A stretch of DNA of 64,000 bases from an uncultured Bacteroidota bacterium. GTDB taxonomy: Bacteria > Bacteroidota > Bacteroidia > 2-12-FULL-35-15. Positions 1 through 64,000 of this stretch are shown one piece after another (the stretch's first letter is position 1; the number at the start of each line of letters is the position of its first letter). Both the position numbers and the translations under genes were made by a program. The DNA lies in NCBI GenBank assembly GCA_903926385.1, contig CAIYIS010000081.1, positions 1-64,000 on the forward strand, given 5' to 3'. Below the pieces are notes generated by a model. That model had not been told where the DNA came from. It saw nothing but the letters and a program-made list of their open reading frames with translations, and searched no databases.

Positions 1-5
1 AAAAT

Positions 6-118
6 AAAAAGCCAAGCTGACACCCCTAAGCGAGACTTTATGATATGATTGCCATTTTGAAGAAAAGTGGTGTATATATATGTATAGAGTTTTTATTAGG
101 GTGATGGTTTGGCTTTTT
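6..118 (+). terminator. long inverted repeat, possible terminator of a gene to the left
   Basis: AAAAAGCCAA at 6-15 pairs exactly with TTGGCTTTTT at 109-118, and CACCCCTAA at 21-29 nearly pairs with TTAGGGTG at 96-103. The right arm ends in a T run, as in an intrinsic terminator on the plus strand, but the loop is about 65 bases. The gene it would end lies outside the window. Confidence 0.35.
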
Positions 119-156
119 TGATGAGTGAAAAATGAATGTTTAATAATGTACCAGAT

Positions 157-203
157 GTAGGCGCGAAGCTGAAGCGTTGGAATGTGCGATTGGGCTTCGT
201 GAC
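157..203 (+). repeat. REP-like element, left copy
   Basis: This GC-rich 47-base element precedes the transposase gene. It contains CGAAGC and GCTTCG, which can pair into a hairpin. Its reverse complement reappears at 828-874 with about four fifths of positions matching, so the gene sits between two inverted copies. This is the arrangement expected for the substrate of a REP-associated tyrosine transposase. Confidence 0.75.
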
Positions 204-214
204 TTGTCTAATTT

Positions 215-231
215 TGTAAGTTTTACTTACA
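215..231. repeat. small perfect palindrome before the transposase gene
   Basis: TGTAAGT and ACTTACA form a perfect 7-base inverted repeat around a 3-base loop, 24 bases upstream of the transposase start codon. A sister palindrome with the same GTAAGT core lies at 801-817. Either could be a hairpin recognised by the transposase or part of its promoter control. Confidence 0.5.
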
Positions 232-255
232 TTTGTACATCAATAATTATCAAAC

Positions 256-789
256 ATGTCAGAGAAATATAAAACACATGCCGATGGCTTGTACTTTGTA
301 AGTTTTAGCGTGGCGGGTTGGATAGATGTTTTTACCCGAAAAATTTATCAGGAACTTTTAGTGGATAGCATTACTTATTGTCAACAGCACAAAAACCTTA
401 AAATATATTGTTATTGCATTATGCCGAGCCACATTCATTTTATAACTTATTCCGAAAATGGTGAACTATCGCACACGTTAAGAGATTTAAAAGCTTATAC
501 GGCTAAACAAATTCTAAAAGCAATTGAAGAAAATCCACAGGAAAGCCGCAAAGAATGGATGCTTCATCAGTTTGAATATTATGGCAGCATTAGTCCTCAA
601 AAACAGAAATATCAATTTTGGAAACATGATAATCATCCTTTCTATCTTTATACTCCCAATATGATAAAGCAAAAAGTAGATTACATACATGACAATCCGG
701 TGGAAGCAGGTTTTGTAAATCAGCCAAACGAATGGAGACTAAGCAGCGCAAACGAACAAAGTCCAATAAATTTAACCGAAAGAATATGA
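256..789 (+). CDS. REP-associated tyrosine transposase (RAYT, Y1_Tnp family)
   Basis: This 177-residue protein belongs to the IS200-like Y1/HUH single-strand transposases, which cut and rejoin one DNA strand. The HUH metal site is visible as H59-I-H61 in the context MPSHIHFI. The family signature YIHDNPVEAG lies near residues 140-150, and the length is normal. It is flanked by inverted REP-like elements (157-203 and 828-874) and by two related palindromes (215-231, 801-817), and no second transposase gene is present. That pattern marks a domesticated RAYT, not a full insertion sequence. RAYTs are thought to mobilise or maintain REP elements in trans. The reading frame is intact. The family call is firm; present-day activity is inferred. 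Confidence 0.88.
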   Translation: MSEKYKTHADGLYFVSFSVAGWIDVFTRKIYQELLVDSITYCQQHKNLKIYCYCIMPSHIHFITYSENGELSHTLRDLKAYTAKQILKAIEENPQESRKEWMLHQFEYYGSISPQKQKYQFWKHDNHPFYLYTPNMIKQKVDYIHDNPVEAGFVNQPNEWRLSSANEQSPINLTERI

Positions 790-800
790 AAATGATTTTA

Positions 801-817
801 GGTAAGTACAACTTACC
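801..817. repeat. small perfect palindrome after the transposase gene
   Basis: GGTAAGT and ACTTACC form a perfect 7-base inverted repeat with a 3-base loop, 12 bases after the stop codon and 10 bases before the right REP copy. It mirrors the palindrome at 215-231. Confidence 0.5.
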
Positions 818-827
818 AAATTATTAT

Positions 828-874
828 GTCACGAAGCTCCAGCGCACTTTTCAACGCTTCAGCTTCGCGCCTAC
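828..874 (-). repeat. REP-like element, right copy (inverted)
   Basis: This is the inverted partner of 157-203. Both ends match well: GTCACGAAGC at one end and GCTTCGCGCC at the other. Together the two copies make a BIME-like pair around the transposase gene. From 875 to 989 I see no convincing gene or other element. Confidence 0.75.
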
Positions 875-989
875 GGGGATGGGAGGAGTGATAAGCATGT
901 ATAATGACATCAATCAAGATACAGTAGAAAAAATGAGAATACCAGGAAATGATTGTTTAATTTTACATCGACTAATAACATTATGTCAG

Positions 990-1056
990 CCCCGAAGAAT
1001 AACTATCCTTTCTTTTGAGTAAAGAACGATGGCTATTCTTCGGGGATTTTTTTTAT
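990..1056 (+). terminator. bipartite hairpin terminator
   Basis: CCCCGAAGAATA at 990-1001 pairs perfectly with TATTCTTCGGGG at 1034-1045. An inner stem (TTCTTT 1010-1015 with AAAGAA 1021-1026) shortens the loop. A T-rich run follows. It probably ends transcription from the transposase region before the sensor kinase gene. Confidence 0.65.
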
Positions 1057-1124
1057 TTCAACTTAATTATATCAGGAATGGTAAACAAAAATAGGTTAGA
1101 GATAGGCAGTGATTGTATTCAAAA

Positions 1125-2441
1125 ATGAAATGGCAACCAACTTTTCGGATCATGAAAGACAAACTTAAAGAAACTACGGAAAAATTAATTTTAGCAAACA
1201 AAGAACTTGCTTTTCAAAATGAGGAGAAAGCCAAGCGTGCTGCGGAATTAATAATTGCTAACATAGAACTTGCTTTTCAGAATGAAGAAAAAGCCAAGCG
1301 TGCTGCGGAATTAGTGGTTGCTAACAAAGAACTTGCTTTTCATAATGAAGAGAAAGCTAAGCGTGCTGCTGAATTAGTGATTGCTAACAAAGAACTTGCT
1401 TTTCAGAATGAAGAGAAAGCTAAGCGTGCTGCTGAATTAGTGATTGCTAACAAAGAACTTGCTTTTCAGAATGAAGAAAAGGAGAAACGAACTGCTGAAT
1501 TAGTGGTTGCTAACAAAGAACTTCTTTTTCAGAATGAAGAGAAAGCCAAACGTGCTGCGGAATTGGTAATAGCAAACAAAGAACTTGCTTTTCAAAACGA
1601 AGAGAAAGAGAAACAAGCATTAGAACTAGTAATTGCCAACAAAGAACTAGCATTTCAAAATGAAGAAAGTGAAATAAAATCGGAAGAATTAAATATTACC
1701 AACGAAGAACTCGCTTCTCAAAATGAAGAAAAGGAGAAACGAGCAACTGAATTGGTGATAACAAACAAAGAATTGGAGCAGTTTTCGTATCTCATTTCGC
1801 ACGACTTGCGTGAACCACTATTAACCATACGTTCGTTTATTGGCCTTATTTTAGATGAGCATAGCGAGGAGATGAATGACGAAGCAAAAAAGTATTTTCA
1901 ATTTGTTTCTGATGCTGCTGTTCGAATGGACGACCTTATAAAAGGCTTACTTGATTATTCCCGATTAAGTGCAGCAAAGCAATTGAATGATGGTATAGAT
2001 TGTAATGAAATACTAAAGGATTTAGTGGCCGACTATAATTTGCTCATTATAAAAACCAAGGCCGTGATAACAATAGAGCCACTGCCGATAATAAAAGCGT
2101 TTCCGCTGGAATTAAAACTACTTTTCGGAAATTTGATTAGTAATGCCATTAAATTCAGAAAAAAAGAAATTGTTTCTGAAATTCATATTTCGTATAAAAA
2201 AATTACTGCGGGTTGGCAATTTGCAGTAAAGGATAATGGCATTGGAATAGGGGAAAAAGATAAGGAGAAAATCTTTCTAATTTTTCAACGTCTTCATAAG
2301 CGCAAAGATTATGAAGGAACCGGAATAGGACTGGCCTTTTGCAAAAAAATAGCGGAACTGCATGGAGGAAGGATTTGGGTGGAGTCGATACTCGGTGAAT
2401 CGAGCCACTTTTATTTTACAATTTTAACAGAACGTTTATGA
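1125..2441 (+). CDS. cytoplasmic sensor histidine kinase with nine 21-residue coiled-coil repeats
   Basis: This protein autophosphorylates on a histidine and passes the phosphate to a response regulator, presumably the next gene, which overlaps it by four bases (ATGA). Residues 21-209 are nine tandem 21-residue repeats of the type LVIANKELAFQNEEKAKRAAE. Each equals three heptads, so they should form a long parallel coiled coil. Then come a HisKA domain (SHDLREPL, His226), an N box (GNLISNAIKFR), a G1 box (DNGIGIG) and a G2 box (GTGIGLAF). There is no membrane segment, PAS or GAF domain, so the input signal is unknown. ATG at 1125 is preferred; a TTG at 1113 and an ATG at 1152 are possible. 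The repeats are similar at DNA level too, so repeat number may vary between strains. Confidence 0.85.
   Translation: MKWQPTFRIMKDKLKETTEKLILANKELAFQNEEKAKRAAELIIANIELAFQNEEKAKRAAELVVANKELAFHNEEKAKRAAELVIANKELAFQNEEKAKRAAELVIANKELAFQNEEKEKRTAELVVANKELLFQNEEKAKRAAELVIANKELAFQNEEKEKQALELVIANKELAFQNEESEIKSEELNITNEELASQNEEKEKRATELVITNKELEQFSYLISHDLREPLLTIRSFIGLILDEHSEEMNDEAKKYFQFVSDAAVRMDDLIKGLLDYSRLSAAKQLNDGIDCNEILKDLVADYNLLIIKTKAVITIEPLPIIKAFPLELKLLFGNLISNAIKFRKKEIVSEIHISYKKITAGWQFAVKDNGIGIGEKDKEKIFLIFQRLHKRKDYEGTGIGLAFCKKIAELHGGRIWVESILGESSHFYFTILTERL
1185..1751 (+). repeat. nine in-frame 63-bp tandem repeats in the kinase gene
   Basis: The segment encoding the coiled coil is built from nine 63-bp units that stay in frame. 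Units 3 to 6 are closest to each other, while units 8 and 9 have drifted. This is an in-gene minisatellite; loss or gain of units would change coiled-coil length in three-heptad steps without breaking the frame. Confidence 0.85.
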
Positions 2442-2851
2442 AGAAAAAACTGAATTGCATTTTACTGGTTGACGATGATGAATCGTGTAACGAATTTCAT
2501 CAACTGATTATTGAGAAAACGGCTTGCACAGAAAAAGTGGAAGTGGCTTATGACGGTGAAGAAGCGCTTGCTTTTCTTAAATCGAGTATTAACGGTGTTC
2601 ATCCCGAACCCGACATTATTTTTCTGGATATTAATATGCCAGGAATGAATGGTTGGGAATTTTTGGAAGAGTATAAAAAACTGGAAGGGGAAATTAAATC
2701 AAAAATTGTTGTGATGCTCACCACTTCTTTAAATCCAAATGACAAAACACGTGCGGAAAAAACCGGCTGTGTAGATGGATTTAGAAGTAAATTTCTTTCG
2801 ATAAAAGATGTGAATGAAATATTGCTAAAACACTTTCCAGAATATATATGA
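2438..2851 (+). CDS. single-domain response regulator (Rcp1-like CheY fold)
   Basis: This is a 137-residue receiver domain with no output domain. The acidic pocket is D12-D13 and the phospho-acceptor is D64 in FLDINMPGMNG. A YDGEEALAFL segment and a late TTS motif are typical of the Rcp1-like regulators that pair with HisKA kinases of this kind. The usual K-P pair near the end is K-F here, while the lysine is kept. The start codon overlaps the kinase stop, so the two are translated together and are almost certainly cognate partners. The output must go through a protein contact or phosphorelay, which the sequence does not identify. Confidence 0.87.
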   Translation: MKKKLNCILLVDDDESCNEFHQLIIEKTACTEKVEVAYDGEEALAFLKSSINGVHPEPDIIFLDINMPGMNGWEFLEEYKKLEGEIKSKIVVMLTTSLNPNDKTRAEKTGCVDGFRSKFLSIKDVNEILLKHFPEYI

Positions 2852-3250
2852 TGAGATTTTCTAGGATATAATACGATTTCGACTTCGCTCAGAATCGATT
2901 CAACTAATATTGAAAATGAGGAAAAGCTCCGTTCAGAAATGTTCAGGGCTTTTTTATCACCTCTCCCCTGCCGCCTTCGCATGTGAGGGGTGAGGATAGC
3001 TAGTGAGATCGCCTGTCTGTAACCTAATGATTGGACATTGGATTTACAACTCAAGCCCTCCGACAAACTCAGGGTGACGAGATTAAAAAACGGTGATAGT
3101 TTAGAGATTGTTTCGCTGCGCTCGCAATGACAAAAAAATCAGAATTGGTACTACTAATACACCTTCTCAAAAAATATTTTACGATGGCTGTAACTTTTGG
3201 AGGGGGGTAGTCGTCTTACGGGTATAAAACATCAAAAAACAAAAAAGAGT
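2852..3250. other. gene-free stretch with fragments of several dispersed palindromic repeats
   Basis: I see no gene here. The stretch contains CGATT..AATCG around CTTCGCTCAG (2874-2897), a CCTC/GAGG-type palindromic unit (about 2957-2993), GACAAACTCAGGGTGACGAG (3062-3081) and TTTCGCTGCGCTCGCAATGAC-like sequence (3110-3131). These look like fragments of short dispersed intergenic repeats that I recognise as common in genomes of this phylum. A weak hairpin with a T run at 2922-2956 may end the kinase-regulator transcript. Confidence 0.5.
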
Positions 3251-4699
3251 ATGAAAAGAAAAATAAACCAGATAGCAGTTGCACTTTTAATAAGCGGAGC
3301 TGTGGTAACAGCAAAAGGGCAACAAACCAGAAGTGTTGGCGATTTTACAGGATTGAAAATGGGCGATTCGTTTGACATAACTTTAGCTCAAAGCGATGTG
3401 GCGACTGTTAGAGTGGATGCTCCGGAGAATATGCAAAGTCGGATAAAAACTGAAGTGAAAGACGGAATACTGACCGTAAGTGCGGATGGAAATCTGAAAA
3501 CAGGAAAGGATGTAAAGATAGTGATAGGTGTAAAATCGCTTACGAGTATAGACCTGACCGGTGCAGCTGATGTGAAATCGGAAAACCAACTGGTATGTGA
3601 TAAGTTGCTGATAAAATCGACAGGTGCGGGAGATGTGCATCTGGATGTTAAAGCAAACGAAATACGAACCGAAATAAGTGGTGCGGGTGATGTGACTCTG
3701 AAAGGAAGTGCACAGTTAATAAATGCAGAAATATCAGGAGCAGGCGATTTGAAAGCAAGCGGACTGGAGGCCGACAAAGGGAATATAAAGGTTTCGGGAG
3801 CAGGAACAGCCAAGGTGAATGTAAAACAAAGTTTGGATGCAGATGTGTCGGGTGCAGGAAGCATTATATATAAAGGTAATCCGACTGAACGCAATGTAAA
3901 CATTACGGGAGCAGGCTCTGTGCGCGAAAGCAAAAGCGGCAATGGTGAAGAAACTGCCAACGATACTACTAAATTTAAATTAGGGAAAAAGAAGTACATG
4001 ATAATTGGCGACAACAACCGTAATGACTCCGACCATCATTATACTTATCACGATTCGTTGCGCGAATGGAACAGAGATTTCAGACATTGGAACGGCCTGG
4101 ATTTAGGGGTGAGCGGCCTGATGGATTACAAAAACACGCTGGATGTGGCCGAGGGCACTTCGTTTATGGAATTGAATTATGCTAAATCGCTGCAAGTGGG
4201 TATTAATATTTTTGAGAAAGATTTTCATATCTACAAAAACTACATCAACCTGGTTACTGGAATAGGTTTGGATTTTAATCATTACGCTTTTAAAAACAAC
4301 ACATCATTACATACCGACACTATAGGCTACTTATTCGGCTCCAAAGATTCGGTGAGTTATAAAAAGAATACTTTAAATGTTTCGTATATAAAAGTACCAT
4401 TAATGATTGAAATAAACACGAGTAAAAACCCGCATAATGATTTTCACATAGCAGGTGGTGTGGAAGCTGAATACCGCATACACTCCGTAACCAAACAGCA
4501 ATTTACTGCTGACGATCATCATTACAAAGTAAAACAACGTGATGATTTTAATCTGGAACCGTTTCTGTTTAACGCAGTAGTGAGAATAGGATATAACCAT
4601 GTATCACTTTATGCCAACTACGCTCTGAACCGATTGTTTCAAAAAGATAAAGGGCCACAGGAATACCCTTTCTCAGTAGGGATAACCATAGGAATTTAA
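3251..4699 (+). CDS. secreted GIN-domain (DUF2807) protein with C-terminal outer-membrane beta-barrel-like half
   Basis: The 482-residue protein starts with a signal peptide ending near AKGQQ (ATG 3251; earlier in-frame codons would push the signal peptide inside). Residues about 25-230 form a head GIN (DUF2807) domain, a right-handed beta-helix. Seven rungs repeat the theme SGAGDV (TGAADV, TGAGDV, SGAGDV, SGAGDL, SGAGTA, SGAGSI, TGAGSV). Residues about 235-300 are a charged, His- and Asp-rich linker. From about 300 to the end, alternating aromatic/polar strands ending in a hydrophobic strand resemble a PorT-type eight-strand barrel. DUF2807 proteins are annotated as putative autotransporter adhesins; the barrel may anchor the helix at the surface. 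The role is inferred. Confidence 0.72.
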   Translation: MKRKINQIAVALLISGAVVTAKGQQTRSVGDFTGLKMGDSFDITLAQSDVATVRVDAPENMQSRIKTEVKDGILTVSADGNLKTGKDVKIVIGVKSLTSIDLTGAADVKSENQLVCDKLLIKSTGAGDVHLDVKANEIRTEISGAGDVTLKGSAQLINAEISGAGDLKASGLEADKGNIKVSGAGTAKVNVKQSLDADVSGAGSIIYKGNPTERNVNITGAGSVRESKSGNGEETANDTTKFKLGKKKYMIIGDNNRNDSDHHYTYHDSLREWNRDFRHWNGLDLGVSGLMDYKNTLDVAEGTSFMELNYAKSLQVGINIFEKDFHIYKNYINLVTGIGLDFNHYAFKNNTSLHTDTIGYLFGSKDSVSYKKNTLNVSYIKVPLMIEINTSKNPHNDFHIAGGVEAEYRIHSVTKQQFTADDHHYKVKQRDDFNLEPFLFNAVVRIGYNHVSLYANYALNRLFQKDKGPQEYPFSVGITIGI

Positions 4700-4727
4700 A
4701 AGTTAGTTTTGTTTAGTTTGCGAAGCA

Positions 4728-4766
4728 CCGCTCAACGAATTTCTCGTTGGGCGGTTTGTTTTTTTA
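4728..4766 (+). terminator. intrinsic terminator
   Basis: CCGCTCAACGA (4728-4738) pairs with TCGTTGGGCGG (4744-4754) over 11 positions with one wobble, loop five bases, followed by a T-rich tract to 4766. It ends the GIN-domain gene just before the convergent cyclase gene. Confidence 0.85.
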
Positions 4767-5522
4767 TAACACTTTGTTAAGTTGAAACAACAATGGTTTG
4801 CTAGGCGAAGCATCGTTTTCGAAACTTGCTATCTGTAGGTTGAGCAAATAGGTTCCGTCATAAACAGTATTGGGCACATAAATCATTTCGGTGATGGTTC
4901 GGTGCATTTTGGTTTGATGAGGATATTGCCAGAATGCATGATGAGCAAGGAGCTTTCCACCATCCGATTCTCTGTCCACCGAAGGTAAATCAATGAGAAG
5001 GTGGTCGATGCCCAGCGAGTCAATATAAGCTGCTGCTTCGTGATGAAGGTAAGCAGGATTAGTATTGCTGTACTGACGATTGATTTTTGAAATATGATTA
5101 TCCAGTGTGCGAATAACAATAGCTTCCGGTTGTTTGCCTTCCAGGCAATCTTCTATTTGCTGACGAGTAATTATTTTGTCTCCATCCGGAGTTTCGAGAG
5201 GCAAAACAGTGATGAGTTCGGCAATAAAAAAGAACTTTTTTAAACATTGATTAACGGAATAATCCTCCTTACTGATATGACCCACACACTCTGTATGCGT
5301 TCCGTTTCCATGAGGATTAAAAGCGATGTTGCGGAAATTTACCGAACCGCCTTGTTTTACTTCACCTATCCAATCGCCCATTCGTACGGGTTCGATAGTA
5401 ACCGGGTTGGCATACCATGCATTAACATTATCTACTCCGGTTCGTAGCGGAATAGAAATGTCAATTGGTTTATCCAAATCGGTGAGATATGATTTTCCTT
5501 TGTGTGTTATTTTTGTAGTCAT
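4764..5522 (-). CDS. cyclase/kynurenine formamidase-like metal-dependent hydrolase
   Basis: The 252-residue protein belongs to the cyclase family (PF04199), metal-dependent amidases that include bacterial kynurenine formamidase. The metal-binding motif appears as H71-G-N-G-T-H76-T-E78, with a further H82; most members have HxGTHxD, so the third ligand is Glu here instead of Asp. It is the last gene of a kinase-hemW-cyclase run on the minus strand, 35 bases after hemW. No kynurenine pathway genes are nearby, so the substrate stays open. Family assignment is good; kynurenine formamidase activity is only one possibility. Confidence 0.78.
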   Translation of the reverse strand: MTTKITHKGKSYLTDLDKPIDISIPLRTGVDNVNAWYANPVTIEPVRMGDWIGEVKQGGSVNFRNIAFNPHGNGTHTECVGHISKEDYSVNQCLKKFFFIAELITVLPLETPDGDKIITRQQIEDCLEGKQPEAIVIRTLDNHISKINRQYSNTNPAYLHHEAAAYIDSLGIDHLLIDLPSVDRESDGGKLLAHHAFWQYPHQTKMHRTITEMIYVPNTVYDGTYLLNLQIASFENDASPSKPLLFQLNKVL

Positions 5523-5557
5523 AAGTTGTTTACAGCCCTCCCCTATCCGAAGGTAAT

Positions 5558-6721
5558 TTATTGTTGGTTTATTTTAAATAATTCACTTGCTATTTTATCA
5601 GCAAAGAGTTTTCCGTTATCTGTCAAAATTAATTTATTCTCCTGAAGTAATAAATTTCCGGCTTTGATATAATGTTCAGCTTCGTGCAAACAATGCTTGA
5701 GATAGTCGGTTCCGAATGTTTGCTCAATATAATTTACATCCGTTCCCCAAATAGTACGCAACGAAGTTAAGATATACTCGTTGTAACGCTGTTCGGTAGT
5801 GAGTATTTCTTTTTCAAAATTCAGTTCTCCTTTTTCAATTCCCTGTATGTACAAAGCATTATTCGACACATTCCATTGCCGGCTGTTGCCATCGAACGAA
5901 TGAGCTGAAGGGCCAAGTCCAAGATACGTTTCTTTTAACCAATAATTGCTATTGTGTTTAGAAAAATATCCTTCTTTCGAAAAATTAGAAATTTCGTATT
6001 GAATAAAATTATGTTTCTGCATTGCTTCGAGCATAATCTCGAATTGCTCAGCTCCTTGTTGTTCGTCTATATCATTTATTTTTCCTGTTTTGATATGATG
6101 GGCAAGTGCCGTTTTAGGCTCCACAGTTAGGCAATACGCAGATATATGTTGCACGTTTAAATCGAATGCAGTGGTAAGATTATGTTTCCATCGCTCATGA
6201 GAGGCAGAGGGAATTCCATAAATTAAATCAATTGTTATGTTTTCGAAACCGCTGTCCTGTGCCGACTTTACAACATACAACGCCTCTCGCGAAGTATGAG
6301 CTCTGTTCATGAGCTTTAAATCTTCGTCATAAAAACTCTGTATTCCTATGCTCAATCTGTTGACAGGAGTTGCTTTTAATTGCTTTATTTTTTCTTTAGT
6401 CAAATCATCAGGATTGGCTTCGAGCGTAATTTCTGCCGAAGGAGAAACATCAAAATGTTTGTAGATGCTTTCAAAAACGTTCATCAGTTCGCTTTCGGTA
6501 AGTAATGATGGTGTGCCTCCTCCAAAGTAAATGGTATTCACTTCGGTTTTACCCGCTGGTGTTGATGAGGAAAGTGGATGCAAATAATCTTTTTGCATTT
6601 CTATCTCCTTATGCAAGGCAATCAGAAAAGCATCTTTATTTTTTAGGGAAGTAGAAAAATGAAAATCGCAATAGAAGCAAGCTTGTTTGCAAAAGGGAAT
6701 ATGAATATAAATACCGGACAT
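5558..6721 (-). CDS. hemW: HemW, radical SAM heme chaperone
   Basis: HemW binds heme and a 4Fe-4S cluster and delivers heme to respiratory proteins; it is often misnamed an oxygen-independent coproporphyrinogen oxidase. The radical SAM motif is C11-x3-C15-x2-C18-D-F. HemW lacks the fourth cysteine found in true HemN, and here that position is Phe20. The SAM-binding GGGTPS motif is present, and 387 residues is normal for HemW. Its start codon is two bases from the stop of the upstream kinase, so both are co-transcribed. A heme chaperone within 10 kb of a cbb3 oxidase locus makes biological sense, although it is in a separate transcript. Confidence 0.9.
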   Translation of the reverse strand: MSGIYIHIPFCKQACFYCDFHFSTSLKNKDAFLIALHKEIEMQKDYLHPLSSSTPAGKTEVNTIYFGGGTPSLLTESELMNVFESIYKHFDVSPSAEITLEANPDDLTKEKIKQLKATPVNRLSIGIQSFYDEDLKLMNRAHTSREALYVVKSAQDSGFENITIDLIYGIPSASHERWKHNLTTAFDLNVQHISAYCLTVEPKTALAHHIKTGKINDIDEQQGAEQFEIMLEAMQKHNFIQYEISNFSKEGYFSKHNSNYWLKETYLGLGPSAHSFDGNSRQWNVSNNALYIQGIEKGELNFEKEILTTEQRYNEYILTSLRTIWGTDVNYIEQTFGTDYLKHCLHEAEHYIKAGNLLLQENKLILTDNGKLFADKIASELFKINQQ

Positions 6722-6723
6722 GA

Positions 6724-8226
6724 TTATTTATTCAGTACAATCCGGAATGTAGTGCCCTTATCGGGTTCAGAATTTTTAACAAATATTTTTCCTGAATGAT
6801 AATTTTCGATGATACGTTTGGTAAGCGACAAACCCAGCCCCCAGCCTCTTTGCTTGGTAGTAAAGCCTGGCTCAAATACAGTTTTGTACTTCGATTTTGC
6901 TATTCCTTTTCCTGTGTCCGAAATATCAATGTAAACAAACTGAGTTTGGTCGGACAAGGCAATTGAAATGGAACCATTTCCATTCATAGCATCCACAGCA
7001 TTTCGAATCAAATTTTCAATCACCCATTCAAACAACGGTACATTGAGCTGAGCCATCACTTCTTTTTGGTTGCCGGATTGGATAGAAAACAATACATTTT
7101 TAGAAGTACGCGACTTCATGTAATTCACCGAATCGTCCAGAACCTTTACCAAATCTACGTAATCCAGCTTCGGAACAGAACCGATTTTCGAAAAACGTTC
7201 TGTAATTGTTTCCAGACGTTTCACATCTTTTTCAATCTCGGTGGCAGTTTCGGTATCGAGTCCTTTAGATTTTAAATACTCGAGCCATGCAATTAATGAA
7301 GATAATGGAGTTCCGAGTTGATGAGCTGTTTCTTTGGCCATACCCACCCACACCTGATTTTGTTCTACTCTGCGGGCAGTGCTGAACAACAAATAGGCAA
7401 CCAATAAAAACAGTCCGATTATTCCAAACATAATGTAGGGATAGTATTTGAGCTGAGTGAGCAACATAGATTCCTGATAAAATATGTAACTCTTACTGCC
7501 ATCGCCAAACTCCACTTCTATTGGCTGATTTTGTGAAGCCATCGTAGCCAGTGTTGATTTTAGAAAAAGACTGTCTTTTATTTTTACCGAATCAATGTTT
7601 CCAAAAGCAGTAACATTTTTACGGGTAGAGTCGGTATAAATAACGGGTACAGAAGCGGAGTTAACAGCTACTTCGGAAATGAAAGACTTAATCAAATCAT
7701 CCATTGTATTTTTCAACTCCGAAAACAGTTTGGAATCTTTGTAGTATAAATAGTTTTTTTGCCCTTTGTAAATATTGATTTCGATGGGTTCCTGAACAGC
7801 ACGCATGGCATCCATTTGCGCTTTCAAATACTTTTTATCATTTTCTTTAGCCGGGTCGAGATTACGAGATGTAATAGGAGCTCCATTTTCATCAGCAAGA
7901 ATTACAGGAACTGAAGTGTTATCTGAAACCACTTTTAAAACAAACCCATAATCTTTTAAATCCTGAGACAGCTGACGGGTTGCTTCTGCCCATAATTCAA
8001 CCTTTTTACGTTCGTCCGACTTAATTTTATCAAACAATTGATTGGTGTATTTTACCAGATGGGCTTTTTTCTGAACAGCATCGGCCCAAAGTTTCACCTT
8101 TCTGCGTTCCTCCTGTGCTATCTTACTCACCAGGGTATTGGTGTACCACAAAGATACGCCTACAATCAGAATGGCTGTTACGAACAGCCCTAATTTCCAA
8201 TTCTGTTTTTTCGAATATATATTCAC
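6724..8226 (-). CDS. membrane sensor histidine kinase with duplicated sensor module
   Basis: A 500-residue kinase starting at GTG. Transmembrane helix 1 spans about 11-33 and helix 2 about 262-282. The extracytoplasmic part contains two related modules, about 104-176 and 191-262, each beginning with SVPVI and ending with a KxYxxYxxSxLxxxLK pattern. Before them, ERRKVKLWADA (40-50) is echoed by ERKKVELWAEA (72-82). The cytoplasmic part has an H box of the QLGTPLSSL type (His302), an N box (ENLIRNAVDAM), G1 (DTGKGI) and G2 (GWGLGLSL). No response regulator gene is adjacent; hemW and the cyclase follow. The ligand is unknown. Confidence 0.85.
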   Translation of the reverse strand: MNIYSKKQNWKLGLFVTAILIVGVSLWYTNTLVSKIAQEERRKVKLWADAVQKKAHLVKYTNQLFDKIKSDERKKVELWAEATRQLSQDLKDYGFVLKVVSDNTSVPVILADENGAPITSRNLDPAKENDKKYLKAQMDAMRAVQEPIEINIYKGQKNYLYYKDSKLFSELKNTMDDLIKSFISEVAVNSASVPVIYTDSTRKNVTAFGNIDSVKIKDSLFLKSTLATMASQNQPIEVEFGDGSKSYIFYQESMLLTQLKYYPYIMFGIIGLFLLVAYLLFSTARRVEQNQVWVGMAKETAHQLGTPLSSLIAWLEYLKSKGLDTETATEIEKDVKRLETITERFSKIGSVPKLDYVDLVKVLDDSVNYMKSRTSKNVLFSIQSGNQKEVMAQLNVPLFEWVIENLIRNAVDAMNGNGSISIALSDQTQFVYIDISDTGKGIAKSKYKTVFEPGFTTKQRGWGLGLSLTKRIIENYHSGKIFVKNSEPDKGTTFRIVLNK

Positions 8227-8287
8227 CTAGTTGATTTTTGGGATTTGGGAATACGAATGTAGTACTTTTTTACTGATTAAAACAAAA

Positions 8288-10942
8288 TCAAAAATCATCT
8301 CCAACATCCTTCTTTGGCTTTTTCAGCACTTTCTTTTCTTCCTTTTTATTTGCTTCCTCCCAGTCTATTTTAAATTTGGGTTCCTCTACCTTCGCTTTTT
8401 TCTTATTTAAGGTGGTGTCCTTTTGAAACAATCCAAACTCATCTTTTAAAATTGTTTTCAATGTTTGTTTCTCCACTTTCAAGTCTTGCTTCACATTTTG
8501 GATAGCACTTTTTGAATCATATTTAATTACTGGGTGATCCAATGTACCGGTCATCAACAGGAAAATATTAGTTCTGCCCAACCCATCATCGGCTACTTCG
8601 CCAAACTCATCATTTTCCTTTTTGGCTTTTCTGGCCTTTTTCGCGAGCAATTCGTTCAGTGATAATTTCACCCGATAATTTATATCATTATTGAACGAAT
8701 GAGTACCTGATGCCACAATATTAATTGCATTCGATTTCACCTCCATTTTAGGAATGGTAATCATTTTGTTTTTTATTTCAATCTGATTTTTCAGGGTTGC
8801 AAAACGCACACTCTCCAAATCTTTCAATTCAATAAATTTGGAGAGACTCTTCATGGCTTCCACTTTATTCAACTCTCCATTATCAATAGTTAAATCGGCT
8901 CCTGCATAGAGTTTATTGACATCTATTTTTAACTCCGGGGATATTTCGGAGGCAAACTGAATTTTGGCCGAAGCGATGCCTTTTATATTTTTATCGGTAA
9001 TGGCGGTTTGTCCGAAGTTTTCAAATTCGTAAAACAACTTTGTAATATTGATGTTATCCAAATCAGAAAAGCAGGTAACAAGAAATTTAGTAGTATCGCT
9101 TCCATCCACCATACCGCTGGTTGTAATGCTTCCCCCCATAGTAGAAAGTGTAATAGGGTCGGCAAATAGTTTTTTATCCTTAATCTTTATCAACCCCTGA
9201 ATATTGGTTGCATCAAAGTTTCGAAAAACGAGATGTTGAATTTCACTATTCAAATTGACATTGATATGTTCAGAGAAATGCATTTTATACTTACTATTCG
9301 ACTCAGCTGTTTTATCCTTGTTGGAGAGTAATTCATTCAGGTCAATCTTTTGAGAGATAAAAGTTGCATCTACAGTTATATCTTGATTTTCCTTTAAAAC
9401 AAACCCCATCATGTTTTTGAATACCCCTTTCAAATCGAAATCGCTATTTCCTGCCTTTCCTGAAAAAGAATTAATCACCAAATCATTATTATCAAATTTA
9501 AAATCGCCATTCACAGCCGAAAACGCCATGGTGTTGTTTTTCAATTTAAGTTCCATATCAGAAACCGACAGCGCTCCCGAAGTAGTGATTTCATCATAAT
9601 TTCCGGTGGAAACATTTTTCCCTTCACCTGTAAATTCTGCATCTATTTTCAACTTTCCGCTCACCGTTTCTATGGTATCAATTTTTATAAACTTCTGCAG
9701 TTCTGCTAAACTAATATCTCCCTTAACCTTTCCATCAAAGGAAGGATTATCCAGGTTTTGCAACTTGATTTCACCGGACAATGAACCTTCATTAATAGTA
9801 GCCGAAAAAGGGACAAGTCTAAGTTCCGAGGGCTGGCCATTCATTTTGTTTCCATTGGTATAATTACCTTTCAGAGTTACCTTATGCAATACAATATTAT
9901 CTTTCACCTGAGTAATCTCAGCATTTTTAATTCCAAAATCAGCTTTTATCTGAGGTGTTTGTTTGTTTGAATAACTGCCTTGAATGGTTGCATTGAAATA
10001 AAACTCCCCGTCCGATTGATAATCGTTTATCTTCCCTTTGTACTTTTCAGGAATTAAGGAAAGCACAGATTTTATATCCATGTCTTTTCCTCTAACACTT
10101 AGATTAAGCACAGGTTCGTTGTTGGCATCTATTACATTTCCTCCAATTTCGAACAAGAGATTCTCCAATTTAAGTTTTCCATTTTTAATTTTATAAGATG
10201 GCAACTCTGTATCCACAGTCAGTTCTACTTCCGAATGAATATTTTTCTTTTTGAGATAAGTTACGCTATCTACCTTGAGGGTATTGACATACAAATCGCT
10301 TATCGTGTTCAGGGAGTATTGCTTGTCTGAAAAATTACCGGACAGTTTACTTTTGCTTATACTAGCGTCTATTAATTGTCGGGTTCTTTCGTTTTTGAAT
10401 GTGAACTGAATCTGGTGAAGTGCTATGTCTTCCAACGCGAATGAAAAAGCTACATTGGCGGTATCGACAGAAGGTTTCCAGAAATGATAATTATCGTTTC
10501 CGTTTTTATCAATTTTTATTTTCAATCGCGCATCCGATATTTCTATTTTTTTGACGTGGTATTTTTTGTAAAAAACATCTACAATATTAAATTGAAGAGA
10601 AATCTCACCAGCATTAAATAGTGTGTCTTTATTCTTGGTCTTGATTGCCTCGAGCACCTTCACGTTTTTGAAATTGAGTGATGCGCTCGGGAAATTTTTT
10701 ATTACCGTAAAATCAATGTCTTTTCCGTCAACAATAATTTCGGTATTAAGTTGCTTGTTTATTTCTTTGATAACATAATCTTTCACTTCATTTTGGTAAT
10801 ACACACCAATGATAAAACCTGCACCAATAAACAAAAGCAATAAAATAGAAAGAGTAACAAACACCCTGATAAAAATGCGATATGCCAATGGTGACTTTTT
10901 GGGCGGTTGTGAGAGTGGGGTTGAAATTGGTTCGCTATCCAT
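8288..10942 (-). CDS. AsmA-family envelope protein (bridge-like lipid transport superfamily)
   Basis: This 884-residue protein has one N-terminal membrane helix (about 23-50) followed by a long beta-rich periplasmic region, the layout of AsmA/TamB-type proteins. Typical AsmA segments are visible: an N-terminal FPSASLNFKNV stretch, repeated DxxLxFxGKxGNSDF-like blocks in the middle, and a C-terminal GTLDHPVIKYD motif before a Lys-rich tail. AsmA-like proteins are thought to carry phospholipids between membranes or aid outer-membrane assembly. It is a single gene with its own -7 box (10950-10957). The Lys/Glu-rich C-terminus (about 830-884) is probably disordered. Confidence 0.82.
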   Translation of the reverse strand: MDSEPISTPLSQPPKKSPLAYRIFIRVFVTLSILLLLFIGAGFIIGVYYQNEVKDYVIKEINKQLNTEIIVDGKDIDFTVIKNFPSASLNFKNVKVLEAIKTKNKDTLFNAGEISLQFNIVDVFYKKYHVKKIEISDARLKIKIDKNGNDNYHFWKPSVDTANVAFSFALEDIALHQIQFTFKNERTRQLIDASISKSKLSGNFSDKQYSLNTISDLYVNTLKVDSVTYLKKKNIHSEVELTVDTELPSYKIKNGKLKLENLLFEIGGNVIDANNEPVLNLSVRGKDMDIKSVLSLIPEKYKGKINDYQSDGEFYFNATIQGSYSNKQTPQIKADFGIKNAEITQVKDNIVLHKVTLKGNYTNGNKMNGQPSELRLVPFSATINEGSLSGEIKLQNLDNPSFDGKVKGDISLAELQKFIKIDTIETVSGKLKIDAEFTGEGKNVSTGNYDEITTSGALSVSDMELKLKNNTMAFSAVNGDFKFDNNDLVINSFSGKAGNSDFDLKGVFKNMMGFVLKENQDITVDATFISQKIDLNELLSNKDKTAESNSKYKMHFSEHINVNLNSEIQHLVFRNFDATNIQGLIKIKDKKLFADPITLSTMGGSITTSGMVDGSDTTKFLVTCFSDLDNINITKLFYEFENFGQTAITDKNIKGIASAKIQFASEISPELKIDVNKLYAGADLTIDNGELNKVEAMKSLSKFIELKDLESVRFATLKNQIEIKNKMITIPKMEVKSNAINIVASGTHSFNNDINYRVKLSLNELLAKKARKAKKENDEFGEVADDGLGRTNIFLLMTGTLDHPVIKYDSKSAIQNVKQDLKVEKQTLKTILKDEFGLFQKDTTLNKKKAKVEEPKFKIDWEEANKKEEKKVLKKPKKDVGDDF

Positions 10943-10949
10943 TGCGGGA

Positions 10950-10957
10950 CAAAGATA
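10950..10957 (-). promoter_or_regulatory. -7 box for the AsmA-like gene
   Basis: TATCTTTG on the minus strand fits the Bacteroidota -7 consensus TAnnTTTG. It ends seven bases before the start codon at 10942, so the transcript would have almost no leader. From 10958 to 11061 I see no gene. Confidence 0.55.
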
Positions 10958-11061
10958 AATAAAAAAAATTGAGTGTTAAACGCGATGATTCTTTTGCAAG
11001 CGGAATTAAAATGTCTACCCTTTTATTAAAACGGTTTCCAAAGAAATCTCGGGAACACTAA

Positions 11062-11508
11062 CTATTTATTATCCTCAGCAAACCACTCTGCAAAAGAAGA
11101 TGGTGTTTCCTGTAATTTCAGATGATGTAAAAGTATATTTTCTGGTAAACGAAGTTGAATGTATTCAGCCATGTCAATCAAAATATTTTCGCAGGTAGGT
11201 TGGTAATTGACCAAAACCAGCTTTTCGAACAGCATGTTTTTTTCTACTAACTTTTTATGAGGCGTATTAGCGTTAATCATTGTGGCATGATCAAGTTCCT
11301 CGATGATTGGCTTTACAATACTTTTTAATTCTGTAAAATCCATCACCATTCCCATTTTTGGGTTTTTAGAATCTACTATGGGTTGTCCTTTTATGGTAAC
11401 CGAGAGTTTATATGAGTGCCCGTGAATGTTTTTACAAGCACCATCATAACCAAATAAGGCGTGAGCCATTTCGAAATTAAATTCTTTTGTCAGTCTGATT
11501 ATGTTCAT
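11062..11508 (-). CDS. queD: 6-carboxytetrahydropterin synthase QueD
   Basis: QueD converts dihydroneopterin triphosphate to 6-carboxytetrahydropterin, the first committed step towards queuosine and other 7-deazapurines. The zinc ligands H16, H29 and H31 and the catalytic Cys25 appear in the QueD-type motif C-x3-H-G-H. The PTCENI segment carries the conserved Glu. At 148 residues the length is slightly above the family minimum. It starts eight bases after the SafE-like gene and so is likely at the end of the cbb3 transcript, though it has no known link to respiration. No queC, queE or queF is visible nearby. Confidence 0.9.
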   Translation of the reverse strand: MNIIRLTKEFNFEMAHALFGYDGACKNIHGHSYKLSVTIKGQPIVDSKNPKMGMVMDFTELKSIVKPIIEELDHATMINANTPHKKLVEKNMLFEKLVLVNYQPTCENILIDMAEYIQLRLPENILLHHLKLQETPSSFAEWFAEDNK

Positions 11509-11516
11509 TGTTTTTT

Positions 11517-12227
11517 TTATTTATGACAACATTTGTGGCATTCTGCTTTAGTTGCCGACATTTCAGGACTTACATAAGGTATCCCCAAATTCATTCCTCT
11601 TAATATTAACAAAACCGCCATAGCCACAACAAATACGGGCACTACTTTACGCATCTGAGCTCTGAAATTCACACTAATTGTATTTCCCAAAAAGGATAAC
11701 ACAACCATAGCGGGAAAAGTGCCAAGTCCAAATAGAGCCATGAATAGGCTACCTTGAAGACCATTACCAGTAGCTATTGCACCTGCAACACCTAAATAAA
11801 CCAGGCCGCAAGGTAATAAACCATTTAATGTACCAATAAAAAACAGGGAAGAATAAGATTTCTTTTTAAATAATCCTCCCAACTGCTGTTTTATCTTTCC
11901 AATGAATGAAGAGATGGACGATGTAAATTTAAACCGATTAACAATTTTGGCAGGCATCAAAACCATTAGTAAAATAAGCACCCCTAAGGTAATGGAAAGC
12001 GCTTGCTGATATCCAGCAATTACGAAACTTTGTCCAAGAAGGCCGAATAATGCTCCAAATAAAGCATAGGTAAAAATACGACCCAAGTTATAGAGTACTA
12101 CCCCGAGTGTTTTTGTCAAGAAAGAACTTTGATTCAATGGCAATGCTAACGCAATGGGCCCGCACATTCCTACACAATGGAAACTTCCGAGAAAACCTAA
12201 AGTGATGGCAGGCCAAAGCACATTCAT
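11517..12227 (-). CDS. SafE/DsbD-like membrane protein of the cbb3 oxidase cluster
   Basis: A 236-residue integral membrane protein with about six helices (PF13386-type, sulfite exporter/cytochrome biogenesis transmembrane family). The first helix carries the family motif GSFHCVGMCGP, with His and two Cys suited to binding a metal or forming a disulfide; a second GLLPCGLVYLG motif lies mid-protein. It ends in a Cys/His-rich tail (ECHKCCHK), which looks like a soft-metal site. In many bacteria a gene of this family follows ccoGH, and a role in copper or redox supply to the oxidase is suspected. It lies 14 bases downstream of ccoH. Confidence 0.78.
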   Translation of the reverse strand: MNVLWPAITLGFLGSFHCVGMCGPIALALPLNQSSFLTKTLGVVLYNLGRIFTYALFGALFGLLGQSFVIAGYQQALSITLGVLILLMVLMPAKIVNRFKFTSSISSFIGKIKQQLGGLFKKKSYSSLFFIGTLNGLLPCGLVYLGVAGAIATGNGLQGSLFMALFGLGTFPAMVVLSFLGNTISVNFRAQMRKVVPVFVVAMAVLLILRGMNLGIPYVSPEMSATKAECHKCCHK

Positions 12228-12241
12228 TGGAAAAAGAATGA

Positions 12242-12688
12242 TTAAGGAATTACAATAGTTTCTTCAGCAAAATAAGGAGTTGTTTCATCCTTCCAGGTAA
12301 TTTGCATCTTATACATCCCTTTGCTTAAGTGATTGAGTTGTATTTTTTGCTGGGCGTTTTCATTTACTGCGACTTCAGTTTTAAAATCCTTGGATGAATC
12401 AGATGGACGGAAAAACAAAATTTCCCCTGTTAATTTTTTATTCTTGAATTCAGGTTGAAATTGCAACTCAATATCAGAACTAGTAATCGTATGCGTTATG
12501 GTTGTGGTAAGTGTTTCAGCATTCTTCATTTTGTTCAATTTGTCCTGAAATGCCAATTCTTGGTTGTAATAATCATCGCTCACCAAATCAATTTTTTGAC
12601 GAACACTCATGACTACCATAAAAACAACGAGACCAATGAAGCTAATATATAATATAGCTATTCGGGTTCCCCAGCTGATATTTTTCAT
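12242..12688 (-). CDS. ccoH: CcoH/FixH, cbb3 oxidase assembly protein
   Basis: FixH family protein of 148 residues. It has one N-terminal membrane helix (about 8-28) followed by a DDYYNQELAFQ segment, the family hallmark, and a periplasmic beta-rich domain. CcoH is needed for stable assembly of the cbb3 oxidase complex and may stay bound to it. The gene lies 21 bases downstream of ccoG in the same operon. Confidence 0.88.
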   Translation of the reverse strand: MKNISWGTRIAILYISFIGLVVFMVVMSVRQKIDLVSDDYYNQELAFQDKLNKMKNAETLTTTITHTITSSDIELQFQPEFKNKKLTGEILFFRPSDSSKDFKTEVAVNENAQQKIQLNHLSKGMYKMQITWKDETTPYFAEETIVIP

Positions 12689-12709
12689 ACTAAAAGTTTA
12701 TAATGTTGG

Positions 12710-14110
12710 TTAATGTGTTACAGGCCCAAGGAAATTGGTTTCAACCGTTTCAATCTTTTTATCGCCTGAGTATAAACTTACTTTATATTTTGTTTTTCGT
12801 TGAGTTATTTTATTTCTATCGACATAGATAAAAAATTCTGAGCTACCTACACTCTCTTTTTCAACCGTAATTACTTCATTACCTACCATCACCAATTTTC
12901 CATCAGGTGTTTCTAACTTTAATGTTATCGGCAATCTTTCGTGAGTTTTGTTGACCATTTTTATGTTGTACAAATTACTCACCTGATTATTTGGCTGATC
13001 CTGATACAACAATCCCGGTGTTCTTAGAATGGTAGTAGCAACATCTCTGCGAGTAACCAAAAGCGCAACAACTATACCAAATAATAAAACTAATACTACA
13101 ATGTAAGCTTTAATACGTGCAGTAATTTTAAGTTTTTCGTTGTTCGCTATACCATTTTCAGAATCAAAACGAATCAATCCTTCTCGCAAACCAACACTTT
13201 TCATCATGTGGTTACATGCATCAATACAGGCTGTGCAATTGGTACATTCGAGTTGAGTACCATTTCTGATGTCAATTCCGGTAGGGCAAACCTTTACACA
13301 TTGAGCGCAATCAATACAATCGCCATTGGTTCGTGTTTCATTCTTTTTAAATCGCCCTCTCTTTTCCCCTCTAATGTAATCGTAAGCCACAATAATGGAG
13401 TTTCTATCGAGCAGCACTCCCTGTAAACGACCATAAGGACAAACTACGATACAAACCTGCTCTCTGAAACGCAGATAGACCAAAAAGAATACAAAAGTAA
13501 AGAGGATTAATGATACCAACGAGCCTCCATTTTCGGCTAAACTCCCGGTATACATCGCCAAAACAGAATCCATACTGATGATGTAAGCTAGGAAAGTATT
13601 GGCTATGATATATGAAACGATGAAAAATACCGAAAGTTTTGCAGTCTTCTTGAATATCTTATTTGAATTCCAAGGCTGATTGTGAAGAGCTTTCTGATGT
13701 GCGGCATCGCCTTCAATCCAATATTCGATTTTACGGAAAACCATTTCCATAAAAATGGTTTGAGGACAAGCCCAACCACAAAAGATCCGCCCGAAGATTA
13801 CCGTGAACAATACAATGAACACAATAAAGGTGAGCATACCTAATACAAAGATGAAAGTATCCTGAGGCCAAAAGATAGCTCCGAACAGAATGAATTTTCT
13901 GTCCGGAATATCTATTAGGAAAAACGGTTCTCCATGTACTTTAATGAATGGAAGAACGAAAAATACTATTAATAAAAGTAAAGATAATACAGTCCTTTTG
14001 TTGTAAAGCTTCCCTTTTGGTTTCTGCGCATAAATCCATGACCTTTTGCCATCTTTTATTGTTGCAATCGAATCCCTAAAGGAGTCACTATTCTCGTCTG
14101 TATTTTCCAT
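12710..14110 (-). CDS. ccoG: CcoG/FixG, membrane iron-sulfur protein of cbb3 assembly
   Basis: CcoG is a membrane ferredoxin that reduces Cu(II) for cbb3 oxidase assembly. The 466-residue protein has five or so membrane helices, a CGWACPQT motif in the first half and two 4Fe-4S motifs (CIDCAQCVKVCP and CTNCTACIDAC). It ends in an Ig-like domain of the FixG C-terminal type (about 365-466). All parts of the family are present and the length is normal. It begins two bases after the ccoP stop, so translation is probably coupled. Confidence 0.93.
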   Translation of the reverse strand: MENTDENSDSFRDSIATIKDGKRSWIYAQKPKGKLYNKRTVLSLLLLIVFFVLPFIKVHGEPFFLIDIPDRKFILFGAIFWPQDTFIFVLGMLTFIVFIVLFTVIFGRIFCGWACPQTIFMEMVFRKIEYWIEGDAAHQKALHNQPWNSNKIFKKTAKLSVFFIVSYIIANTFLAYIISMDSVLAMYTGSLAENGGSLVSLILFTFVFFLVYLRFREQVCIVVCPYGRLQGVLLDRNSIIVAYDYIRGEKRGRFKKNETRTNGDCIDCAQCVKVCPTGIDIRNGTQLECTNCTACIDACNHMMKSVGLREGLIRFDSENGIANNEKLKITARIKAYIVVLVLLFGIVVALLVTRRDVATTILRTPGLLYQDQPNNQVSNLYNIKMVNKTHERLPITLKLETPDGKLVMVGNEVITVEKESVGSSEFFIYVDRNKITQRKTKYKVSLYSGDKKIETVETNFLGPVTH

Positions 14111-14112
14111 TT

Positions 14113-15330
14113 TTATTTTTTCTTACTTCCTTCTTTTTTGGTGCTATCAACAGCAGAAGTAGCTGCTTTAGTGCTATCGGTTTTCACAGCGCTGTCAACT
14201 GCAGGTCCCTCTTCTTTGTATATTTCACCTTGAGGTGCTTTACCATTAGGAGGATTTGTTCCGTGAAGGGATTTAACATAGCTAGCTAACTCATTAATTT
14301 TAGAAGGAGGGAAATCTGCTTGCCACGATTTCATCCCTTTATCAGGCCATCCGAATGTGATAGTGTGGAATACATTTTTGATACTTCCTCCATGAATCCA
14401 GTAGTCATCTGTCAAGTTAGGACCAACAATACCTTCCCCTAGTTTACCGTGACAAACTGCGCAATTAGCAAGGAATGTTTCCTTTCCGGCTGCCAATCTA
14501 TCTTTGTCCGTCAACATTTTTACATTGTTTTCGTTAACACTATTCGCATCTTTTTTCTGGAACTCTTCTTTAGCTATACGAGCTGCCTCCATTGCTTTTT
14601 CATATGCAGCACCTTGAAGGTCTCCTGTTTTTGCAATATGGAAAATAAACATATAGATGAAGGCAAACACAATGGTGATATAGAATCCGTATTTCCACCA
14701 AGGAGGAAGATCGTTATCTAACTCTTTAATACCATCATAATCATGATCCATTAATATCTCTTCTTCATTTGCAACTGGAACAGCAGCACTGATTCTGTCA
14801 ATAAACGTTGGGCCTTCTGCAAGATCAGATGCAGCAATTTCGCGTTTTAACAAGACCTGAATACTGTTGAACATTACAATAATAATGACAATCTCCATTG
14901 CGATGAATGCTAACATAAGATAGAACATTCCTGCTCCCAAACCCATGTAATCAACAGATGCTGGAGCAGCTGCCGCTGCGGTAGCTGCCACAGTTTGTGC
15001 CGAAGCAGAATGAGTTGCAGATAGTAATACAATAAGAGCAATAACCCCTAATGTTTTTCCATTGCCAACTTCCCTTTTGAATGCTGAAAAACGGGCAACA
15101 TTTATCAAAACGCCACCTAATACAGCAATAAAAATCAACAGAAGTAAAATGACTCCTAATAAGGCATCAAATAGACCATTCGAAAACAACCATGTTGTAT
15201 CTTCGGCAGGAGGAGTTGTTGCTCCCTGAGCAAATAAACTAAAACTAAATAGTAAAGCAAGACCTGTCATCAAGTATTTTGCAGAGACTGCTTTATTTGG
15301 CTGATATTTTTTAATTAAACTGTTTTTCAT
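14113..15330 (-). CDS. ccoP: cbb3 oxidase subunit III (CcoP), single-heme type
   Basis: CcoP passes electrons from the bc1 side to the oxidase. This 405-residue version has an N-terminal signal-like helix, two or three more membrane helices, a FixP_N segment (LDNDLPPWWKYGF near 205-220) and one cytochrome c domain with C290-x2-C293-H294. Proteobacterial CcoP normally has two hemes; only one CxxCH is present here. The probable axial Met is in the GWPDKGMKSW loop. The C-terminus is a low-complexity Ser/Thr/Lys/Ala tail. The extended N-terminus (about 1-170), rich in membrane helices and Ala, is longer than in the classical subunit. Confidence 0.9.
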   Translation of the reverse strand: MKNSLIKKYQPNKAVSAKYLMTGLALLFSFSLFAQGATTPPAEDTTWLFSNGLFDALLGVILLLLIFIAVLGGVLINVARFSAFKREVGNGKTLGVIALIVLLSATHSASAQTVAATAAAAAPASVDYMGLGAGMFYLMLAFIAMEIVIIIVMFNSIQVLLKREIAASDLAEGPTFIDRISAAVPVANEEEILMDHDYDGIKELDNDLPPWWKYGFYITIVFAFIYMFIFHIAKTGDLQGAAYEKAMEAARIAKEEFQKKDANSVNENNVKMLTDKDRLAAGKETFLANCAVCHGKLGEGIVGPNLTDDYWIHGGSIKNVFHTITFGWPDKGMKSWQADFPPSKINELASYVKSLHGTNPPNGKAPQGEIYKEEGPAVDSAVKTDSTKAATSAVDSTKKEGSKKK

Positions 15331-15340
15331 ATTTCACGAT

Positions 15341-15523
15341 TTAAAGTTGTGGTGTTTCATTTTTATTATCAAGCGGAATATTTTTCATATCTATTATATA
15401 ATCCTTATTCACTCTCAGTGCCCAAATTACCAGCACTGCAAAGAAAACAAAAAACAACAGTAATGATATCAGCGGGAAAATTCCGACACCCGCAATTGAT
15501 TGAAGATAATTGATGAATTTCAT
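15341..15523 (-). CDS. ccoQ: CcoQ-like small cbb3 oxidase subunit
   Basis: A 60-residue protein with a single membrane helix (about 14-38) followed by a short polar tail. Its position between ccoNO and ccoP, with spacers of five and ten bases, matches CcoQ/FixQ, a small subunit that stabilises the oxidase. Sequence conservation in this family is low, so the call rests largely on position, size and topology. Confidence 0.8.
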   Translation of the reverse strand: MKFINYLQSIAGVGIFPLISLLLFFVFFAVLVIWALRVNKDYIIDMKNIPLDNKNETPQL

Positions 15524-15528
15524 GGCTC

Positions 15529-17658
15529 TTATTTTTTATCGTTAATTAGATGATATACTTTTAAGTCTCTTCCTAATCTTTGCAAATAAGAGATTAACGC
15601 AACAATTTCTCTATCATTCACGGTTTCTATTTTGTCCGCTTTTAAATTGTCAGTAATGGTTTGAGCTTGCGCCATCAAATCTTTGTTAGCAATTTTATCA
15701 TATCCTTCAGGATAAGGCACACCAAGTTTCATCATTGCTCTGATTTTTGCAGGGGTGCTTGCAGTATCAAGGGCATTATCCAATAAGAACGGATAATTCG
15801 GCATGATTGAACCTGGAGACATCGATGTTGGCTCCATCATGTGATTATAGTGCCAAGAGTTAGGATATTTACCACCTACACGAGCCAAATCCGGACCGGT
15901 ACGTTTACTACCCCATTGAAATGGATGGTCGTACACAAATTCTCCTGCTTTTGAGTATTCACCATAACGCTCAGTCTCGAAACGTAAAGGTCGTACCATT
16001 TGCGAGTGACATACGTAGCATCCTTCTCTGATGTAAATATCACGTCCTTGTAATTCAAGAGGTGTGTATGGTTTTACACTTGAAATGGTAGGGATATTAG
16101 ATTTTACCAAGAAAGTAGGAACCATTTCGATTAATCCTCCGATTAAAATTACTACTAATGATAAAATCATGAACTGAACTGGTTTGCGTTCAATAGCTCT
16201 GTGCCAGTGATCTCCTTCATGTTTTGTGTATGCTTTTTGTAATGCAGGTGCTTCAGCATCTTCATTAGCAAGGAAGTTACCAATCTTTATTGTTTTGATT
16301 AAGTTAACAGTCATCATAACAAAACCTGTTAGATACATTACACCTCCAAGTGAACGCATGATGTACATCGGACGCAATTGAGTTACTGTTTCAAGGAAAT
16401 TTGGATATCTTAAGAATCCGGCAGGAGTAAATTCTTGCCACATTAAGTATTGAGTAAAACCTGACCAATACATAGGTATTGCATAGAACAAAATACCTAA
16501 TGAACCTAACCAGAAATGCCAGTTAGCAAGTTTATTTGACCATAATTCGGTACGGAACATTTTCGGGATTAACCAATACAATACACCAAATGTCAAAAAT
16601 CCGTTCCAACCTAAAGCTCCAATGTGAACGTGAGCAATAACCCAGTCAGTAAAGTGACCAATTGAATTTACTTTTTTGATAGCTAACATTGGCCCTTCAA
16701 AAGTAGCCATACCATAAGCTGTTACTGCTACCACCATAAATTTCAATACAACCGATTCACGAACTTTATCCCATGCACCGCGCAATGTTAACAATCCGTT
16801 GATCATACCTCCCCAAGATGGAGCAATTAGCATTACAGAGAAAACTACGCCTAAAGATTGAGCCCAATCAGGCAATGCTGTATATAATAAGTGGTGAGGG
16901 CCAGCCCATATATACAAGAATATTAATGCCCAAAAGTGGATAATAGATAAACGATACGAGTATACAGGACGTTCAGACATCTTAGGAATAAAATAGTACA
17001 TGATTCCCAAGTACGGTGTTGTTAAGAAAAACGCAACCGCATTATGTCCATACCACCATTGTACAAGCGCATCCTGAACACCAGCATACATAGAGTAACT
17101 TTTTAAGAAAGAAACCGGCATTGACATCGAGTTAACGATGTGCAAAACTGCTACGGTTACGATGGTCGCTATGTAGAACCAAATAGCAACGTACAAATGG
17201 CGCTCTCTTCGTTTAATAATTGTACCGAAAAAGTTCCATGCAAAAACAACCCAGATAAGTGCAATAGCAATATCAATTGGCCATTCTAACTCTGCGTACT
17301 CTTTACCTTGAGTAATACCAAATGGTAAAGTTAATGCTGCTGAAACAATAATTAACTGCCAACCCCAAAAATGGATAGCACTTAATTTATCACTAAACAT
17401 ACGTGCTTTACACAAACGCTGAATGGAATAATAAACTCCCATAAAGAGTCCGTTACCCACAAATGCAAAGATTACCGCATTGGTGTGCAATGGTCGTAAA
17501 CGCCCGAATGCAATCATCGGAAAAAGGTTAAGCGAAGGAAAGATTAACTCAAGGGAAACCCATAGCCCTATTAACATTCCGACCAAGCCCCACAGAATGG
17601 TGGCATAAGCAAATTGTTTTACAATTTTGTTGTCATACTGAAATTTTTCTACTTCCAT
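15529..17658 (-). CDS. ccoNO: fused cbb3 oxidase subunits I and II (CcoN-CcoO)
   Basis: A 709-residue fusion of the catalytic heme-copper subunit and the mono-heme cytochrome c subunit. Residues 1 to about 470 are CcoN: about twelve membrane helices, a low-spin heme ligand region RPLHTN, the CuB-site YGHNAVAF and GPHHLLYT motifs, and the paired heme ligands in AHVHIGALGW. A Lys/Glu-rich cytoplasmic linker leads to another helix (about 493-513). CcoO follows, with C547-x2-C550-H551 in EGCYVCHSQMVRP and an axial Met in SIMPNYPFL. cbb3 enzymes reduce oxygen with high affinity under microaerobic conditions. The N-O fusion is the usual form in Bacteroidota. Confidence 0.95.
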   Translation of the reverse strand: MEVEKFQYDNKIVKQFAYATILWGLVGMLIGLWVSLELIFPSLNLFPMIAFGRLRPLHTNAVIFAFVGNGLFMGVYYSIQRLCKARMFSDKLSAIHFWGWQLIIVSAALTLPFGITQGKEYAELEWPIDIAIALIWVVFAWNFFGTIIKRRERHLYVAIWFYIATIVTVAVLHIVNSMSMPVSFLKSYSMYAGVQDALVQWWYGHNAVAFFLTTPYLGIMYYFIPKMSERPVYSYRLSIIHFWALIFLYIWAGPHHLLYTALPDWAQSLGVVFSVMLIAPSWGGMINGLLTLRGAWDKVRESVVLKFMVVAVTAYGMATFEGPMLAIKKVNSIGHFTDWVIAHVHIGALGWNGFLTFGVLYWLIPKMFRTELWSNKLANWHFWLGSLGILFYAIPMYWSGFTQYLMWQEFTPAGFLRYPNFLETVTQLRPMYIMRSLGGVMYLTGFVMMTVNLIKTIKIGNFLANEDAEAPALQKAYTKHEGDHWHRAIERKPVQFMILSLVVILIGGLIEMVPTFLVKSNIPTISSVKPYTPLELQGRDIYIREGCYVCHSQMVRPLRFETERYGEYSKAGEFVYDHPFQWGSKRTGPDLARVGGKYPNSWHYNHMMEPTSMSPGSIMPNYPFLLDNALDTASTPAKIRAMMKLGVPYPEGYDKIANKDLMAQAQTITDNLKADKIETVNDREIVALISYLQRLGRDLKVYHLINDKK

Positions 17659-17680
17659 AGTATTGATTGTTTGTTAGTAA

Positions 17681-17860
17681 TTAATTGGTGATTTTTTCTT
17701 CTTTTGTTTTGTTTATACTTGGTTCACTGTCAAATAACATTCTTACCGCAGGTGTATAATCATCGTCATATTGTCCGCTTTTTACGCTCCAAATGAACGC
17801 AATAAGGAACCCTAACGCGACTGTTATGCTTGCTCCGATTAGAATAAATAATACACTCAT
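17681..17860 (-). CDS. ccoS: CcoS, cbb3 oxidase cofactor-insertion protein
   Basis: A 59-residue protein translated here directly from the minus strand; it is short enough to be missed by automatic gene callers. It has a single N-terminal helix (about 3-25) followed by WSVKSGQYDD and a TPAVRMLF segment, the recognised CcoS signature. CcoS is required for inserting heme b and CuB into CcoN. It precedes ccoNO by 22 bases and is the first gene after a promoter with two Crp/Fnr-type palindromes, so it likely heads the structural operon. Confidence 0.9.
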   Translation of the reverse strand: MSVLFILIGASITVALGFLIAFIWSVKSGQYDDDYTPAVRMLFDSEPSINKTKEEKITN

Positions 17861-17885
17861 TTCTTATTTTACTATTAATTTTGGG

Positions 17886-17893
17886 CAAAAATA
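17886..17893 (-). promoter_or_regulatory. -7 box of the ccoS-ccoNOQP-ccoGH promoter
   Basis: TATTTTTG on the minus strand fits TAnnTTTG. It lies 25 bases before the ccoS start codon. The predicted start site near 17880 puts the nearer Crp/Fnr palindrome about 42 bases upstream, a position typical for activation of class II type. Confidence 0.55.
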
Positions 17894-17915
17894 TTACCTG
17901 TTTTTTACAAAAGAC

Positions 17916-17929
17916 ATGATTTATATCAC
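17916..17929. promoter_or_regulatory. Crp/Fnr-type operator, proximal
   Basis: ATGATTTATATCAC contains the perfect palindromic core TGAT-N4-ATCA, the FNR-type consensus without its outermost bases. Its centre is at 17922.5, upstream of the cbb3 structural genes. Oxygen-responsive Crp/Fnr regulators control cbb3 oxidase genes in many bacteria. Confidence 0.65.
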
Positions 17930-17937
17930 ATTTTCAT

Positions 17938-17951
17938 ATGACTTATCTCAT
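17938..17951. promoter_or_regulatory. Crp/Fnr-type operator, distal
   Basis: ATGACTTATCTCAT has the TGA-N6-TCA core with symmetric flanking A and T. Its centre (17944.5) is exactly 22 bases from that of the proximal site, about two turns of the helix, so two dimers could bind side by side on one face. It is a weaker match than the proximal site. Confidence 0.45.
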
Positions 17952-18010
17952 GTTTTTTATTCCTTCTTCGAATATCTGCCTTAAAGCCTTGTCCTTTGTG
18001 CGTTTATTTT

Positions 18011-20434
18011 TTATAGCCCTTTTCTTTTTGCGATTAACGAGCTTGATAAAGTTGTTAACAATACAATGGAAATAGAACTTACAGGCATTAATATGGCTGC
18101 AATAATGGGTGACAATGTACCCTGAACGGCAAAAGACAGACCTATTACATTATATATTAGCGAAACTATGAAACTAGCAATAATCACTTTTCGACCGCTT
18201 TTAGCAAAATCGATAAACAATTTTAATTTACTGAAAGCCGAACCATCCAAAATGGCATCGCAGGAAGGAGAAAAATTATTGGTATCGTCAGAAACGGCTA
18301 TACCAACATTACTTTGCATCAATGCTCCTGCATCGTTCAGTCCATCTCCGAGCATAATTACTTTATGTCCTTTATCCTGCAGTGACTTAATAAACTCCAG
18401 TTTTTCTTCCGGTTGCTGATTAAAATACATATCGGTTTCGCTGTCGAAAATCTGTTTCAGTGTTTCTTTTTCTGAATTATTGTCTCCCGAAAGTAGCTTG
18501 ATGGTGTACTCCTTTTTTAGCTCATTAGCGATTGGTAAAATACCATCACGATAAAAACTGTCGATACTGAAAAATCCAAACACATTATCATTAAGAGAAA
18601 AATACACCTTGCTGGAAGCATGAACGGTGTCTGTTTTCTTTCCGGAAACAAAATACTCTGATCCCATTTTCACTCGTTTATTATCAATCAATCCCGAAAT
18701 ACCTTGTCCTTTAATTTCTGTAAAATCGGTTACAGGTAATTTGGAATCGTCAATATTTTTCTCACATATTTTTCTACTTAATGGGTGAGAGGAATTGGAT
18801 GCAAGAGAAATAGCAAGTCTGTATTCCTCATCACTTAATTCATTGCCCACAAAACTAACAGACGAACCGTGTGTGATAGTTCCTGTTTTATCAAAAACGA
18901 TAGCATCTATGTCGTTGAGACGTTCGATAACGGAGGCATTTTTAATATAGAATTTATTTCTGCCAAATATCCGAAGCATGTTTCCATTGGTGAAAGTGGC
19001 TGATAATAGTAATGCACAAGGACAAGCTATAATTAATACCGCAGTGAGTGCATTCATTCCTCGCCCGCTGTCGCCCATTGCGGCCCAAAAAAGGAATGCT
19101 CCAACGGCTATAGCCAATAAAGTAAACACAAAATATTTATTTATTCGCAAAATAAATTCCTGGCTTTCTTCGTTCTGTTTATGACTTTGATGGTCGTTAT
19201 TCCAAAGGGCAGTGAGATAACTTTGCGAAACTTCTTTCTCCGTATCGAGCTGAATAGCTCCGTCAAGCTGCTTGCCTCCTGCGTAAATCAGTTCGCCTTT
19301 AAATTTCTTTACTGGTTTAGATTCTCCGGTTACAAAACTGTAATCTATATGTGTGCTTTCGTTTACGAGTATAGAATCAACAGGAATAATCTCGCTGTTG
19401 CGGATAATAATGCGGTCGCCTCTTTTAAGTTTCGAAACCGAAACACTGCTTTCTTTATTGTCCTTAATCAAGGTAACAGCAAGCGGAAAATACGATTTGT
19501 AATCGCGTTCGAAGGATAATGTTTCGTAGGTTTTGTCTTGAAACAGACGACCCACCAACATAAAGAAAACAATACCGGTAAGCGAATCGAGGTAACCGGA
19601 ACCGGTACTAGTGGCTATTTCGTAAATACTACGAATAAAAATAACCAGCAACGATATGGCAATGGGGGCATCAATATTAAGATAGCGATTTTTTATACTC
19701 TTATAAGCCGAAACAAAAAACTCGGAAGCCGAATAAAAGAAAGACGGAAGCGACAGAATAACATTAAGAATTCCGAAAAACACTTTTAAATCGTGCTGAT
19801 CGTAATCTTTACCCACGGTAAAATATTCAGGGAAACTCAACATCATGATATTTCCAAAACAAAAACCAGCAATTCCTATTTTTATTAAACGAGACTTATT
19901 AGAAGGAGCAACTTTTTTGTTTTCCAAATCATTCAAATTGATGAGAGGTTCGTAACCTATATCGGCCAGAATCTCTACCAATGCAGACAATTTAATATTC
20001 TGAAAATTGTAAGTAATAGTGGCTTCTTTTTTCAGAAAGTTAACCGTAGAATTAATGATTTCGGGATTTAACTTGTGCAAATTTTCGAGCAACCAAATGC
20101 AGGAACTGCAATGCATTTTGGGAATATAAAAAGTAATGCGCGACTGCTTATCGTCAGTAAAACCAACTAATGCACTTTTTATTTCGTCATTGTCGAGGTA
20201 ATTAAACTTGCCTGCATAGGCACTCTTTTTAGTATTTCCGGGAGTGTTGTTGAGGGAATAATACGTGCAAAGATTATTGTCTTTTAACAACTCATACACC
20301 ACTTTGCAACCATCGCAACAAAACTCTTTATCGTCAAATGCAATCACCTCCAAATTGGGTTCACCGCAGTGATAGCAAACGGTTTTTTCTTTAACCGTTT
20401 TGGTATCTAAGGTGTATTTCATTTCTTTTTTCAC
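18011..20434 (-). CDS. ccoI: CcoI, P-type copper ATPase for cbb3 oxidase
   Basis: A P1B-type ATPase of 807 residues that exports Cu(I) for cbb3 assembly. An N-terminal Cys cluster (C20-x2-C23 and CCDGC at 39-43) is the putative metal-binding domain found in CcoI/FixI. It is followed by a heavy-metal-associated domain with MHCSSC, eight membrane helices, the CPC translocation motif (C471-P-C473), the phosphorylated Asp515 in DKTGT and the GDGLND hinge. All catalytic motifs are intact. It lies upstream of ccoS in the same direction, with a 150-base gap that holds the Fnr-type promoter, so ccoI may be transcribed separately and read through. Confidence 0.94.
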   Translation of the reverse strand: MKKEMKYTLDTKTVKEKTVCYHCGEPNLEVIAFDDKEFCCDGCKVVYELLKDNNLCTYYSLNNTPGNTKKSAYAGKFNYLDNDEIKSALVGFTDDKQSRITFYIPKMHCSSCIWLLENLHKLNPEIINSTVNFLKKEATITYNFQNIKLSALVEILADIGYEPLINLNDLENKKVAPSNKSRLIKIGIAGFCFGNIMMLSFPEYFTVGKDYDQHDLKVFFGILNVILSLPSFFYSASEFFVSAYKSIKNRYLNIDAPIAISLLVIFIRSIYEIATSTGSGYLDSLTGIVFFMLVGRLFQDKTYETLSFERDYKSYFPLAVTLIKDNKESSVSVSKLKRGDRIIIRNSEIIPVDSILVNESTHIDYSFVTGESKPVKKFKGELIYAGGKQLDGAIQLDTEKEVSQSYLTALWNNDHQSHKQNEESQEFILRINKYFVFTLLAIAVGAFLFWAAMGDSGRGMNALTAVLIIACPCALLLSATFTNGNMLRIFGRNKFYIKNASVIERLNDIDAIVFDKTGTITHGSSVSFVGNELSDEEYRLAISLASNSSHPLSRKICEKNIDDSKLPVTDFTEIKGQGISGLIDNKRVKMGSEYFVSGKKTDTVHASSKVYFSLNDNVFGFFSIDSFYRDGILPIANELKKEYTIKLLSGDNNSEKETLKQIFDSETDMYFNQQPEEKLEFIKSLQDKGHKVIMLGDGLNDAGALMQSNVGIAVSDDTNNFSPSCDAILDGSAFSKLKLFIDFAKSGRKVIIASFIVSLIYNVIGLSFAVQGTLSPIIAAILMPVSSISIVLLTTLSSSLIAKRKGL

Positions 20435-20779
20435 GGATAATGCTAAAGCTTGTATTGGTTTTTTTTAAAATTGGAAGGCAAAAATAAAAAAATAAATAGC
20501 TCTTTCAGGCTTTTTTTATTTCAGGAAGTACAGTGTCCTTATTGCGCCTGCAAAGATGCAGAAGTAACTTAGTGTATAAAATGACAACTATCATTACACC
20601 AAAAGACAAACAAAGTAACGAATGAAGAGATGTGCCCGAAAAGCATTGTATGAGGCACAATCCATAGTTTTCAACTTTGCATTGTTTATTTCAATCGAAA
20701 AGGAGGTGAATGGGGTATTGCATAAACAGGTAATTTTAGCCAAAGATTTTTAACAAACTCATTAAATCCTTTACATACA
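20435..20779. other. divergent gene-free region between ccoI and ftsX
   Basis: On the minus strand, TATTTTTG (20479-20486) is a candidate -7 box for ccoI, 44 bases before its start. On the plus strand an exact anti-Shine-Dalgarno complement, AAAGGAGGTGA (20698-20708), lies 71 bases before the ftsX start. The only reading frame near it is seven codons starting at 20710, too close to be a normal site. I see no gene here. Confidence 0.4.
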
Positions 20780-21649
20780 TTGTCGGATAAATATTCAAAA
20801 CGCAGACTGGCGGGTTCGTCATTTACAACAATAGTAAGTCTTTCGCTGGTACTTTTTATGCTCGGACTTTTGGGCATCATTATACTCAACACACGCACAC
20901 TATCGAATAATGTGAAAGAAAACATAGGCTTTCAGGTAATATTAAACGATAATGCCAAAGAAGTGGATGTGGAACATTTGACCAAAACACTGGATGCATC
21001 GCAGTTTGTAAAATCGACTGAATTTATTACCAAAGAAGAAGCAGCGACTCGTTTGAAAAAAGATTTGGGCGAAGACTTTATTAGTTTTCTTGGTTACAAC
21101 CCTCTGCTTTCGTCCATCAATGTGCATCTCAAAGCCGAATATGCCAATCAGGATAGTTTAAACTGGATTGAAAAAGGAATGCTGGATAGCAAACTGGTGA
21201 AAGAAGTGGTGTATCAAAAATCGCTGGTGAGTATGATTAACGAAAACGTAAAAAAAATAAGTCTGGTGATTTTAGTTTTTAGCGGATTGCTTATGATTAT
21301 TGCGCTTGCGCTTATCAACAACACCATTAGACTGAACATTTACAGCAAACGATTTATTATAAAAACCATGCAACTGGTGGGTGCCACACAAGGTTTTATA
21401 AGGCGACCCTTTGTGTTGAAAGGCATTAAACACGGGGTGTACGGATCGGTAATAGCCATAGCTCTTTTAATTGGATTTTTATACATACTGCAAAAACAAA
21501 TGCCCGAACTGGCCGAACTGCAAGACCCTAACGTGTTGGCTATACTTTTCGGATTGGTAATTTTGCTGGGCATCATCATTTCGTGGATAAGCACTTCGAT
21601 GGCTGTGCGCAAATACCTCCGCTTAAAATCTGACGAATTGCATTATTAG
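20780..21649 (+). CDS. ftsX: FtsX, cell-division ABC transporter permease-like protein
   Basis: FtsX works with FtsE at the division site, where it activates cell-wall hydrolases. The 289-residue protein has the family plan: a short cytoplasmic N-terminus with KRR, helix 1 (about 16-37), a periplasmic domain of about 130 residues, then three helices. The cytoplasmic KTMQLVGAT segment between helices 2 and 3 is the conserved coupling motif. The start is TTG with no in-frame ATG close upstream; the following MSDKYSKRRL matches what is expected for the family. ftsE is not next to it. Confidence 0.9.
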   Translation: MSDKYSKRRLAGSSFTTIVSLSLVLFMLGLLGIIILNTRTLSNNVKENIGFQVILNDNAKEVDVEHLTKTLDASQFVKSTEFITKEEAATRLKKDLGEDFISFLGYNPLLSSINVHLKAEYANQDSLNWIEKGMLDSKLVKEVVYQKSLVSMINENVKKISLVILVFSGLLMIIALALINNTIRLNIYSKRFIIKTMQLVGATQGFIRRPFVLKGIKHGVYGSVIAIALLIGFLYILQKQMPELAELQDPNVLAILFGLVILLGIIISWISTSMAVRKYLRLKSDELHY

Positions 21650-21697
21650 TGTTGGTTGAATAGTAATAATCGGAAACTTTAGTACAGTAAAAGTAAT

Positions 21698-21730
21698 TTA
21701 CTCCACCATTATCTTCTTGTTCACTATTCC
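21698..21730 (-). repeat. 33-bp direct repeat, left copy (orphan tail of a type IX cargo gene)
   Basis: These 33 bases are identical to 22344-22376, where they form the last ten codons and the stop (GIVNKKIMVE) of the type IX cargo gene. Here no gene precedes them on the minus strand. Both copies have ACAGTAAAA a few bases away on the lower-coordinate side. The two copies bracket the toxin-antitoxin pair. Confidence 0.85.
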
Positions 21731-21810
21731 GTTTACCCTACTTAAAAATAATTTTCAAGACATTGAAATGAGATTCGCTTTTTTTTTACCTTTATAAAAA
21801 ATTTCACACA

Positions 21811-21993
21811 ATGGGAGTAGCTAAAAACAAAACAGAGAAGAAAAACCTCACCATAAAAGGAAAACCTATGAGTAAAGCAGAGTTTGTTCAATTAATTAAC
21901 GACTCTGAAGAAAGTGGAGAGGTTGATTTTGATAAAGGTCTGGAACAGGTAAACGAAAAACTGAACCAATACAGAAAGGTAAAAGAGAAATAA
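21811..21993 (+). CDS. putative antitoxin of a ParE-like toxin-antitoxin pair
   Basis: A 60-residue acidic and lysine-rich protein with no recognised fold. It lies 13 bases upstream of a ParE/RelE-like toxin gene, the usual place for an antitoxin. A candidate promoter has TTG at 21763 and TACCTTTA at 21787. No DNA-binding motif is obvious, so the antitoxin call rests on size, charge and position. The possibility that this is only an accessory small protein remains. Confidence 0.6.
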   Translation: MGVAKNKTEKKNLTIKGKPMSKAEFVQLINDSEESGEVDFDKGLEQVNEKLNQYRKVKEK

Positions 21994-22006
21994 AGTTGGC
22001 CTGAAA

Positions 22007-22330
22007 ATGAGGTTACGGATTACAAACAATGCATTAGATAATCTCGAAGAGATTTTGTTTTATATCGAATTCATTGAATACTCGCCTGCCAATGCCCTCA
22101 AAGTAAAAGAAAAAATTATATCCCGAATCAAAAACGATATTCATAAGCATCCGCTTTCATTTAGAGTTTGCGAAGAAATTCCAACCAAAACTAAAATTTA
22201 TCGCAAAGCATTATGTAAACCATTTTGGATTATTTATAAAATAAAGCCATTCGAAATAGTAATTTTAGCGATAATACATACCAGCCGTGCGCCTTCTAAA
22301 ATAAGAGCAGTAAGGAAAGTAAAACAGTAA
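22007..22330 (+). CDS. ParE/RelE-family toxin
   Basis: A 107-residue protein of the RelE/ParE superfamily. ParE members poison gyrase and RelE members cut mRNA at the ribosome. The N-terminal two helices (ALDNLEEILFYIEF) and the C-terminal strands ending in EIVILAIIHTSRAPSKI fit the family; the I-H-x-S-R ending is ParE-like. It follows the putative antitoxin by 13 bases and is convergent with the type IX cargo gene, whose stop is 14 bases away. The pair sits between two copies of a 33-bp sequence, which suggests an insertion. Confidence 0.78.
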   Translation: MRLRITNNALDNLEEILFYIEFIEYSPANALKVKEKIISRIKNDIHKHPLSFRVCEEIPTKTKIYRKALCKPFWIIYKIKPFEIVILAIIHTSRAPSKIRAVRKVKQ

Positions 22331-22343
22331 AAAACTAAAATTA

Positions 22344-22376
22344 TTACTCCACCATTATCTTCTTGTTCACTATTCC
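22344..22376 (-). repeat. 33-bp direct repeat, right copy
   Basis: This is the matching copy of 21698-21730 and encodes the end of the type IX sorting domain. Distance between copies is 646 bases, with the toxin-antitoxin pair between them. Confidence 0.85.
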
Positions 22377-23270
22377 TGTTGCGGTGTTGGCTTGCAGAAA
22401 ATAAATTCCTTTGCTTACACCTGTCAAATTGATTTCGCTCTTCGAGAGGCTCTGAGTGACATTCGAATTTCTGATTTCGGATTGATACACACATTCTCCT
22501 AGCACATTCATTATTTTTATGCTCGTTAGTTTGGCGGATGTGCTTTCTATGGTAAAGATGCCGGATGTGGGGTTGGGGTAAAGGGAGATTTCGAATTTTG
22601 GATTGTCTGTTTCAGAAAATCCGGTTGCCATATTAATATAGCTTCCGCAGGTATCATTTCCTTTTTTATAATAAATTAATTTTGATGAAATGCCAAGAGG
22701 TCCGCTAAAATACTCCATATAGAAATAATAGGGACCACCACATCCACTGACATAATCCCATGTTTCGTTTGCAGGTTCTAAACACGCAGAATCAATTGGA
22801 TTCATATGCCATATTTTGCGATTGCAATATTGAAGGGTGTCTATATAAACAGAATCAATGCTGTCTGAATAACATGGTTCATTGAAAAAATAGGCAAAAG
22901 GATAATTTTGAATCGGGGAATTGAGGTCGGTATAATAAAGAGAAGTGTTTTGAATCGAATAAGTGGATTGCCATTCATAATTGGTTTGCGCTGCATTCAA
23001 AACATATACGTTTTGTTGGGTCTCATTTTTGCAATTGTAAAATACAGTATCCATTAAAGATGAAAAACTCTTTGAAAGTATGGTTGTTTTGTAATAAGTG
23101 TAAGGCTGCAACCAATATGGGGGCCAACTCTGCTGATAAGCTATTTCCTTGTATTGAACGCAAAACTCATCTCCTACATCATAGTTAAAAACCTCGCCAT
23201 GCGTCATGGTTAACTGCCCGTAACAATTCACCCCCCCCACCATCATCAACATAAAAATAAGTTTTTTCAT
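22344..23270 (-). CDS. type IX-secreted protein with C-terminal sorting domain
   Basis: A 308-residue protein with an N-terminal signal peptide (MKKLIF to about YGQ; ATG 23270 chosen because earlier in-frame codons would bury it). The C-terminal 80 residues are a type A sorting domain of the type IX system: LYPNPTSGIFTIES, IMNVLGECVY, GVSKGIYFLQ and a final basic strand (NKKIMVE). The middle part has many Tyr and Cys residues and no recognised domain, so the function is unknown. Its last 33 bases also occur at 21698-21730. Confidence 0.82.
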   Translation of the reverse strand: MKKLIFMLMMVGGVNCYGQLTMTHGEVFNYDVGDEFCVQYKEIAYQQSWPPYWLQPYTYYKTTILSKSFSSLMDTVFYNCKNETQQNVYVLNAAQTNYEWQSTYSIQNTSLYYTDLNSPIQNYPFAYFFNEPCYSDSIDSVYIDTLQYCNRKIWHMNPIDSACLEPANETWDYVSGCGGPYYFYMEYFSGPLGISSKLIYYKKGNDTCGSYINMATGFSETDNPKFEISLYPNPTSGIFTIESTSAKLTSIKIMNVLGECVYQSEIRNSNVTQSLSKSEINLTGVSKGIYFLQANTATGIVNKKIMVE

Positions 23271-23388
23271 AATAGTTGTATTTGAATGCACGAATGTAAG
23301 AATAAAAATTATACGGTTTAAAGTAGCATACCTATAACCAAGTTTGGAGTTATGGCCTGTCATTAATTTTATTCACAAAAAATCAACA

Positions 23389-23408
23389 ATGTAACCATAC
23401 GGTTACAT
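23389..23408. promoter_or_regulatory. 20-bp perfect palindromic operator
   Basis: ATGTAACC and GGTTACAT flank the four bases ATAC, a perfect 8+4+8 palindrome. It lies 29 bases upstream of the Xre regulator start and in the gap it shares with the divergent cargo gene. This is the expected geometry for an autoregulatory operator bound by an Xre dimer. Confidence 0.65.
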
Positions 23409-23437
23409 GCTGTATTGGGAGTTTCGCAAATTGCGGC

Positions 23438-23716
23438 ATGTCGGAATATTATTATGTTAATACAAATGAATTATTCGGTTCGAGAATAAAGAAATTTCGA
23501 AAAGACATAAATATGACACAAGCTGAATTAGCTAAAAATGCAGGACTTTCGAGAAAACACATTAGCGATGCGGAGCGGGGTTTGGTAAGTTTAAATGCAA
23601 ACGACATTTGCAATATAGCTCAGGCACTGAGTAAAGATGCCGAAGATATTATAAGCACTGCACAGTTTAGTGGCTTAAAAATGGCAAAGGATGTAGAAGT
23701 AAAATATGTAAAATGA
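23438..23716 (+). CDS. Xre-family transcriptional regulator
   Basis: A 92-residue protein with one Cro/C1-type helix-turn-helix at about 17-70 (RIKKFRKDINMTQAELAKNA, then LSRKHISDAERG). It has a short C-terminal extension that may help dimerise. It is alone, with no partner toxin or phage gene, and a perfect 20-bp palindrome stands just upstream, so it probably represses itself. It is divergent from the type IX cargo gene, which it might also control. Confidence 0.82.
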   Translation: MSEYYYVNTNELFGSRIKKFRKDINMTQAELAKNAGLSRKHISDAERGLVSLNANDICNIAQALSKDAEDIISTAQFSGLKMAKDVEVKYVK

Positions 23717-24156
23717 GCAAGCCCATAAAACCTTACAATCATTCCCCACCTGCTCAGAGCACGGATTAAAAGGAGTACCGTTCTTTGCTATCATTCCAAT
23801 TCAAACAAGATGCTTTTTTGAGCAAATTATTATAAATTGAGCTCAAATACCAACTTCATCCGCCCGAATGCTTGCAGTATTCGGGCAGATGCTGTGGGCA
23901 TTAGCCCGAATCACCCCATTTTGCCCTCCAAAGTGGCATGGGGAGGTGGTTAGAGGGGGTGTTTTTAGGTGTAAAAATGAGTATTCGCCCGAATGCGCTA
24001 AGTATTCGGGCTAATGCCGAGCTCATTCGGGCTAATGAGCATAGCATCCCGCGGGGGGAGGAAGCCAGCAAAACGGACATTATAATTAATTATCAACAGA
24101 TTAAACATTTTTAAAAATTACAAATTGCCTCAAAAAAGGCTTAATACTTAAATAAT
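23717..24156. other. gene-free stretch with six inverted GCCCGAAT octamers
   Basis: No gene is visible. The octamer GCCCGAAT occurs at 23862, 23904 and 23987 and its reverse complement at 23879, 24004 and 24025, all within 171 bases. Two pairs form hairpins (23862-23886 and 23987-24011). The longer unit CATTAGCCCGAAT at 23899-23911 is inverted relative to 24004-24016 and 24025-24037. The patch is much richer in G and C than its surroundings. Confidence 0.65.
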
Positions 24157-24825
24157 ATGTCAACAATATTTCCAACAAAACAAGAAGAAAAAAACACGTA
24201 TTACCACCACAGCCGCGCCCGTATAGACGCAGAACAAACGAGGCTCGGAATAAGTGCTACCGACAAAGCCGCTTTGGATGGGTTAATAGACGATTCCAAC
24301 TGCTGGGACGAGGTGTATCCAAAACATACATCGGAAGATGGTAATACCACAACAGTGCAAAATAGAGTAAAGGAACTGATTGTATTGATAGAAAATCAAT
24401 TAACTAAGATTTACAAAGACATTCCAGCTTCTAAACTTAATTCGGACGATTATACCATTTTCAGGCTCAATCCGGGAGGAAGCAGCCATGCCAGCATTGT
24501 GGCACAATCTACTCCGGGGGTATTGTCTCTCGATTCGGCTCACCATCTTTCTCATCGTATGCGAATCAAAAATCCGTTAACGCCCGAAACAGATGCAATG
24601 CCTCATGGCAATCATGCCAAAGTATGGTGGGCTGTGTCGCCCTCTCGAGTGGCTTCTGCCGAAATAAAATGGGGAAACAATCCTCGCAATATGAATACCC
24701 GATTTATCGAAATAACATTTACAGAAGACCAAGTTGGGCAGTTTGCCGCATATCGTACTTGTTACGAAAATGCAAAAGGCGAGCAGGGAACCCCCAGCGA
24801 GCCTTTTTGGGTAGTGATTATTTAA
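24157..24825 (+). CDS. conserved-looking cytoplasmic protein of unknown function
   Basis: I do not recognise this 222-residue protein. It has no signal peptide or membrane segment. Residues about 1-120 look largely helical (ISATDKAALDGLIDD, VQNRVKELIVLIENQL). The last 70 residues look beta-rich with a fibronectin-like ending (FAAYRTCYENAKGEQGTPS then EPFWVVII). The C-terminal part could be a small beta-sandwich. It stands alone and is followed by a strong terminator. The coding signal is good because the frame is long, intact and correctly terminated. Confidence 0.65.
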   Translation: MSTIFPTKQEEKNTYYHHSRARIDAEQTRLGISATDKAALDGLIDDSNCWDEVYPKHTSEDGNTTTVQNRVKELIVLIENQLTKIYKDIPASKLNSDDYTIFRLNPGGSSHASIVAQSTPGVLSLDSAHHLSHRMRIKNPLTPETDAMPHGNHAKVWWAVSPSRVASAEIKWGNNPRNMNTRFIEITFTEDQVGQFAAYRTCYENAKGEQGTPSEPFWVVII

Positions 24826-24839
24826 GCATCAATAAAAAG

Positions 24840-24869
24840 AGGCTGTCGTTACAGGGCAGCCTTTTTTTT
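24840..24869 (+). terminator. intrinsic terminator
   Basis: AGGCTG (24840-24845) pairs with CAGCCT (24857-24862), extended by flanking A and T runs, and eight T residues follow. It ends the unknown gene at 24157-24825. Confidence 0.8.
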
Positions 24870-24920
24870 ACCTCCATTTTCCCTCCCACCAAAATCAGAT
24901 TCCTTTCTTAATTATTTTTT

Positions 24921-24928
24921 TACATTTG
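24921..24928 (+). promoter_or_regulatory. -7 box of the first small-protein/TonB module
   Basis: TACATTTG fits TAnnTTTG and ends five bases before the ATG at 24934. The paralogous gene at 28066 has TACTTTTG at the same five-base distance. Transcripts would be leaderless or nearly so. Confidence 0.6.
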
Positions 24929-24933
24929 CGCCA

Positions 24934-25473
24934 ATGAAATTTACTCGTCAGGCCACCGCTTTATTTCTTTTGTCTATATTCCTGTTTAACACCATGGGAT
25001 ATTTTGTGGCATTTAAAGTGGCCCAATTGGACATAAAAACCGAGATGATGGCGGAAATGAAAGACGACATTACTACGGATGACGATACCGAAATTACCAT
25101 AAATGAAGATGATGCCCTATCGATAGAATGGTTGGAAGACAAAAAGGAAATGCGTTATAAAAACAATCGCTACGATGTGGTAAAAACCGAAACGCATGGA
25201 AAATTGATTACGTATCACTGTATAAAAGATACAAGAGAAGATGCCTTGTTTACCAATCTGGATAAACATATCGGCTCGCATGTAGTATCCACTCAACCAC
25301 AAAAAAATCATTCGTCCAATACTCTAACAAACGATGTGGTGAAGCTGTTTTTTCAGCATTCGTATACCTATCGCCTAATAACTTCAGAACAAAACATTAC
25401 TTTTTTACCTATCAAAGAAGATTTTATTTCGGCTGCCATCGGCACCAACACGCCTCCACCTGAGTTGGGTTAA
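24934..25473 (+). CDS. membrane-anchored small protein upstream of a TonB receptor, paralogue 1
   Basis: A 179-residue protein with one N-terminal helix (about 9-30) and an acidic extracytoplasmic part. I know no function for it. Its paralogue at 28066-28605 shares the helix (LSIFLFNTMGYF), a middle block KEMRY-x-N-x2-YD-x-VK, an ITYxC motif and an almost identical end, EDFISAAIGTN-x-PPPELG. Each copy is directly followed by a TonB-dependent receptor gene, which suggests that it assists or regulates the receptor. The gene has an acidic run of Asp and Glu at 44-65. No lipobox is present. Confidence 0.75.
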   Translation: MKFTRQATALFLLSIFLFNTMGYFVAFKVAQLDIKTEMMAEMKDDITTDDDTEITINEDDALSIEWLEDKKEMRYKNNRYDVVKTETHGKLITYHCIKDTREDALFTNLDKHIGSHVVSTQPQKNHSSNTLTNDVVKLFFQHSYTYRLITSEQNITFLPIKEDFISAAIGTNTPPPELG

Positions 25474-25480
25474 ATAACCT

Positions 25481-25672
25481 CTCCCCTTAATCCCCTCTCC
25501 GCAAGAGAGGGGGCGATAGGTGAGCATCAAAGGCCTCACCCCTTTATCCCCTCTCCTTGAAAAAAGGAGAGGGGGTAGCAGGTGAGTTTCTTAAAAAATT
25601 ATTTCCTTAACCTAGTATTTCACGTTCTTCACCCCTCCCCTTATTTCAAGGGGAGGGGAAGGGGGTGAGGTC
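25481..25672. repeat. three palindromic GC-rich units in the spacer of module 1
   Basis: Three hairpin units stand in a row: CCCCTCTC/GAGAGGGG (25492-25512), CCCCTCTCCTT/AAGGAGAGGGG (25548-25575) and CCCCTCCCCTT/AAGGGGAGGGG (25632-25657). Each is bordered by CACC or CTCACC on the left and GGTGAG on the right. They resemble a widespread class of short palindromic intergenic repeats. The two right-hand units recur in the spacer at 28626-28757. Confidence 0.75.
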
Positions 25673-25685
25673 TCAAAAAAACATT

Positions 25686-27932
25686 ATGAAAAAATATATA
25701 TTATTTACTATTGCCATAGCGGGCAGCATTATCAATGCTTCCGCACAGGAAAAAACAACAGATACCACCCAATCGAAACACATTACCCTAAGCGAAGTGG
25801 TAATTTCGGTTAACAAAGTGGAAGAACAAAAAAACAAAGTAGCACAGCAAGTACAAGTGCTTTCGGCTAGCGAAATAGCCAATACACAAGCACAATCGAC
25901 AGCCGAAGTGATTTCGAACACCGGCAATGTGCATGTACAGAAAAGTCAGCTGGGTGGCGGAAGTCCTAATATCAGAGGATTTGAAGGCAACCGTGTGGTG
26001 CTGATGATAGACGGAGTGCGCATGAACAACCTTATTTACAGAGGCGGTCACATGCAAGATTTAATTAAAACCGACAACAATATTCTGGACAGAGTGGAAG
26101 TGCTGTTTGGCCCATCTTCTACCGTTTACGGAAGTGATGCATTAGGAGGAACCATTTTGCTTTACACCAAAAAACCTCAATTTGCTACGGATGATAAATT
26201 GAATGTAAAAGTAAACGCCATGTATCGTTATGGCTCGGTAGACAATGAGTCGGCCACACACGTAGATTTTAATATCGGAGGTAAAAAATTCGCTTCGTTA
26301 ACATCGGTAAGCTATTCTAAGTTTGGCGATTTAAAAGGAGGAGCCAATCAAAATCCTTTTTACAGCAACTCTTACGGAGAGCGCCCATATTATGCCGAAC
26401 GCTTTAACAACAAAGACTCGTTGGTAAAAAATGATAACCGTTATTTGCAAAAACAAACTGCTTTTTCGCAATACGACATCCTTCAGAAATTTGCATTTAA
26501 ACAAGGCGAACACATCACTCACGGTTTGAATTTGCAATATTCAAACTCCAGCAATGTGCCCCGCTACGACCGCCTTACACTTCCCGGAGGTTCCGGAACA
26601 GGGCTTAAAAGCGCTGAGTGGTATTACGGGCCTCAGTCGCGTTTGTTAGCTGCCTACGACTTTAATCTAAAAAATCCGGAAGGCAAATTTCAGGGAATTC
26701 ATTTCGGTGTTAACTATCAGGCATTGGAAGAAAGCCGCCACAATCGTAACTTTGGCGACCGCTGGTTGAAAAACAGAATTGAAAACGTAAGTGTAATTGG
26801 CGCCAATCTCGACTTTCAGAAAACAATTAAAAAACACGATATCCGCTTTGGTGCCGATGTTCAGTTGAACAATCTTAAATCAACAGCCAATAAAAAAGAT
26901 ATCCTAGCCGATACCACCGCCAAATTTGCTACTCGTTTTCCTGACGGGGTAAACAAAATGAACAACATGGCTGTGTATATTTCTCATACCTGGAAAATAA
27001 ATGACGAACTAACCTTAACCGATGGTGTTCGTTTGGGATATTCTACTATTCACAGCACACTTGCCGACACATTGAATCCTCCTGATCCTTATCCGGCCAA
27101 TCCTCCTTACACCGTTATCGACCAAAAAACTCCTGATTATTCAGGAAGCATAGGGATTATCAATTCGCCAAGCAACGATGTTAAACTTTCTTTCCTTATT
27201 TCAACCGGTTTCCGTGTGCCCAATGTGGATGATGTAACCAAAATATTCGACCCTGCACCGGGCACTGTAAGAGTACCGAATGTAAACCTTAAACCGGAAC
27301 GTACCGTAAACTACGAACTGGGCATTTCAAAAATGTTTGGCGAAAAATCGCGTTGGGAAAACTCCGTGTTTTATACCGATTTGTATGATGCCATAGTGGT
27401 GGATAAATCTACCTACAACGGCAAAGATTCCATTATGTATGATGGTATGCTGAGCAAGGTGTATTCGTGCCAGAACAAAGGTCGTGCGTTTATTTACGGA
27501 GCTTCTACCAATTTCAAATCGCAACTAAGCGAGCATGTAATGATGTCGTTTGCCATGAACTATACCTATGGCCGTATTAAAACCGACAGTGTAGATACCC
27601 CAATGGATCACATTCCTCCATTCACCACTCGTGTGTTCTTTACTTACACCAACAAAAAATTCAGCTCTGATTTCTTTATCAATTACAATGGATGGAAACA
27701 CCTGAAAGATTATGCTGTGGATGCAGGAGCAGAAGACAATAGCGAGTATGCCACAGCCGATGGAATGCCGGCATGGTTTACTGCCAATCTGCACATGGCG
27801 TATAAAGTGCATAAATTAATTACACTTCAGGCCGGAATAGATAATGTGTTCGATACACAGTACCGCACATTTGCAAGCGGTATCAACGCTCCCGGTCGCA
27901 ACATATTTGTAGCATTGCGTTTTCATTATTAG
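25686..27932 (+). CDS. TonB-dependent outer-membrane receptor, hemoglobin/heme-receptor type
   Basis: A 748-residue receptor with a signal peptide (MKKYILF to about ASAQ), a TonB box region (ITLSEVVISV), a plug domain (about 45-165) with NIRGFEGNRVVLMIDGVRMN, and a 22-strand barrel ending in Phe-His-Tyr. The plug sequence and the YRGGHMQDL segment match the TonB hemoglobin/transferrin/lactoferrin receptor group. Heme or a related ligand is therefore the best guess, without proof. ATG at 25686 is chosen because the signal peptide begins there. It lies 212 bases after the small-protein gene, across a hairpin-rich spacer. Confidence 0.85.
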   Translation: MKKYILFTIAIAGSIINASAQEKTTDTTQSKHITLSEVVISVNKVEEQKNKVAQQVQVLSASEIANTQAQSTAEVISNTGNVHVQKSQLGGGSPNIRGFEGNRVVLMIDGVRMNNLIYRGGHMQDLIKTDNNILDRVEVLFGPSSTVYGSDALGGTILLYTKKPQFATDDKLNVKVNAMYRYGSVDNESATHVDFNIGGKKFASLTSVSYSKFGDLKGGANQNPFYSNSYGERPYYAERFNNKDSLVKNDNRYLQKQTAFSQYDILQKFAFKQGEHITHGLNLQYSNSSNVPRYDRLTLPGGSGTGLKSAEWYYGPQSRLLAAYDFNLKNPEGKFQGIHFGVNYQALEESRHNRNFGDRWLKNRIENVSVIGANLDFQKTIKKHDIRFGADVQLNNLKSTANKKDILADTTAKFATRFPDGVNKMNNMAVYISHTWKINDELTLTDGVRLGYSTIHSTLADTLNPPDPYPANPPYTVIDQKTPDYSGSIGIINSPSNDVKLSFLISTGFRVPNVDDVTKIFDPAPGTVRVPNVNLKPERTVNYELGISKMFGEKSRWENSVFYTDLYDAIVVDKSTYNGKDSIMYDGMLSKVYSCQNKGRAFIYGASTNFKSQLSEHVMMSFAMNYTYGRIKTDSVDTPMDHIPPFTTRVFFTYTNKKFSSDFFINYNGWKHLKDYAVDAGAEDNSEYATADGMPAWFTANLHMAYKVHKLITLQAGIDNVFDTQYRTFASGINAPGRNIFVALRFHY

Positions 27933-27959
27933 TTGAATGAATTGTGAATTCGTAAGTAG

Positions 27960-27992
27960 AAAGGCAAACAGAGTATCGTTTGCCTTTTTTTT
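27960..27992 (+). terminator. intrinsic terminator
   Basis: AAAGGCAAAC (27960-27969) pairs perfectly with GTTTGCCTTT (27978-27987) and a T run follows. It ends the first receptor gene and separates the two modules into separate transcripts. Confidence 0.85.
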
Positions 27993-28052
27993 ATCTTGAA
28001 ATCTAATAATTACTCCCTGATTTATCGCGGTTTGCAATTTCAATAATTTGCA

Positions 28053-28060
28053 TACTTTTG
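28053..28060 (+). promoter_or_regulatory. -7 box of the second small-protein/TonB module
   Basis: TACTTTTG fits TAnnTTTG and ends five bases before GTG 28066, exactly as in module 1. This supports GTG as the true start and rules out the upstream TTG at 28048, which would lie before the transcription start. Confidence 0.6.
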
Positions 28061-28065
28061 TGCCC

Positions 28066-28605
28066 GTGAAAATAACTCAAAAGATAACGGCCTTTTTTCT
28101 TCTGTCCATATTCCTGTTCAACACCATGGGGTATTTCATTGCGTTTAAAGTAGCGCAATATCAGATAAAATCAGCCGTATTTTCAGATATCAGAGAAGGA
28201 ATAAACTTAGAAAAAGCTACCCTAATAACCCTCAAAAAAGCCGAAGTGAACTCAATAGTCTGGCTCGAAAAAGGGAAAGAAATGCGATACAATAATCAGT
28301 TGTATGACATTGTAAAATATACCGAAACCAAAGAAACCATCACTTATTACTGTTTAAGCGATAAGCTGGAACAACATCTGTTTTCTCACCTCAACGAACA
28401 TATTGATACACATGTAACACTTGCCAATCCCGGCAAAAACAAATCGTCAACCAATATTAAAAACAGTGTGGTGAAACTTTTTTTCCCTCATTGCTTTCAG
28501 TATAATTTAAAAACATCAGAAGTAAACATTACGTTTTCTGCTATCAAAGAAGATTTTATTTCCGCTGCTATTGGCACCAACTCGCCTCCTCCTGAGTTGG
28601 GTTAA
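28066..28605 (+). CDS. membrane-anchored small protein upstream of a TonB receptor, paralogue 2
   Basis: A 179-residue protein when read from GTG 28066, the same length as its paralogue at 24934-25473. The start was chosen by aligning M-K-I-T-x-x-x-T-A with the paralogue and by the -7 box. It has one N-terminal helix, then the shared blocks KEMRYNNQLYDIVK, ITYYCLSD, LFSHLNEHI and the end EDFISAAIGTNSPPPELG. The central domain is only about half identical, while the last 20 residues are almost unchanged, which points to a binding tail under strong constraint. Function unknown; it probably acts with the receptor downstream. Confidence 0.75.
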   Translation: MKITQKITAFFLLSIFLFNTMGYFIAFKVAQYQIKSAVFSDIREGINLEKATLITLKKAEVNSIVWLEKGKEMRYNNQLYDIVKYTETKETITYYCLSDKLEQHLFSHLNEHIDTHVTLANPGKNKSSTNIKNSVVKLFFPHCFQYNLKTSEVNITFSAIKEDFISAAIGTNSPPPELG

Positions 28606-28625
28606 ATAACCTCATATCTGAAACA

Positions 28626-28757
28626 CCTCACCCCTTTATCCCCTCTCCTTGAAAAAAGGAGAGGGGGGAGCAGGTGAGTTTCTTAAAAAATTATTTCCCT
28701 AACCTAGTATTTCACGTTCTGTCACCCCTCTCCTTTGGAGAGGGGTCGGGGGTGAGG
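28626..28757. repeat. two palindromic GC-rich units in the spacer of module 2
   Basis: Hairpins CCCCTCTCCTT/AAGGAGAGGGG (28640-28667) and CCCCTCTCC/GGAGAGGGG (28724-28745) stand in the same places as the last two units of module 1. The second stem differs from its partner in module 1 by a C to T change matched by G to A on the other arm. The sequence between and after the hairpins is almost identical in both modules up to the receptor start codon. Confidence 0.75.
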
Positions 28758-28772
28758 TCTCAAAAAAACATT

Positions 28773-31223
28773 ATGAAAAAATTTACATTATTAACTTTAT
28801 TAGCGGCATGTGTATCCACTGCATTTGCCCAAAACACCCTAACGGGAAAAATAAAAGCTGCCACCACCGACAGCACAGCTTTACAAGGCGTGTCGGTTTA
28901 TATTCCTGATTTAAAAATAGGAGCTGTAACCAAAGAAGACGGAACATTTACCATCAACAATGTGCCTAACGGAACGTTTTTAATTCAGGCAAGTTCTATT
29001 GGCTATGCCTCGATGGTAAAAGAAATAAATGTAAAAGAATCGGCCACTGCCAATTTTGTTTTGCATGCTTCCTCCATCGAAATAAAAGAAGTAATCGTTA
29101 CCGGTGTGTCGAGCGCTACAGAAGCCGACAGCAACCCCATTAATGTGGATGTGGTAAACAAAAACGATTTACTCGAAAACAGCGCCACCAACATTATTGA
29201 CGCTATTACCATTTCGCCTTCGGTAAATGCAATGACTCACGGGCCCAACATTTCTAAACCATTCATTCGTGGCTTGGGCTACAATCGTGTGGTTACCGTA
29301 AATGACGGAGTTCGTCAGGAAGGACAACAATGGTTTGATGAGTTTGGTGAAGAGATTGACGAGTATTCTATCGACAAAGTAGAAATTCTGAAAGGGCCCG
29401 GTTCCCTTAGCTATGGCTCCGATGCTATGGCAGGAATTATCAATATGCTTTCGGCACCTACATTGCCCGAAGGTGCTATCAAAGGAAATGTGTTGGCCAA
29501 TTACCAAAGCAATAACGGCCTTTGGGGCGAATCGTTTAACCTGGCCGGTAACTTGAAAGGATTTGTGTGGGATTTGCGTTACAGCAATAAAATGGCACAT
29601 TGCTATTACAACAAGTACGATAAATATGTTGCCAATTCGGGTTATTCCGAAAGCAATATCAGAGCCATGCTTGGCATTAACCGTAAATGGGGCTATTCTC
29701 ATTTAATTCTTTCTTCGTTCGATATGCAAACCGGAATTATAGAAGGAGCAAGAGATTCGGCAACTGGTAAATTTGTTGGTGCGTATCTTAAGCCCGATGG
29801 TACCGACAGTACAGGAATTGTTACCAACGAAGAAATGCTAAAATACAATAACTTTCCGGTTATTCATCAGCATATAAAACATACCAAAGCTGTTTTGGAC
29901 AACAGTTTTATAGTTGGAAACGGAAGACTGAATTTGTTAGTAGGTATGCAGATTAACGACCGTCAGGAAGCCAACGATATTTTGTACAATGGTTACAACA
30001 ATAAATTTTTGTTGAACACCATCAATTACGATTTACGGTATGTAATGAAAGAAAAAAATCACTTCGAATTATCGGTAGGTGTAAACGGAATGAAGCAAAA
30101 ATCGGATGACAAAGGAGTGGTATTTGTTATTCCCGAATACGAACTGATGGATATCGGAGGATTTGTGATTGCCAAAAAATCGTTTAAGAAATTATCCATA
30201 AGCGGAGGCTTACGTTACGATATGCGTTCAATGAAAGCAAAAGAAATGTGGGTGAACGATTCAAGCGGTGTTCGTTTGTCGGGCAATGTAGATACATTCT
30301 CGCATCAGCAGTTTGTTCCGCAAAGTGCCACTTTCTCCGGCTTATCCGGAAGCCTTGGTATGACGTATGATTTCAATGGAAATGTATATGGAAAATTAAA
30401 CTTTTCGAGAGGATACCGCGCACCAAGTATCCCTGAAATGGGCTCGAACGGAATACATGATGGAACACCGTTTTATGAAATTGGCGACCCTAATTTGAAA
30501 TCAGAAAGCAGTTTGCAAGTGGATGGAACCTTAGGAATCAATACCGAAGATTATACCCTCGAAACTGATTTGTTCTACAACAAAATTTCGAATTATATAT
30601 TTGCCGAAAAATTAGCCTCTGTATTTGGTGGCGATTCTATTCGTACCGATGTTGCTGCCGTCAATATGGCAGGGCCTGCATTTCATTACATACAAGGCGA
30701 TGCATTGCTAACAGGAGGAGAAGCTATTTTTGATTTACACCCGCATGTTCTAAAAGGTTTTCACTGGAACAACTCATTTGGAGGGGTAGACGCTATTCAG
30801 CTTCACCAACCCGATTCTACTAAATATTTGCCATATTCTCCTCCTTACAAATACCGTTCGGAAATAAAATTGGTAATGGAAAAATCGGGAACGTTGATGA
30901 AAAGTGCTTACATCAAATTTGGAGTAGATTATTATTTTGAACAAGATAATTTCTATAAAAAATTCGGTAACGAAACGATGACACCCGAATACACATTGTT
31001 CAACTTTGGAGCCGGTACTGATTTCTGCAGCAAGAAAGGTAACACCGTTTGTACTTTCCTTGTTTATGTTAGCAATTTAACAGACGTTGCCTATCAAAGC
31101 AGCATGAGCCGACTTAAATACGCTGACCCTAACAATGCAACCGGCAGAACAGGGGTTTACAATATGGGAAGAAATGTAAGTTTTAAATTAATCATCCCTA
31201 TTGATATTAAAAAAAGTAAGTAA
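28773..31223 (+). CDS. TonB-dependent receptor with N-terminal carboxypeptidase-like domain
   Basis: An 816-residue outer-membrane receptor. It has a signal peptide (about 1-20, ending AFAQ), a CarboxypepD_reg-like domain (about 22-105), a TonB box region (SIEIKEVIVTG), a plug (about 115-225, with PFIRGLGYNRVVTVNDGVRQ) and a large barrel. ATG 28773 is chosen because the signal peptide starts there. The sequence is not close to the receptor of module 1, so the two modules carry different receptors behind almost the same leader. The plug is of the type seen in receptors for heme and metal chelates, but the ligand is open. Confidence 0.85.
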   Translation: MKKFTLLTLLAACVSTAFAQNTLTGKIKAATTDSTALQGVSVYIPDLKIGAVTKEDGTFTINNVPNGTFLIQASSIGYASMVKEINVKESATANFVLHASSIEIKEVIVTGVSSATEADSNPINVDVVNKNDLLENSATNIIDAITISPSVNAMTHGPNISKPFIRGLGYNRVVTVNDGVRQEGQQWFDEFGEEIDEYSIDKVEILKGPGSLSYGSDAMAGIINMLSAPTLPEGAIKGNVLANYQSNNGLWGESFNLAGNLKGFVWDLRYSNKMAHCYYNKYDKYVANSGYSESNIRAMLGINRKWGYSHLILSSFDMQTGIIEGARDSATGKFVGAYLKPDGTDSTGIVTNEEMLKYNNFPVIHQHIKHTKAVLDNSFIVGNGRLNLLVGMQINDRQEANDILYNGYNNKFLLNTINYDLRYVMKEKNHFELSVGVNGMKQKSDDKGVVFVIPEYELMDIGGFVIAKKSFKKLSISGGLRYDMRSMKAKEMWVNDSSGVRLSGNVDTFSHQQFVPQSATFSGLSGSLGMTYDFNGNVYGKLNFSRGYRAPSIPEMGSNGIHDGTPFYEIGDPNLKSESSLQVDGTLGINTEDYTLETDLFYNKISNYIFAEKLASVFGGDSIRTDVAAVNMAGPAFHYIQGDALLTGGEAIFDLHPHVLKGFHWNNSFGGVDAIQLHQPDSTKYLPYSPPYKYRSEIKLVMEKSGTLMKSAYIKFGVDYYFEQDNFYKKFGNETMTPEYTLFNFGAGTDFCSKKGNTVCTFLVYVSNLTDVAYQSSMSRLKYADPNNATGRTGVYNMGRNVSFKLIIPIDIKKSK

Positions 31224-31248
31224 CGGATATCAAACACTTACAAAAAAA

Positions 31249-31287
31249 GAAAGCCTCTTTCAGTAGAAAGGGGCTTTCTCTTTTTTT
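31249..31287 (+). terminator. intrinsic terminator
   Basis: GAAAGCCTCTTTC (31249-31261) pairs with GAAAGGGGCTTTC (31266-31278) with one wobble and a four-base loop, followed by a T run. It ends the second receptor gene. Confidence 0.87.
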
Positions 31288-31383
31288 ATAGGTTAGCCAA
31301 ATGAGAATAAGTCTGATGGCTACAAAAACTATAAAAATAGCCTAAAATGACCTTTATCATCCTAAATTGTTCAATTAAAAAAA

Positions 31384-31391
31384 TAATTTTG
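31384..31391 (+). promoter_or_regulatory. -7 box of the M43 protease gene
   Basis: TAATTTTG fits TAnnTTTG and lies 58 bases before the chosen ATG at 31450. No good -33 element is visible at the usual distance. Confidence 0.4.
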
Positions 31392-31449
31392 GATGGTATT
31401 TATTTTATACTTAATATTGCCACATAAAATAAAAAATACATTAATTATT

Positions 31450-34400
31450 ATGAAAAGAAAATGCTACAAAATATTTTTATTGACTGTTATGTTCTGTGCA
31501 GCTCAATACGGGAAGGTGAACGCACAAACGGGTATGCCTTGCGGAACTGATCAACAGTGGTGGAAACAAGTTGCTGAACATCCTGAGTTACTTCAAATGA
31601 AGATGACCTATGATGCTGATTTGGTACAAAAAATAAAAACCATGCATTTGAGCTCCCATCTTAATAAATCAGGAGAACCGGTTTTGGTTATCCCTGTTGT
31701 TGTCCATGTTCTCCATGTTTTTGGATCAGAAAACATTTCGGACAGACAAATATATGACATGATAAAATTGGTGAACAGGGATTGGGCAATGCTTAATCCA
31801 GACATTACAAACGTTTGTGCAAATACTCCTTTTGACACTTTGGCGGCTCCAATGAACTTAGAATTTCGCCTTGCTCAGCTAGATCCAAACGGAAGATGTA
31901 CTAATGGAATTGATCGTATTTATACTCATAAAACATTTGAAGCAGATGATGGATCGAAATTAAATCAATGGCCTAGAGATAAATACCTAAACATCTGGAC
32001 AGTTAACACACTAGGGCCACCAACATCAACGGCAGCTGCGTACGCTCTTTACCCTACAGCGACTCTTTTTTATCCTCAAGGAGATGGTGTAATTTCGACA
32101 TCAAGCTATGTTGGATATAACGGAACCAGTACTGCTCTTAATTCTAGAACCATCACACACGAAATCGGACACTGTTTTGATTTGGAACATGTTTGGGGAA
32201 ACACCAATAATCCTTGGGTAGCTTGTGGAGATGACGGAGTAGATGATACCCCAAGAACAAGAGGACATTATATGAGATGTAATGACTCTGCATATTGTAC
32301 AACAAGTTGGGCAAAAAAAATAGTTTACAACTTCAATGGATTGCACTTACCTCAAGGAACAACAGACCCTTCGGTTGGTTCTTCTAATACGCCAACTTTG
32401 TCTGGACCTTTCTCTGCACATGGAGCAGGAACCAACCCTTCTGACCAAGGACGTTTTTCTTTTAACAATTGGGGAATTGGTGCTACAAATGGTGTTGTTA
32501 ACTATTCTTCGTTAACAGGTGCGTTAGATTCATCAAAATACTACGAGGTGACTATAGCTACAGATGCAAGTCATTCCATGACGATCAACGGTTTTGATTT
32601 TGATGTTAATCGTTCTGTAACTGGAATAAGAACCTTTGCAGTTCGTTCAAGCATCAACGGGTTTGCAAGTAATATTGGAACCGCCTCACTTAGTCCTTTT
32701 GACACAACGAAAATTGTTGTAAAACCGAATAATGTATTTTTCTATAAAAAAGATACTACAGTAAATGTAAGCGGCAGCCACATTACTTTAGGCACTGGTT
32801 ACAGTATGGGTTTTTCTTCATCAATTACCTTCCGTTTCTATGGTTGGAATGCTGAAGATGCCTTGGGAACTTTTGGTATTGATAATGTTAATTTTTATAT
32901 ATCAACCCCTACGGTAGATACAATAAATTACACATTTGACAATATGTTCCCTCCTACCGTTGGCTCAAATTTTGACGTAACTCCTGTTCAGGTGGATACC
33001 GCAGTTACTGTTGGAACTTTTTCAGCTAACAATGTAGGATATGGGGTTGGTTCATTGGAGTCATTGCGTTTTTCTTATGACAACTGGGGATTGGGAGGAG
33101 TAGGCGCTTCACACGATACAACTTACTCAAACATGACAGGTGCTTGGAATCCCTCAAAATTTTATGAAGTAACATTAGGCCCGCAGTATGCAAATTCTAT
33201 GACATTGAACAGTCTTACTTTTAATGTAAAGCGGAATTCAACAGGAATTAGGTCCTTTGCAGTGCGGTCAAGTCAAGATGGATATGCCACCAATCTTCCG
33301 GCAACAATTAGCCCTGCTAATACAAATTTAAGAATAATCGGGGGTGCTAATGAGTTTTTCTATTTAAAGGATACTACTTTGGATTTGGTTGGAGCAAAAA
33401 TAACATTGGGAGGAACAAATTATATTAACAGACTTACACCTGTAACTTTCCGCTTTTATGCATGGAACGCAGAAGACTCAACCGGCACCTTTAGTATTGA
33501 CAATGTTAATTTCGCTGATTATGCAGGAATAATCGAGAACTATCAAAACTATATGGATTATTCATATTGCGGTCCAAATGGCCAGATAATGTTTACAAGA
33601 GGACAGAAAGATCGTGCAAGAGCTGCAGCAACTAGTGCCATGGCTTACAGAAATAATTTATATATTAATTCTAACTTACATTTTACTGGTGTTGATACCA
33701 CTTATCATTGTATCCCTAAGCCAGATTTTTACTCTGACAAAAAAGAAATTTGTGCAGGAGGTTCAATTACTTTCCGAACCAATATCACTTGTATCTCCGA
33801 CTCCACATCATATACCAAAACATGGAGATTTCCGGGAGCCAATACAACTGGAGTTGGACCAACAACAGTTAATGCGGCTAATTCAGCCACTCAAACAAAT
33901 TCGCAAACAGTTACCTATTCCAATCCCGGTGATTATCCTGTGACGTTGATTGTTTCTAACTCAGTAGGTACTGATTCTTTGGTAAAAACTTCTTATATTC
34001 ACGTTAGTCCAGGCTGGCCTCAATACAACGGTACAGTTACAGAAACGTTTGAAAACGGGTCGTATTGGAATTGGGTTATCAATAATTATGATAATAATGC
34101 TCATGGATGGTCTCTCTATAATTCTGGAGGATACAGCGGTAATCATTGCATGGCAATGGGTGGGTACGGAAACTACCACAAAGATTTGGATGATTTTATT
34201 ACACCTGGTTTTAACTTGTTTGGTCTGACAAATGGTGTGTTCACGTTCCGTTGTGCTGCAGCTTCTCACGCTTTAGCATCAATCGACTTAAATGATGAAT
34301 TGAAAGTATATTCTTCTACTGATTGTGGCGCAACTTGGGTATTAAGAAAATCGTTAAGTGGAGCCGCTCTTTGTAACAACGGATATTATGCAGGTGGATT

Positions 34401-34839
34401 TGCACCTGCTTCACAAAGTCAATGGGCTTTGGTATCTTTTAACATAGCTAGCAATTTGGCTAAAGGAAATGTTCGCTTTAAATTTGAATATACCACAGGT
34501 TCTGCAAGTAACAACGTCTTTATTGATGACATTAATATCAACGGAACAGTTGGTATGATTGAAAACTCTATTGACGATGCTAATGTAAGTTTGTTTCCTA
34601 ATCCCTCAAGCGAATCGACAACCATTTTCTATCACTTAAATTCAAAAGGAAATGTAAAAATCGAATTATTTGATGTGGTAGGTAAAAAAGTGGTTGAAAT
34701 AAACAACAACAACCAAGCAGATGGAGATTACTCAACTATTATTTCTAAACAAGATTATAACCTTACTAACGGAATTTACTTTGTAAAATTCTCGATAGAT
34801 GGTAAAATGGTTACCAAAAAATTAATTTTCACGAATTAG
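31450..34839 (+). CDS. type IX-secreted M43 (cytophagalysin-like) metalloprotease with interrupted catalytic domain
   Basis: An 1129-residue zinc protease. A signal peptide (about 1-27, ending VNAQ) precedes an M43-type catalytic domain with H237-E-I-G-H241-x5-H247 as zinc ligands and E238 as catalytic base. The Met-turn NYMDYSYC comes only at about 700. The 400 residues between hold two tandem related domains (about 292-488 and 492-684), each with an FxNWG motif, a VxRSxxGIRxFAVRSS motif and a FRFYxWNAED motif near its end. Then come a PKD domain (about 760-850), a jelly-roll domain (about 858-1040) and a type IX sorting domain (about 1050-1129; LFPNPSS to KKLIFTN). It is likely exported and involved in protein breakdown. 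Confidence 0.88.
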   Translation: MKRKCYKIFLLTVMFCAAQYGKVNAQTGMPCGTDQQWWKQVAEHPELLQMKMTYDADLVQKIKTMHLSSHLNKSGEPVLVIPVVVHVLHVFGSENISDRQIYDMIKLVNRDWAMLNPDITNVCANTPFDTLAAPMNLEFRLAQLDPNGRCTNGIDRIYTHKTFEADDGSKLNQWPRDKYLNIWTVNTLGPPTSTAAAYALYPTATLFYPQGDGVISTSSYVGYNGTSTALNSRTITHEIGHCFDLEHVWGNTNNPWVACGDDGVDDTPRTRGHYMRCNDSAYCTTSWAKKIVYNFNGLHLPQGTTDPSVGSSNTPTLSGPFSAHGAGTNPSDQGRFSFNNWGIGATNGVVNYSSLTGALDSSKYYEVTIATDASHSMTINGFDFDVNRSVTGIRTFAVRSSINGFASNIGTASLSPFDTTKIVVKPNNVFFYKKDTTVNVSGSHITLGTGYSMGFSSSITFRFYGWNAEDALGTFGIDNVNFYISTPTVDTINYTFDNMFPPTVGSNFDVTPVQVDTAVTVGTFSANNVGYGVGSLESLRFSYDNWGLGGVGASHDTTYSNMTGAWNPSKFYEVTLGPQYANSMTLNSLTFNVKRNSTGIRSFAVRSSQDGYATNLPATISPANTNLRIIGGANEFFYLKDTTLDLVGAKITLGGTNYINRLTPVTFRFYAWNAEDSTGTFSIDNVNFADYAGIIENYQNYMDYSYCGPNGQIMFTRGQKDRARAAATSAMAYRNNLYINSNLHFTGVDTTYHCIPKPDFYSDKKEICAGGSITFRTNITCISDSTSYTKTWRFPGANTTGVGPTTVNAANSATQTNSQTVTYSNPGDYPVTLIVSNSVGTDSLVKTSYIHVSPGWPQYNGTVTETFENGSYWNWVINNYDNNAHGWSLYNSGGYSGNHCMAMGGYGNYHKDLDDFITPGFNLFGLTNGVFTFRCAAASHALASIDLNDELKVYSSTDCGATWVLRKSLSGAALCNNGYYAGGFAPASQSQWALVSFNIASNLAKGNVRFKFEYTTGSASNNVFIDDININGTVGMIENSIDDANVSLFPNPSSESTTIFYHLNSKGNVKIELFDVVGKKVVEINNNNQADGDYSTIISKQDYNLTNGIYFVKFSIDGKMVTKKLIFTN

Positions 34840-34860
34840 TTTTTAATCAATAATTAAATC

Positions 34861-34890
34861 AAAAGCCCTCGCAGAAATGCGGGGGCTTTT
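34861..34890 (+). terminator. intrinsic terminator
   Basis: AAAAGCCCTCGC (34861-34872) pairs with GCGGGGGCTTTT (34879-34890), loop six bases, one wobble, ending in T residues. It ends the M43 protease gene. Confidence 0.9.
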
Positions 34891-34941
34891 TACAATAAAG
34901 CATATTTTTTGAGTAGATTAGTTATTGTTGCAAACTCTTTC

Positions 34942-34949
34942 TACCTTTG
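34942..34949 (+). promoter_or_regulatory. -7 box of the small secreted protein gene
   Basis: TACCTTTG matches TAnnTTTG and lies 23 bases upstream of the ATG at 34973. Confidence 0.5.
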
Positions 34950-34972
34950 TCAAACCCTAAATACCTGAACTG

Positions 34973-35260
34973 ATGAAAAATTTGTTGAAAGTCTTTTTGT
35001 TTGTAGTGTTACTGAACATAGCAGCCAAAGCTACTGCAGGTAACAACAATGGAAATAATCACACTCCTGCTACTGACAACGGGGACGTTCATGATTCCAC
35101 CATTGGCATCAAAAGTAATATTGTTATTTTTAAAATTATTGCAACACCTGCTCCCGCCACAGGTTCGAGCGGTAGCTTAAGAAAAGCCGGCAAAGCTGCC
35201 CGCACTTCCAACACTCATACCTCAATAGATTTTATTCTTGATAAAAACAAAGGGATTTAA
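34973..35260 (+). CDS. small secreted protein of unknown function
   Basis: A 95-residue protein with an N-terminal signal peptide (about 1-22, ending ATAG). The mature part is Asn-, Thr- and Ser-rich and mostly disordered, with a single hydrophobic strand (SNIVIFKIIAT). No domain is recognised. It has its own -7 box. Its stop codon overlaps that of the convergent TerB/J-domain gene by three bases in the shared TTAA. It could be a small periplasmic or surface peptide; nothing shows its function. Confidence 0.6.
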   Translation: MKNLLKVFLFVVLLNIAAKATAGNNNGNNHTPATDNGDVHDSTIGIKSNIVIFKIIATPAPATGSSGSLRKAGKAARTSNTHTSIDFILDKNKGI

Positions 35261-36006
35261 GAAAAGCCTCTTTGTTTCTTAATATTGTCATAGGCATTCT
35301 GCATTTTCTGAAACTTTTCCTTTGCAGCTTTCTGAACTTCTTCTCCTAACGAAATAACCTTATCCGGATGGTATTTTACCGCCATTCTGCGATATGCCTT
35401 TTTCACTTCGTCATCTGATGCCGATGGTTCGATTTCGAGTATCTGATAATCGCTGTTCACATCTCTAAAATACATTGCTTTTAAAGAATTAAAATCAGCA
35501 GCATTAATATTTAGATAACTTGAAATAGTATGAATGGTCTTTAATTCCAGTTCGTGCACATGTCCATCTGCTTTTGATATGCCGAACAGATAATGAATAA
35601 TCTGCAGGCGTTGTGCCACCGGCATGTATTGCCTGATTTGATAACACACTTCCTGCAAAGGAATTTCTTGTTTCAAAATTTCTTTTAGCATGAGCATCTG
35701 ATGTTGGGCATGTTCTTCGCCAAACTGCTGAACCAAAAATTGCCTTACATATTCTAGCTCGCTCTTCATTAATTTGCCATCGCTTTTCATCACAGCAGCT
35801 GATAATACCAGCAAACTGGCAGCAAAATCGCCTGCCTGAGGCGAGACACGATTGGATGAATAAGTAGTGCTACCATCCGCCTGCACCGTTACACTGGCAG
35901 CATCAAATGCCGAACCCAATGCAAAACCTAATACTCCGCCCAAAGGACCACCTAATGCCCATCCTAATCCACCACCAAGCCACTTACCAAATTTAATTTT
36001 TGCCAT
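35257..36006 (-). CDS. TerB-DnaJ domain membrane co-chaperone (DjlA-like)
   Basis: A 249-residue protein starting at ATG 36006. It has a glycine-zipper hydrophobic N-terminus (GGGLGWALGGPLGGVLGFALG, about 11-31), a TerB-like helical domain (about 55-170) and a C-terminal J domain (about 185-249) with the HPD motif in KYHPDKV. This order is that of DjlA, a membrane-tethered J protein that recruits DnaK to envelope stress. The transmembrane segment is Gly-rich, not a normal helix. Longer in-frame versions upstream lack support, as the glycine zipper is the expected N-terminus. Confidence 0.82.
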   Translation of the reverse strand: MAKIKFGKWLGGGLGWALGGPLGGVLGFALGSAFDAASVTVQADGSTTYSSNRVSPQAGDFAASLLVLSAAVMKSDGKLMKSELEYVRQFLVQQFGEEHAQHQMLMLKEILKQEIPLQEVCYQIRQYMPVAQRLQIIHYLFGISKADGHVHELELKTIHTISSYLNINAADFNSLKAMYFRDVNSDYQILEIEPSASDDEVKKAYRRMAVKYHPDKVISLGEEVQKAAKEKFQKMQNAYDNIKKQRGFS

Positions 36007-36130
36007 TCTGAATGATTTAATTTTCCGCGAAATTACATTATTTGATTTATCTAAAAACAAAAGGCATAAAAAATGATAAAGTATATTTAACTTTACCACC
36101 TTTAACAAAAGAATAACCTGAGGTTGATGT

Positions 36131-36499
36131 ATGAATAATTTACTTTTCGTTTTTTTGGGGGGTGGTATTGGCAGTATTGCCCGATATGGCATTTCCGAAA
36201 TGGTAAGGTCTAATTTCAGATCAACATTTCCGTTGGCTACTCTTATTTCCAATATCATCAGTTGCATCGTTCTTGCACTTGCAGTGGGGATGTTCAGCGA
36301 AAAGGTAGGGAGTAATCCGGCATTGAGATTACTGATAGTGGTTGGATTTTGCGGAGGCTTCAGCACCTTTTCTTCTTTCAGTTACGAAACAGTGGAATTA
36401 ATGCGAAACGGTAACACAGCCATTGCGATAGCAAATATTTTAATCAGTGTTTCAGTTTGTATTGCACTGATTTATTTTTTAAGTAAACAATCTTTATAA
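36131..36499 (+). CDS. crcB: CrcB/Fluc fluoride channel
   Basis: A 122-residue, four-helix protein that exports fluoride as a dual-topology dimer. The N-terminal GGGIGSIARY motif and the GFCGGFSTFSSFSYE motif are the two conserved CrcB blocks, with the pore-lining Phe residues and the central Na-binding region. It starts a plus-strand run (phospholipase-like, PafA-like, glycosyltransferase, rnhB) and is nine bases from the next gene. I looked for a fluoride riboswitch in the 125 bases upstream and saw none. Confidence 0.92.
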   Translation: MNNLLFVFLGGGIGSIARYGISEMVRSNFRSTFPLATLISNIISCIVLALAVGMFSEKVGSNPALRLLIVVGFCGGFSTFSSFSYETVELMRNGNTAIAIANILISVSVCIALIYFLSKQSL

Positions 36500-36508
36500 A
36501 AATCATTA

Positions 36509-37495
36509 ATGAAAAAAGCAGTTTTTCTTGTCAGTATAGTGAGCATTTCTTCCGCACTCGTTTCCTGGGGTATATTTGGGCATGAACATATCAATAAAGC
36601 CGCAGTAATGGCTTTGCCTCAGCCAGTGCAAACTTTCTTTTACAATCATATCGATTTTATGACTCAGGAATCGACTGTTCCTGATTTAAGAAAATATACA
36701 TTAGCTGATAAAGCTGAACATCCTCGTCACTTTATAGACTTGGAGAACTTTGGCTCATTGGATAGTTTACCCAAAACACTTGCAGATGTAAAAACAAAGT
36801 ATGATGAAAAAACCCTAGCACAAAACGGATTTCTTCCTTGGTATATGGAAGAGATGATGGACAAACTTACCAAGTCGATGAAAGAAAAACGTAAAACAGA
36901 AATATTATTTCTTGCAGCTGATTTAGGGCACTACATGGGCGATGCTCACATGCCTATGCATACCACCGCCAACCATGACGGACAAAAAACGAATCAGCGA
37001 GGAATACATGCGTTATGGGAAGCACAACTTCCGGAAGCTTTCGGAGCCGCATATAATTTCCATACTAATGAAGCTAAATATATAACCGATGTTCATGCTG
37101 AAATCTGGCGCATCATTTTCGAATCGCACCGCTTAGTGGATACCATCCTAGCTGCCGACAGCAAAATAAGGAAACAAATTCCGGAAGACAAAATGTATAA
37201 GAAAGATCCCAATGGCAAGGTGATAAAAAACAAATTCAATAGTTCTGTGTTTACTGATGAATACACCAAAGCATTGCACTCAGCACTGAACGGAATGGTT
37301 GAGAAACAACTTCAACTCTCCATTCAGGATGTTTCCAATTTTTGGTATACCGCATGGGTAAATGCTGGCAAGCCCGATTTGAATGCCTTGGATTCACCTG
37401 ATATCAGTAAACGAAACAACAAACAATTTCAAGAAGATATGAAACTTTGGAAAAAAGGACAGTTGTTTGGAATGGAAGGCGAAAAAGAATTTTAA
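36509..37495 (+). CDS. zinc-dependent phospholipase C / S1-P1 nuclease-fold protein
   Basis: A 328-residue exported protein. The signal peptide ends around SALVS, which would leave Trp20 at or near the mature N-terminus, as needed in this family for zinc binding through the N-terminal amine. Further candidate ligands are in GHEHIN, in DLGHYMGDAHMPMH and in GIHALWE. Family members bind three zinc ions and cut phosphodiester bonds in lipids or nucleic acids; the sequence does not decide which. It is nine bases downstream of crcB and 47 upstream of a phosphatase gene, so a phosphate-scavenging group is possible. Confidence 0.78.
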   Translation: MKKAVFLVSIVSISSALVSWGIFGHEHINKAAVMALPQPVQTFFYNHIDFMTQESTVPDLRKYTLADKAEHPRHFIDLENFGSLDSLPKTLADVKTKYDEKTLAQNGFLPWYMEEMMDKLTKSMKEKRKTEILFLAADLGHYMGDAHMPMHTTANHDGQKTNQRGIHALWEAQLPEAFGAAYNFHTNEAKYITDVHAEIWRIIFESHRLVDTILAADSKIRKQIPEDKMYKKDPNGKVIKNKFNSSVFTDEYTKALHSALNGMVEKQLQLSIQDVSNFWYTAWVNAGKPDLNALDSPDISKRNNKQFQEDMKLWKKGQLFGMEGEKEF

Positions 37496-37542
37496 AAATA
37501 TATTATATATCTACCTCCCCTCTTGGGGCTATACTTAAATTA

Positions 37543-39201
37543 ATGAAGAGAATTACTATTGTTTTATTTTCGATGACTGTAATGATTACAGCTCATGCTC
37601 AAACAACAAATCAAAACTTAAAAACCAGCTCCACTCCTGCTCTAAAACCTAAACTAGTAGTGGGTATTGTTATTGACCAAATGCGCTACGATTACATTTA
37701 TCGATATTGGAGTAAATTCGGTAATGATGGTTTTAAACGTCTGATTGCAGAAGGTTATTTTTGCCGCAACACCAATTATAATTACGTGCCTACCTATACT
37801 GGTCCTGGTCATACATCTATTTATACAGGCACCACACCGGCCGTTCACGGAATAGTGGCAAATGATTGGTATAACAAAACAACAGGTAAAGATATGTATT
37901 GCGCACAGGACGATAATGTGAACGGAGTGGGAACAACCACACCTGAAGGCAAACGCTCGCCTGCAAATATGCTGACCACTACTATTACGGATGAATTACG
38001 ATTATCAACTAATATGAAATCGAAAGTGATTGGTGTTGCATTAAAAGACAGAAGCGCTATTCTCCCTGCAGGACACACTGCCAATGCAGCATATTGGTAC
38101 GATGGAAGTATAGGAAGTTTTATTACGAGCACCTATTATATGAAAGAACTTCCGGCATGGGTAAATGATTTTAATAAAAAAGAATTAGCAAAAAAATATT
38201 TGAGTCAGCCATGGAATACCCTTTTACCAATTGAACAATACACAGAAAGTTTGCCAGATGACAATAAATATGAAACCATATTTAAAGGAGAAACAAAACC
38301 TACTTTCCCCCACAACCTGCCCGAAACACAAAAACTAAACGGAGGTTTAAATATTATACGTGCCACTCCATTTGGAAATTCGCTTACCAAAGATTTTGCA
38401 ATTGAAACCATAAAAAGCGAAAATATGGGAAAGAATACAGCTACCGATTTTCTGGCAGTATCTTTTTCTTCTCCTGATTATATTGGCCATTCGTATGGTC
38501 CTAACTCTGTGGAGCAGGAAGACGATTATATTCGTCTGGATAAAGACCTTGCCGAATTGCTTAGTTTTATTGATGCTCAAATAGGAAAAAACAACACTCT
38601 CGTTTTTCTTACGGCCGACCATGCAGCACCCGAAGTGCCCAACTATTTAACCGATTTAAAAATTCCTTCGGGCTATGTACACGAAAAGAAAATACTGGAT
38701 ACACTTAAAAAAGAATTGAACAAAGTGTATGGAGATACATTGGTACTTGCATTTAAGAATCAACAATTATTTCTTAATCACAAAGCCATAGCAGAGAAAA
38801 AACTAAGCCAGGTGCAGGTAGAAGGCTTTATTTGCGAGTTTATGCAAACGATGCCAAACGTGTCGGAAGTGATATCGGCAAACACGATGAACAACACACA
38901 ATTTACCGAAGGCTCTCGTTATCTGATGCAAAAAGGCTATAACGCCAATCGTTCAGGCGATGTGCTGGTTAATTATCTTCCGGCATATATTGATGATTAT
39001 TCGCCAACCGGCACCACACATGGGTCGCCATATAGTTACGACACACATGTGCCCCTTATTTTTTACGGATGGAATATTAAACAAGGTAGCACTGCTGATC
39101 AGATTTACATAACCGATCTTGCCGCCACATTGGCAATGATGCTTAATATTCAGTTTCCGAATGGTTGCACCGGTAAACCAATTTCTAATTTAGTAAAGTA
39201 A
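37543..39201 (+). CDS. PafA-like alkaline phosphatase
   Basis: A 552-residue periplasmic enzyme of the alkaline phosphatase superfamily, with a signal peptide ending AHAQ. D45 (VIDQMRYDY) is a zinc ligand and T86 (YTGPGH) the nucleophile. N107 lies 21 residues after the nucleophile, as N100 does after T79 in PafA of Elizabethkingia, and K168-D-R170 corresponds to its K162 and R164. These residues favour phosphate monoesters over diesters. Later metal ligands appear in DYIGHSYGPNS, TADHAAPEV and GTTHGS. ATG 37543 is the start of the signal peptide. Confidence 0.87.
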   Translation: MKRITIVLFSMTVMITAHAQTTNQNLKTSSTPALKPKLVVGIVIDQMRYDYIYRYWSKFGNDGFKRLIAEGYFCRNTNYNYVPTYTGPGHTSIYTGTTPAVHGIVANDWYNKTTGKDMYCAQDDNVNGVGTTTPEGKRSPANMLTTTITDELRLSTNMKSKVIGVALKDRSAILPAGHTANAAYWYDGSIGSFITSTYYMKELPAWVNDFNKKELAKKYLSQPWNTLLPIEQYTESLPDDNKYETIFKGETKPTFPHNLPETQKLNGGLNIIRATPFGNSLTKDFAIETIKSENMGKNTATDFLAVSFSSPDYIGHSYGPNSVEQEDDYIRLDKDLAELLSFIDAQIGKNNTLVFLTADHAAPEVPNYLTDLKIPSGYVHEKKILDTLKKELNKVYGDTLVLAFKNQQLFLNHKAIAEKKLSQVQVEGFICEFMQTMPNVSEVISANTMNNTQFTEGSRYLMQKGYNANRSGDVLVNYLPAYIDDYSPTGTTHGSPYSYDTHVPLIFYGWNIKQGSTADQIYITDLAATLAMMLNIQFPNGCTGKPISNLVK

Positions 39202-39249
39202 TAAACTCAAACACCTGTCAAGGGTAGAACAAAAACAAAATTTAATTCT

Positions 39250-40380
39250 TTGGAAATAGTTGTAAACACTCGCCTTTTACTCAAAGACAAACTAGAAGGA
39301 ATGGGATGGTTCAGTTACGAAACGCTGAAACGCATTACCAACGACCATCCGGACGATCATTTTGTATTTTTATTTGACAGAGATTTTGACGAAGATTTTA
39401 TTTTTGCTGACAATGTAACTCCGCTGGTGCTATCGCCACAGGCAAGACATCCGATTTTATTTTATTGGTGGTTCGAATTATCGGTAGCCAACTTTTTAAA
39501 CCGATTTAAACCCGACCTGTTTCTTTCGCCCGATGGCTATATGTCGTTGCGGGCCGATTGCAAGCAGTTAGCAGTTATTCACGACTTATGTTTTCTGCAT
39601 TATCCAAACGATGTTTCGTTTATTGTTCGGAAATATTACAATTTTTTCTTCCTTCGATTTGCTCGTAAAGCAACTCGAATTGCTACGGTTTCTCAATTTT
39701 CGAAAAATGATATTGTAAAACAATATGGAATAAAGCCCGAAAACATTGATGTGGTGTATGACGGATGTAACGAAATTTTTAAACCCGCCAATAAGCAGGA
39801 ACAAACCGAAGCAAAGAACAAATTTGCTCAGGGATGCGACTACTTTATTTTTGTTGGTTCGCTGCATCCCCGAAAAAACATTACCCGTTTGTTTCAGGCG
39901 TTTGATAAGTTTAAATCTTCGCAGGTAAACGATGTGAAGCTCGTTATAGTAGGCGTGAAATACTACTGGACAAGCGAAATAAAGCAAACCTACATTGGCA
40001 TGAAACATAAAGACGATGTGATTTTTACCGGAAGATTATCGTCCGAAGATTTGCAATCGGCCATGGCATCAGCCATTGCTCTCACTTATGTTCCGTATTT
40101 CGAAGGTTTCGGTATTCCTATACTCGAAGCGTTTAATTGCGAAGTTCCGGTGATAACAAGTAATGTATCATCTATGCCAGAAGTGGCTCAGGATGCGGCT
40201 TTGCTCATCGACCCATTTTCTGTCGATTCAATTGCCGATGCAATGTTGAATATTTATAAAGATGAAGACATGCGAAACGAGCTGATAGCAAAAGGAAGAA
40301 AGCGCAAACTCGATTTCAGTTGGGATAAAACAGCTGACGCGCTTTGGGAATGCATGGTAAGAACGGTTAATAGCGAATAG
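39250..40380 (+). CDS. GT4-family glycosyltransferase
   Basis: A 376-residue GT-B fold glycosyltransferase. The N-terminal domain begins with MEIVVNTRLL, and the C-terminal domain has FVGSLHPRKNITRL, then the FTGRLSSEDL loop and the E-x7-E motif in YFEGFGIPILEAFNC, which bind the nucleotide sugar. It starts with TTG (no ATG in frame nearby) 48 bases after the phosphatase gene. The sugar and acceptor cannot be read from the sequence; a role in surface polysaccharide or glycolipid is likely. No other polysaccharide genes surround it. Confidence 0.85.
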   Translation: MEIVVNTRLLLKDKLEGMGWFSYETLKRITNDHPDDHFVFLFDRDFDEDFIFADNVTPLVLSPQARHPILFYWWFELSVANFLNRFKPDLFLSPDGYMSLRADCKQLAVIHDLCFLHYPNDVSFIVRKYYNFFFLRFARKATRIATVSQFSKNDIVKQYGIKPENIDVVYDGCNEIFKPANKQEQTEAKNKFAQGCDYFIFVGSLHPRKNITRLFQAFDKFKSSQVNDVKLVIVGVKYYWTSEIKQTYIGMKHKDDVIFTGRLSSEDLQSAMASAIALTYVPYFEGFGIPILEAFNCEVPVITSNVSSMPEVAQDAALLIDPFSVDSIADAMLNIYKDEDMRNELIAKGRKRKLDFSWDKTADALWECMVRTVNSE

Positions 40381-40418
40381 CGCCATTCATACGAACGATT
40401 CGAAATCTGAACTAGTTG

Positions 40419-41018
40419 ATGCTTAAAAAATATTTTGACAAAAAATTAATAGAAGCAGGCTGCGATGAGGCCGGCAGAGGCTGTTTGGCTGGCGATGTGT
40501 TTGCTGCTGCGGTTATTTTACCAAAAACGTTTAAAAACAAACTCCTCAACGATTCGAAAAAACTAACAGATAAGGAGCGCAAACTACTCAGACCAATTAT
40601 CGAAGAAAATGCCATTGCCTGGAGTGTGGCTCGTGTGTCGGCTGCAGAGATTGACAAAATAAATATTCTGAATGCATCTATTTTAGCCATGCACAGGGCT
40701 ATTGATAAACTTACCACTCTACCCGAAAGTTTGCTGATTGATGGGAATCGATTTAAGCCTTACCCAAGCATTCCTCACCGTTGCATCATTCAGGGAGATG
40801 GAAAATACATGAACATTGCCGCGGCATCTGTACTTGCCAAAACCTACCGAGATGATTATATGGATGCCTTGCACGAAGAGTTTCCGCAATACGACTGGCT
40901 GCACAACAAAGCCTACGGTACACTCAAGCATCGCGAAGCCATAAGAAAATACGGGGTAACCCCTCATCACCGCATTAGCTTTCGATTATTGCCCGAACAA
41001 CTGAGTCTGGAAATTTAA
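40419..41018 (+). CDS. rnhB: ribonuclease HII
   Basis: RNase HII removes single ribonucleotides and RNA primers from DNA. The protein is 199 residues from ATG 40419; a TTG directly before it would add one codon. The active site starts with D16-E17 in GCDEAGRG, followed by [10 protein letters not shown], a further catalytic Asp in LLIDGN, and the [16 protein letters not shown] block. Length is normal. It is the last gene of the crcB run and converges on tadA. Confidence 0.93.
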
Positions 41019-41065
41019 AAAGGAAATAAACGTTACATTCCTTAAAACACATAAAACCTATTTCT

Positions 41066-41515
41066 TTATCTTTTTTGCTGAAAAAATAATTTCATCAAAT
41101 CGCTGCTTTGGTCAGCCATTATGCCCGAAATCACTTCTGTTTTTGGATGGAGAATATTTTTATCAATAACTAGATGAAACCCTTTTTTTGTATCAGAAGC
41201 ACCGTATACGAGTTTCCCAAATTGTGCCCAAGCAATAGCGCCTGCACACATCACACAGGGTTCGAGGGTAACATAAAGAGTACATTCGTTGAGGTATTTA
41301 CCACCCAGAAAATTGGCAGCCGAAGTAATGGCCTGCATTTCGGCATGGGCAGTAACATCGTTGAGCCTTTCGGTGAGGTTATGACATCGTGCTATTATTT
41401 TATTATTACAAACCACCACAGCACCCACCGGCACTTCGTCAGCATCAAAAGCTTTCTTAGCTTCTTTCAAAGCCTCCTGCATAAAATACTGATCCGAAAA
41501 AACATTTAATTCCAT
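41066..41515 (-). CDS. tadA: tRNA-specific adenosine deaminase TadA
   Basis: TadA converts adenosine 34 of tRNA-Arg(ACG) to inosine. H57-A-E59 binds zinc and acts as base, with C87-V-M-C90 as the remaining ligands. The length (149) and the TAHAEMQAI sequence fit TadA better than free cytosine or guanine deaminases, though guanine deaminase of the same fold is an outside possibility. It stands alone on the minus strand. Confidence 0.87.
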   Translation of the reverse strand: MELNVFSDQYFMQEALKEAKKAFDADEVPVGAVVVCNNKIIARCHNLTERLNDVTAHAEMQAITSAANFLGGKYLNECTLYVTLEPCVMCAGAIAWAQFGKLVYGASDTKKGFHLVIDKNILHPKTEVISGIMADQSSDLMKLFFQQKR

Positions 41516-41649
41516 GTGATAAAAATAGAACTTTTTTGACCACTGTGGAGGAGAATTTGAATATAAAATTGAAAAATGATTTTTTTAAAACCGTTGTTAT
41601 GCCGACACAATATTTTGCTTACCTTCGTTTTTCTTTTTTATAAAACAAT

Positions 41650-42996
41650 ATGAATTCATTGAACAAACTTACCGCCATATCACCAGTTGACGGGCGTTAC
41701 AGAAATACAACAGAAGCACTTTCCGATTATTTTTCAGAATCGGCACTTATAAAATATCGCATCATCACCGAGATTGAATATTTTATTGCATTGTGCGAAT
41801 TACCCTTGCCCCAACTGAAAGGAGTTGACAAATCTAGATATCCGGCTCTAAGAGCGATTTATAAAAATTTTTCTGAGGCAGATGCTCAGCGAGTAAAAGA
41901 TATTGAAAAAACCACCAATCACGATGTGAAGGCAGTTGAATATTTTATCAAAGAAAAAATGGATGGCTTGCAACTCAATGCTCAAATGGAATTTATTCAT
42001 TTCGGGCTAACATCGCAGGACATAAACAATACAGCAGTTCCGCTCTCGATAAAAGAAGCTATGAATAACTGCTTGTTGCCTTCGATAAAAGAAGTAATAA
42101 GAAAACTTTCGGAGTTAAGTAATACATGGAAAGATGTGCCCATGCTGGCTCGCACACATGGTCAGGCAGCTTCGCCTACACGACTTGGAAAAGAAATAGA
42201 AGTATTTGTTTCCCGACTTAACATTCAGCTTGCGCAGATGGAACAAGTGCCTTATAGTGCTAAATTTGGAGGAGCCACCGGAAACATGAATGCACATCTT
42301 GTAGCTTATCCCGAAATTAACTGGTTTGATTTTGCAACCAATTTTGTTTCAAAAACACTTGGGCTTCATCGCTCCTATCCCACGACACAGATTGAACATT
42401 ACGATAACTTAGCTGCTTTGTGCGATGCATTAAAGCGCTATAACACCATTTTGATTGATTTGAATCGCGACATTTGGCAATACATTTCGATGGATTATTT
42501 CAAACAAAAAATTAAAGAAGGAGAAATAGGTTCATCGGCAATGCCTCATAAAGTAAACCCTATTGACTTCGAAAATTCTGAAGGCAATTTGGGTATGGCC
42601 AATGCCATATTTGAGCATTTTTCTGCCAAACTTCCTATATCTCGTTTGCAGCGCGACTTAACAGATTCTACTGTGTTGCGCAATATAGGTGTGCCTTTTG
42701 CTCACAGTTTAATTGCATACTCATCCCTTTTAAAAGGGTTAAATAAATTAATACTGAACAATGCCGCACTCGAAAAAGATTTGAATAACAATTGGGCAGT
42801 GGTGGCCGAAGGAATACAAACTATATTGCGCAGAGAAGGATATCCTAAACCTTACGAGGCATTGAAAGAACTTACACGCACCAATTCAACTGTTACCAAA
42901 GAAAGCATTTCGACATTTATCGAAACGCTTAACGTAAGCGATGCGGTGAAAACAGAATTGAAAAAAATATCGCCTGAAACATACACAGGAATATAA
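41650..42996 (+). CDS. purB: adenylosuccinate lyase
   Basis: PurB cleaves SAICAR and adenylosuccinate in purine synthesis. The 448-residue protein has the N-terminal SPVDGRY motif, the catalytic histidine block ARTHGQAASPTRLG and the superfamily signature GSSAMPHKVNPIDFENSEGN, with the catalytic Ser at its start. The SPVDGRY form and length match the class that includes E. coli PurB. A TACCTTCG sequence (41620-41627), close to the -7 box consensus, lies 22 bases before the start codon. Confidence 0.95.
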   Translation: MNSLNKLTAISPVDGRYRNTTEALSDYFSESALIKYRIITEIEYFIALCELPLPQLKGVDKSRYPALRAIYKNFSEADAQRVKDIEKTTNHDVKAVEYFIKEKMDGLQLNAQMEFIHFGLTSQDINNTAVPLSIKEAMNNCLLPSIKEVIRKLSELSNTWKDVPMLARTHGQAASPTRLGKEIEVFVSRLNIQLAQMEQVPYSAKFGGATGNMNAHLVAYPEINWFDFATNFVSKTLGLHRSYPTTQIEHYDNLAALCDALKRYNTILIDLNRDIWQYISMDYFKQKIKEGEIGSSAMPHKVNPIDFENSEGNLGMANAIFEHFSAKLPISRLQRDLTDSTVLRNIGVPFAHSLIAYSSLLKGLNKLILNNAALEKDLNNNWAVVAEGIQTILRREGYPKPYEALKELTRTNSTVTKESISTFIETLNVSDAVKTELKKISPETYTGI

Positions 42997-43052
42997 ATCA
43001 GAATTAAACTATTACTAAGAAAGGGTAGAGATTAACTTTAAATAATAATAAT

Positions 43053-44489
43053 ATGTTGCGATTACAACTCATTTGTATTTCATTCATCAGTTTCATTTTG
43101 TTTTCGTGCCATTCAGGAACAAAAAATCCAACAGGAGAAAACAATAGTCAAACAAAAGACACCGTTACTCCCACTGTAAAAGAAAATTTCCCGAAAGGAG
43201 AAATTATAGAAAAGGTAGCATGCAAAAGCGATGCTTCGCAAAGCTATGCCATGTACCTTCCTAAAAATTACTCTCTGGACAAAACCTATCCGGTGGTGTT
43301 CGCTTTTGATGCACACGGAACGGGCAAACTTCCTGTGTCGATGTATAAAGAACTGGCAGAACAATACGGATACATTCTCATTGGAAGTAACAATTCGAAA
43401 AATGGAACAGCATGGGAAGTTTCGACAAATATTGCAGAAACACTCCTGTCCGATGCACAAAATCGTTTATCAATAAATGCTCAACGTATCTATTTAATGG
43501 GATTTTCGGGTGGAGCTCGGGTGGCTAACGGAGTTGCCATTTCTAACGGAGCAGTATCGGGGGTAATTTGTATCGGTGCAGCTGCACCTGCCGGGAATGC
43601 GGCTAACAACCGAAGTAATTACACCTGGTTAGGCATTGCTGGCGATGAAGACTTTAATTCTACCGAAATGCGCAAATATGATTTAATAGATTTAGCAGGG
43701 CATAATATAAAACATGCCCTTATTACTTTTGATGGTAAACACGAATGGTGCAAACAAGAGGTAATGGACGAAGCCTTCTGGTGGTTGGAGTTATGCGAAA
43801 TGCGTAAAAATATAAAGACAAAAAACGACTCACTCGTGAAACAAAAAATAGCACCAGTTATCAAACAAATTGAAACCTGCATGCAAAAAAAGCAGTCGTA
43901 CGATGCCTATTTGCTAGTTAAAAAAACAATTAATTTTTACGATGGACTTACTGATTTAACATACTGTTTCGACACCTATAAAACACTTCAGAAAAATTCT
44001 GATGTAGACAAGGCCATGAAAGAAGAACAATTGATGTGGTCGAAAGAGGATGAACTAAAAAACTACTATATGAAAGGTTTTGAAAGCGGAGATTTAGAGA
44101 AATGGAAAAAAGAAATTGTTAAACTGAATGACAAAATAAAAACGGGAAGAAACAAACTGGATGTAAACATGAACAAACGTGTTTTAGGTTATCTCAGTTT
44201 GGTAGCCTACATGCAATCTTCAGGAGCTTTAAAACAAAACCAAATTCCTGCTGCGGATTATTTTTGTAAAATATATGTATTGGTCGACCCAACTAATAAC
44301 GAAGCTCATTACTTAACTGCTGATGTAAATGCAAAAGAGGGAAATCAGAAAGAAGCCCTCTCATCGCTTAATAAAGCGTTGGCAAATGGCTTTAACGACT
44401 TGCCTCGCCTGCAAAGCGATTCGGCATTTATTGGTATGCAAAACACTCCGGAGTTTTTAGAATTAGTAAAAAAAATAGGGCAGAAATAA
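43053..44489 (+). CDS. lipoprotein with alpha/beta-hydrolase and TPR-like parts
   Basis: A 478-residue lipoprotein with a lipobox ending at Cys19 (LFSC). Residues about 55-250 form an esterase-like alpha/beta hydrolase with an oxyanion region FAFDAHGTGK and the nucleophile elbow G-F-S152-G-G; the probable catalytic His is in DGKHEWC. The rest (about 260-478) is helical and ends in tetratricopeptide-like segments (AHYLTADVNAKEGNQKEALSSLNKAL). The substrate is unknown; the closest type is an extracytoplasmic polyhydroxybutyrate-depolymerase-like or dipeptidyl-hydrolase-like enzyme. It is 56 bases after purB without functional link. Confidence 0.78.
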   Translation: MLRLQLICISFISFILFSCHSGTKNPTGENNSQTKDTVTPTVKENFPKGEIIEKVACKSDASQSYAMYLPKNYSLDKTYPVVFAFDAHGTGKLPVSMYKELAEQYGYILIGSNNSKNGTAWEVSTNIAETLLSDAQNRLSINAQRIYLMGFSGGARVANGVAISNGAVSGVICIGAAAPAGNAANNRSNYTWLGIAGDEDFNSTEMRKYDLIDLAGHNIKHALITFDGKHEWCKQEVMDEAFWWLELCEMRKNIKTKNDSLVKQKIAPVIKQIETCMQKKQSYDAYLLVKKTINFYDGLTDLTYCFDTYKTLQKNSDVDKAMKEEQLMWSKEDELKNYYMKGFESGDLEKWKKEIVKLNDKIKTGRNKLDVNMNKRVLGYLSLVAYMQSSGALKQNQIPAADYFCKIYVLVDPTNNEAHYLTADVNAKEGNQKEALSSLNKALANGFNDLPRLQSDSAFIGMQNTPEFLELVKKIGQK

Positions 44490-44526
44490 TTTGCCGAACT
44501 ATATACTGAAGTGCAACCCGCCCGGT

Positions 44527-44916
44527 TTATTCGGTTACGGGCACATCGGTAGTTTCCGATTTATTGTATTTTAATTTTATAGCCAACCCTCCCGAAACCT
44601 GCTGCATAATACCGCTGTCCCAGCCCACACCATATAAATAATAATTCCCCTTCCTCAAATTTTTAAAGGCATAAGCCGAATTTGCATCACCCGTTACATG
44701 GTCGTCATAGGCCGTAATGTTTGTGCCCGGAAACTCAGTAGCCCCGTATTTTATATACACGATAGCGTTTGGAATAGGTTTATCATGATGTTTCACCAAA
44801 CCATTTACGGCCGATTTTCCTCCGGTACCTTCTTTATGGCAGGAGGAGATGAACACTATTAATACAATTGCACTTAAAACATAAATGCCGGTTTTTACAA
44901 GTTGGTTGGTTTTCAT
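44527..44916 (-). CDS. small lipoprotein with Ig-like/carboxypeptidase regulatory fold
   Basis: A 129-residue lipoprotein, lipobox at Cys26 (FISSC). The mature part has the pattern of a carboxypeptidase-regulatory-like beta sandwich: VNGLVKHHDKPIPNAIVYIKYG, then AYAFKNLRKGNYYLYGVGWD. It resembles the lipoprotein at 52106-52474 in plan, but has little shared sequence. The role is unknown. A -7 box (TATCTTTG, 44933-44940 minus) supports the start. Confidence 0.7.
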   Translation of the reverse strand: MKTNQLVKTGIYVLSAIVLIVFISSCHKEGTGGKSAVNGLVKHHDKPIPNAIVYIKYGATEFPGTNITAYDDHVTGDANSAYAFKNLRKGNYYLYGVGWDSGIMQQVSGGLAIKLKYNKSETTDVPVTE

Positions 44917-44932
44917 TTCTTTTATTTTTTTT

Positions 44933-44940
44933 CAAAGATA
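44933..44940 (-). promoter_or_regulatory. -7 box of the small lipoprotein gene
   Basis: TATCTTTG on the minus strand fits TAnnTTTG, 16 bases before the start at 44916. Confidence 0.5.
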
Positions 44941-45429
44941 AATCTTTCTTTTCTATCTCACCGAACACAAACCAAAAAAGAGTTTTTCCCGGCTGATTAA
45001 AGACCTTAATAAAAGTTACAGCGATAGTCAAAATGTGGAGCCTATTTTGAGTCAAAAATCCGGTACCCGTTTCCCGAAGTCAGAAGTTGGCTAAAAACAC
45101 CAAAAAAGGCCAAAAAACAATTAAACCACTGTATTTAGTTTACTTACGAACACCTTCCAGAGTACCGGGGAAGACGTTCGCATGTTTCTGAACGGTATCC
45201 CGAGAACGGAAAAAGATGTTCGGAAGGTTGGGAAGGGGGTTATTAATTCCGAGAATCAAAATGGGAAGTTAGCGAACCCTTCTTCAAGGTTTTTTACCCG
45301 TTTGGGTGATTAACTAATTAAGGTAAGCAGATAATTTGGAGGAAAAAGGATACATATATTATATGCCCACCCATATATTCTTACCAAAAAGCAACCCGAA
45401 ATAACTATTTTTCGACCATGGGAGGAAAA

Positions 45430-45639
45430 TGCTAAACTTAAAATCCTATCGTCCAGAAGTTTTTTACCGCATTCTAATACTATAATGTTTGTTCCCGAAA
45501 CTAGATTTTATACTTCTAATGTTAAAATGTTTTTTCCGAGAACTTGACTACCCCATTTTAACCTTAAAAGGTATAATCCCAGAACCAAACTTACCCCTTC
45601 TAATATTAGAAGGTGTTCCCCCAGTACTCGGGAAGGCGT
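45430..45639. repeat. five 42-bp degenerate tandem repeats
   Basis: Units begin at 45430, 45472, 45514, 45556 and 45598, each exactly 42 bases. Shared features are a TTCTAA/TTTTAA start, a run TTAAAATG or similar, and CCCAGAAC/CCGAGAAC in the second half. Outside this block CCGAGAAC also occurs at 45200, eight periods before 45536, and AAGAYGTTCG at 45171 and 45213, one period apart. The period equals four turns of B-DNA. Confidence 0.75.
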
Positions 45640-45871
45640 TGCTAAGTAAATGCATTTCATTACCTTAACGTTTTTTAGGGCAAAATGAGGTTTTTTTTGA
45701 TGCTCAGGGGTGGGGAAATTGGCTTTTCGGTTTTGTCCCCAATTTCCACCTAAAATTTAAAAATAAGTTGGCTGCCGGAAGGGTGTTTTTTTGATGCCTT
45801 AGCCTATTTATTTTTTTCGCCTCCGGCAAAATCAGGATTGCAATTTTAGGAAGAGGTATGATGAAATACAT

Positions 45872-45879
45872 TAAATTTG
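45872..45879 (+). promoter_or_regulatory. -7 box of the type IX cargo gene at 45884
   Basis: TAAATTTG fits TAnnTTTG and ends four bases before ATG 45884. If transcription starts the usual few bases downstream, either the message is leaderless or an internal ATG (45908 or 45941) is the real start. Confidence 0.5.
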
Positions 45880-45883
45880 TGAG

Positions 45884-46879
45884 ATGGGAAAAAGTTGGTA
45901 CATAAACATGCGTTCGTTGGCGGGGGGAAAAACACCTGCAATGGCAGGGAAAGTAAAAATTATTTTGTGTTTTATCTTAATTCTGAACGGTTCTTTTCAA
46001 CGTCTAAATATATTTGCACAAAATCTTGTTCCGAATTTCAGCTTCGAGACAGTAACAAACTGTGATTCTATTGGAGCAGGTATTTTCTTAGGCACGGCTC
46101 CTCCTTGGGATGCGGGAAATACTGGCAGTCCTGATTTACTTAATTTATGTTCAACAAATCCGAACGCTGATGTTCCTTTAAATGGATTTGGTTACCAATA
46201 CCCTCATTCAGGTAATGGATATGCCGGTGCTGCATTCTATGAGCTAGGAGATAATACTTTTAGGGAATATTTACAAGTTCAATTAGATAGTGTTTTAGTT
46301 ATACAGCATAAATATTGTGTAACCTTTTATGTTAGTTTATCTAAAGCTCTTGCTTCAAATAATATTGGAATTTATTTTTCGAATACACATACGTTAATAT
46401 CAGGTACTAATCGTTTAAATTTTACTCCTCAAATATTAGATACTTCTATTGTAAGTGATACAACTGGATGGACTCCAGTTATAGGTGAATACGTTGCAAC
46501 TGGAGGTGAACAATATATTATTATTGGTAACTTTAATACTGCCGCAACAACAAGCGCATTTTCTGTAAGTGGAGGAGGTGAATCATATTACTATATTGAT
46601 GATGTAAGTATATGGGATTGTACAGGAAGTGGGTTGGGGATAACTGATGCATCCGAAAGTTTGGATTTGAAGATTTCGCCTAATCCTACTAATGGTCTTT
46701 TTACAATTAATACAAGCGGTATAAAAATGAAGGAAGTAAAGGTGATGAATATTTTGGGAGAAGTTGTTTTTAGAACAACTGCGGCAAATCCACAAATAAC
46801 AATAGATTTGAGTAATCAGGCAAAAGGGATTTATTTTGTGGAAGTGGGTAATGAGAGGAAGAAGATAGTGAAGGAGTGA
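45884..46879 (+). CDS. type IX-secreted protein with C-terminal sorting domain
   Basis: A 331-residue exported protein. The signal peptide lies at about 20-46 (KVKIILCFILILNG to IFAQ), so either the ATG at 45884 gives a long n-region or an internal ATG (45908 or 45941) is used. The -7 box ends four bases before 45884. The central domain (about 47-245) is a beta-sandwich resembling carbohydrate-binding or MAM-like modules (LVPNFSFET, DVPLNGFGYQYPHSG, YYIDDVSIW). Residues about 255-331 are a type IX sorting domain (ISPNPTNGLF, MNILGEVVF, GIYFVEVG). Its binding partner is unknown. Confidence 0.83.
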   Translation: MGKSWYINMRSLAGGKTPAMAGKVKIILCFILILNGSFQRLNIFAQNLVPNFSFETVTNCDSIGAGIFLGTAPPWDAGNTGSPDLLNLCSTNPNADVPLNGFGYQYPHSGNGYAGAAFYELGDNTFREYLQVQLDSVLVIQHKYCVTFYVSLSKALASNNIGIYFSNTHTLISGTNRLNFTPQILDTSIVSDTTGWTPVIGEYVATGGEQYIIIGNFNTAATTSAFSVSGGGESYYYIDDVSIWDCTGSGLGITDASESLDLKISPNPTNGLFTINTSGIKMKEVKVMNILGEVVFRTTAANPQITIDLSNQAKGIYFVEVGNERKKIVKE

Positions 46880-46993
46880 GGGGGAAATTATAAATGTTGA
46901 ATGGGCGTTTTATCATAAAACTTTAATCTGTGCATCTGTGGCTAACCCCAAACTTTAAACTTTAATCTCTTAAACATGAAACTGTAATTTCCC

Positions 46994-47001
46994 TATCTTT
47001 G
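46994..47001 (+). promoter_or_regulatory. -7 box of the M1 aminopeptidase gene
   Basis: TATCTTTG fits TAnnTTTG. It covers the in-frame TTG at 46999, which therefore cannot be the start codon; ATG 47023 follows 21 bases later. Confidence 0.55.
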
Positions 47002-47022
47002 GCCTACCAAATCTTTTCTATC

Positions 47023-49725
47023 ATGTCAGGTAAAAAACAAATTCTACTCTTATTTATTGTTCTTGTTTTTGTTTCGTGTTCATCGTTCAAAAAACAACCG
47101 CATACCTCCTCCTCCACTCTTCCTTCGTTTGCATTAGATACAGTAAATGTAACTGCTCAAACCAAAGAGCCATCGGCTTATCAGCCATCGGCCACCAGGC
47201 TTTCGGATATTATTCATACCCGCTTGGAAGTTAGTTTCGATTGGGCCAAACAATACCTTTTCGGCAAAGCCACCATAACAGCTAAGCCTTATTTTTATCC
47301 TTCTTCATCCCTTGTGCTCGATGCCCGCGGAATGGAAATAAAACTGGTGGCATTGGTTAAAAAAGAAAGAATAACCACAGTAGATAAAAATGTAAAACAA
47401 GATAAAAAGAAAACCACTGAGCCCCTCACTTCGGTGGACACGGTGTTCAGCAAAGTACCGTTAACCTTTGCTTATGATAATAGTTTATTGACCATTTATC
47501 TCGACAAAGAATACAAAAGCACCGAACCTTATACAGTGTACATAGAGTACACCAGCAAGCCGAATGAGCTAAAGAAAAAAGGAGGCTCCGAAGCCATTAC
47601 AGACGACAAAGGTTTGTATTTTATCAATCCCGATGGAAGCGAAAAAGACAAGCCAATGGAAATTTGGACACAAGGCGAAACGCAGTCTAACTCGGTTTGG
47701 TTTCCTACCATCGACCGCCCAAACGAACGCATGACACAGGAAATATTTATTACTACTGATAAAAAATATGTGACACTTTCTAACGGAGAATTAATTTCGT
47801 CTACCGACAATGGAGATAATACCCGCACCGATTACTGGAAAATGGATTTACCCCATGCGCCTTATCTGGCTATGATGGCCATTGGCGATTTTGCTATTGT
47901 AAAAGATAAATGGAGAGACCGCGAAGTGAATTATTATGTAGAAAAAGAATACGAACCTTATGCAAAAGCCATATTTGGCAATACTCCCGAGATGATAGAG
48001 TTTTTCTCCACTCGTTTAGGTGTTCCGTTTGTATGGAATAAATATTCCCAAATAGTAGTGCGGGATTATGTATCGGGAGCCATGGAAAACACCACCGCCA
48101 CCCTGCATTCGGAGTTTCTGCAACAAACCGACCGTGAATTGCTGGATGTAAATTATGAAGAAGTAATATCACACGAGTTGTTTCACTCCTGGTTTGGCGA
48201 CCTTGTTACCTGCGAGTCGTGGAGCAATACTCCCCTTAACGAATCGTTTGCTACTTATGGAGAATATTTATGGGAAGAACATAAGTACGGCAAAGACGAA
48301 GCCGATTACCGCTTCACCGAGTCGCGTTTGGGATACCTCAACGAAGCACAGCGCAAACAAGTTCCATTAATACGTTATCAGTTTGACGACCGCGAAGACA
48401 TGTTCGACCGACACAGCTACAACAAAGGAGGACAAGTATTGCACATGTTGCGCAAGTATGTGGGCGATGAAGCTTTTTTTGCTGCGCTTAAACTTTATCT
48501 CGAAAACAATAAATTTAATTCCGTTGAAATTCACAACCTCCGCCTTTCCTTTGAACAGGTGACAGGCGAAGACCTAAACTGGTTCTTTAATCAATGGTTT
48601 CTGTCGCCAGGGCATCCTGTGCTCGACATAAAAACTGAGTACGATGAGATAAGAAAAAAAGAAAGAGTAGAAATAAAACAAAAGCAAAATCTAACAAAGA
48701 CTCCGCTGTATATTTTGCCGCTTTATATTGATATTTATATCAACGGACAAGTGGAACGGAAACAGGTAACGCTTAAAAAAGCAGATGAGTTGATGGAGTT
48801 TGATGCTCCTACGCGCCCCGATTTGGTAAATGTGGATGCCGAAAAACAATTGCTCTGCGAGAAAACCGAAAACAAATCGAATAAAGAACTTGCGTTTCAA
48901 TACCTGCATGCCCCTCTTTATCTCGACAGGGCCGAAGCGCTTGTAGGGTTGAGTAAATTCACAAAAGACAGTTTGGCTGCAGCCACCATCATTGGCGCAC
49001 TCAACGATAAATTTTATTCCCTTCGCGGAAATGCCATTGCCACCTTGCCCGATTTTAAAACCGGACATGAAAAGGAAATTAAAGAGAAGTTGATGGTGAT
49101 AGCCGCTAAAGATGCAAAAGCAGAAGAGCGTGCAGCAGCCATCGATTACCTTTCGAATAATTACAAAGATGATGATTTGCTTGCACTTTATAAAAATGCA
49201 TTAAACGACAAAGCCTACAGTGTGCTGGGTGCTGCGCTTTCGGCTCTCTCCAAAACCAATCCTCAGGAAGGAATGAAACAGGCCAAACAATACGAGAACG
49301 AAAAAAACAAACGAATACTCAATACCATTGCCGACTTGTATGCAACTTACGGTACCGATGATAACAATGATTTTTTTGTTCGTATTAAAGACAAGTACAA
49401 AGGCTTTTCGGCTATCGAATATATTTCTCTTTACGTAAACTTTCTGAAAAATGTAAAGAAGGAAGAAACCGTAAACTCAGGTGTAGCCATACTTACTGCA
49501 ATGTATAATGAAACGGGAAGTATAAAATGGGTGCAGTATTATGCCAAAAAATCTATTTACGATTTGGCTATGATGTATGAGGACAAAGAGAAGAAAGCGG
49601 CCAAACAAATAGACAACCTGAAAGCAGCCAATATAAATGCAGTTACCACCGAGCTCGAGTTTCAGATGGGCACAGCTAAAGACGAGAAATTAAAATTGAT
49701 GGATGTGTTTAACGGATTAAAGTAA
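47023..49725 (+). CDS. M1-family aminopeptidase lipoprotein
   Basis: A 900-residue zinc aminopeptidase with a lipobox near residue 19 (FVSCSS). The exopeptidase motif GAMEN is at about 365, followed by H384-E-L-F-H388-x18-E407, the gluzincin zinc site. A DRHSYNKGG segment holds the conserved catalytic Tyr. The C-terminal 300 residues form HEAT-like helical repeats (LVGLSKFTKDS, AIATLPDF, AALSALSKTN). It trims amino acids from peptides, probably in the periplasm or on the outer membrane. ATG 47023 is supported by the -7 box. Confidence 0.92.
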   Translation: MSGKKQILLLFIVLVFVSCSSFKKQPHTSSSTLPSFALDTVNVTAQTKEPSAYQPSATRLSDIIHTRLEVSFDWAKQYLFGKATITAKPYFYPSSSLVLDARGMEIKLVALVKKERITTVDKNVKQDKKKTTEPLTSVDTVFSKVPLTFAYDNSLLTIYLDKEYKSTEPYTVYIEYTSKPNELKKKGGSEAITDDKGLYFINPDGSEKDKPMEIWTQGETQSNSVWFPTIDRPNERMTQEIFITTDKKYVTLSNGELISSTDNGDNTRTDYWKMDLPHAPYLAMMAIGDFAIVKDKWRDREVNYYVEKEYEPYAKAIFGNTPEMIEFFSTRLGVPFVWNKYSQIVVRDYVSGAMENTTATLHSEFLQQTDRELLDVNYEEVISHELFHSWFGDLVTCESWSNTPLNESFATYGEYLWEEHKYGKDEADYRFTESRLGYLNEAQRKQVPLIRYQFDDREDMFDRHSYNKGGQVLHMLRKYVGDEAFFAALKLYLENNKFNSVEIHNLRLSFEQVTGEDLNWFFNQWFLSPGHPVLDIKTEYDEIRKKERVEIKQKQNLTKTPLYILPLYIDIYINGQVERKQVTLKKADELMEFDAPTRPDLVNVDAEKQLLCEKTENKSNKELAFQYLHAPLYLDRAEALVGLSKFTKDSLAAATIIGALNDKFYSLRGNAIATLPDFKTGHEKEIKEKLMVIAAKDAKAEERAAAIDYLSNNYKDDDLLALYKNALNDKAYSVLGAALSALSKTNPQEGMKQAKQYENEKNKRILNTIADLYATYGTDDNNDFFVRIKDKYKGFSAIEYISLYVNFLKNVKKEETVNSGVAILTAMYNETGSIKWVQYYAKKSIYDLAMMYEDKEKKAAKQIDNLKAANINAVTTELEFQMGTAKDEKLKLMDVFNGLK

Positions 49726-49731
49726 TTCGGA

Positions 49732-50049
49732 TTAATCTTCCAGTTGCTGCAGCGCTTCGTTCAGTTCGTTCACTGCTTTTCTATTGTTTTGTTTTCTGGC
49801 AATGACGATACCGCGTGTGTAGACCGAAACAGCTTGTTCCATGTTACCAATCATTTCGTACTGTTTGCCCAATTGATAATAAGCGCCAAGATAATTTTCA
49901 TCGCGCTTCAATACCGCTTCTATTAAATTTATTGCTTGATGCAAATCTCCTGCCTTGGCATACTCCAATGCCAGTGCATAATTCAGAAACGAATCATAAG
50001 GTTCGTCCTTGAGCATAGCCAGGAGTTGTTCCGTCTTAGAAAGAGTCAT
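49732..50049 (-). CDS. small tetratricopeptide-repeat protein
   Basis: A 105-residue protein made of two to three TPR units (FLNYALALEYAKAGDLHQAI, YLGAYYQLGKQYEMIGNMEQ) with a helical cap. TPRs mediate protein contacts; the partner is unknown. It starts 15 bases after pheS and is the last gene of a PPIase-pheS-TPR run. Confidence 0.82.
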   Translation of the reverse strand: MTLSKTEQLLAMLKDEPYDSFLNYALALEYAKAGDLHQAINLIEAVLKRDENYLGAYYQLGKQYEMIGNMEQAVSVYTRGIVIARKQNNRKAVNELNEALQQLED

Positions 50050-50064
50050 GATAAAAATGGAATA

Positions 50065-51087
50065 CTACAACACCGGTTTGAACTGTTTCAGAAAACGAAC
50101 ATCATTTTCAAAAAACAAACGTAAATCATTCACCTGATACTTGAGCATAGTAATACGCTCTATACCCATACCAAAAGCAAATCCGGAATATTTTGAAGAA
50201 TCGATTTTGCAATTATCGAGCACCGCAGGGTCGACCATACCGCAACCCAAAATCTCTACCCAGCCAGCACCTTTACATATATTGCATCCTTCGCCTTTAC
50301 AAAACGGACAGGATATATCCATCTCTGCACTGATTTCGGTAAACGGAAAGAAAGAAGGACGCAAACGAATTTTTGTTTCTTCACCAAACATCTCTTTCGA
50401 AAAATATAACAGCGTTTGTTTTAAATCAGCAAACGAAACTTTCTTGTCGATATACAAACCTTCTACCTGATGAAACTGACAGTGTGCACGGGCAGAGATG
50501 GCTTCGTTGCGATACACTCTTCCAGGAGAAATAGTACGGATAGGTGGTTTAGAACCTTCCATGATGTGTACTTGCACAGACGATGTTTGTGTACGTAAAA
50601 CAATATCGGGATTTTCGCTGATGTAAAAAGTATCCTGCATATCTCTTGCCGGATGGTCGTGAGGAGTGTTTAATGCAGTAAAGTTATGCCAGTCGTCTTC
50701 TATTTCAGGACCATCAGAAACAGTGAAACCAATACGCCCAAATATTTCTTCAATCTGATTTCTCACCAACGATAGCGGGTGCCTCGAACCTACAGCCATT
50801 GCTTCGGCAGGCAGGGTTAAGTCCAATTGCTCCGTTTGAGAATGCTCGGTTCCTTCAAACTTTTCTTTCAGATGATTGATTTTATCCTGAGCCTTATTTT
50901 TAAGTTCATTCAATTTCTGCCCAATTTCCTTGCGCATTTCGGGAGCCACCGTTTTAAAATCATCAAACAGTTCGGTAACCTTACCTTTTTTGCTTAATAT
51001 TTTAATACGAAATTCTTCAACATGCTCTTTACTGCTTGCCGTAAATTCTTCTATTTCCTCAAGTAATTTTTCTATTCTATCTTTCAT
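50065..51087 (-). CDS. pheS: phenylalanyl-tRNA synthetase alpha subunit
   Basis: Charges tRNA-Phe together with PheT. The 340-residue protein has an N-terminal coiled coil (about 1-90, tRNA binding) and the class II core: motif 1 HPLSLVRNQIEEIF, motif 2 around RTISPGRVYRNEAISARAHCQFHQ and motif 3 in GFAFGMGIERITML. It also keeps the CPFCKGEGCNICKG cysteine cluster of bacterial PheS. pheT is not adjacent. Confidence 0.95.
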   Translation of the reverse strand: MKDRIEKLLEEIEEFTASSKEHVEEFRIKILSKKGKVTELFDDFKTVAPEMRKEIGQKLNELKNKAQDKINHLKEKFEGTEHSQTEQLDLTLPAEAMAVGSRHPLSLVRNQIEEIFGRIGFTVSDGPEIEDDWHNFTALNTPHDHPARDMQDTFYISENPDIVLRTQTSSVQVHIMEGSKPPIRTISPGRVYRNEAISARAHCQFHQVEGLYIDKKVSFADLKQTLLYFSKEMFGEETKIRLRPSFFPFTEISAEMDISCPFCKGEGCNICKGAGWVEILGCGMVDPAVLDNCKIDSSKYSGFAFGMGIERITMLKYQVNDLRLFFENDVRFLKQFKPVL

Positions 51088-51165
51088 TTTGCTCGTGTAA
51101 TCTTTAACAGATGAAAAACACAGCCGTTCTAAACTGCGAATCTGTTGTACTATTTTTTTGCGAAG

Positions 51166-52014
51166 TTAAGGAATAATTGAAACACTCAGAATGCGAATAT
51201 CTTTTATGGGTCTTGCCGTTTTTCGCTCTACTGGCTGCATGGCTATATCATCAATCACTTCCAGTCCTTCATACACCTCACCAAACACTGTGTAACTTCC
51301 ATCCAGATGAGGAGTTCCTCCAATGGTGGTGTAAGCCTTTTTCTGTTCATCCGAAAAAGTGTAGGGTGTAACATTCGGCAATTCTTTCTGTAATTGAACA
51401 TCAATCAAATCATTCACATATTTTAAACTATCCGGATTACCAACCTTTGCAAAACTTTTATACTGCTCCAGCAATTTTTGATTCTCTGTCCGATTTATTA
51501 TTTCGTTAAACAGTTTCATTTTTGTTATGCGTTTGGCCTGTATTTGCAGCAAAGAATCGGTAAATACCTTTCCCTGTACAATGTAAAATTGAGAACCCGA
51601 TGAGGCTTGTTTGGGATTATCCAAATCGCCTTCTCTGGCAGCAGCCAGTACACCTTTCTTATGAAATAATTTAGGATTAATCTCAGCGGGTATGGTGTAT
51701 GGAGGCCCTCCGTCACCCAAAGTTTTTTCAGGTAGAGCTCTTTTCGAATCGGGATCCCCTCCCTGTATCATAAAATTTTGAATCACGCGATGAAATAACA
51801 AACTGTCAAAATAATGTTCCTTGACCAATTTCGCAAAATTATCGCGATGCAAGGGGGTCTCATTATAGAGTTTTATTTTTATTACCCCATAATTAGTCAA
51901 TATCATTACTTTTATTTGGCCAGAACCCCCATCGTACGAAGGTTTAAATGAAAAAAAGACCAAAGCAGAAACGAAGAAAATAAGACAGAAAAAATTATTT
52001 TTTTTGCAGTTCAT
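51166..52014 (-). CDS. exported cyclophilin-type peptidyl-prolyl isomerase
   Basis: A 282-residue protein starting at ATG 52014 with a hydrophobic N-terminal signal or anchor (about 8-25). The cyclophilin core has the catalytic-site motifs FHRVIQNFMIQGGD and SSGSQFYIVQG. An inserted helical segment (about 155-215) separates these from the final VFGEVYEGLEVIDDIA block. It helps fold envelope proteins. It lies 78 bases upstream of pheS in the same direction. Confidence 0.88.
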   Translation of the reverse strand: MNCKKNNFFCLIFFVSALVFFSFKPSYDGGSGQIKVMILTNYGVIKIKLYNETPLHRDNFAKLVKEHYFDSLLFHRVIQNFMIQGGDPDSKRALPEKTLGDGGPPYTIPAEINPKLFHKKGVLAAAREGDLDNPKQASSGSQFYIVQGKVFTDSLLQIQAKRITKMKLFNEIINRTENQKLLEQYKSFAKVGNPDSLKYVNDLIDVQLQKELPNVTPYTFSDEQKKAYTTIGGTPHLDGSYTVFGEVYEGLEVIDDIAMQPVERKTARPIKDIRILSVSIIP

Positions 52015-52105
52015 TAATAAAGTATTAAATTTGTTGTCCGTAAAGATAAATAAGACGGTTAACAAAACTATAAAAAAATAAAATTTTAATAAACTCTTTC
52101 ATCTA

Positions 52106-52474
52106 ATGAAATCTATTTTACTAAAAATCACTTCTGTCATTTCTGTTGCTGTATTGCTTTTTGCAGCCTTTTCGGTATCATCATGCAAAAAAGATCAAAC
52201 CTGCCACGGACATGTAAATGTTTACGATACTGCCGCAAATAAGGTGGCTTTAGCTACTGTTCGATTGGATGCTTACAGCATTAATGGTGTGGTAACCTAC
52301 ACCTCCCAAACTGACGGAAATGGTGAAGCTTCTTTTGACATTGCTCTTCCTGCTATTTTTGATATTTATGTTACCAAAGATGATCAATTTCCTGGTATGT
52401 GGGGAAAAGGTTCTCTAAATGTGGATGAACCCAGAAAAGATGGTTGGGCAACTGTAAGTATAAATCAGCATTAA
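52106..52474 (+). CDS. small lipoprotein with beta-sandwich fold
   Basis: A 122-residue lipoprotein, lipobox at Cys27 (SVSSC). The mature domain resembles a carboxypeptidase-regulatory or prealbumin-like sandwich (GHVNVYDTAANKVALATVRLDA, TDGNGEASFDIALPAIFDIYV). It is similar in plan to the lipoprotein at 44527-44916. It is divergent from the isomerase gene, and its function is unknown. Confidence 0.7.
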   Translation: MKSILLKITSVISVAVLLFAAFSVSSCKKDQTCHGHVNVYDTAANKVALATVRLDAYSINGVVTYTSQTDGNGEASFDIALPAIFDIYVTKDDQFPGMWGKGSLNVDEPRKDGWATVSINQH

Positions 52475-52580
52475 AACTTTCATAATTAAAGTTCATTAAA
52501 TTCGGATGCACTTATCAAAGCAGGCTGTACAACAGTAGCTCTCACCTAGTGATTATTATTCGTTAATCAGACTACTTTCC

Positions 52581-52925
52581 CTAATTAACCAATTCGCTTT
52601 TATTAAAATATTCCACAATGGCTTGTTTCATTATTTGCTGTTGCTGATCGGACTTCAGTGCCGGAAGTTTTTCGTTAACTTTCCAGTGTGGCCATCCGTC
52701 AGCATCTTTTCCTTCATATTCGTAATAACCATAAGGAGAAAGTAAGGTACAAATTGCGATATGCATCACATCTAGTTTTTCATTTTTAGAAAACTCCATT
52801 CTTCCCTTTCCAAGTTCCTGAACACCTATCAAAAATAAAATGGACTGAATATCTAACCCCTCTCCAAATTGGTCGGACAATTGTTTTGCTATTTTAGAAA
52901 ATTCGTGCTCTATATCTTTTTCCAT
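52581..52925 (-). CDS. small conserved-looking cytoplasmic protein of unknown function
   Basis: A 114-residue soluble protein, mostly helical, with a C-terminal tail rich in Lys and Gln. An aromatic block (SPYGYYEYEGKDADGWPHWKV) in the middle is distinctive. I do not recognise a family. A -7 box (TACTTTTG at 52931-52938 minus) ends five bases before the start codon, which supports a real gene. Confidence 0.65.
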   Translation of the reverse strand: MEKDIEHEFSKIAKQLSDQFGEGLDIQSILFLIGVQELGKGRMEFSKNEKLDVMHIAICTLLSPYGYYEYEGKDADGWPHWKVNEKLPALKSDQQQQIMKQAIVEYFNKSELVN

Positions 52926-52930
52926 ACGTG

Positions 52931-52938
52931 CAAAAGTA
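52931..52938 (-). promoter_or_regulatory. -7 box, five bases from a start codon
   Basis: TACTTTTG on the minus strand fits TAnnTTTG. It stands five bases upstream of the start at 52925, the same spacing as at 24921 and 28053. Confidence 0.55.
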
Positions 52939-53064
52939 CAGAATTTGGGTTAATACACAACCGAGATGGAGTCATCGAAAATATTTTAAAGTTCCCATTT
53001 TAATGAATCGATACACCTGAATATTTAACATTAAAAATAATAAAAAAACAAATCACCTAACTCT

Positions 53065-53072
53065 TATCTTTG
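53065..53072 (+). promoter_or_regulatory. -7 box of ctaA
   Basis: TATCTTTG fits TAnnTTTG and lies 21 bases before the ATG at 53094. It overlaps the in-frame TTG at 53070, which it excludes as a start. Confidence 0.55.
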
Positions 53073-53093
53073 CGCCCCAAAAACAAAAAAGAA

Positions 53094-54113
53094 ATGACAA
53101 ATAAACCTATTACCATCTGGCTGCTGACAGGGTGTTTTTTAATATACCTGATGGTAGTAATTGGGGGCATAACGCGTCTAACGCATTCTGGTTTGTCCAT
53201 GGTAGAATGGAATCCCATTCTTGGTTCGATGCCACCAATGAGCGATGCAGACTGGAAAATTCCATTTGAGAAATATCAACAAACACCCGAATACCAACTA
53301 ATCAACAATCAGTTTTCGCTCGAAGAGTTTAAGTCCATTTACTGGTGGGAATACATTCATCGGTTTTTGGGTCGAAGTATTGGTGTTATATTTCTTATTC
53401 CATTTTTTTATTTTTTAGCGAAGAAAAGATTCGATAAACCACTTCTAAAAAAAATGGGTATTCTTCTTGCATTAGGAGCATTCCAAGGTGTTTTGGGTTG
53501 GTATATGGTATATAGCGGTCTGCAAAAGGAGCCACATGTAAGTCATTATCGTTTAGCCGCCCATCTAATATCAGCATTCACAGTGTTTGGATTTACGTTT
53601 TGGTATGCGTTGGATTTAGCGTATCCAAAGGCAATAGAACTTACTCCGCAAATAAAAGTAGTGAAGCGTTTATCTGTAATAATGTTTGTGGTAATAGTTC
53701 TTCAGATAATTTATGGTGCTTTTGTGGCAGGCCTCAAGGCAGGTTTGTTTTATAATACGTTTCCGAAAATGGGTATTCGTTTTATTCCCGAAACAGTTAC
53801 CTCATTTGATCCGTTTTACAAAAATGCAATCGAAAACCCTGCAGGAGTCCAGTTTATCCATCGCAGTATTGCCTATATAGTTTTAATAATAGTGTTGTAT
53901 GTGTGGGAATCGAGTCGTAAATTAAATATGACTGTATTACAGCGCAGGGCATCTAATCTGATGCTGGGTGTGGTATTTGCTCAATTCATTTTAGGAGTGA
54001 TAACTATATTGTATGCAGTGCCCGTTACCTTGGGTGTATTGCATCAAACAGGGGCCTTTTTTCTGTTTGCTTCTTCCCTGTTATTTATGCACAGTCTTCG
54101 CAAAACTGTTTGA
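53094..54113 (+). CDS. ctaA: heme A synthase (COX15/CtaA)
   Basis: CtaA oxidises the methyl group of heme O to make heme A. The 339-residue protein has eight membrane helices in two similar halves. Heme-binding histidines appear in ITRLTHSGLSMVEW, EYIHRFLGR, RLAAHLISA, FIHRSIAYI and LHQTGAFF. The long first half, with the FEKYQQTPEYQ loop, matches the COX15 type. Heme A serves aa3-type oxidases, which are not in this window, so it must act on an oxidase elsewhere. The last 33 bases overlap the convergent gldD. Confidence 0.93.
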   Translation: MTNKPITIWLLTGCFLIYLMVVIGGITRLTHSGLSMVEWNPILGSMPPMSDADWKIPFEKYQQTPEYQLINNQFSLEEFKSIYWWEYIHRFLGRSIGVIFLIPFFYFLAKKRFDKPLLKKMGILLALGAFQGVLGWYMVYSGLQKEPHVSHYRLAAHLISAFTVFGFTFWYALDLAYPKAIELTPQIKVVKRLSVIMFVVIVLQIIYGAFVAGLKAGLFYNTFPKMGIRFIPETVTSFDPFYKNAIENPAGVQFIHRSIAYIVLIIVLYVWESSRKLNMTVLQRRASNLMLGVVFAQFILGVITILYAVPVTLGVLHQTGAFFLFASSLLFMHSLRKTV

Positions 54114-54737
54114 TTGGGCATCTTCTTTCCATTCGAAGGTTTCGATAAAATGGTAAATGTCTTGTTTAATAAAAGCTACCACAGGAGCAATTGAATCAGT
54201 ATTAGGGACTGCATTAAAATACAATGCTCCCCGAATAAAATGTTTGGTACTGTCGGTTAAGAAAAACTGAAATGATGATGCCGCATTTCCTTCGATGTCA
54301 TACATCAAACCATATACTTTACTCTTTGGCCTGGAAATCTGCTGTTCTTCTATTCCGGATGCTTTTATCTGATGTTTGGAAGCAAGGGTGTATGTGTCCT
54401 GCATGTATGTGTTAATATTATCTTTTACTTCTTTGTAGCTTAAGTGCAATGTTCCGTTAAATGTTGGAAACTTCAGGTTAAGCCAACAGGGTTCGGCATT
54501 ATTATTATTATCGTTTTCCATTTTTGAATATGCAGGTATTTCAAATGTAAACGGACAATCTTCATTATACTGAACATATTTTTTTTCCGGAAATGCTAAC
54601 CTAAAATAGGCTCTTGGCTTCGGGGTTGCCGCGTCATCTTCTCCACAAGAAGTAAGCGTGAAACTAAAAGAAGAAGTAAGAACAATTAACAGCAATTGCC
54701 AAATATTTTGAAATTTATAAATCTTCATTTTTTTCAA
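54081..54737 (-). CDS. gldD: gliding motility lipoprotein GldD
   Basis: GldD is an essential lipoprotein of the gliding/type IX secretion machinery. The 218-residue protein has a lipobox ending at Cys31 (LTSC), the GldD opening PRAYFRLAFPEKKY and the CPFTFEIPAYS block. An internal ATG at 54728 is an alternative start. It overlaps the end of gldE by 23 bases, so translation is coupled, and its own 3' end overlaps ctaA on the other strand by 33 bases. Confidence 0.9.
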   Translation of the reverse strand: MKKMKIYKFQNIWQLLLIVLTSSFSFTLTSCGEDDAATPKPRAYFRLAFPEKKYVQYNEDCPFTFEIPAYSKMENDNNNNAEPCWLNLKFPTFNGTLHLSYKEVKDNINTYMQDTYTLASKHQIKASGIEEQQISRPKSKVYGLMYDIEGNAASSFQFFLTDSTKHFIRGALYFNAVPNTDSIAPVVAFIKQDIYHFIETFEWKEDAQSNSFAKTVHK

Positions 54738-56055
54738 TAGTTATTTTAACACGTTTTATTTTTCTGTTGTCAGCCGACTCAATAGTAAACAGCAAATGTT
54801 GAAATTTTATCTTTTCATTTTTAGTAGGAATCCTTCCTTCAATTTCAATTATAAAACCTGCCAAAGTATCCGCTTCTCCTTTGGCGTCTTCAAATACCTC
54901 CCCATCTATTTCAAGGATGCGATAAACATCATTTAAATGCGCTTTCCCTTCGAATACATAATTAAAGTCGTCCAGCTTAGAATAAACCAAATCATCATCA
55001 TCAAATTCATCGTTTATTTCTCCAACAATTTCTTCAATCACATCTTCAAGCGTCACTATTCCTGAAGTGCCTCCATATTCATCCACAACAATTGCAAGGT
55101 GAATTTTCTTTTGCTGAAACTCCCTTAGTAAGTCATCAATTTTTTTGTTCTCAGGAACAAAAAATGGCGGCCGAATAATATCATGCCAGTTGAAGTCGTC
55201 TCCCTTATCAATATACTGTAATAAGTCTTTTGTGTAAAGTACACCTGCAATATTATCAAGCTTTTCTTTATATATAGGTACTCTCGAAAAACCACTGCTT
55301 GTGATGTCCACAAGCAGATTCCCGAAGTTTCTTTCGTATTCAAATGCGGTGACATCCATCCGCGACTTCATAATTTGTTTTACATCTGTACTTCCGAATT
55401 TCACAATTCCTCTCAATATCTTATGGTCTTCTTCAGGATTATTTTTGTCAGAAGCTAATTCCAAGGCCTGAGATAGTTCATCAACAGAAATATTGTGAGA
55501 CTTGGGTTTGATTAATTTATCCAGAATGGAAGTAGAGAAAATTAAAAAAGAAGATATCGGGTAGAATAAACGTTGCAGAAAAATAACGAATGAAACTAAT
55601 ACACGAGCAGAACTGAGAGGATTCTGGGTGGCATATATTTTAGGAATCACTTCTCCGACTAGTAAAATGAGGAACGTTACTGCCACCACTTGAATAATGA
55701 AACCAAGTAAATGATTTTCTGAAAAATCAAATAAACCCTCCATCACCAATGTGGAAAGAACAACTATAGCGATATTGATAAAATTAATACTAATTAAAAG
55801 AGTTGCAAGCAATCTTTTTGGAGAAGCCACCAGCTTTAATATTTTTTCATCTTTCTTTTTCCCTGACATTTTCAACTCTTCCATATCTGTTGGTGTAAGC
55901 GAGAAAAAAGCAGACTCTCCTGCTGACACAAACGACACAACTACCAGCAAAACCAGCATGGATAAGATGGATACTAGTATACCTGCTGAAAAAGGGTGAA
56001 CAGTAATGCTAAGGATAGGTGATATATAAAAAAAGAAACTACTCGGGACGTGCAA
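54715..56055 (-). CDS. gldE: GldE, CorC/CNNM-type membrane protein with CBS domains
   Basis: A 446-residue protein with a DUF21/CNNM membrane domain (about 20-200, four helices, SAGESAFFSL motif), a pair of CBS domains (about 215-335) and a C-terminal CorC-HlyC domain (about 350-440, ending GRIPTKNEKIKF and VKITIE). This layout with a gldD gene overlapping the end is diagnostic of GldE. It supports gliding, perhaps by handling divalent metal ions. GldE and GldD are co-transcribed. Confidence 0.9.
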   Translation of the reverse strand: MHVPSSFFFYISPILSITVHPFSAGILVSILSMLVLLVVVSFVSAGESAFFSLTPTDMEELKMSGKKKDEKILKLVASPKRLLATLLISINFINIAIVVLSTLVMEGLFDFSENHLLGFIIQVVAVTFLILLVGEVIPKIYATQNPLSSARVLVSFVIFLQRLFYPISSFLIFSTSILDKLIKPKSHNISVDELSQALELASDKNNPEEDHKILRGIVKFGSTDVKQIMKSRMDVTAFEYERNFGNLLVDITSSGFSRVPIYKEKLDNIAGVLYTKDLLQYIDKGDDFNWHDIIRPPFFVPENKKIDDLLREFQQKKIHLAIVVDEYGGTSGIVTLEDVIEEIVGEINDEFDDDDLVYSKLDDFNYVFEGKAHLNDVYRILEIDGEVFEDAKGEADTLAGFIIEIEGRIPTKNEKIKFQHLLFTIESADNRKIKRVKITIEKNEDL

Positions 56056-56074
56056 GATTAAGGGTATTGGTTAT

Positions 56075-56114
56075 AAAAATGTTTGGCTGTAAAGATAGTT
56101 CTTTACAGCCAAAC
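56075..56114 (-). terminator. intrinsic terminator after ssb
   Basis: GTTTGGCTGTAAAG (56081-56094) pairs perfectly over 14 bases with CTTTACAGCCAAAC (56101-56114), loop six bases. Read on the minus strand, ATTTTTAT follows. It lies 17 bases after the ssb stop and separates ssb from gldE. Confidence 0.85.
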
Positions 56115-56130
56115 AGAAATAGTAATTTGT

Positions 56131-56541
56131 TTAGAAAGGTAAATCGTCCGTTTTATCCGGAGGCAAATCTATCGTGGTTGTGCTACCACCATCACTAGCA
56201 CCGTTACCACTTTCTTTTTTTCCAACCATTGTAAGAGAATCGCATAGAATTTCGGAAGTATAATGTTTCACTCCATCTTTCTCATACGATTTGTTACGAA
56301 TTCTTCCTTCTAGATAAACTGTCATACCTTTCTTAAGATATCTTTCAGCAATATCGGCCAGACCTCTCCAAGCAACAATGTTATGCCACTCGGTTTGCTC
56401 CTTGCGGTTTCCATTCTTGTCTTTAAAGACTTCGGTTGTAGCCAATGTGAAATTTGCAACTGATGTGCCTCCTTCCAGGTGGCGCACCTCTGGGTCTCTT
56501 CCTAAGTTACCCACTAAAATAACTTTGTTTACTCCTGCCAT
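56131..56541 (-). CDS. ssb: single-stranded DNA-binding protein
   Basis: A 136-residue SSB with the OB-fold core (KVILVGNLGRDPEVRHLEGG, WHNIVAWRGLADIAERYLKKG, VYLEGRIRNKSY) and the acidic C-terminal tip DDLPF, which recruits replication and repair proteins. The spacer region is short (about 110-130). The neighbourhood with gldE-gldD is conserved in the phylum. A -7 box (TACATTTG, 56573-56580 minus) lies 31 bases before the start. Confidence 0.95.
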   Translation of the reverse strand: MAGVNKVILVGNLGRDPEVRHLEGGTSVANFTLATTEVFKDKNGNRKEQTEWHNIVAWRGLADIAERYLKKGMTVYLEGRIRNKSYEKDGVKHYTSEILCDSLTMVGKKESGNGASDGGSTTTIDLPPDKTDDLPF

Positions 56542-56572
56542 GATATTGGGGTTTTAATTGTTAAATCTTTAG

Positions 56573-56580
56573 CAAATGTA
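56573..56580 (-). promoter_or_regulatory. -7 box of ssb
   Basis: TACATTTG on the minus strand fits TAnnTTTG, 31 bases before the ssb start codon. Confidence 0.5.
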
Positions 56581-56619
56581 AGAAATGAATTATATTACTT
56601 CCAAATAAAAAACAAAAAA

Positions 56620-58629
56620 TTATTTCACGATTATTCTACCAAGCAATTTATTGAATTCCTTTTTTGCCTCTAATAAATTTAGATGAGTTTGCTGCAGGGT
56701 CATGGTTTCTTCCTCACCCGGATTCTCTTTAAGTTGTTTCTGAATATCGAGTATCATCATTTCAATTCTTCGGCTTTTCAACGAAAAAATGGCACTATTT
56801 AGTGAATTTCTTAGAATGTCTTCCTCCTTGGTTATATATATACTATGTTGTTCCCAATTGGATAAAAAATATGGGCTGCTAACTAAGTCAACCGTCAATG
56901 AACAGATTTCGGTATTTGGGTGATTTGTAAAGTAATTGTAATCCGGTACCATGCCTTGCTCCAACTGTACAACAAATTCATCAAAAACGGTTCGGTACAA
57001 AACATTTTCAAGAACAATATTATCATGCTGCAATTCGTGAATAATAAGTCCTGCCAGACTAATGTCAATCGGGATAGGTTTGTTTTCTTCATCTAATTCT
57101 TCACTATCAACTTGCATTATATTATTCCCATAGTTAATGAGTAGGCGAATAATGTCTCTTTCCTGATGCTCGGAATCTGCATTAGTTTTTTCGAGATTAG
57201 CCTCAATAATATCTTCAACAGGAGGTGTAAACTCGCTATTGGTGGTAGCAGGGGCAATCCCTTTTTCGTTAAACTTTTTTCTTCTTATTTTGTTCAGTTC
57301 GCTCAGCAATACTTCTTCCTGAACATCCATTATTCGGCTACATTCTTTAATATATACCGAACGGTAAATTGCTTCAGGTATCAGGGCAATACTATCAACA
57401 ATTTCTTTTATTAACTGGGCTTTTTTAATAGGGTCGTTTTGCACTTCACCCATCAATAAACTTGTTTTGAAGGAAATGAAATCTTTCGAGTTTTCTTTAA
57501 TAAAAGATTTAAGCTCATCGCTGCTCACTCGTTTAGAATAGGAATCAGGGTCTTCTCCGTCAGGAAATAACAAGACCTTTACATTCATTCCTTCCTCCAA
57601 AATCAAATCAATTCCTCTGAAACTTGCTTTAATTCCGGCATTGTCGCCATCATACAGTATCGTAATATTATTCGAAAACCTCCTTATCAGTTTTATTTGT
57701 CCTATTGTAAGCGAGGTGCCGCTACTTGCAACCACATTTTCAATTCCTGCCTGATGCATCGAAATAACATCCGTGTAGCCCTCTACCAAGAAACAATTAT
57801 CCTGATGAATAATTTCTTTTTTTGCAAAATAGATTCCGTAGAGCACATCACTTTTGTGGTAAATCTCCATTTCGGGAGAGTTAATGTACTTAGCTACCTT
57901 TTTATCTGTTCGCAGTGTTCTGCCTCCAAATGCTATTACGCGCCCACTGATATTGTGCACAGGAAACATCACCCTTCCGGCAAAGCGGTCTACAAATTTC
58001 TTTTCAGATGAATGAAGAATAGGTTCTGAACCTTCGATTGTTTTTTCTCCATCTTTATTAAAATCAATGGTGAGCCCTGATTTTACAAGGTATTCGAATT
58101 TATAACCGGATGCCAATGCAGAGTCAGTAAATGCTGTTCGCTTGTTAACACTGTATCCTAATTGAAATTTTTGAACTATATCTTCCCTGAATCCTCTTTC
58201 TTTGAAATAGCCTAACCCAATTGACTTTCCTTCGTCAGTATTATACAGGTTTTCGGAAAAATGTTTTTGGGCATAAGCAGAAACAATAAACAAACTCTCT
58301 CTGTCATTATTCGTCTGAACCTGCTCAGGTGTTTCCTCCTCTTCAGTAATTTCGATATTGTATTTTTTGGCAAGATGGCGCAATGCTTCGGGATAAGACA
58401 TTTGTTCTTTATCCATCAGAAAACTTACCGGATTGCCACCTTTTCCGCAACCAAAACATTTGTAAATCCCCTTGGCAGGTGACACATAAAATGAAGGGGT
58501 TTTCTCGTCATGAAAAGGACAAAGGCCAATAAGATTTACCCCTCGTTTTTTGAGGGTAACATAATCTGCAACCACATCTTCAACTCTTGCGGCTTCAAAT
58601 ATCTTATCAATGTCTTCTTTGTGAATCAC
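56620..58629 (-). CDS. dnaG: DNA primase DnaG
   Basis: DnaG makes RNA primers at the replication fork. The 669-residue protein has the zinc ribbon C37-x2-H40-x17-C58-x2-C61, the primase core with YGIYFAKKEI and VEGYTDVISMHQ, the TOPRIM acidic motifs ending at LYDGDNAGIKA, and a C-terminal helicase-binding region. The start is GTG at 58629. It is longer than the E. coli protein, mainly in the C-terminal part. Confidence 0.94.
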   Translation of the reverse strand: MIHKEDIDKIFEAARVEDVVADYVTLKKRGVNLIGLCPFHDEKTPSFYVSPAKGIYKCFGCGKGGNPVSFLMDKEQMSYPEALRHLAKKYNIEITEEEETPEQVQTNNDRESLFIVSAYAQKHFSENLYNTDEGKSIGLGYFKERGFREDIVQKFQLGYSVNKRTAFTDSALASGYKFEYLVKSGLTIDFNKDGEKTIEGSEPILHSSEKKFVDRFAGRVMFPVHNISGRVIAFGGRTLRTDKKVAKYINSPEMEIYHKSDVLYGIYFAKKEIIHQDNCFLVEGYTDVISMHQAGIENVVASSGTSLTIGQIKLIRRFSNNITILYDGDNAGIKASFRGIDLILEEGMNVKVLLFPDGEDPDSYSKRVSSDELKSFIKENSKDFISFKTSLLMGEVQNDPIKKAQLIKEIVDSIALIPEAIYRSVYIKECSRIMDVQEEVLLSELNKIRRKKFNEKGIAPATTNSEFTPPVEDIIEANLEKTNADSEHQERDIIRLLINYGNNIMQVDSEELDEENKPIPIDISLAGLIIHELQHDNIVLENVLYRTVFDEFVVQLEQGMVPDYNYFTNHPNTEICSLTVDLVSSPYFLSNWEQHSIYITKEEDILRNSLNSAIFSLKSRRIEMMILDIQKQLKENPGEEETMTLQQTHLNLLEAKKEFNKLLGRIIVK

Positions 58630-58685
58630 TACTATTAACTTGTTTCAGGCTTTTATAAAAATACTTTTAGTTTTCTAATGGAATA

Positions 58686-59582
58686 TCAATTACTCAATTC
58701 GGTTAGTTCTTTTCGCTTCTTTTCGCTTTTGTATACTAGCACCAAAGAAGAAACTACCATAATTACACTCATCAAAACATAGATCCATTCGTTTCCTTCT
58801 ATTCCTATTTTATCGGCATCTACACTGATGGTTCCTCGGTTCGAAAGCCAAACCAGAAACACAGCCATGGCATTATTAACAAAATGCGCAATTATTCCGG
58901 GCCAAAGCGAACCACTCCACATATACAGGTAACCTAGAAAAGCTCCCATCATCATTCGAGGAACAAAGCCATAGAACTGCATGTGAAAGGCACTGAAAAT
59001 AGCTGCGCCAATCCAAATGGCGATGTGTTTATTTTTGACACATTCCATCAGTACTTTTTGTAGTAGTCCTCTGAAAAATATTTCTTCACTTAGAGCAGCC
59101 ATAAATGCAATAACAAAAAGATTTAATATCAATGTGCCGAATGAGGTACCTTTGGTGAAAGCTTCGGTTAGCATGGTTGCTTCGGCTTCACTCTTTTTCA
59201 TCCACTCTTCAACTCCGCTGAGTGAAGCTGGTAACTGCATGTGAGAATTCATTTCGGCTAGCCAATTGATGAGCGGAGAAGCTAGTATCATTCCTGTTGC
59301 AGCAATAAACAATGTAGTGGCGGCAGGACGTGTGGTAATTCCCAGATAACTTAATTTTGGTTTAGTCCATAGTGTGGCTATTAGAACTGCAGGTAAGATG
59401 AAGAGAAAAACTACAAACACAGCCTGCAGTATTTTCATCATATTAATAAATCCGGCATCTTCAAAATTTAATTTCACATCACTTCCGCTACTGATTCCTG
59501 TTAACAATCCCAGCAATAAAATATAGACTAAAAGTATGGTTAATTTGAGTTTCGAATTTCGCTCTTGTTCTATGTTTTCCAT
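58686..59582 (-). CDS. CPBP-family intramembrane protease
   Basis: A 298-residue membrane protein with about eight helices. The CPBP (Abi) motifs are present: EEIFFRGLLQ, a following FSAFHMQFY and HFVNNAM, which supply the Glu and His residues of the metal site. Members cut membrane proteins or act in bacteriocin immunity. The gene stands 56 bases upstream of dnaG in the same direction, without a clear functional link. Confidence 0.87.
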   Translation of the reverse strand: MENIEQERNSKLKLTILLVYILLLGLLTGISSGSDVKLNFEDAGFINMMKILQAVFVVFLFILPAVLIATLWTKPKLSYLGITTRPAATTLFIAATGMILASPLINWLAEMNSHMQLPASLSGVEEWMKKSEAEATMLTEAFTKGTSFGTLILNLFVIAFMAALSEEIFFRGLLQKVLMECVKNKHIAIWIGAAIFSAFHMQFYGFVPRMMMGAFLGYLYMWSGSLWPGIIAHFVNNAMAVFLVWLSNRGTISVDADKIGIEGNEWIYVLMSVIMVVSSLVLVYKSEKKRKELTELSN

Positions 59583-59627
59583 TAATCTCTTATTTTTTGA
59601 TAATTTTGTACAATATTAAGAAAAATT

Positions 59628-59702
59628 ATGCCTCGTTCCGGTATCCCTTTTTCAAAAGAGATGGGCTTAGTTAAGGGCAGACATAAAAATGAAAACAATT
59701 AA
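59628..59702 (+). CDS. possible 24-residue basic peptide gene
   Basis: An ATG at 59628 opens a frame of 24 codons (begins MPRSGIPFSKEMG, then VKGRHKNENN) ended by TAA. A perfect -7 box TAATTTTG (59601-59608) stands 19 bases before it. The peptide is basic and hydrophilic. I do not recognise it. A conserved short gene or a leader peptide of dusB (63 bases downstream) are both possible. With such a short frame, chance cannot be excluded. Confidence 0.35.
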   Translation: MPRSGIPFSKEMGLVKGRHKNENN

Positions 59703-59765
59703 ACAACTGACAATTCAAACTCAATCCTATTTCTTTTGTAGAATGGTTAATCGAGTGATACAATT

Positions 59766-60758
59766 ATGGTAAAAATAGGCAATATAGAATTATCTGACTT
59801 TCCTCTTCTGCTTGCTCCTATGGAAGATGTAAGCGATCCTCCTTTCAGGGCAGTGTGTAAAAAGAATGGCGTTGACTTGATGTATACGGAGTTTATATCG
59901 TCTGAAGGATTGATACGAGATGCCGCCAAGAGTATTCAAAAACTCGATATTTTTGAATACGAACGTCCAATAGGGATTCAGCTATTTGGTTCTGATATTG
60001 ATTCGATGCGCGAAGCAGGAAGAATAGCCGATAACGCAGCCCCTGATTTGATTGACATTAATTATGGATGCCCAGTAAAACAGGTGGCCTGTAAAGGTGC
60101 CGGAGCTGCATTGCTTCAGGATATTCCTAAAATGGTAGCCATGACTTCGGAGATTGTTAAGATTGCTAACCGCCCTGTTACTGTTAAAACAAGGCTTGGA
60201 TGGGACGATAGAACAAAGAATGTAGTGGAGGTGGCCGAACGACTTCAGGATATCGGAATTCAGGCACTGACCATTCATGGACGTACGCGGGCACAGATGT
60301 ATAAAGGCGAAGCCGACTGGACTTTAATTGGTGAGATAAAAAACAATTCACGCATACGAATCCCCATTTTTGGTAACGGTGATGTGGATTCGCCTGAAAA
60401 GGCTAAACAAATGAAAGAACGTTATGGCATTGACGGAATCATGATAGGCCGTGCCAGCATTGGCTATCCCTGGATATTTAATGAAATTAAACACTATCTC
60501 GCAACAGGAAACCTACTTCCACTTCCTACCATCGAACAGCGAATTAATGTTTGCAAGGAGCATCTCGATTTCTCTATGCGATGGAAAACAAACCATGCCG
60601 GAATAGTGGAAATGCGTAAACATTATACCAATTATTTTAAAGGTTTACCTCATTTTAAAAACTATCGGCTTCGGTTGGTTACCACCTATTCTTATGACGA
60701 AATAATTGATACACTTGAAGAGGTGAAACAAAAATATTCAGAAGCAGAAGCTGTTTAG
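59766..60758 (+). CDS. dusB: tRNA-dihydrouridine synthase DusB
   Basis: DusB reduces uridine to dihydrouridine in the D-loop of tRNA with FMN. The 330-residue TIM-barrel protein has LLLAPMEDVSDPPFR, the catalytic Cys102 in DINYGCPVKQV, KTRLGWDD, the HGRTRAQMYKG phosphate site and the GNGDVDSPEKA loop. Length and the NYGCP form match DusB-type enzymes of this phylum. Confidence 0.92.
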   Translation: MVKIGNIELSDFPLLLAPMEDVSDPPFRAVCKKNGVDLMYTEFISSEGLIRDAAKSIQKLDIFEYERPIGIQLFGSDIDSMREAGRIADNAAPDLIDINYGCPVKQVACKGAGAALLQDIPKMVAMTSEIVKIANRPVTVKTRLGWDDRTKNVVEVAERLQDIGIQALTIHGRTRAQMYKGEADWTLIGEIKNNSRIRIPIFGNGDVDSPEKAKQMKERYGIDGIMIGRASIGYPWIFNEIKHYLATGNLLPLPTIEQRINVCKEHLDFSMRWKTNHAGIVEMRKHYTNYFKGLPHFKNYRLRLVTTYSYDEIIDTLEEVKQKYSEAEAV

Positions 60759-60884
60759 ACTGGTGATATTTGCAAAATTGGATATATAAATATAATAACC
60801 TATTTCAATTCTGTACATTCTTAAACTGCCCTCAATAGAAACAGTATTTCGAACAAAACTGTTAAAACCGTAAATAAGAAAATA

Positions 60885-60996
60885 AGAGGTGGAACGTAAG
60901 TTGTTCCAACATTAGTTGGAATGGCATGCGCACGAACGTACCCTGTCCCACGTGAGGCGGAATATCATGCTTCCGAACACATGATATTCCACCTCT
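60885..60996. mobile_element. 112-base MITE-like or structured inverted-repeat element
   Basis: AGAGGTGGAA (60885-60894) pairs perfectly with TTCCACCTCT (60987-60996). Inside are two more hairpins, TTCCAAC/GTTGGAA (60904-60921) and GGAATATCATG/CATGATATTCC (60959-60990). The second overlaps the right outer arm, so two alternative folds are possible. The compact terminal inverted repeats suggest a MITE-like repeat or a structured RNA. I see no target duplication. Confidence 0.5.
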
Positions 60997-61060
60997 CACT
61001 GGATGTGATTATTACGGATTTTGAGTTGATCTTTAAAAAACTCAAACATTTGAAGATTCA

Positions 61061-61099
61061 AACAAAAAAAAGAGGGATAACCTTAGTCACCCCTCTTTT
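61061..61099 (-). terminator. intrinsic terminator of infB
   Basis: AAAAGAGGG (61068-61076) pairs with CCCTCTTTT (61091-61099). On the minus strand a run of T residues follows the stem. It lies 27 bases after the infB stop. Confidence 0.8.
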
Positions 61100-61125
61100 A
61101 AAATCGAAAAATTATTTATTACAAA

Positions 61126-64000
61126 TTACAGTTTAGCCTTCACCTCCACCAATTCGTAACCTTCAATAATATCACCTTGTTTGATATCGTTAAAACCATT
61201 AATGTTTAAACCACACTCAAACCCTTTGTTCACTTCTTTTACATCATCTTTAAAGCGTTTAAGTGAGCCCAATTCTCCGCTATGAACAACAATACCATCA
61301 CGAATTACTCGTATTTTTGTGTTTCTTGTTATCTTACCATCAAGTACCATACAACCTGCAATGGTACCCACTTTGGTAATGGTAAACACTTCTCTTATTT
61401 CGATGTTACATACAATCTTCTCTTCAAACTCAGCAGCTAGCATGCCTTCCATAGCAGCTTTGATTTCATTAATTGCATCGTAGATTATCGAGTATAAACG
61501 AATATCAATTTGTTCCGTCTCTGCTATTTTACGCGCTCCTGCCGAAGGACGAACTTGGAAACCAATAATAATTGCGTTGGATGCGGAAGCAAGCAAAACA
61601 TCTGACTCACTAATAGCCCCAACTGATTTATGAATAATTTTCACTGAAACTTTTTCAGTAGAGAGTTTTTGAAGTGAGTCCGAAAGAGCTTCTACCGAAC
61701 CATCCACATCTCCTTTTACAATTACATTTAGTTCTTTGAAATCACCAATAGCTAAACGTCTTCCAATTTCATCAAGCGTAATATGTTTATGAGTTCGGAT
61801 GCCTTGCTCGCGTTGAAGTTGTAAACGTTTTGCAGCAATTTCACGTGCTTCTCGTTCATCATCCATCACGTGAAACTTATCTCCCGCTTGAGGTGCACCA
61901 CTCAAACCTAATAACTCCACAGGCATTGAAGGGCCCGCAGCTTTAACTGCAGATCCTCTTTCATTATGCATTGCTTTTACTTTTCCGCTAAAGCATCCTG
62001 CAAGTACGATATCTCCAACTTGCAATGTTCCTGCTTCAACCAAAATTGTACTCACATAACCTCTTCCTTTATCCAACTCCGACTCAATAACTGTACCTGT
62101 TGCATTCTTATTTGGATTAGCTTTCAGAGCTAGCATTTCAGCTTCAAGTAGAACTTTTTCAAGCAATACATCAATATTTAATCCTTTCTTTGCAGATATT
62201 TCCTGACACTGAAATTTACCGCCCCATTCTTCTACCAAAATATTCATCTGAGATAATGCCTGACGTATATTATCAGGATTAGCTCCGGGTTTATCAATTT
62301 TATTAATCGCAATAACTATAGGAACCCCTGCTGCCTGAGCGTGGTTAATAGCCTCCACTGTTTGAGGCATCACACTATCATCAGCAGCAACAACAATAAT
62401 AGCGATGTCTGTAACTTGAGCTCCACGAGCACGCATAGCTGTAAAAGCTTCGTGTCCTGGTGTATCTAAGAAAGTAATTGTTTTTCCATTTTCAAGTGTT
62501 ACATTGTATGCTCCAATGTGTTGAGTAATTCCCCCTGCCTCACCTGCAATAACATTGGCTTTACGAATATAATCCAGCAAAGATGTTTTCCCGTGGTCAA
62601 CGTGACCCATTACCGTTACAATCGGAGATCTATCCACTAAGTCTTCCGGTTTATCGGCTTCTTCTCTTATCGCCTCCTGAACTTCCACACTAACAAATTC
62701 AAGTTTGTATCCAAACTCTTCTGCCACTATCGAAAGTGTTTCAGCATCTAATCGCTGATTTATGGAAACAAACATACCCAAACTCATACATGTAGAAATG
62801 ATTTCGTTCACTGGTACACTCATCATTTGCGCCAACTGATTAGCTGATACAAATTCTGTAACTTTAATTATCTTTTTTTCCGATTCCTGTAAATCTGCAG
62901 CCTCCTGTATTCTTTCACTAACAGCTTCTCTCTTTGATTTACGATGTTTTGATGCTTTGGATTTACCCGCACCACTCAAACGAGCAAGGGTTTCTTTTAC
63001 CTGCTGCTGAATCTGATCAGGAGTCAATTCTACTTTCGCAGGGCGAACAAATTTTCCTCTTGGTGTATTAGCCGGAGTACTTGGATACTGTTTCCTAGGG
63101 GCATCATTTGCCGGTTTACCCGGAACAGGCCGGGCAGCAGGTGAACCTGTCTGGCCCGCTGCTGGGGCTCCCGAATTACTTTTTGGATCCCAATTATCAC
63201 CTAAAGTTCCACCTCCAAAATTTTTCTTTATCCGTTTACGTTTCTTTTTATCATTATTTGAAGCTCCGTGCGAAGAAGCAACTGGCTTTTTGCGTTCATC
63301 CTTAGTAGGAAGTTCAATCTTACCCATTATTTTAGGGCCTTCCAACTTCTCTATTTTGGTTTGATGATGTTCAATAACGGGTGGTAGTTCCACCACTAGA
63401 ACTACTGGAGGTATAACAACCTCTTCTTCTTTCTTCTTCTTTACTTCTATTTCTTGAACAGGTTCTTGTTCAACTTTCTTTTCCTCTTCTTTTTTTGATT
63501 TGCTCTTTGTTGCTTTGGCCGGTTTTTCAGCGCTTGATTCTGTTTCTTCTTTTTCTTTTTCCGCTTTCGTTCCCTTTTTAGGGGCTTTCTCCTCTCGTTG
63601 TTCTTTTAATTCAGTTTTAGATTTTTTATCCGGTCTGGTTTTAGAATTAATTTCATCCAAATTAATTTTGTCAACCACCTTAAATTTCAAATCCGATTTT
63701 CCTTCTACTTTAATAATGTCAACCTCAGGTTCTGCCTTTTTCTCTTCATCAGGTTCCAGTTTTGGCTCCGGTTTAGCCGGTTCGGCACTTTTCTTAACCG
63801 TTTTTTCGTTCGTTTTTTCTTTTTCTGCCGGAGTAACAATATTTACATTCTTAATAATAAGCTCTTCTTTCTCCTCTGGCTTTTGAGGTTCAGGTCGCTT
63901 CGAATCTTCTGCAAGCATTATGCTCTCTTTTTTCAATGCCTGAGAACTTGAAGTTACCTTTGCCGCCTCTTCACCTTTTTCTTTTTCCGATTTAAATTCT
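61126..64000 (-). CDS. infB: translation initiation factor IF-2, 5' end outside the window
   Basis: IF-2 brings initiator tRNA to the ribosome. At least 958 residues are visible; the frame stays open to the right edge of the window, so the true start is beyond it, and the TTG at 63936 is not a likely start. The visible N-terminal part is a long Lys/Glu/Pro-rich linker. A short IF2_N-like domain (about 62790-62840) and the G domain ([29 protein letters not shown]) follow. Then come domain II, the IF-2 domain and the C-terminal domain. All motifs are intact. Confidence 0.95.

Follow-up and report, generated by a model that had tools for sequence, protein, structure and literature searches.

The DNA analysed here (hereafter the window) is a stretch of 64,000 nucleotides on contig 81 of a Bacteroidota draft genome (4.27 Mb, 85 contigs). 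It contains two consecutive modules on the forward strand, each composed of an ORF for a small, putatively membrane-anchored protein of 179 aa with a proline-ended tail and a gene for a TonB-dependent receptor (TBDR). In the first module, the small gene (positions 24934–25473, ATG start) terminates with three proline codons (25453–25461) followed by ELG and the stop codon, and precedes a receptor of 748 aa (25686–27932). The small gene of the second module (28066–28605, GTG start) carries its PPP codons at positions 28585–28593, again followed by ELG and the stop codon, and precedes a receptor of 816 aa (28773–31223). Both PPP sites are proposed below as candidate stall sites. The two small proteins exhibit 56% identity in pairwise alignment, and Pfam searches revealed the Plug and barrel domains in both receptors and the CarboxypepD_reg domain in the second one only, which bears out the initial annotation of two 179-residue paralogs, each preceding a TonB receptor. 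Among the NCBIfam models, both receptors are closest to TIGR01786 (hemoglobin/transferrin/lactoferrin-type TBDR), with scores below its cut-off; a match of the first receptor to PepSY_TM_like_2 (E 0.32) was dismissed as a chance hit. Similarity clustering placed the receptors in separate clusters (type 0 for the first and type 3 for the second), in agreement with their earlier description as different types. Since the host genome contains 17 Plug-domain genes in total, the presence of two small gene/TBDR pairs is not explained by chance. The second receptor gene is followed on the same strand by a gene for an M43 (pappalysin-like) metalloprotease with a T9SS sorting tail (31450–34839, identified by the Pfam M43 and Por_Secre_tail models), which is a conserved neighbor of the small protein/receptor module.

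The stretches ahead of the two receptor start codons are nearly identical, as noticed before (91% identity over 152/147 nt, and 96% over the first 100 nt). Each of them corresponds to a copy of a dispersed palindromic repeat element that fills the spacer (25534–25685, detected by BLAST and by its inverted-repeat pattern, and 28626–28772, detected by its identity to the former), and the first spacer contains also an additional palindromic repeat unit that the second one lacks (25478–25524, placed by BLAST and alignment). This repeat family occupies 73 BLAST places in the host genome, and its inverted-repeat pattern yielded 41 exact strand-wise matches, versus 0 for the reversed-pattern control. 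Near-full-length copies were found also between unrelated genes, for instance between those which we take, from reading the sequences, to encode SOD-like and aldehyde dehydrogenase (ALDH)-like proteins, between presumed hemE- and hemL-like genes, and before a presumed fabD-like gene. The spacers are a dispersed genome repeat and not a part or a leader of the system: their near-identity stands, their specificity to the modules does not, and the suggestion that a leader moved as a cassette finds no support in a repeat that is scattered genome-wide. The high identity over the first 100 nt and the strong hairpins would suit a leader that works as an RNA switch or attenuator and sets both modules apart; we consider this reading very improbable and rejected the spacer as a module-specific leader, as the element is found at about 70 places, including the SOD/ALDH-like, hemE/hemL-like and fabD-like sites, with no tie to receptors. 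The spacers are also more alike than the fourfold-degenerate sites of the small genes, 19 of 38 of which differ between the copies, and therefore they are younger than the gene duplication or have been homogenised.

As stated in the initial annotation, the two small proteins align with near-identity in the N-terminal helix and over the last ~20 residues and diverge in the center, and the phylogenetic tree of the small proteins groups both copies together as sisters (SH-aLRT 96). Recent gene conversion of the 3' coding ends is unsupported: 3 of 9 fourfold-degenerate sites still differ there (16 of 29 elsewhere), so the likeness of these ends can be explained by selection at the protein level. 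Searches of the small proteins against Pfam and NCBIfam returned no matching model, the weak hits being attributable to chance. A FecR-like anti-sigma regulator of TBDRs was considered and rejected, as only a few residues precede the helix, there is no cytoplasmic sigma-binding domain, and the search with the FecR Pfam model gave no match.

The AlphaFold2 model of copy 1 (mean pLDDT 61.6, with 14 sequences in the alignment) predicts a helix (aa 3–43), a small β-domain (aa 52–98), another helix (aa 100–117) and a disordered tail. The hydrophobic segment at aa 7–30 is conserved across the family and probably represents an export or transmembrane segment, as judged from hydrophobicity and the predicted helix. 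Fold recognition against the PDB returned no meaningful match (best E 0.27). The conserved positions comprise E72, D81, C96 (84% conserved), D99 and E102; they include no CXXC or His motif, C96 being the only nearly conserved Cys. The conservation of the middle domain is sufficient for a working protein in its own right, an observation that counts against reading the small genes as uORFs, as does the lack of a metal motif of the CruR/CutF type. The last ~60 residues are predicted to be disordered and are poorly conserved (16% pairwise identity among members at aa 126–165), and their length is nearly constant. C96 and the last proline are separated by 80 ± 2.5 residues (5–95%: 75–84), a spread as tight as across the folded part, and 17 members detected by their N-terminal part only gave 79 ± 3.7. 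About 58 residues lie between the last helix and PPP, a stretch roughly long enough to pass through both the ribosome tunnel and the translocon. A tail that keeps its length but not its sequence is what one would expect of a nascent-chain ruler; a free tether should not behave in this way.

Profile searches revealed that the small proteins are common among Bacteroidota. In a sample of the phylum with 392 genomes and 174 genera, a profile built from 34 sequences identified them in 72 genomes and 50 genera; the more sensitive profile A7, which covers only the N-terminal ~112 residues, found them in 172 of 396 Bacteroidia genomes (89 of 199 genera). In the host's own family, profile matches with E ≤ 0.01 were found in 33 of 36 genomes, a few of these being weak matches to other proteins. 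A literature search for a TBDR uORF family in Bacteroidota returned nothing on this small-protein family.

The analysis of genomic neighborhood confirmed the association with TBDRs across the class Bacteroidia; homologs mostly located elsewhere, the finding that would have spoken against it, were not observed. In the first set (n=117), 89 members lie directly before a TBDR, 6 have a TBDR within three ORFs, and 2 are located at contig ends; one more downstream ORF was recognised as a TBDR by Pfam, which gives direct adjacency in 90 of 115 evaluable members. In an independent set collected with a profile that lacks the tail, the TBDR follows directly in 51 of 55 cases. The median gap between the small gene and the next gene is 83 nt. 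In over half of the loci another same-strand ORF lies less than 150 nt upstream, so the small gene is not always clearly the first one in its transcript, a point against the uORF reading. Where the next gene does not encode a TBDR, it codes for an M43 or trypsin-like T9SS protease (as in locus L085, where the M43 metalloprotease gene directly follows the small gene), a PAP2/vanadium-haloperoxidase-like protein or a CMD-family protein. M43 proteases account also for 11 of the 51 scanned genes that follow the receptors, and other genes at this position encode FecCD/periplasmic binding proteins and PepSY_TM proteins. These genes behind the receptors hint at iron, heme or some other metal complex as the imported substrate.

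The most characteristic feature of the family is located at the very C-terminus. All 116 full-length members possess PP within the last 12 residues, extended to PPP in 86 of them. In most members the residue before the motif is S or T and the one after it K, E or R; a median of three residues separates the motif from the stop codon (3 ± 1.6 from the last proline). Of the 845 other ORFs in these loci, only 7 carry PPP within their last 30 residues, and all 7 are of the HYC_CC_PP type discussed below. The profile used initially included the tail, and therefore the motif test was repeated with the tail-less profile on 60 fresh regions, where 57 of 57 full-length matches end in PP or PPP, compared with 2 of 198 background ORFs for PP and 0 of 198 for PPP.

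The initial annotation regarded the small protein as a dedicated partner or sensor of the receptor. A physical partner would be a stable, inner-membrane-anchored periplasmic protein acting on the receptor or the TonB machinery, with the 60-residue tail crossing the periplasm and the S/T-PPP-E/K/R end docking. The strong class-wide adjacency to TBDRs and the combination of a conserved folded domain with a disordered tail agree with such a role, and a docking peptide could likewise end in an invariant motif. If the small protein were a dedicated physical partner, however, it would be expected to follow the receptor type, and this type clusters only loosely on the small-protein tree. The sister copies from the window precede receptors of type 0 and type 3, and a second mixed pair (support of 95) is formed by L075, with a type 3 receptor, and L076, with a type 0 receptor. 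The same PP end is found in members that precede genes for secreted proteases, PAP2/haloperoxidase-like and CMD proteins, and the fixed length of the tail is not what a free tether with 16% identity would be expected to show. Taken together, the receptor-type swaps and the non-receptor downstream genes speak against a physical receptor partner, which is the weaker rival of a nascent-chain sensor acting in cis and which we consider possible but unlikely. Or perhaps the small protein could be exported for a function that has nothing to do with the receptor, such as envelope stress or metal trafficking, and be co-transcribed only because the two genes belong to one regulon, with PPP as a structural or proteolysis signal? 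The variety of downstream genes and the lack of a match to any known fold would be compatible with this possibility; nevertheless it seems improbable, as co-regulation would not require so tight a linkage as that seen in the unbiased set (directly adjacent in 51 of 55 cases), and this reading would not account for the invariant PP, whose distance from the stop codon is fixed.

The invariant PP/PPP, the variable tail of fixed length, the receptor-type swaps and the non-receptor downstream genes lead us to propose a cis-acting regulatory nascent chain. By analogy to known arrest peptides, the small genes are probably exported regulatory uORFs, i.e. nascent-chain sensors that stall at PP/PPP and control the next gene in cis. 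Of the two roles suggested earlier, that of a sensor is thus probably right, acting in cis, and a physical partner is not needed. The analysis establishes the family and its distribution, the gene order, the invariant PP, the constrained spacing, the exchange of downstream genes and the nature of the spacer; we infer that the ribosome stalls, as well as the ligand, whether the next gene is switched on or off, and the RNA step. We envisage the following course of events. The N-terminal helix would thread the growing chain into the inner membrane and place the small β-domain in the periplasm. About 60 residues after the domain, the ribosome would reach the C-terminal PP/PPP and stall; at this point the disordered tail would reach through both the ribosome tunnel and the translocon, the domain having just emerged. 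Folding of the domain, or its binding of a signal, probably one related to the nutrient that the next operon deals with, would decide how long the stall lasts, and the stalled ribosome may alter the folding of the mRNA or the termination of transcription, so that the TBDR is controlled in cis. The main objection to this model is that PPP stalls are normally relieved by EF-P, and we know of EF-P resistance demonstrated only for the RAPP/RGPP arrest. Because EF-P usually relieves stalls of this kind, the upstream tail residues or the folded domain would need to strengthen the stall.

Modeling of RNA folding provides weak support for the RNA step. With the ribosome footprint masked at PPP, the receptor start region was predicted to be freed from pairing to a greater extent than with shuffled upstream sequence (0.055 vs 0.013, p=0.003) and to a greater extent than in other gene pairs (0.058 vs 0.018, p=0.018), an effect that is small and whose p-values are optimistic, as the sequences are related and not phylogenetically independent. 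Folding z-scores of the gaps between small genes and receptors did not differ from those of control gaps (mean -2.1 vs -2.5) and are therefore uninformative.

Among the closest precedents is CruR (DUF2946, PF11162) of Bordetella pertussis, a 145-aa exported uORF that precedes the TonB-dependent transporter BfrG/CrtA and carries RAPP three residues from its C-terminus; the spacing between CXXC and RAPP matters, and copper bound at CXXC relieves the arrest, whereupon Rho terminates transcription (PMC9426467). The arrest itself has been demonstrated by toeprinting (PMC12992588). The window family resembles CruR in its N-terminal export signal, the proline motif three residues from the end, the location directly before a TonB-dependent transporter with an intergenic gap, and the constrained distance from a residue in the domain to the prolines. 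It differs from CruR in its length (mostly 170–190 aa), in PPP/PP instead of RAPP, in the lack of the CXXC copper motif, in the anchored helix with a β-domain, and in its occurrence in Bacteroidota. Membership in DUF2946 was rejected, since PF11162 gave no match at E ≤ 1 and the motif is PPP/PP, not RAPP. A second precedent is CutF, with a proline-rich end and a stem-loop before cutO in Rhodobacter capsulatus; CutF-like proteins are common in Bacteroidota, with TonB-like genes among their frequent neighbors, and in the survey that described them only proteins shorter than 150 aa were kept, in clusters with Cys/His metal motifs (PMC9973294). The window family shares with CutF the export signal, the proline-rich end within ≤15 residues of the C-terminus and the same-strand downstream gene. 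Unlike the CutF-like clusters, it is longer and has one conserved Cys, and it would therefore have been filtered out of that survey. Exported nascent chains whose C-terminal arrest motif controls the next gene are known also as SecM, VemP, ApdA and uA_LPPP, the last one with LPPP within the last 15 residues (PMC10987492). These arrest peptides precede secA, secDF or yidC and monitor protein export, while the window family precedes receptors and secreted enzymes.

The family thus exhibits the N-terminal segment, the terminal proline motif and the same-strand transport gene downstream that are typical of CruR/CutF-like uORFs, the Cys/His metal-binding motif being absent. Its anatomy would fit that of the known CruR/CutF-type uORFs, and what appears to be new is a longer, PPP-ended family without a metal motif. 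The broadest form of our proposal, to which we give even odds, is that a hitherto unrecognised family of PPP-ended, membrane-anchored sensors, present in more than 40% of the sampled Bacteroidia genomes, controls TonB receptors and some secreted enzymes in cis in response to a non-copper signal, with a folded periplasmic domain reporting via a ~60-residue ruler of fixed length to a ribosome stalled at PPP. Nutrients enter Bacteroidota mainly through TonB receptors, and one unnamed family heads their genes in the 172 of 396 Bacteroidia genomes mentioned above; if the proposal is true, control by translation arrest would extend beyond protein export and copper to the uptake of nutrients in general. 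The nascent-chain sensor makes testable predictions concerning the three proline codons and the length of the disordered tail.

The HYC_CC_PP proteins (NF047658) are similar to the window family in their occurrence in Bacteroidota, the N-terminal helix and the C-terminal PP, and differ from it by the HYC and CC cysteine motifs and by the location of PP 12–17 residues from the end. Membership of the window family in HYC_CC_PP was rejected, as NF047658 matched neither the window proteins (E ≤ 1) nor their close relatives. In the hhalign comparison only 25 helix columns of the two profiles were aligned, so that common descent is not established, and a literature search on HYC_CC_PP found no paper on the window small-protein family. 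HYC_CC_PP proteins were identified in 74 of 119 Bacteroidia genomes sampled, with PP near the C-terminus in 27 of the 28 proteins inspected, typically at the distance given above. Their genes presumably head copper-type operons, many of them preceding genes that we take, partly from reading the sequences, to encode CusA-like RND, HMA (copper-chaperone-like) or TBDR proteins. The HYC_CC_PP proteins thus seem to apply the same strategy to copper.

Across the group, the module of the small membrane-anchored protein and its TonB-dependent receptor (TBDR) is accompanied by a T9SS-sorted M43 metalloprotease (31450–34839 in the window), which was also found at the comparison loci L074, L075, L076, L085, L370 and L373, the assignment at the last two having been made by eye from the first residues. 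In some genomes the metalloprotease takes the place of the receptor directly after the small gene. At L222, L226, L228, L229, L243, L244, L246, L247, L250 and L251, distantly related members of the small-protein family stand first in operons in which the TBDR is replaced by a protein of ~310 aa and a PAP2/haloperoxidase-like lipoprotein of ~520 aa. Judged by eye, the ~310-aa protein looks like an outer-membrane β-barrel; a Pfam scan of one of these proteins returned no match.

The HYC_CC_PP proteins (L108–L113, L269–L298 and, in the genome under study, G000:C63:30365–30550) share with the small-protein family the plan of a helix and a C-terminal PP. They head copper-type operons (CusA, HMA proteins, TBDR) and are candidate copper-sensing uORFs of Bacteroidota.

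The dispersed palindromic repeat of the spacers (core CCCCTCTCCTTGAAAAAAGGAGAGGGG; 25478–25685 and 28626–28772 in the window) is present also at L006, L007, L008, L009 and L019, and often stops just upstream of the start codons of unrelated genes. The window also carries an ORF of a REP-associated tyrosine transposase (Y1_Tnp; 256–789, within 157–874), with a 47-nt inverted repeat on both sides (157–203 and 828–874, 89% complementary). This palindrome is unlike the CCCCTCTCC repeat of the module spacers, and elsewhere in the same genome Y1_Tnp has a single further match, a weak one (C1:151–348).

Among other repeats in the window, the ORF at 1113–2441 carries at its start a 63-nt unit repeated in frame, with eight copies in all (1120–1792). 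An exact 33-nt duplication (21698–21730 and 22344–22376) codes for the terminal part of a T9SS-type tail. One of the two copies falls within no long ORF and is possibly the relic of a gene.
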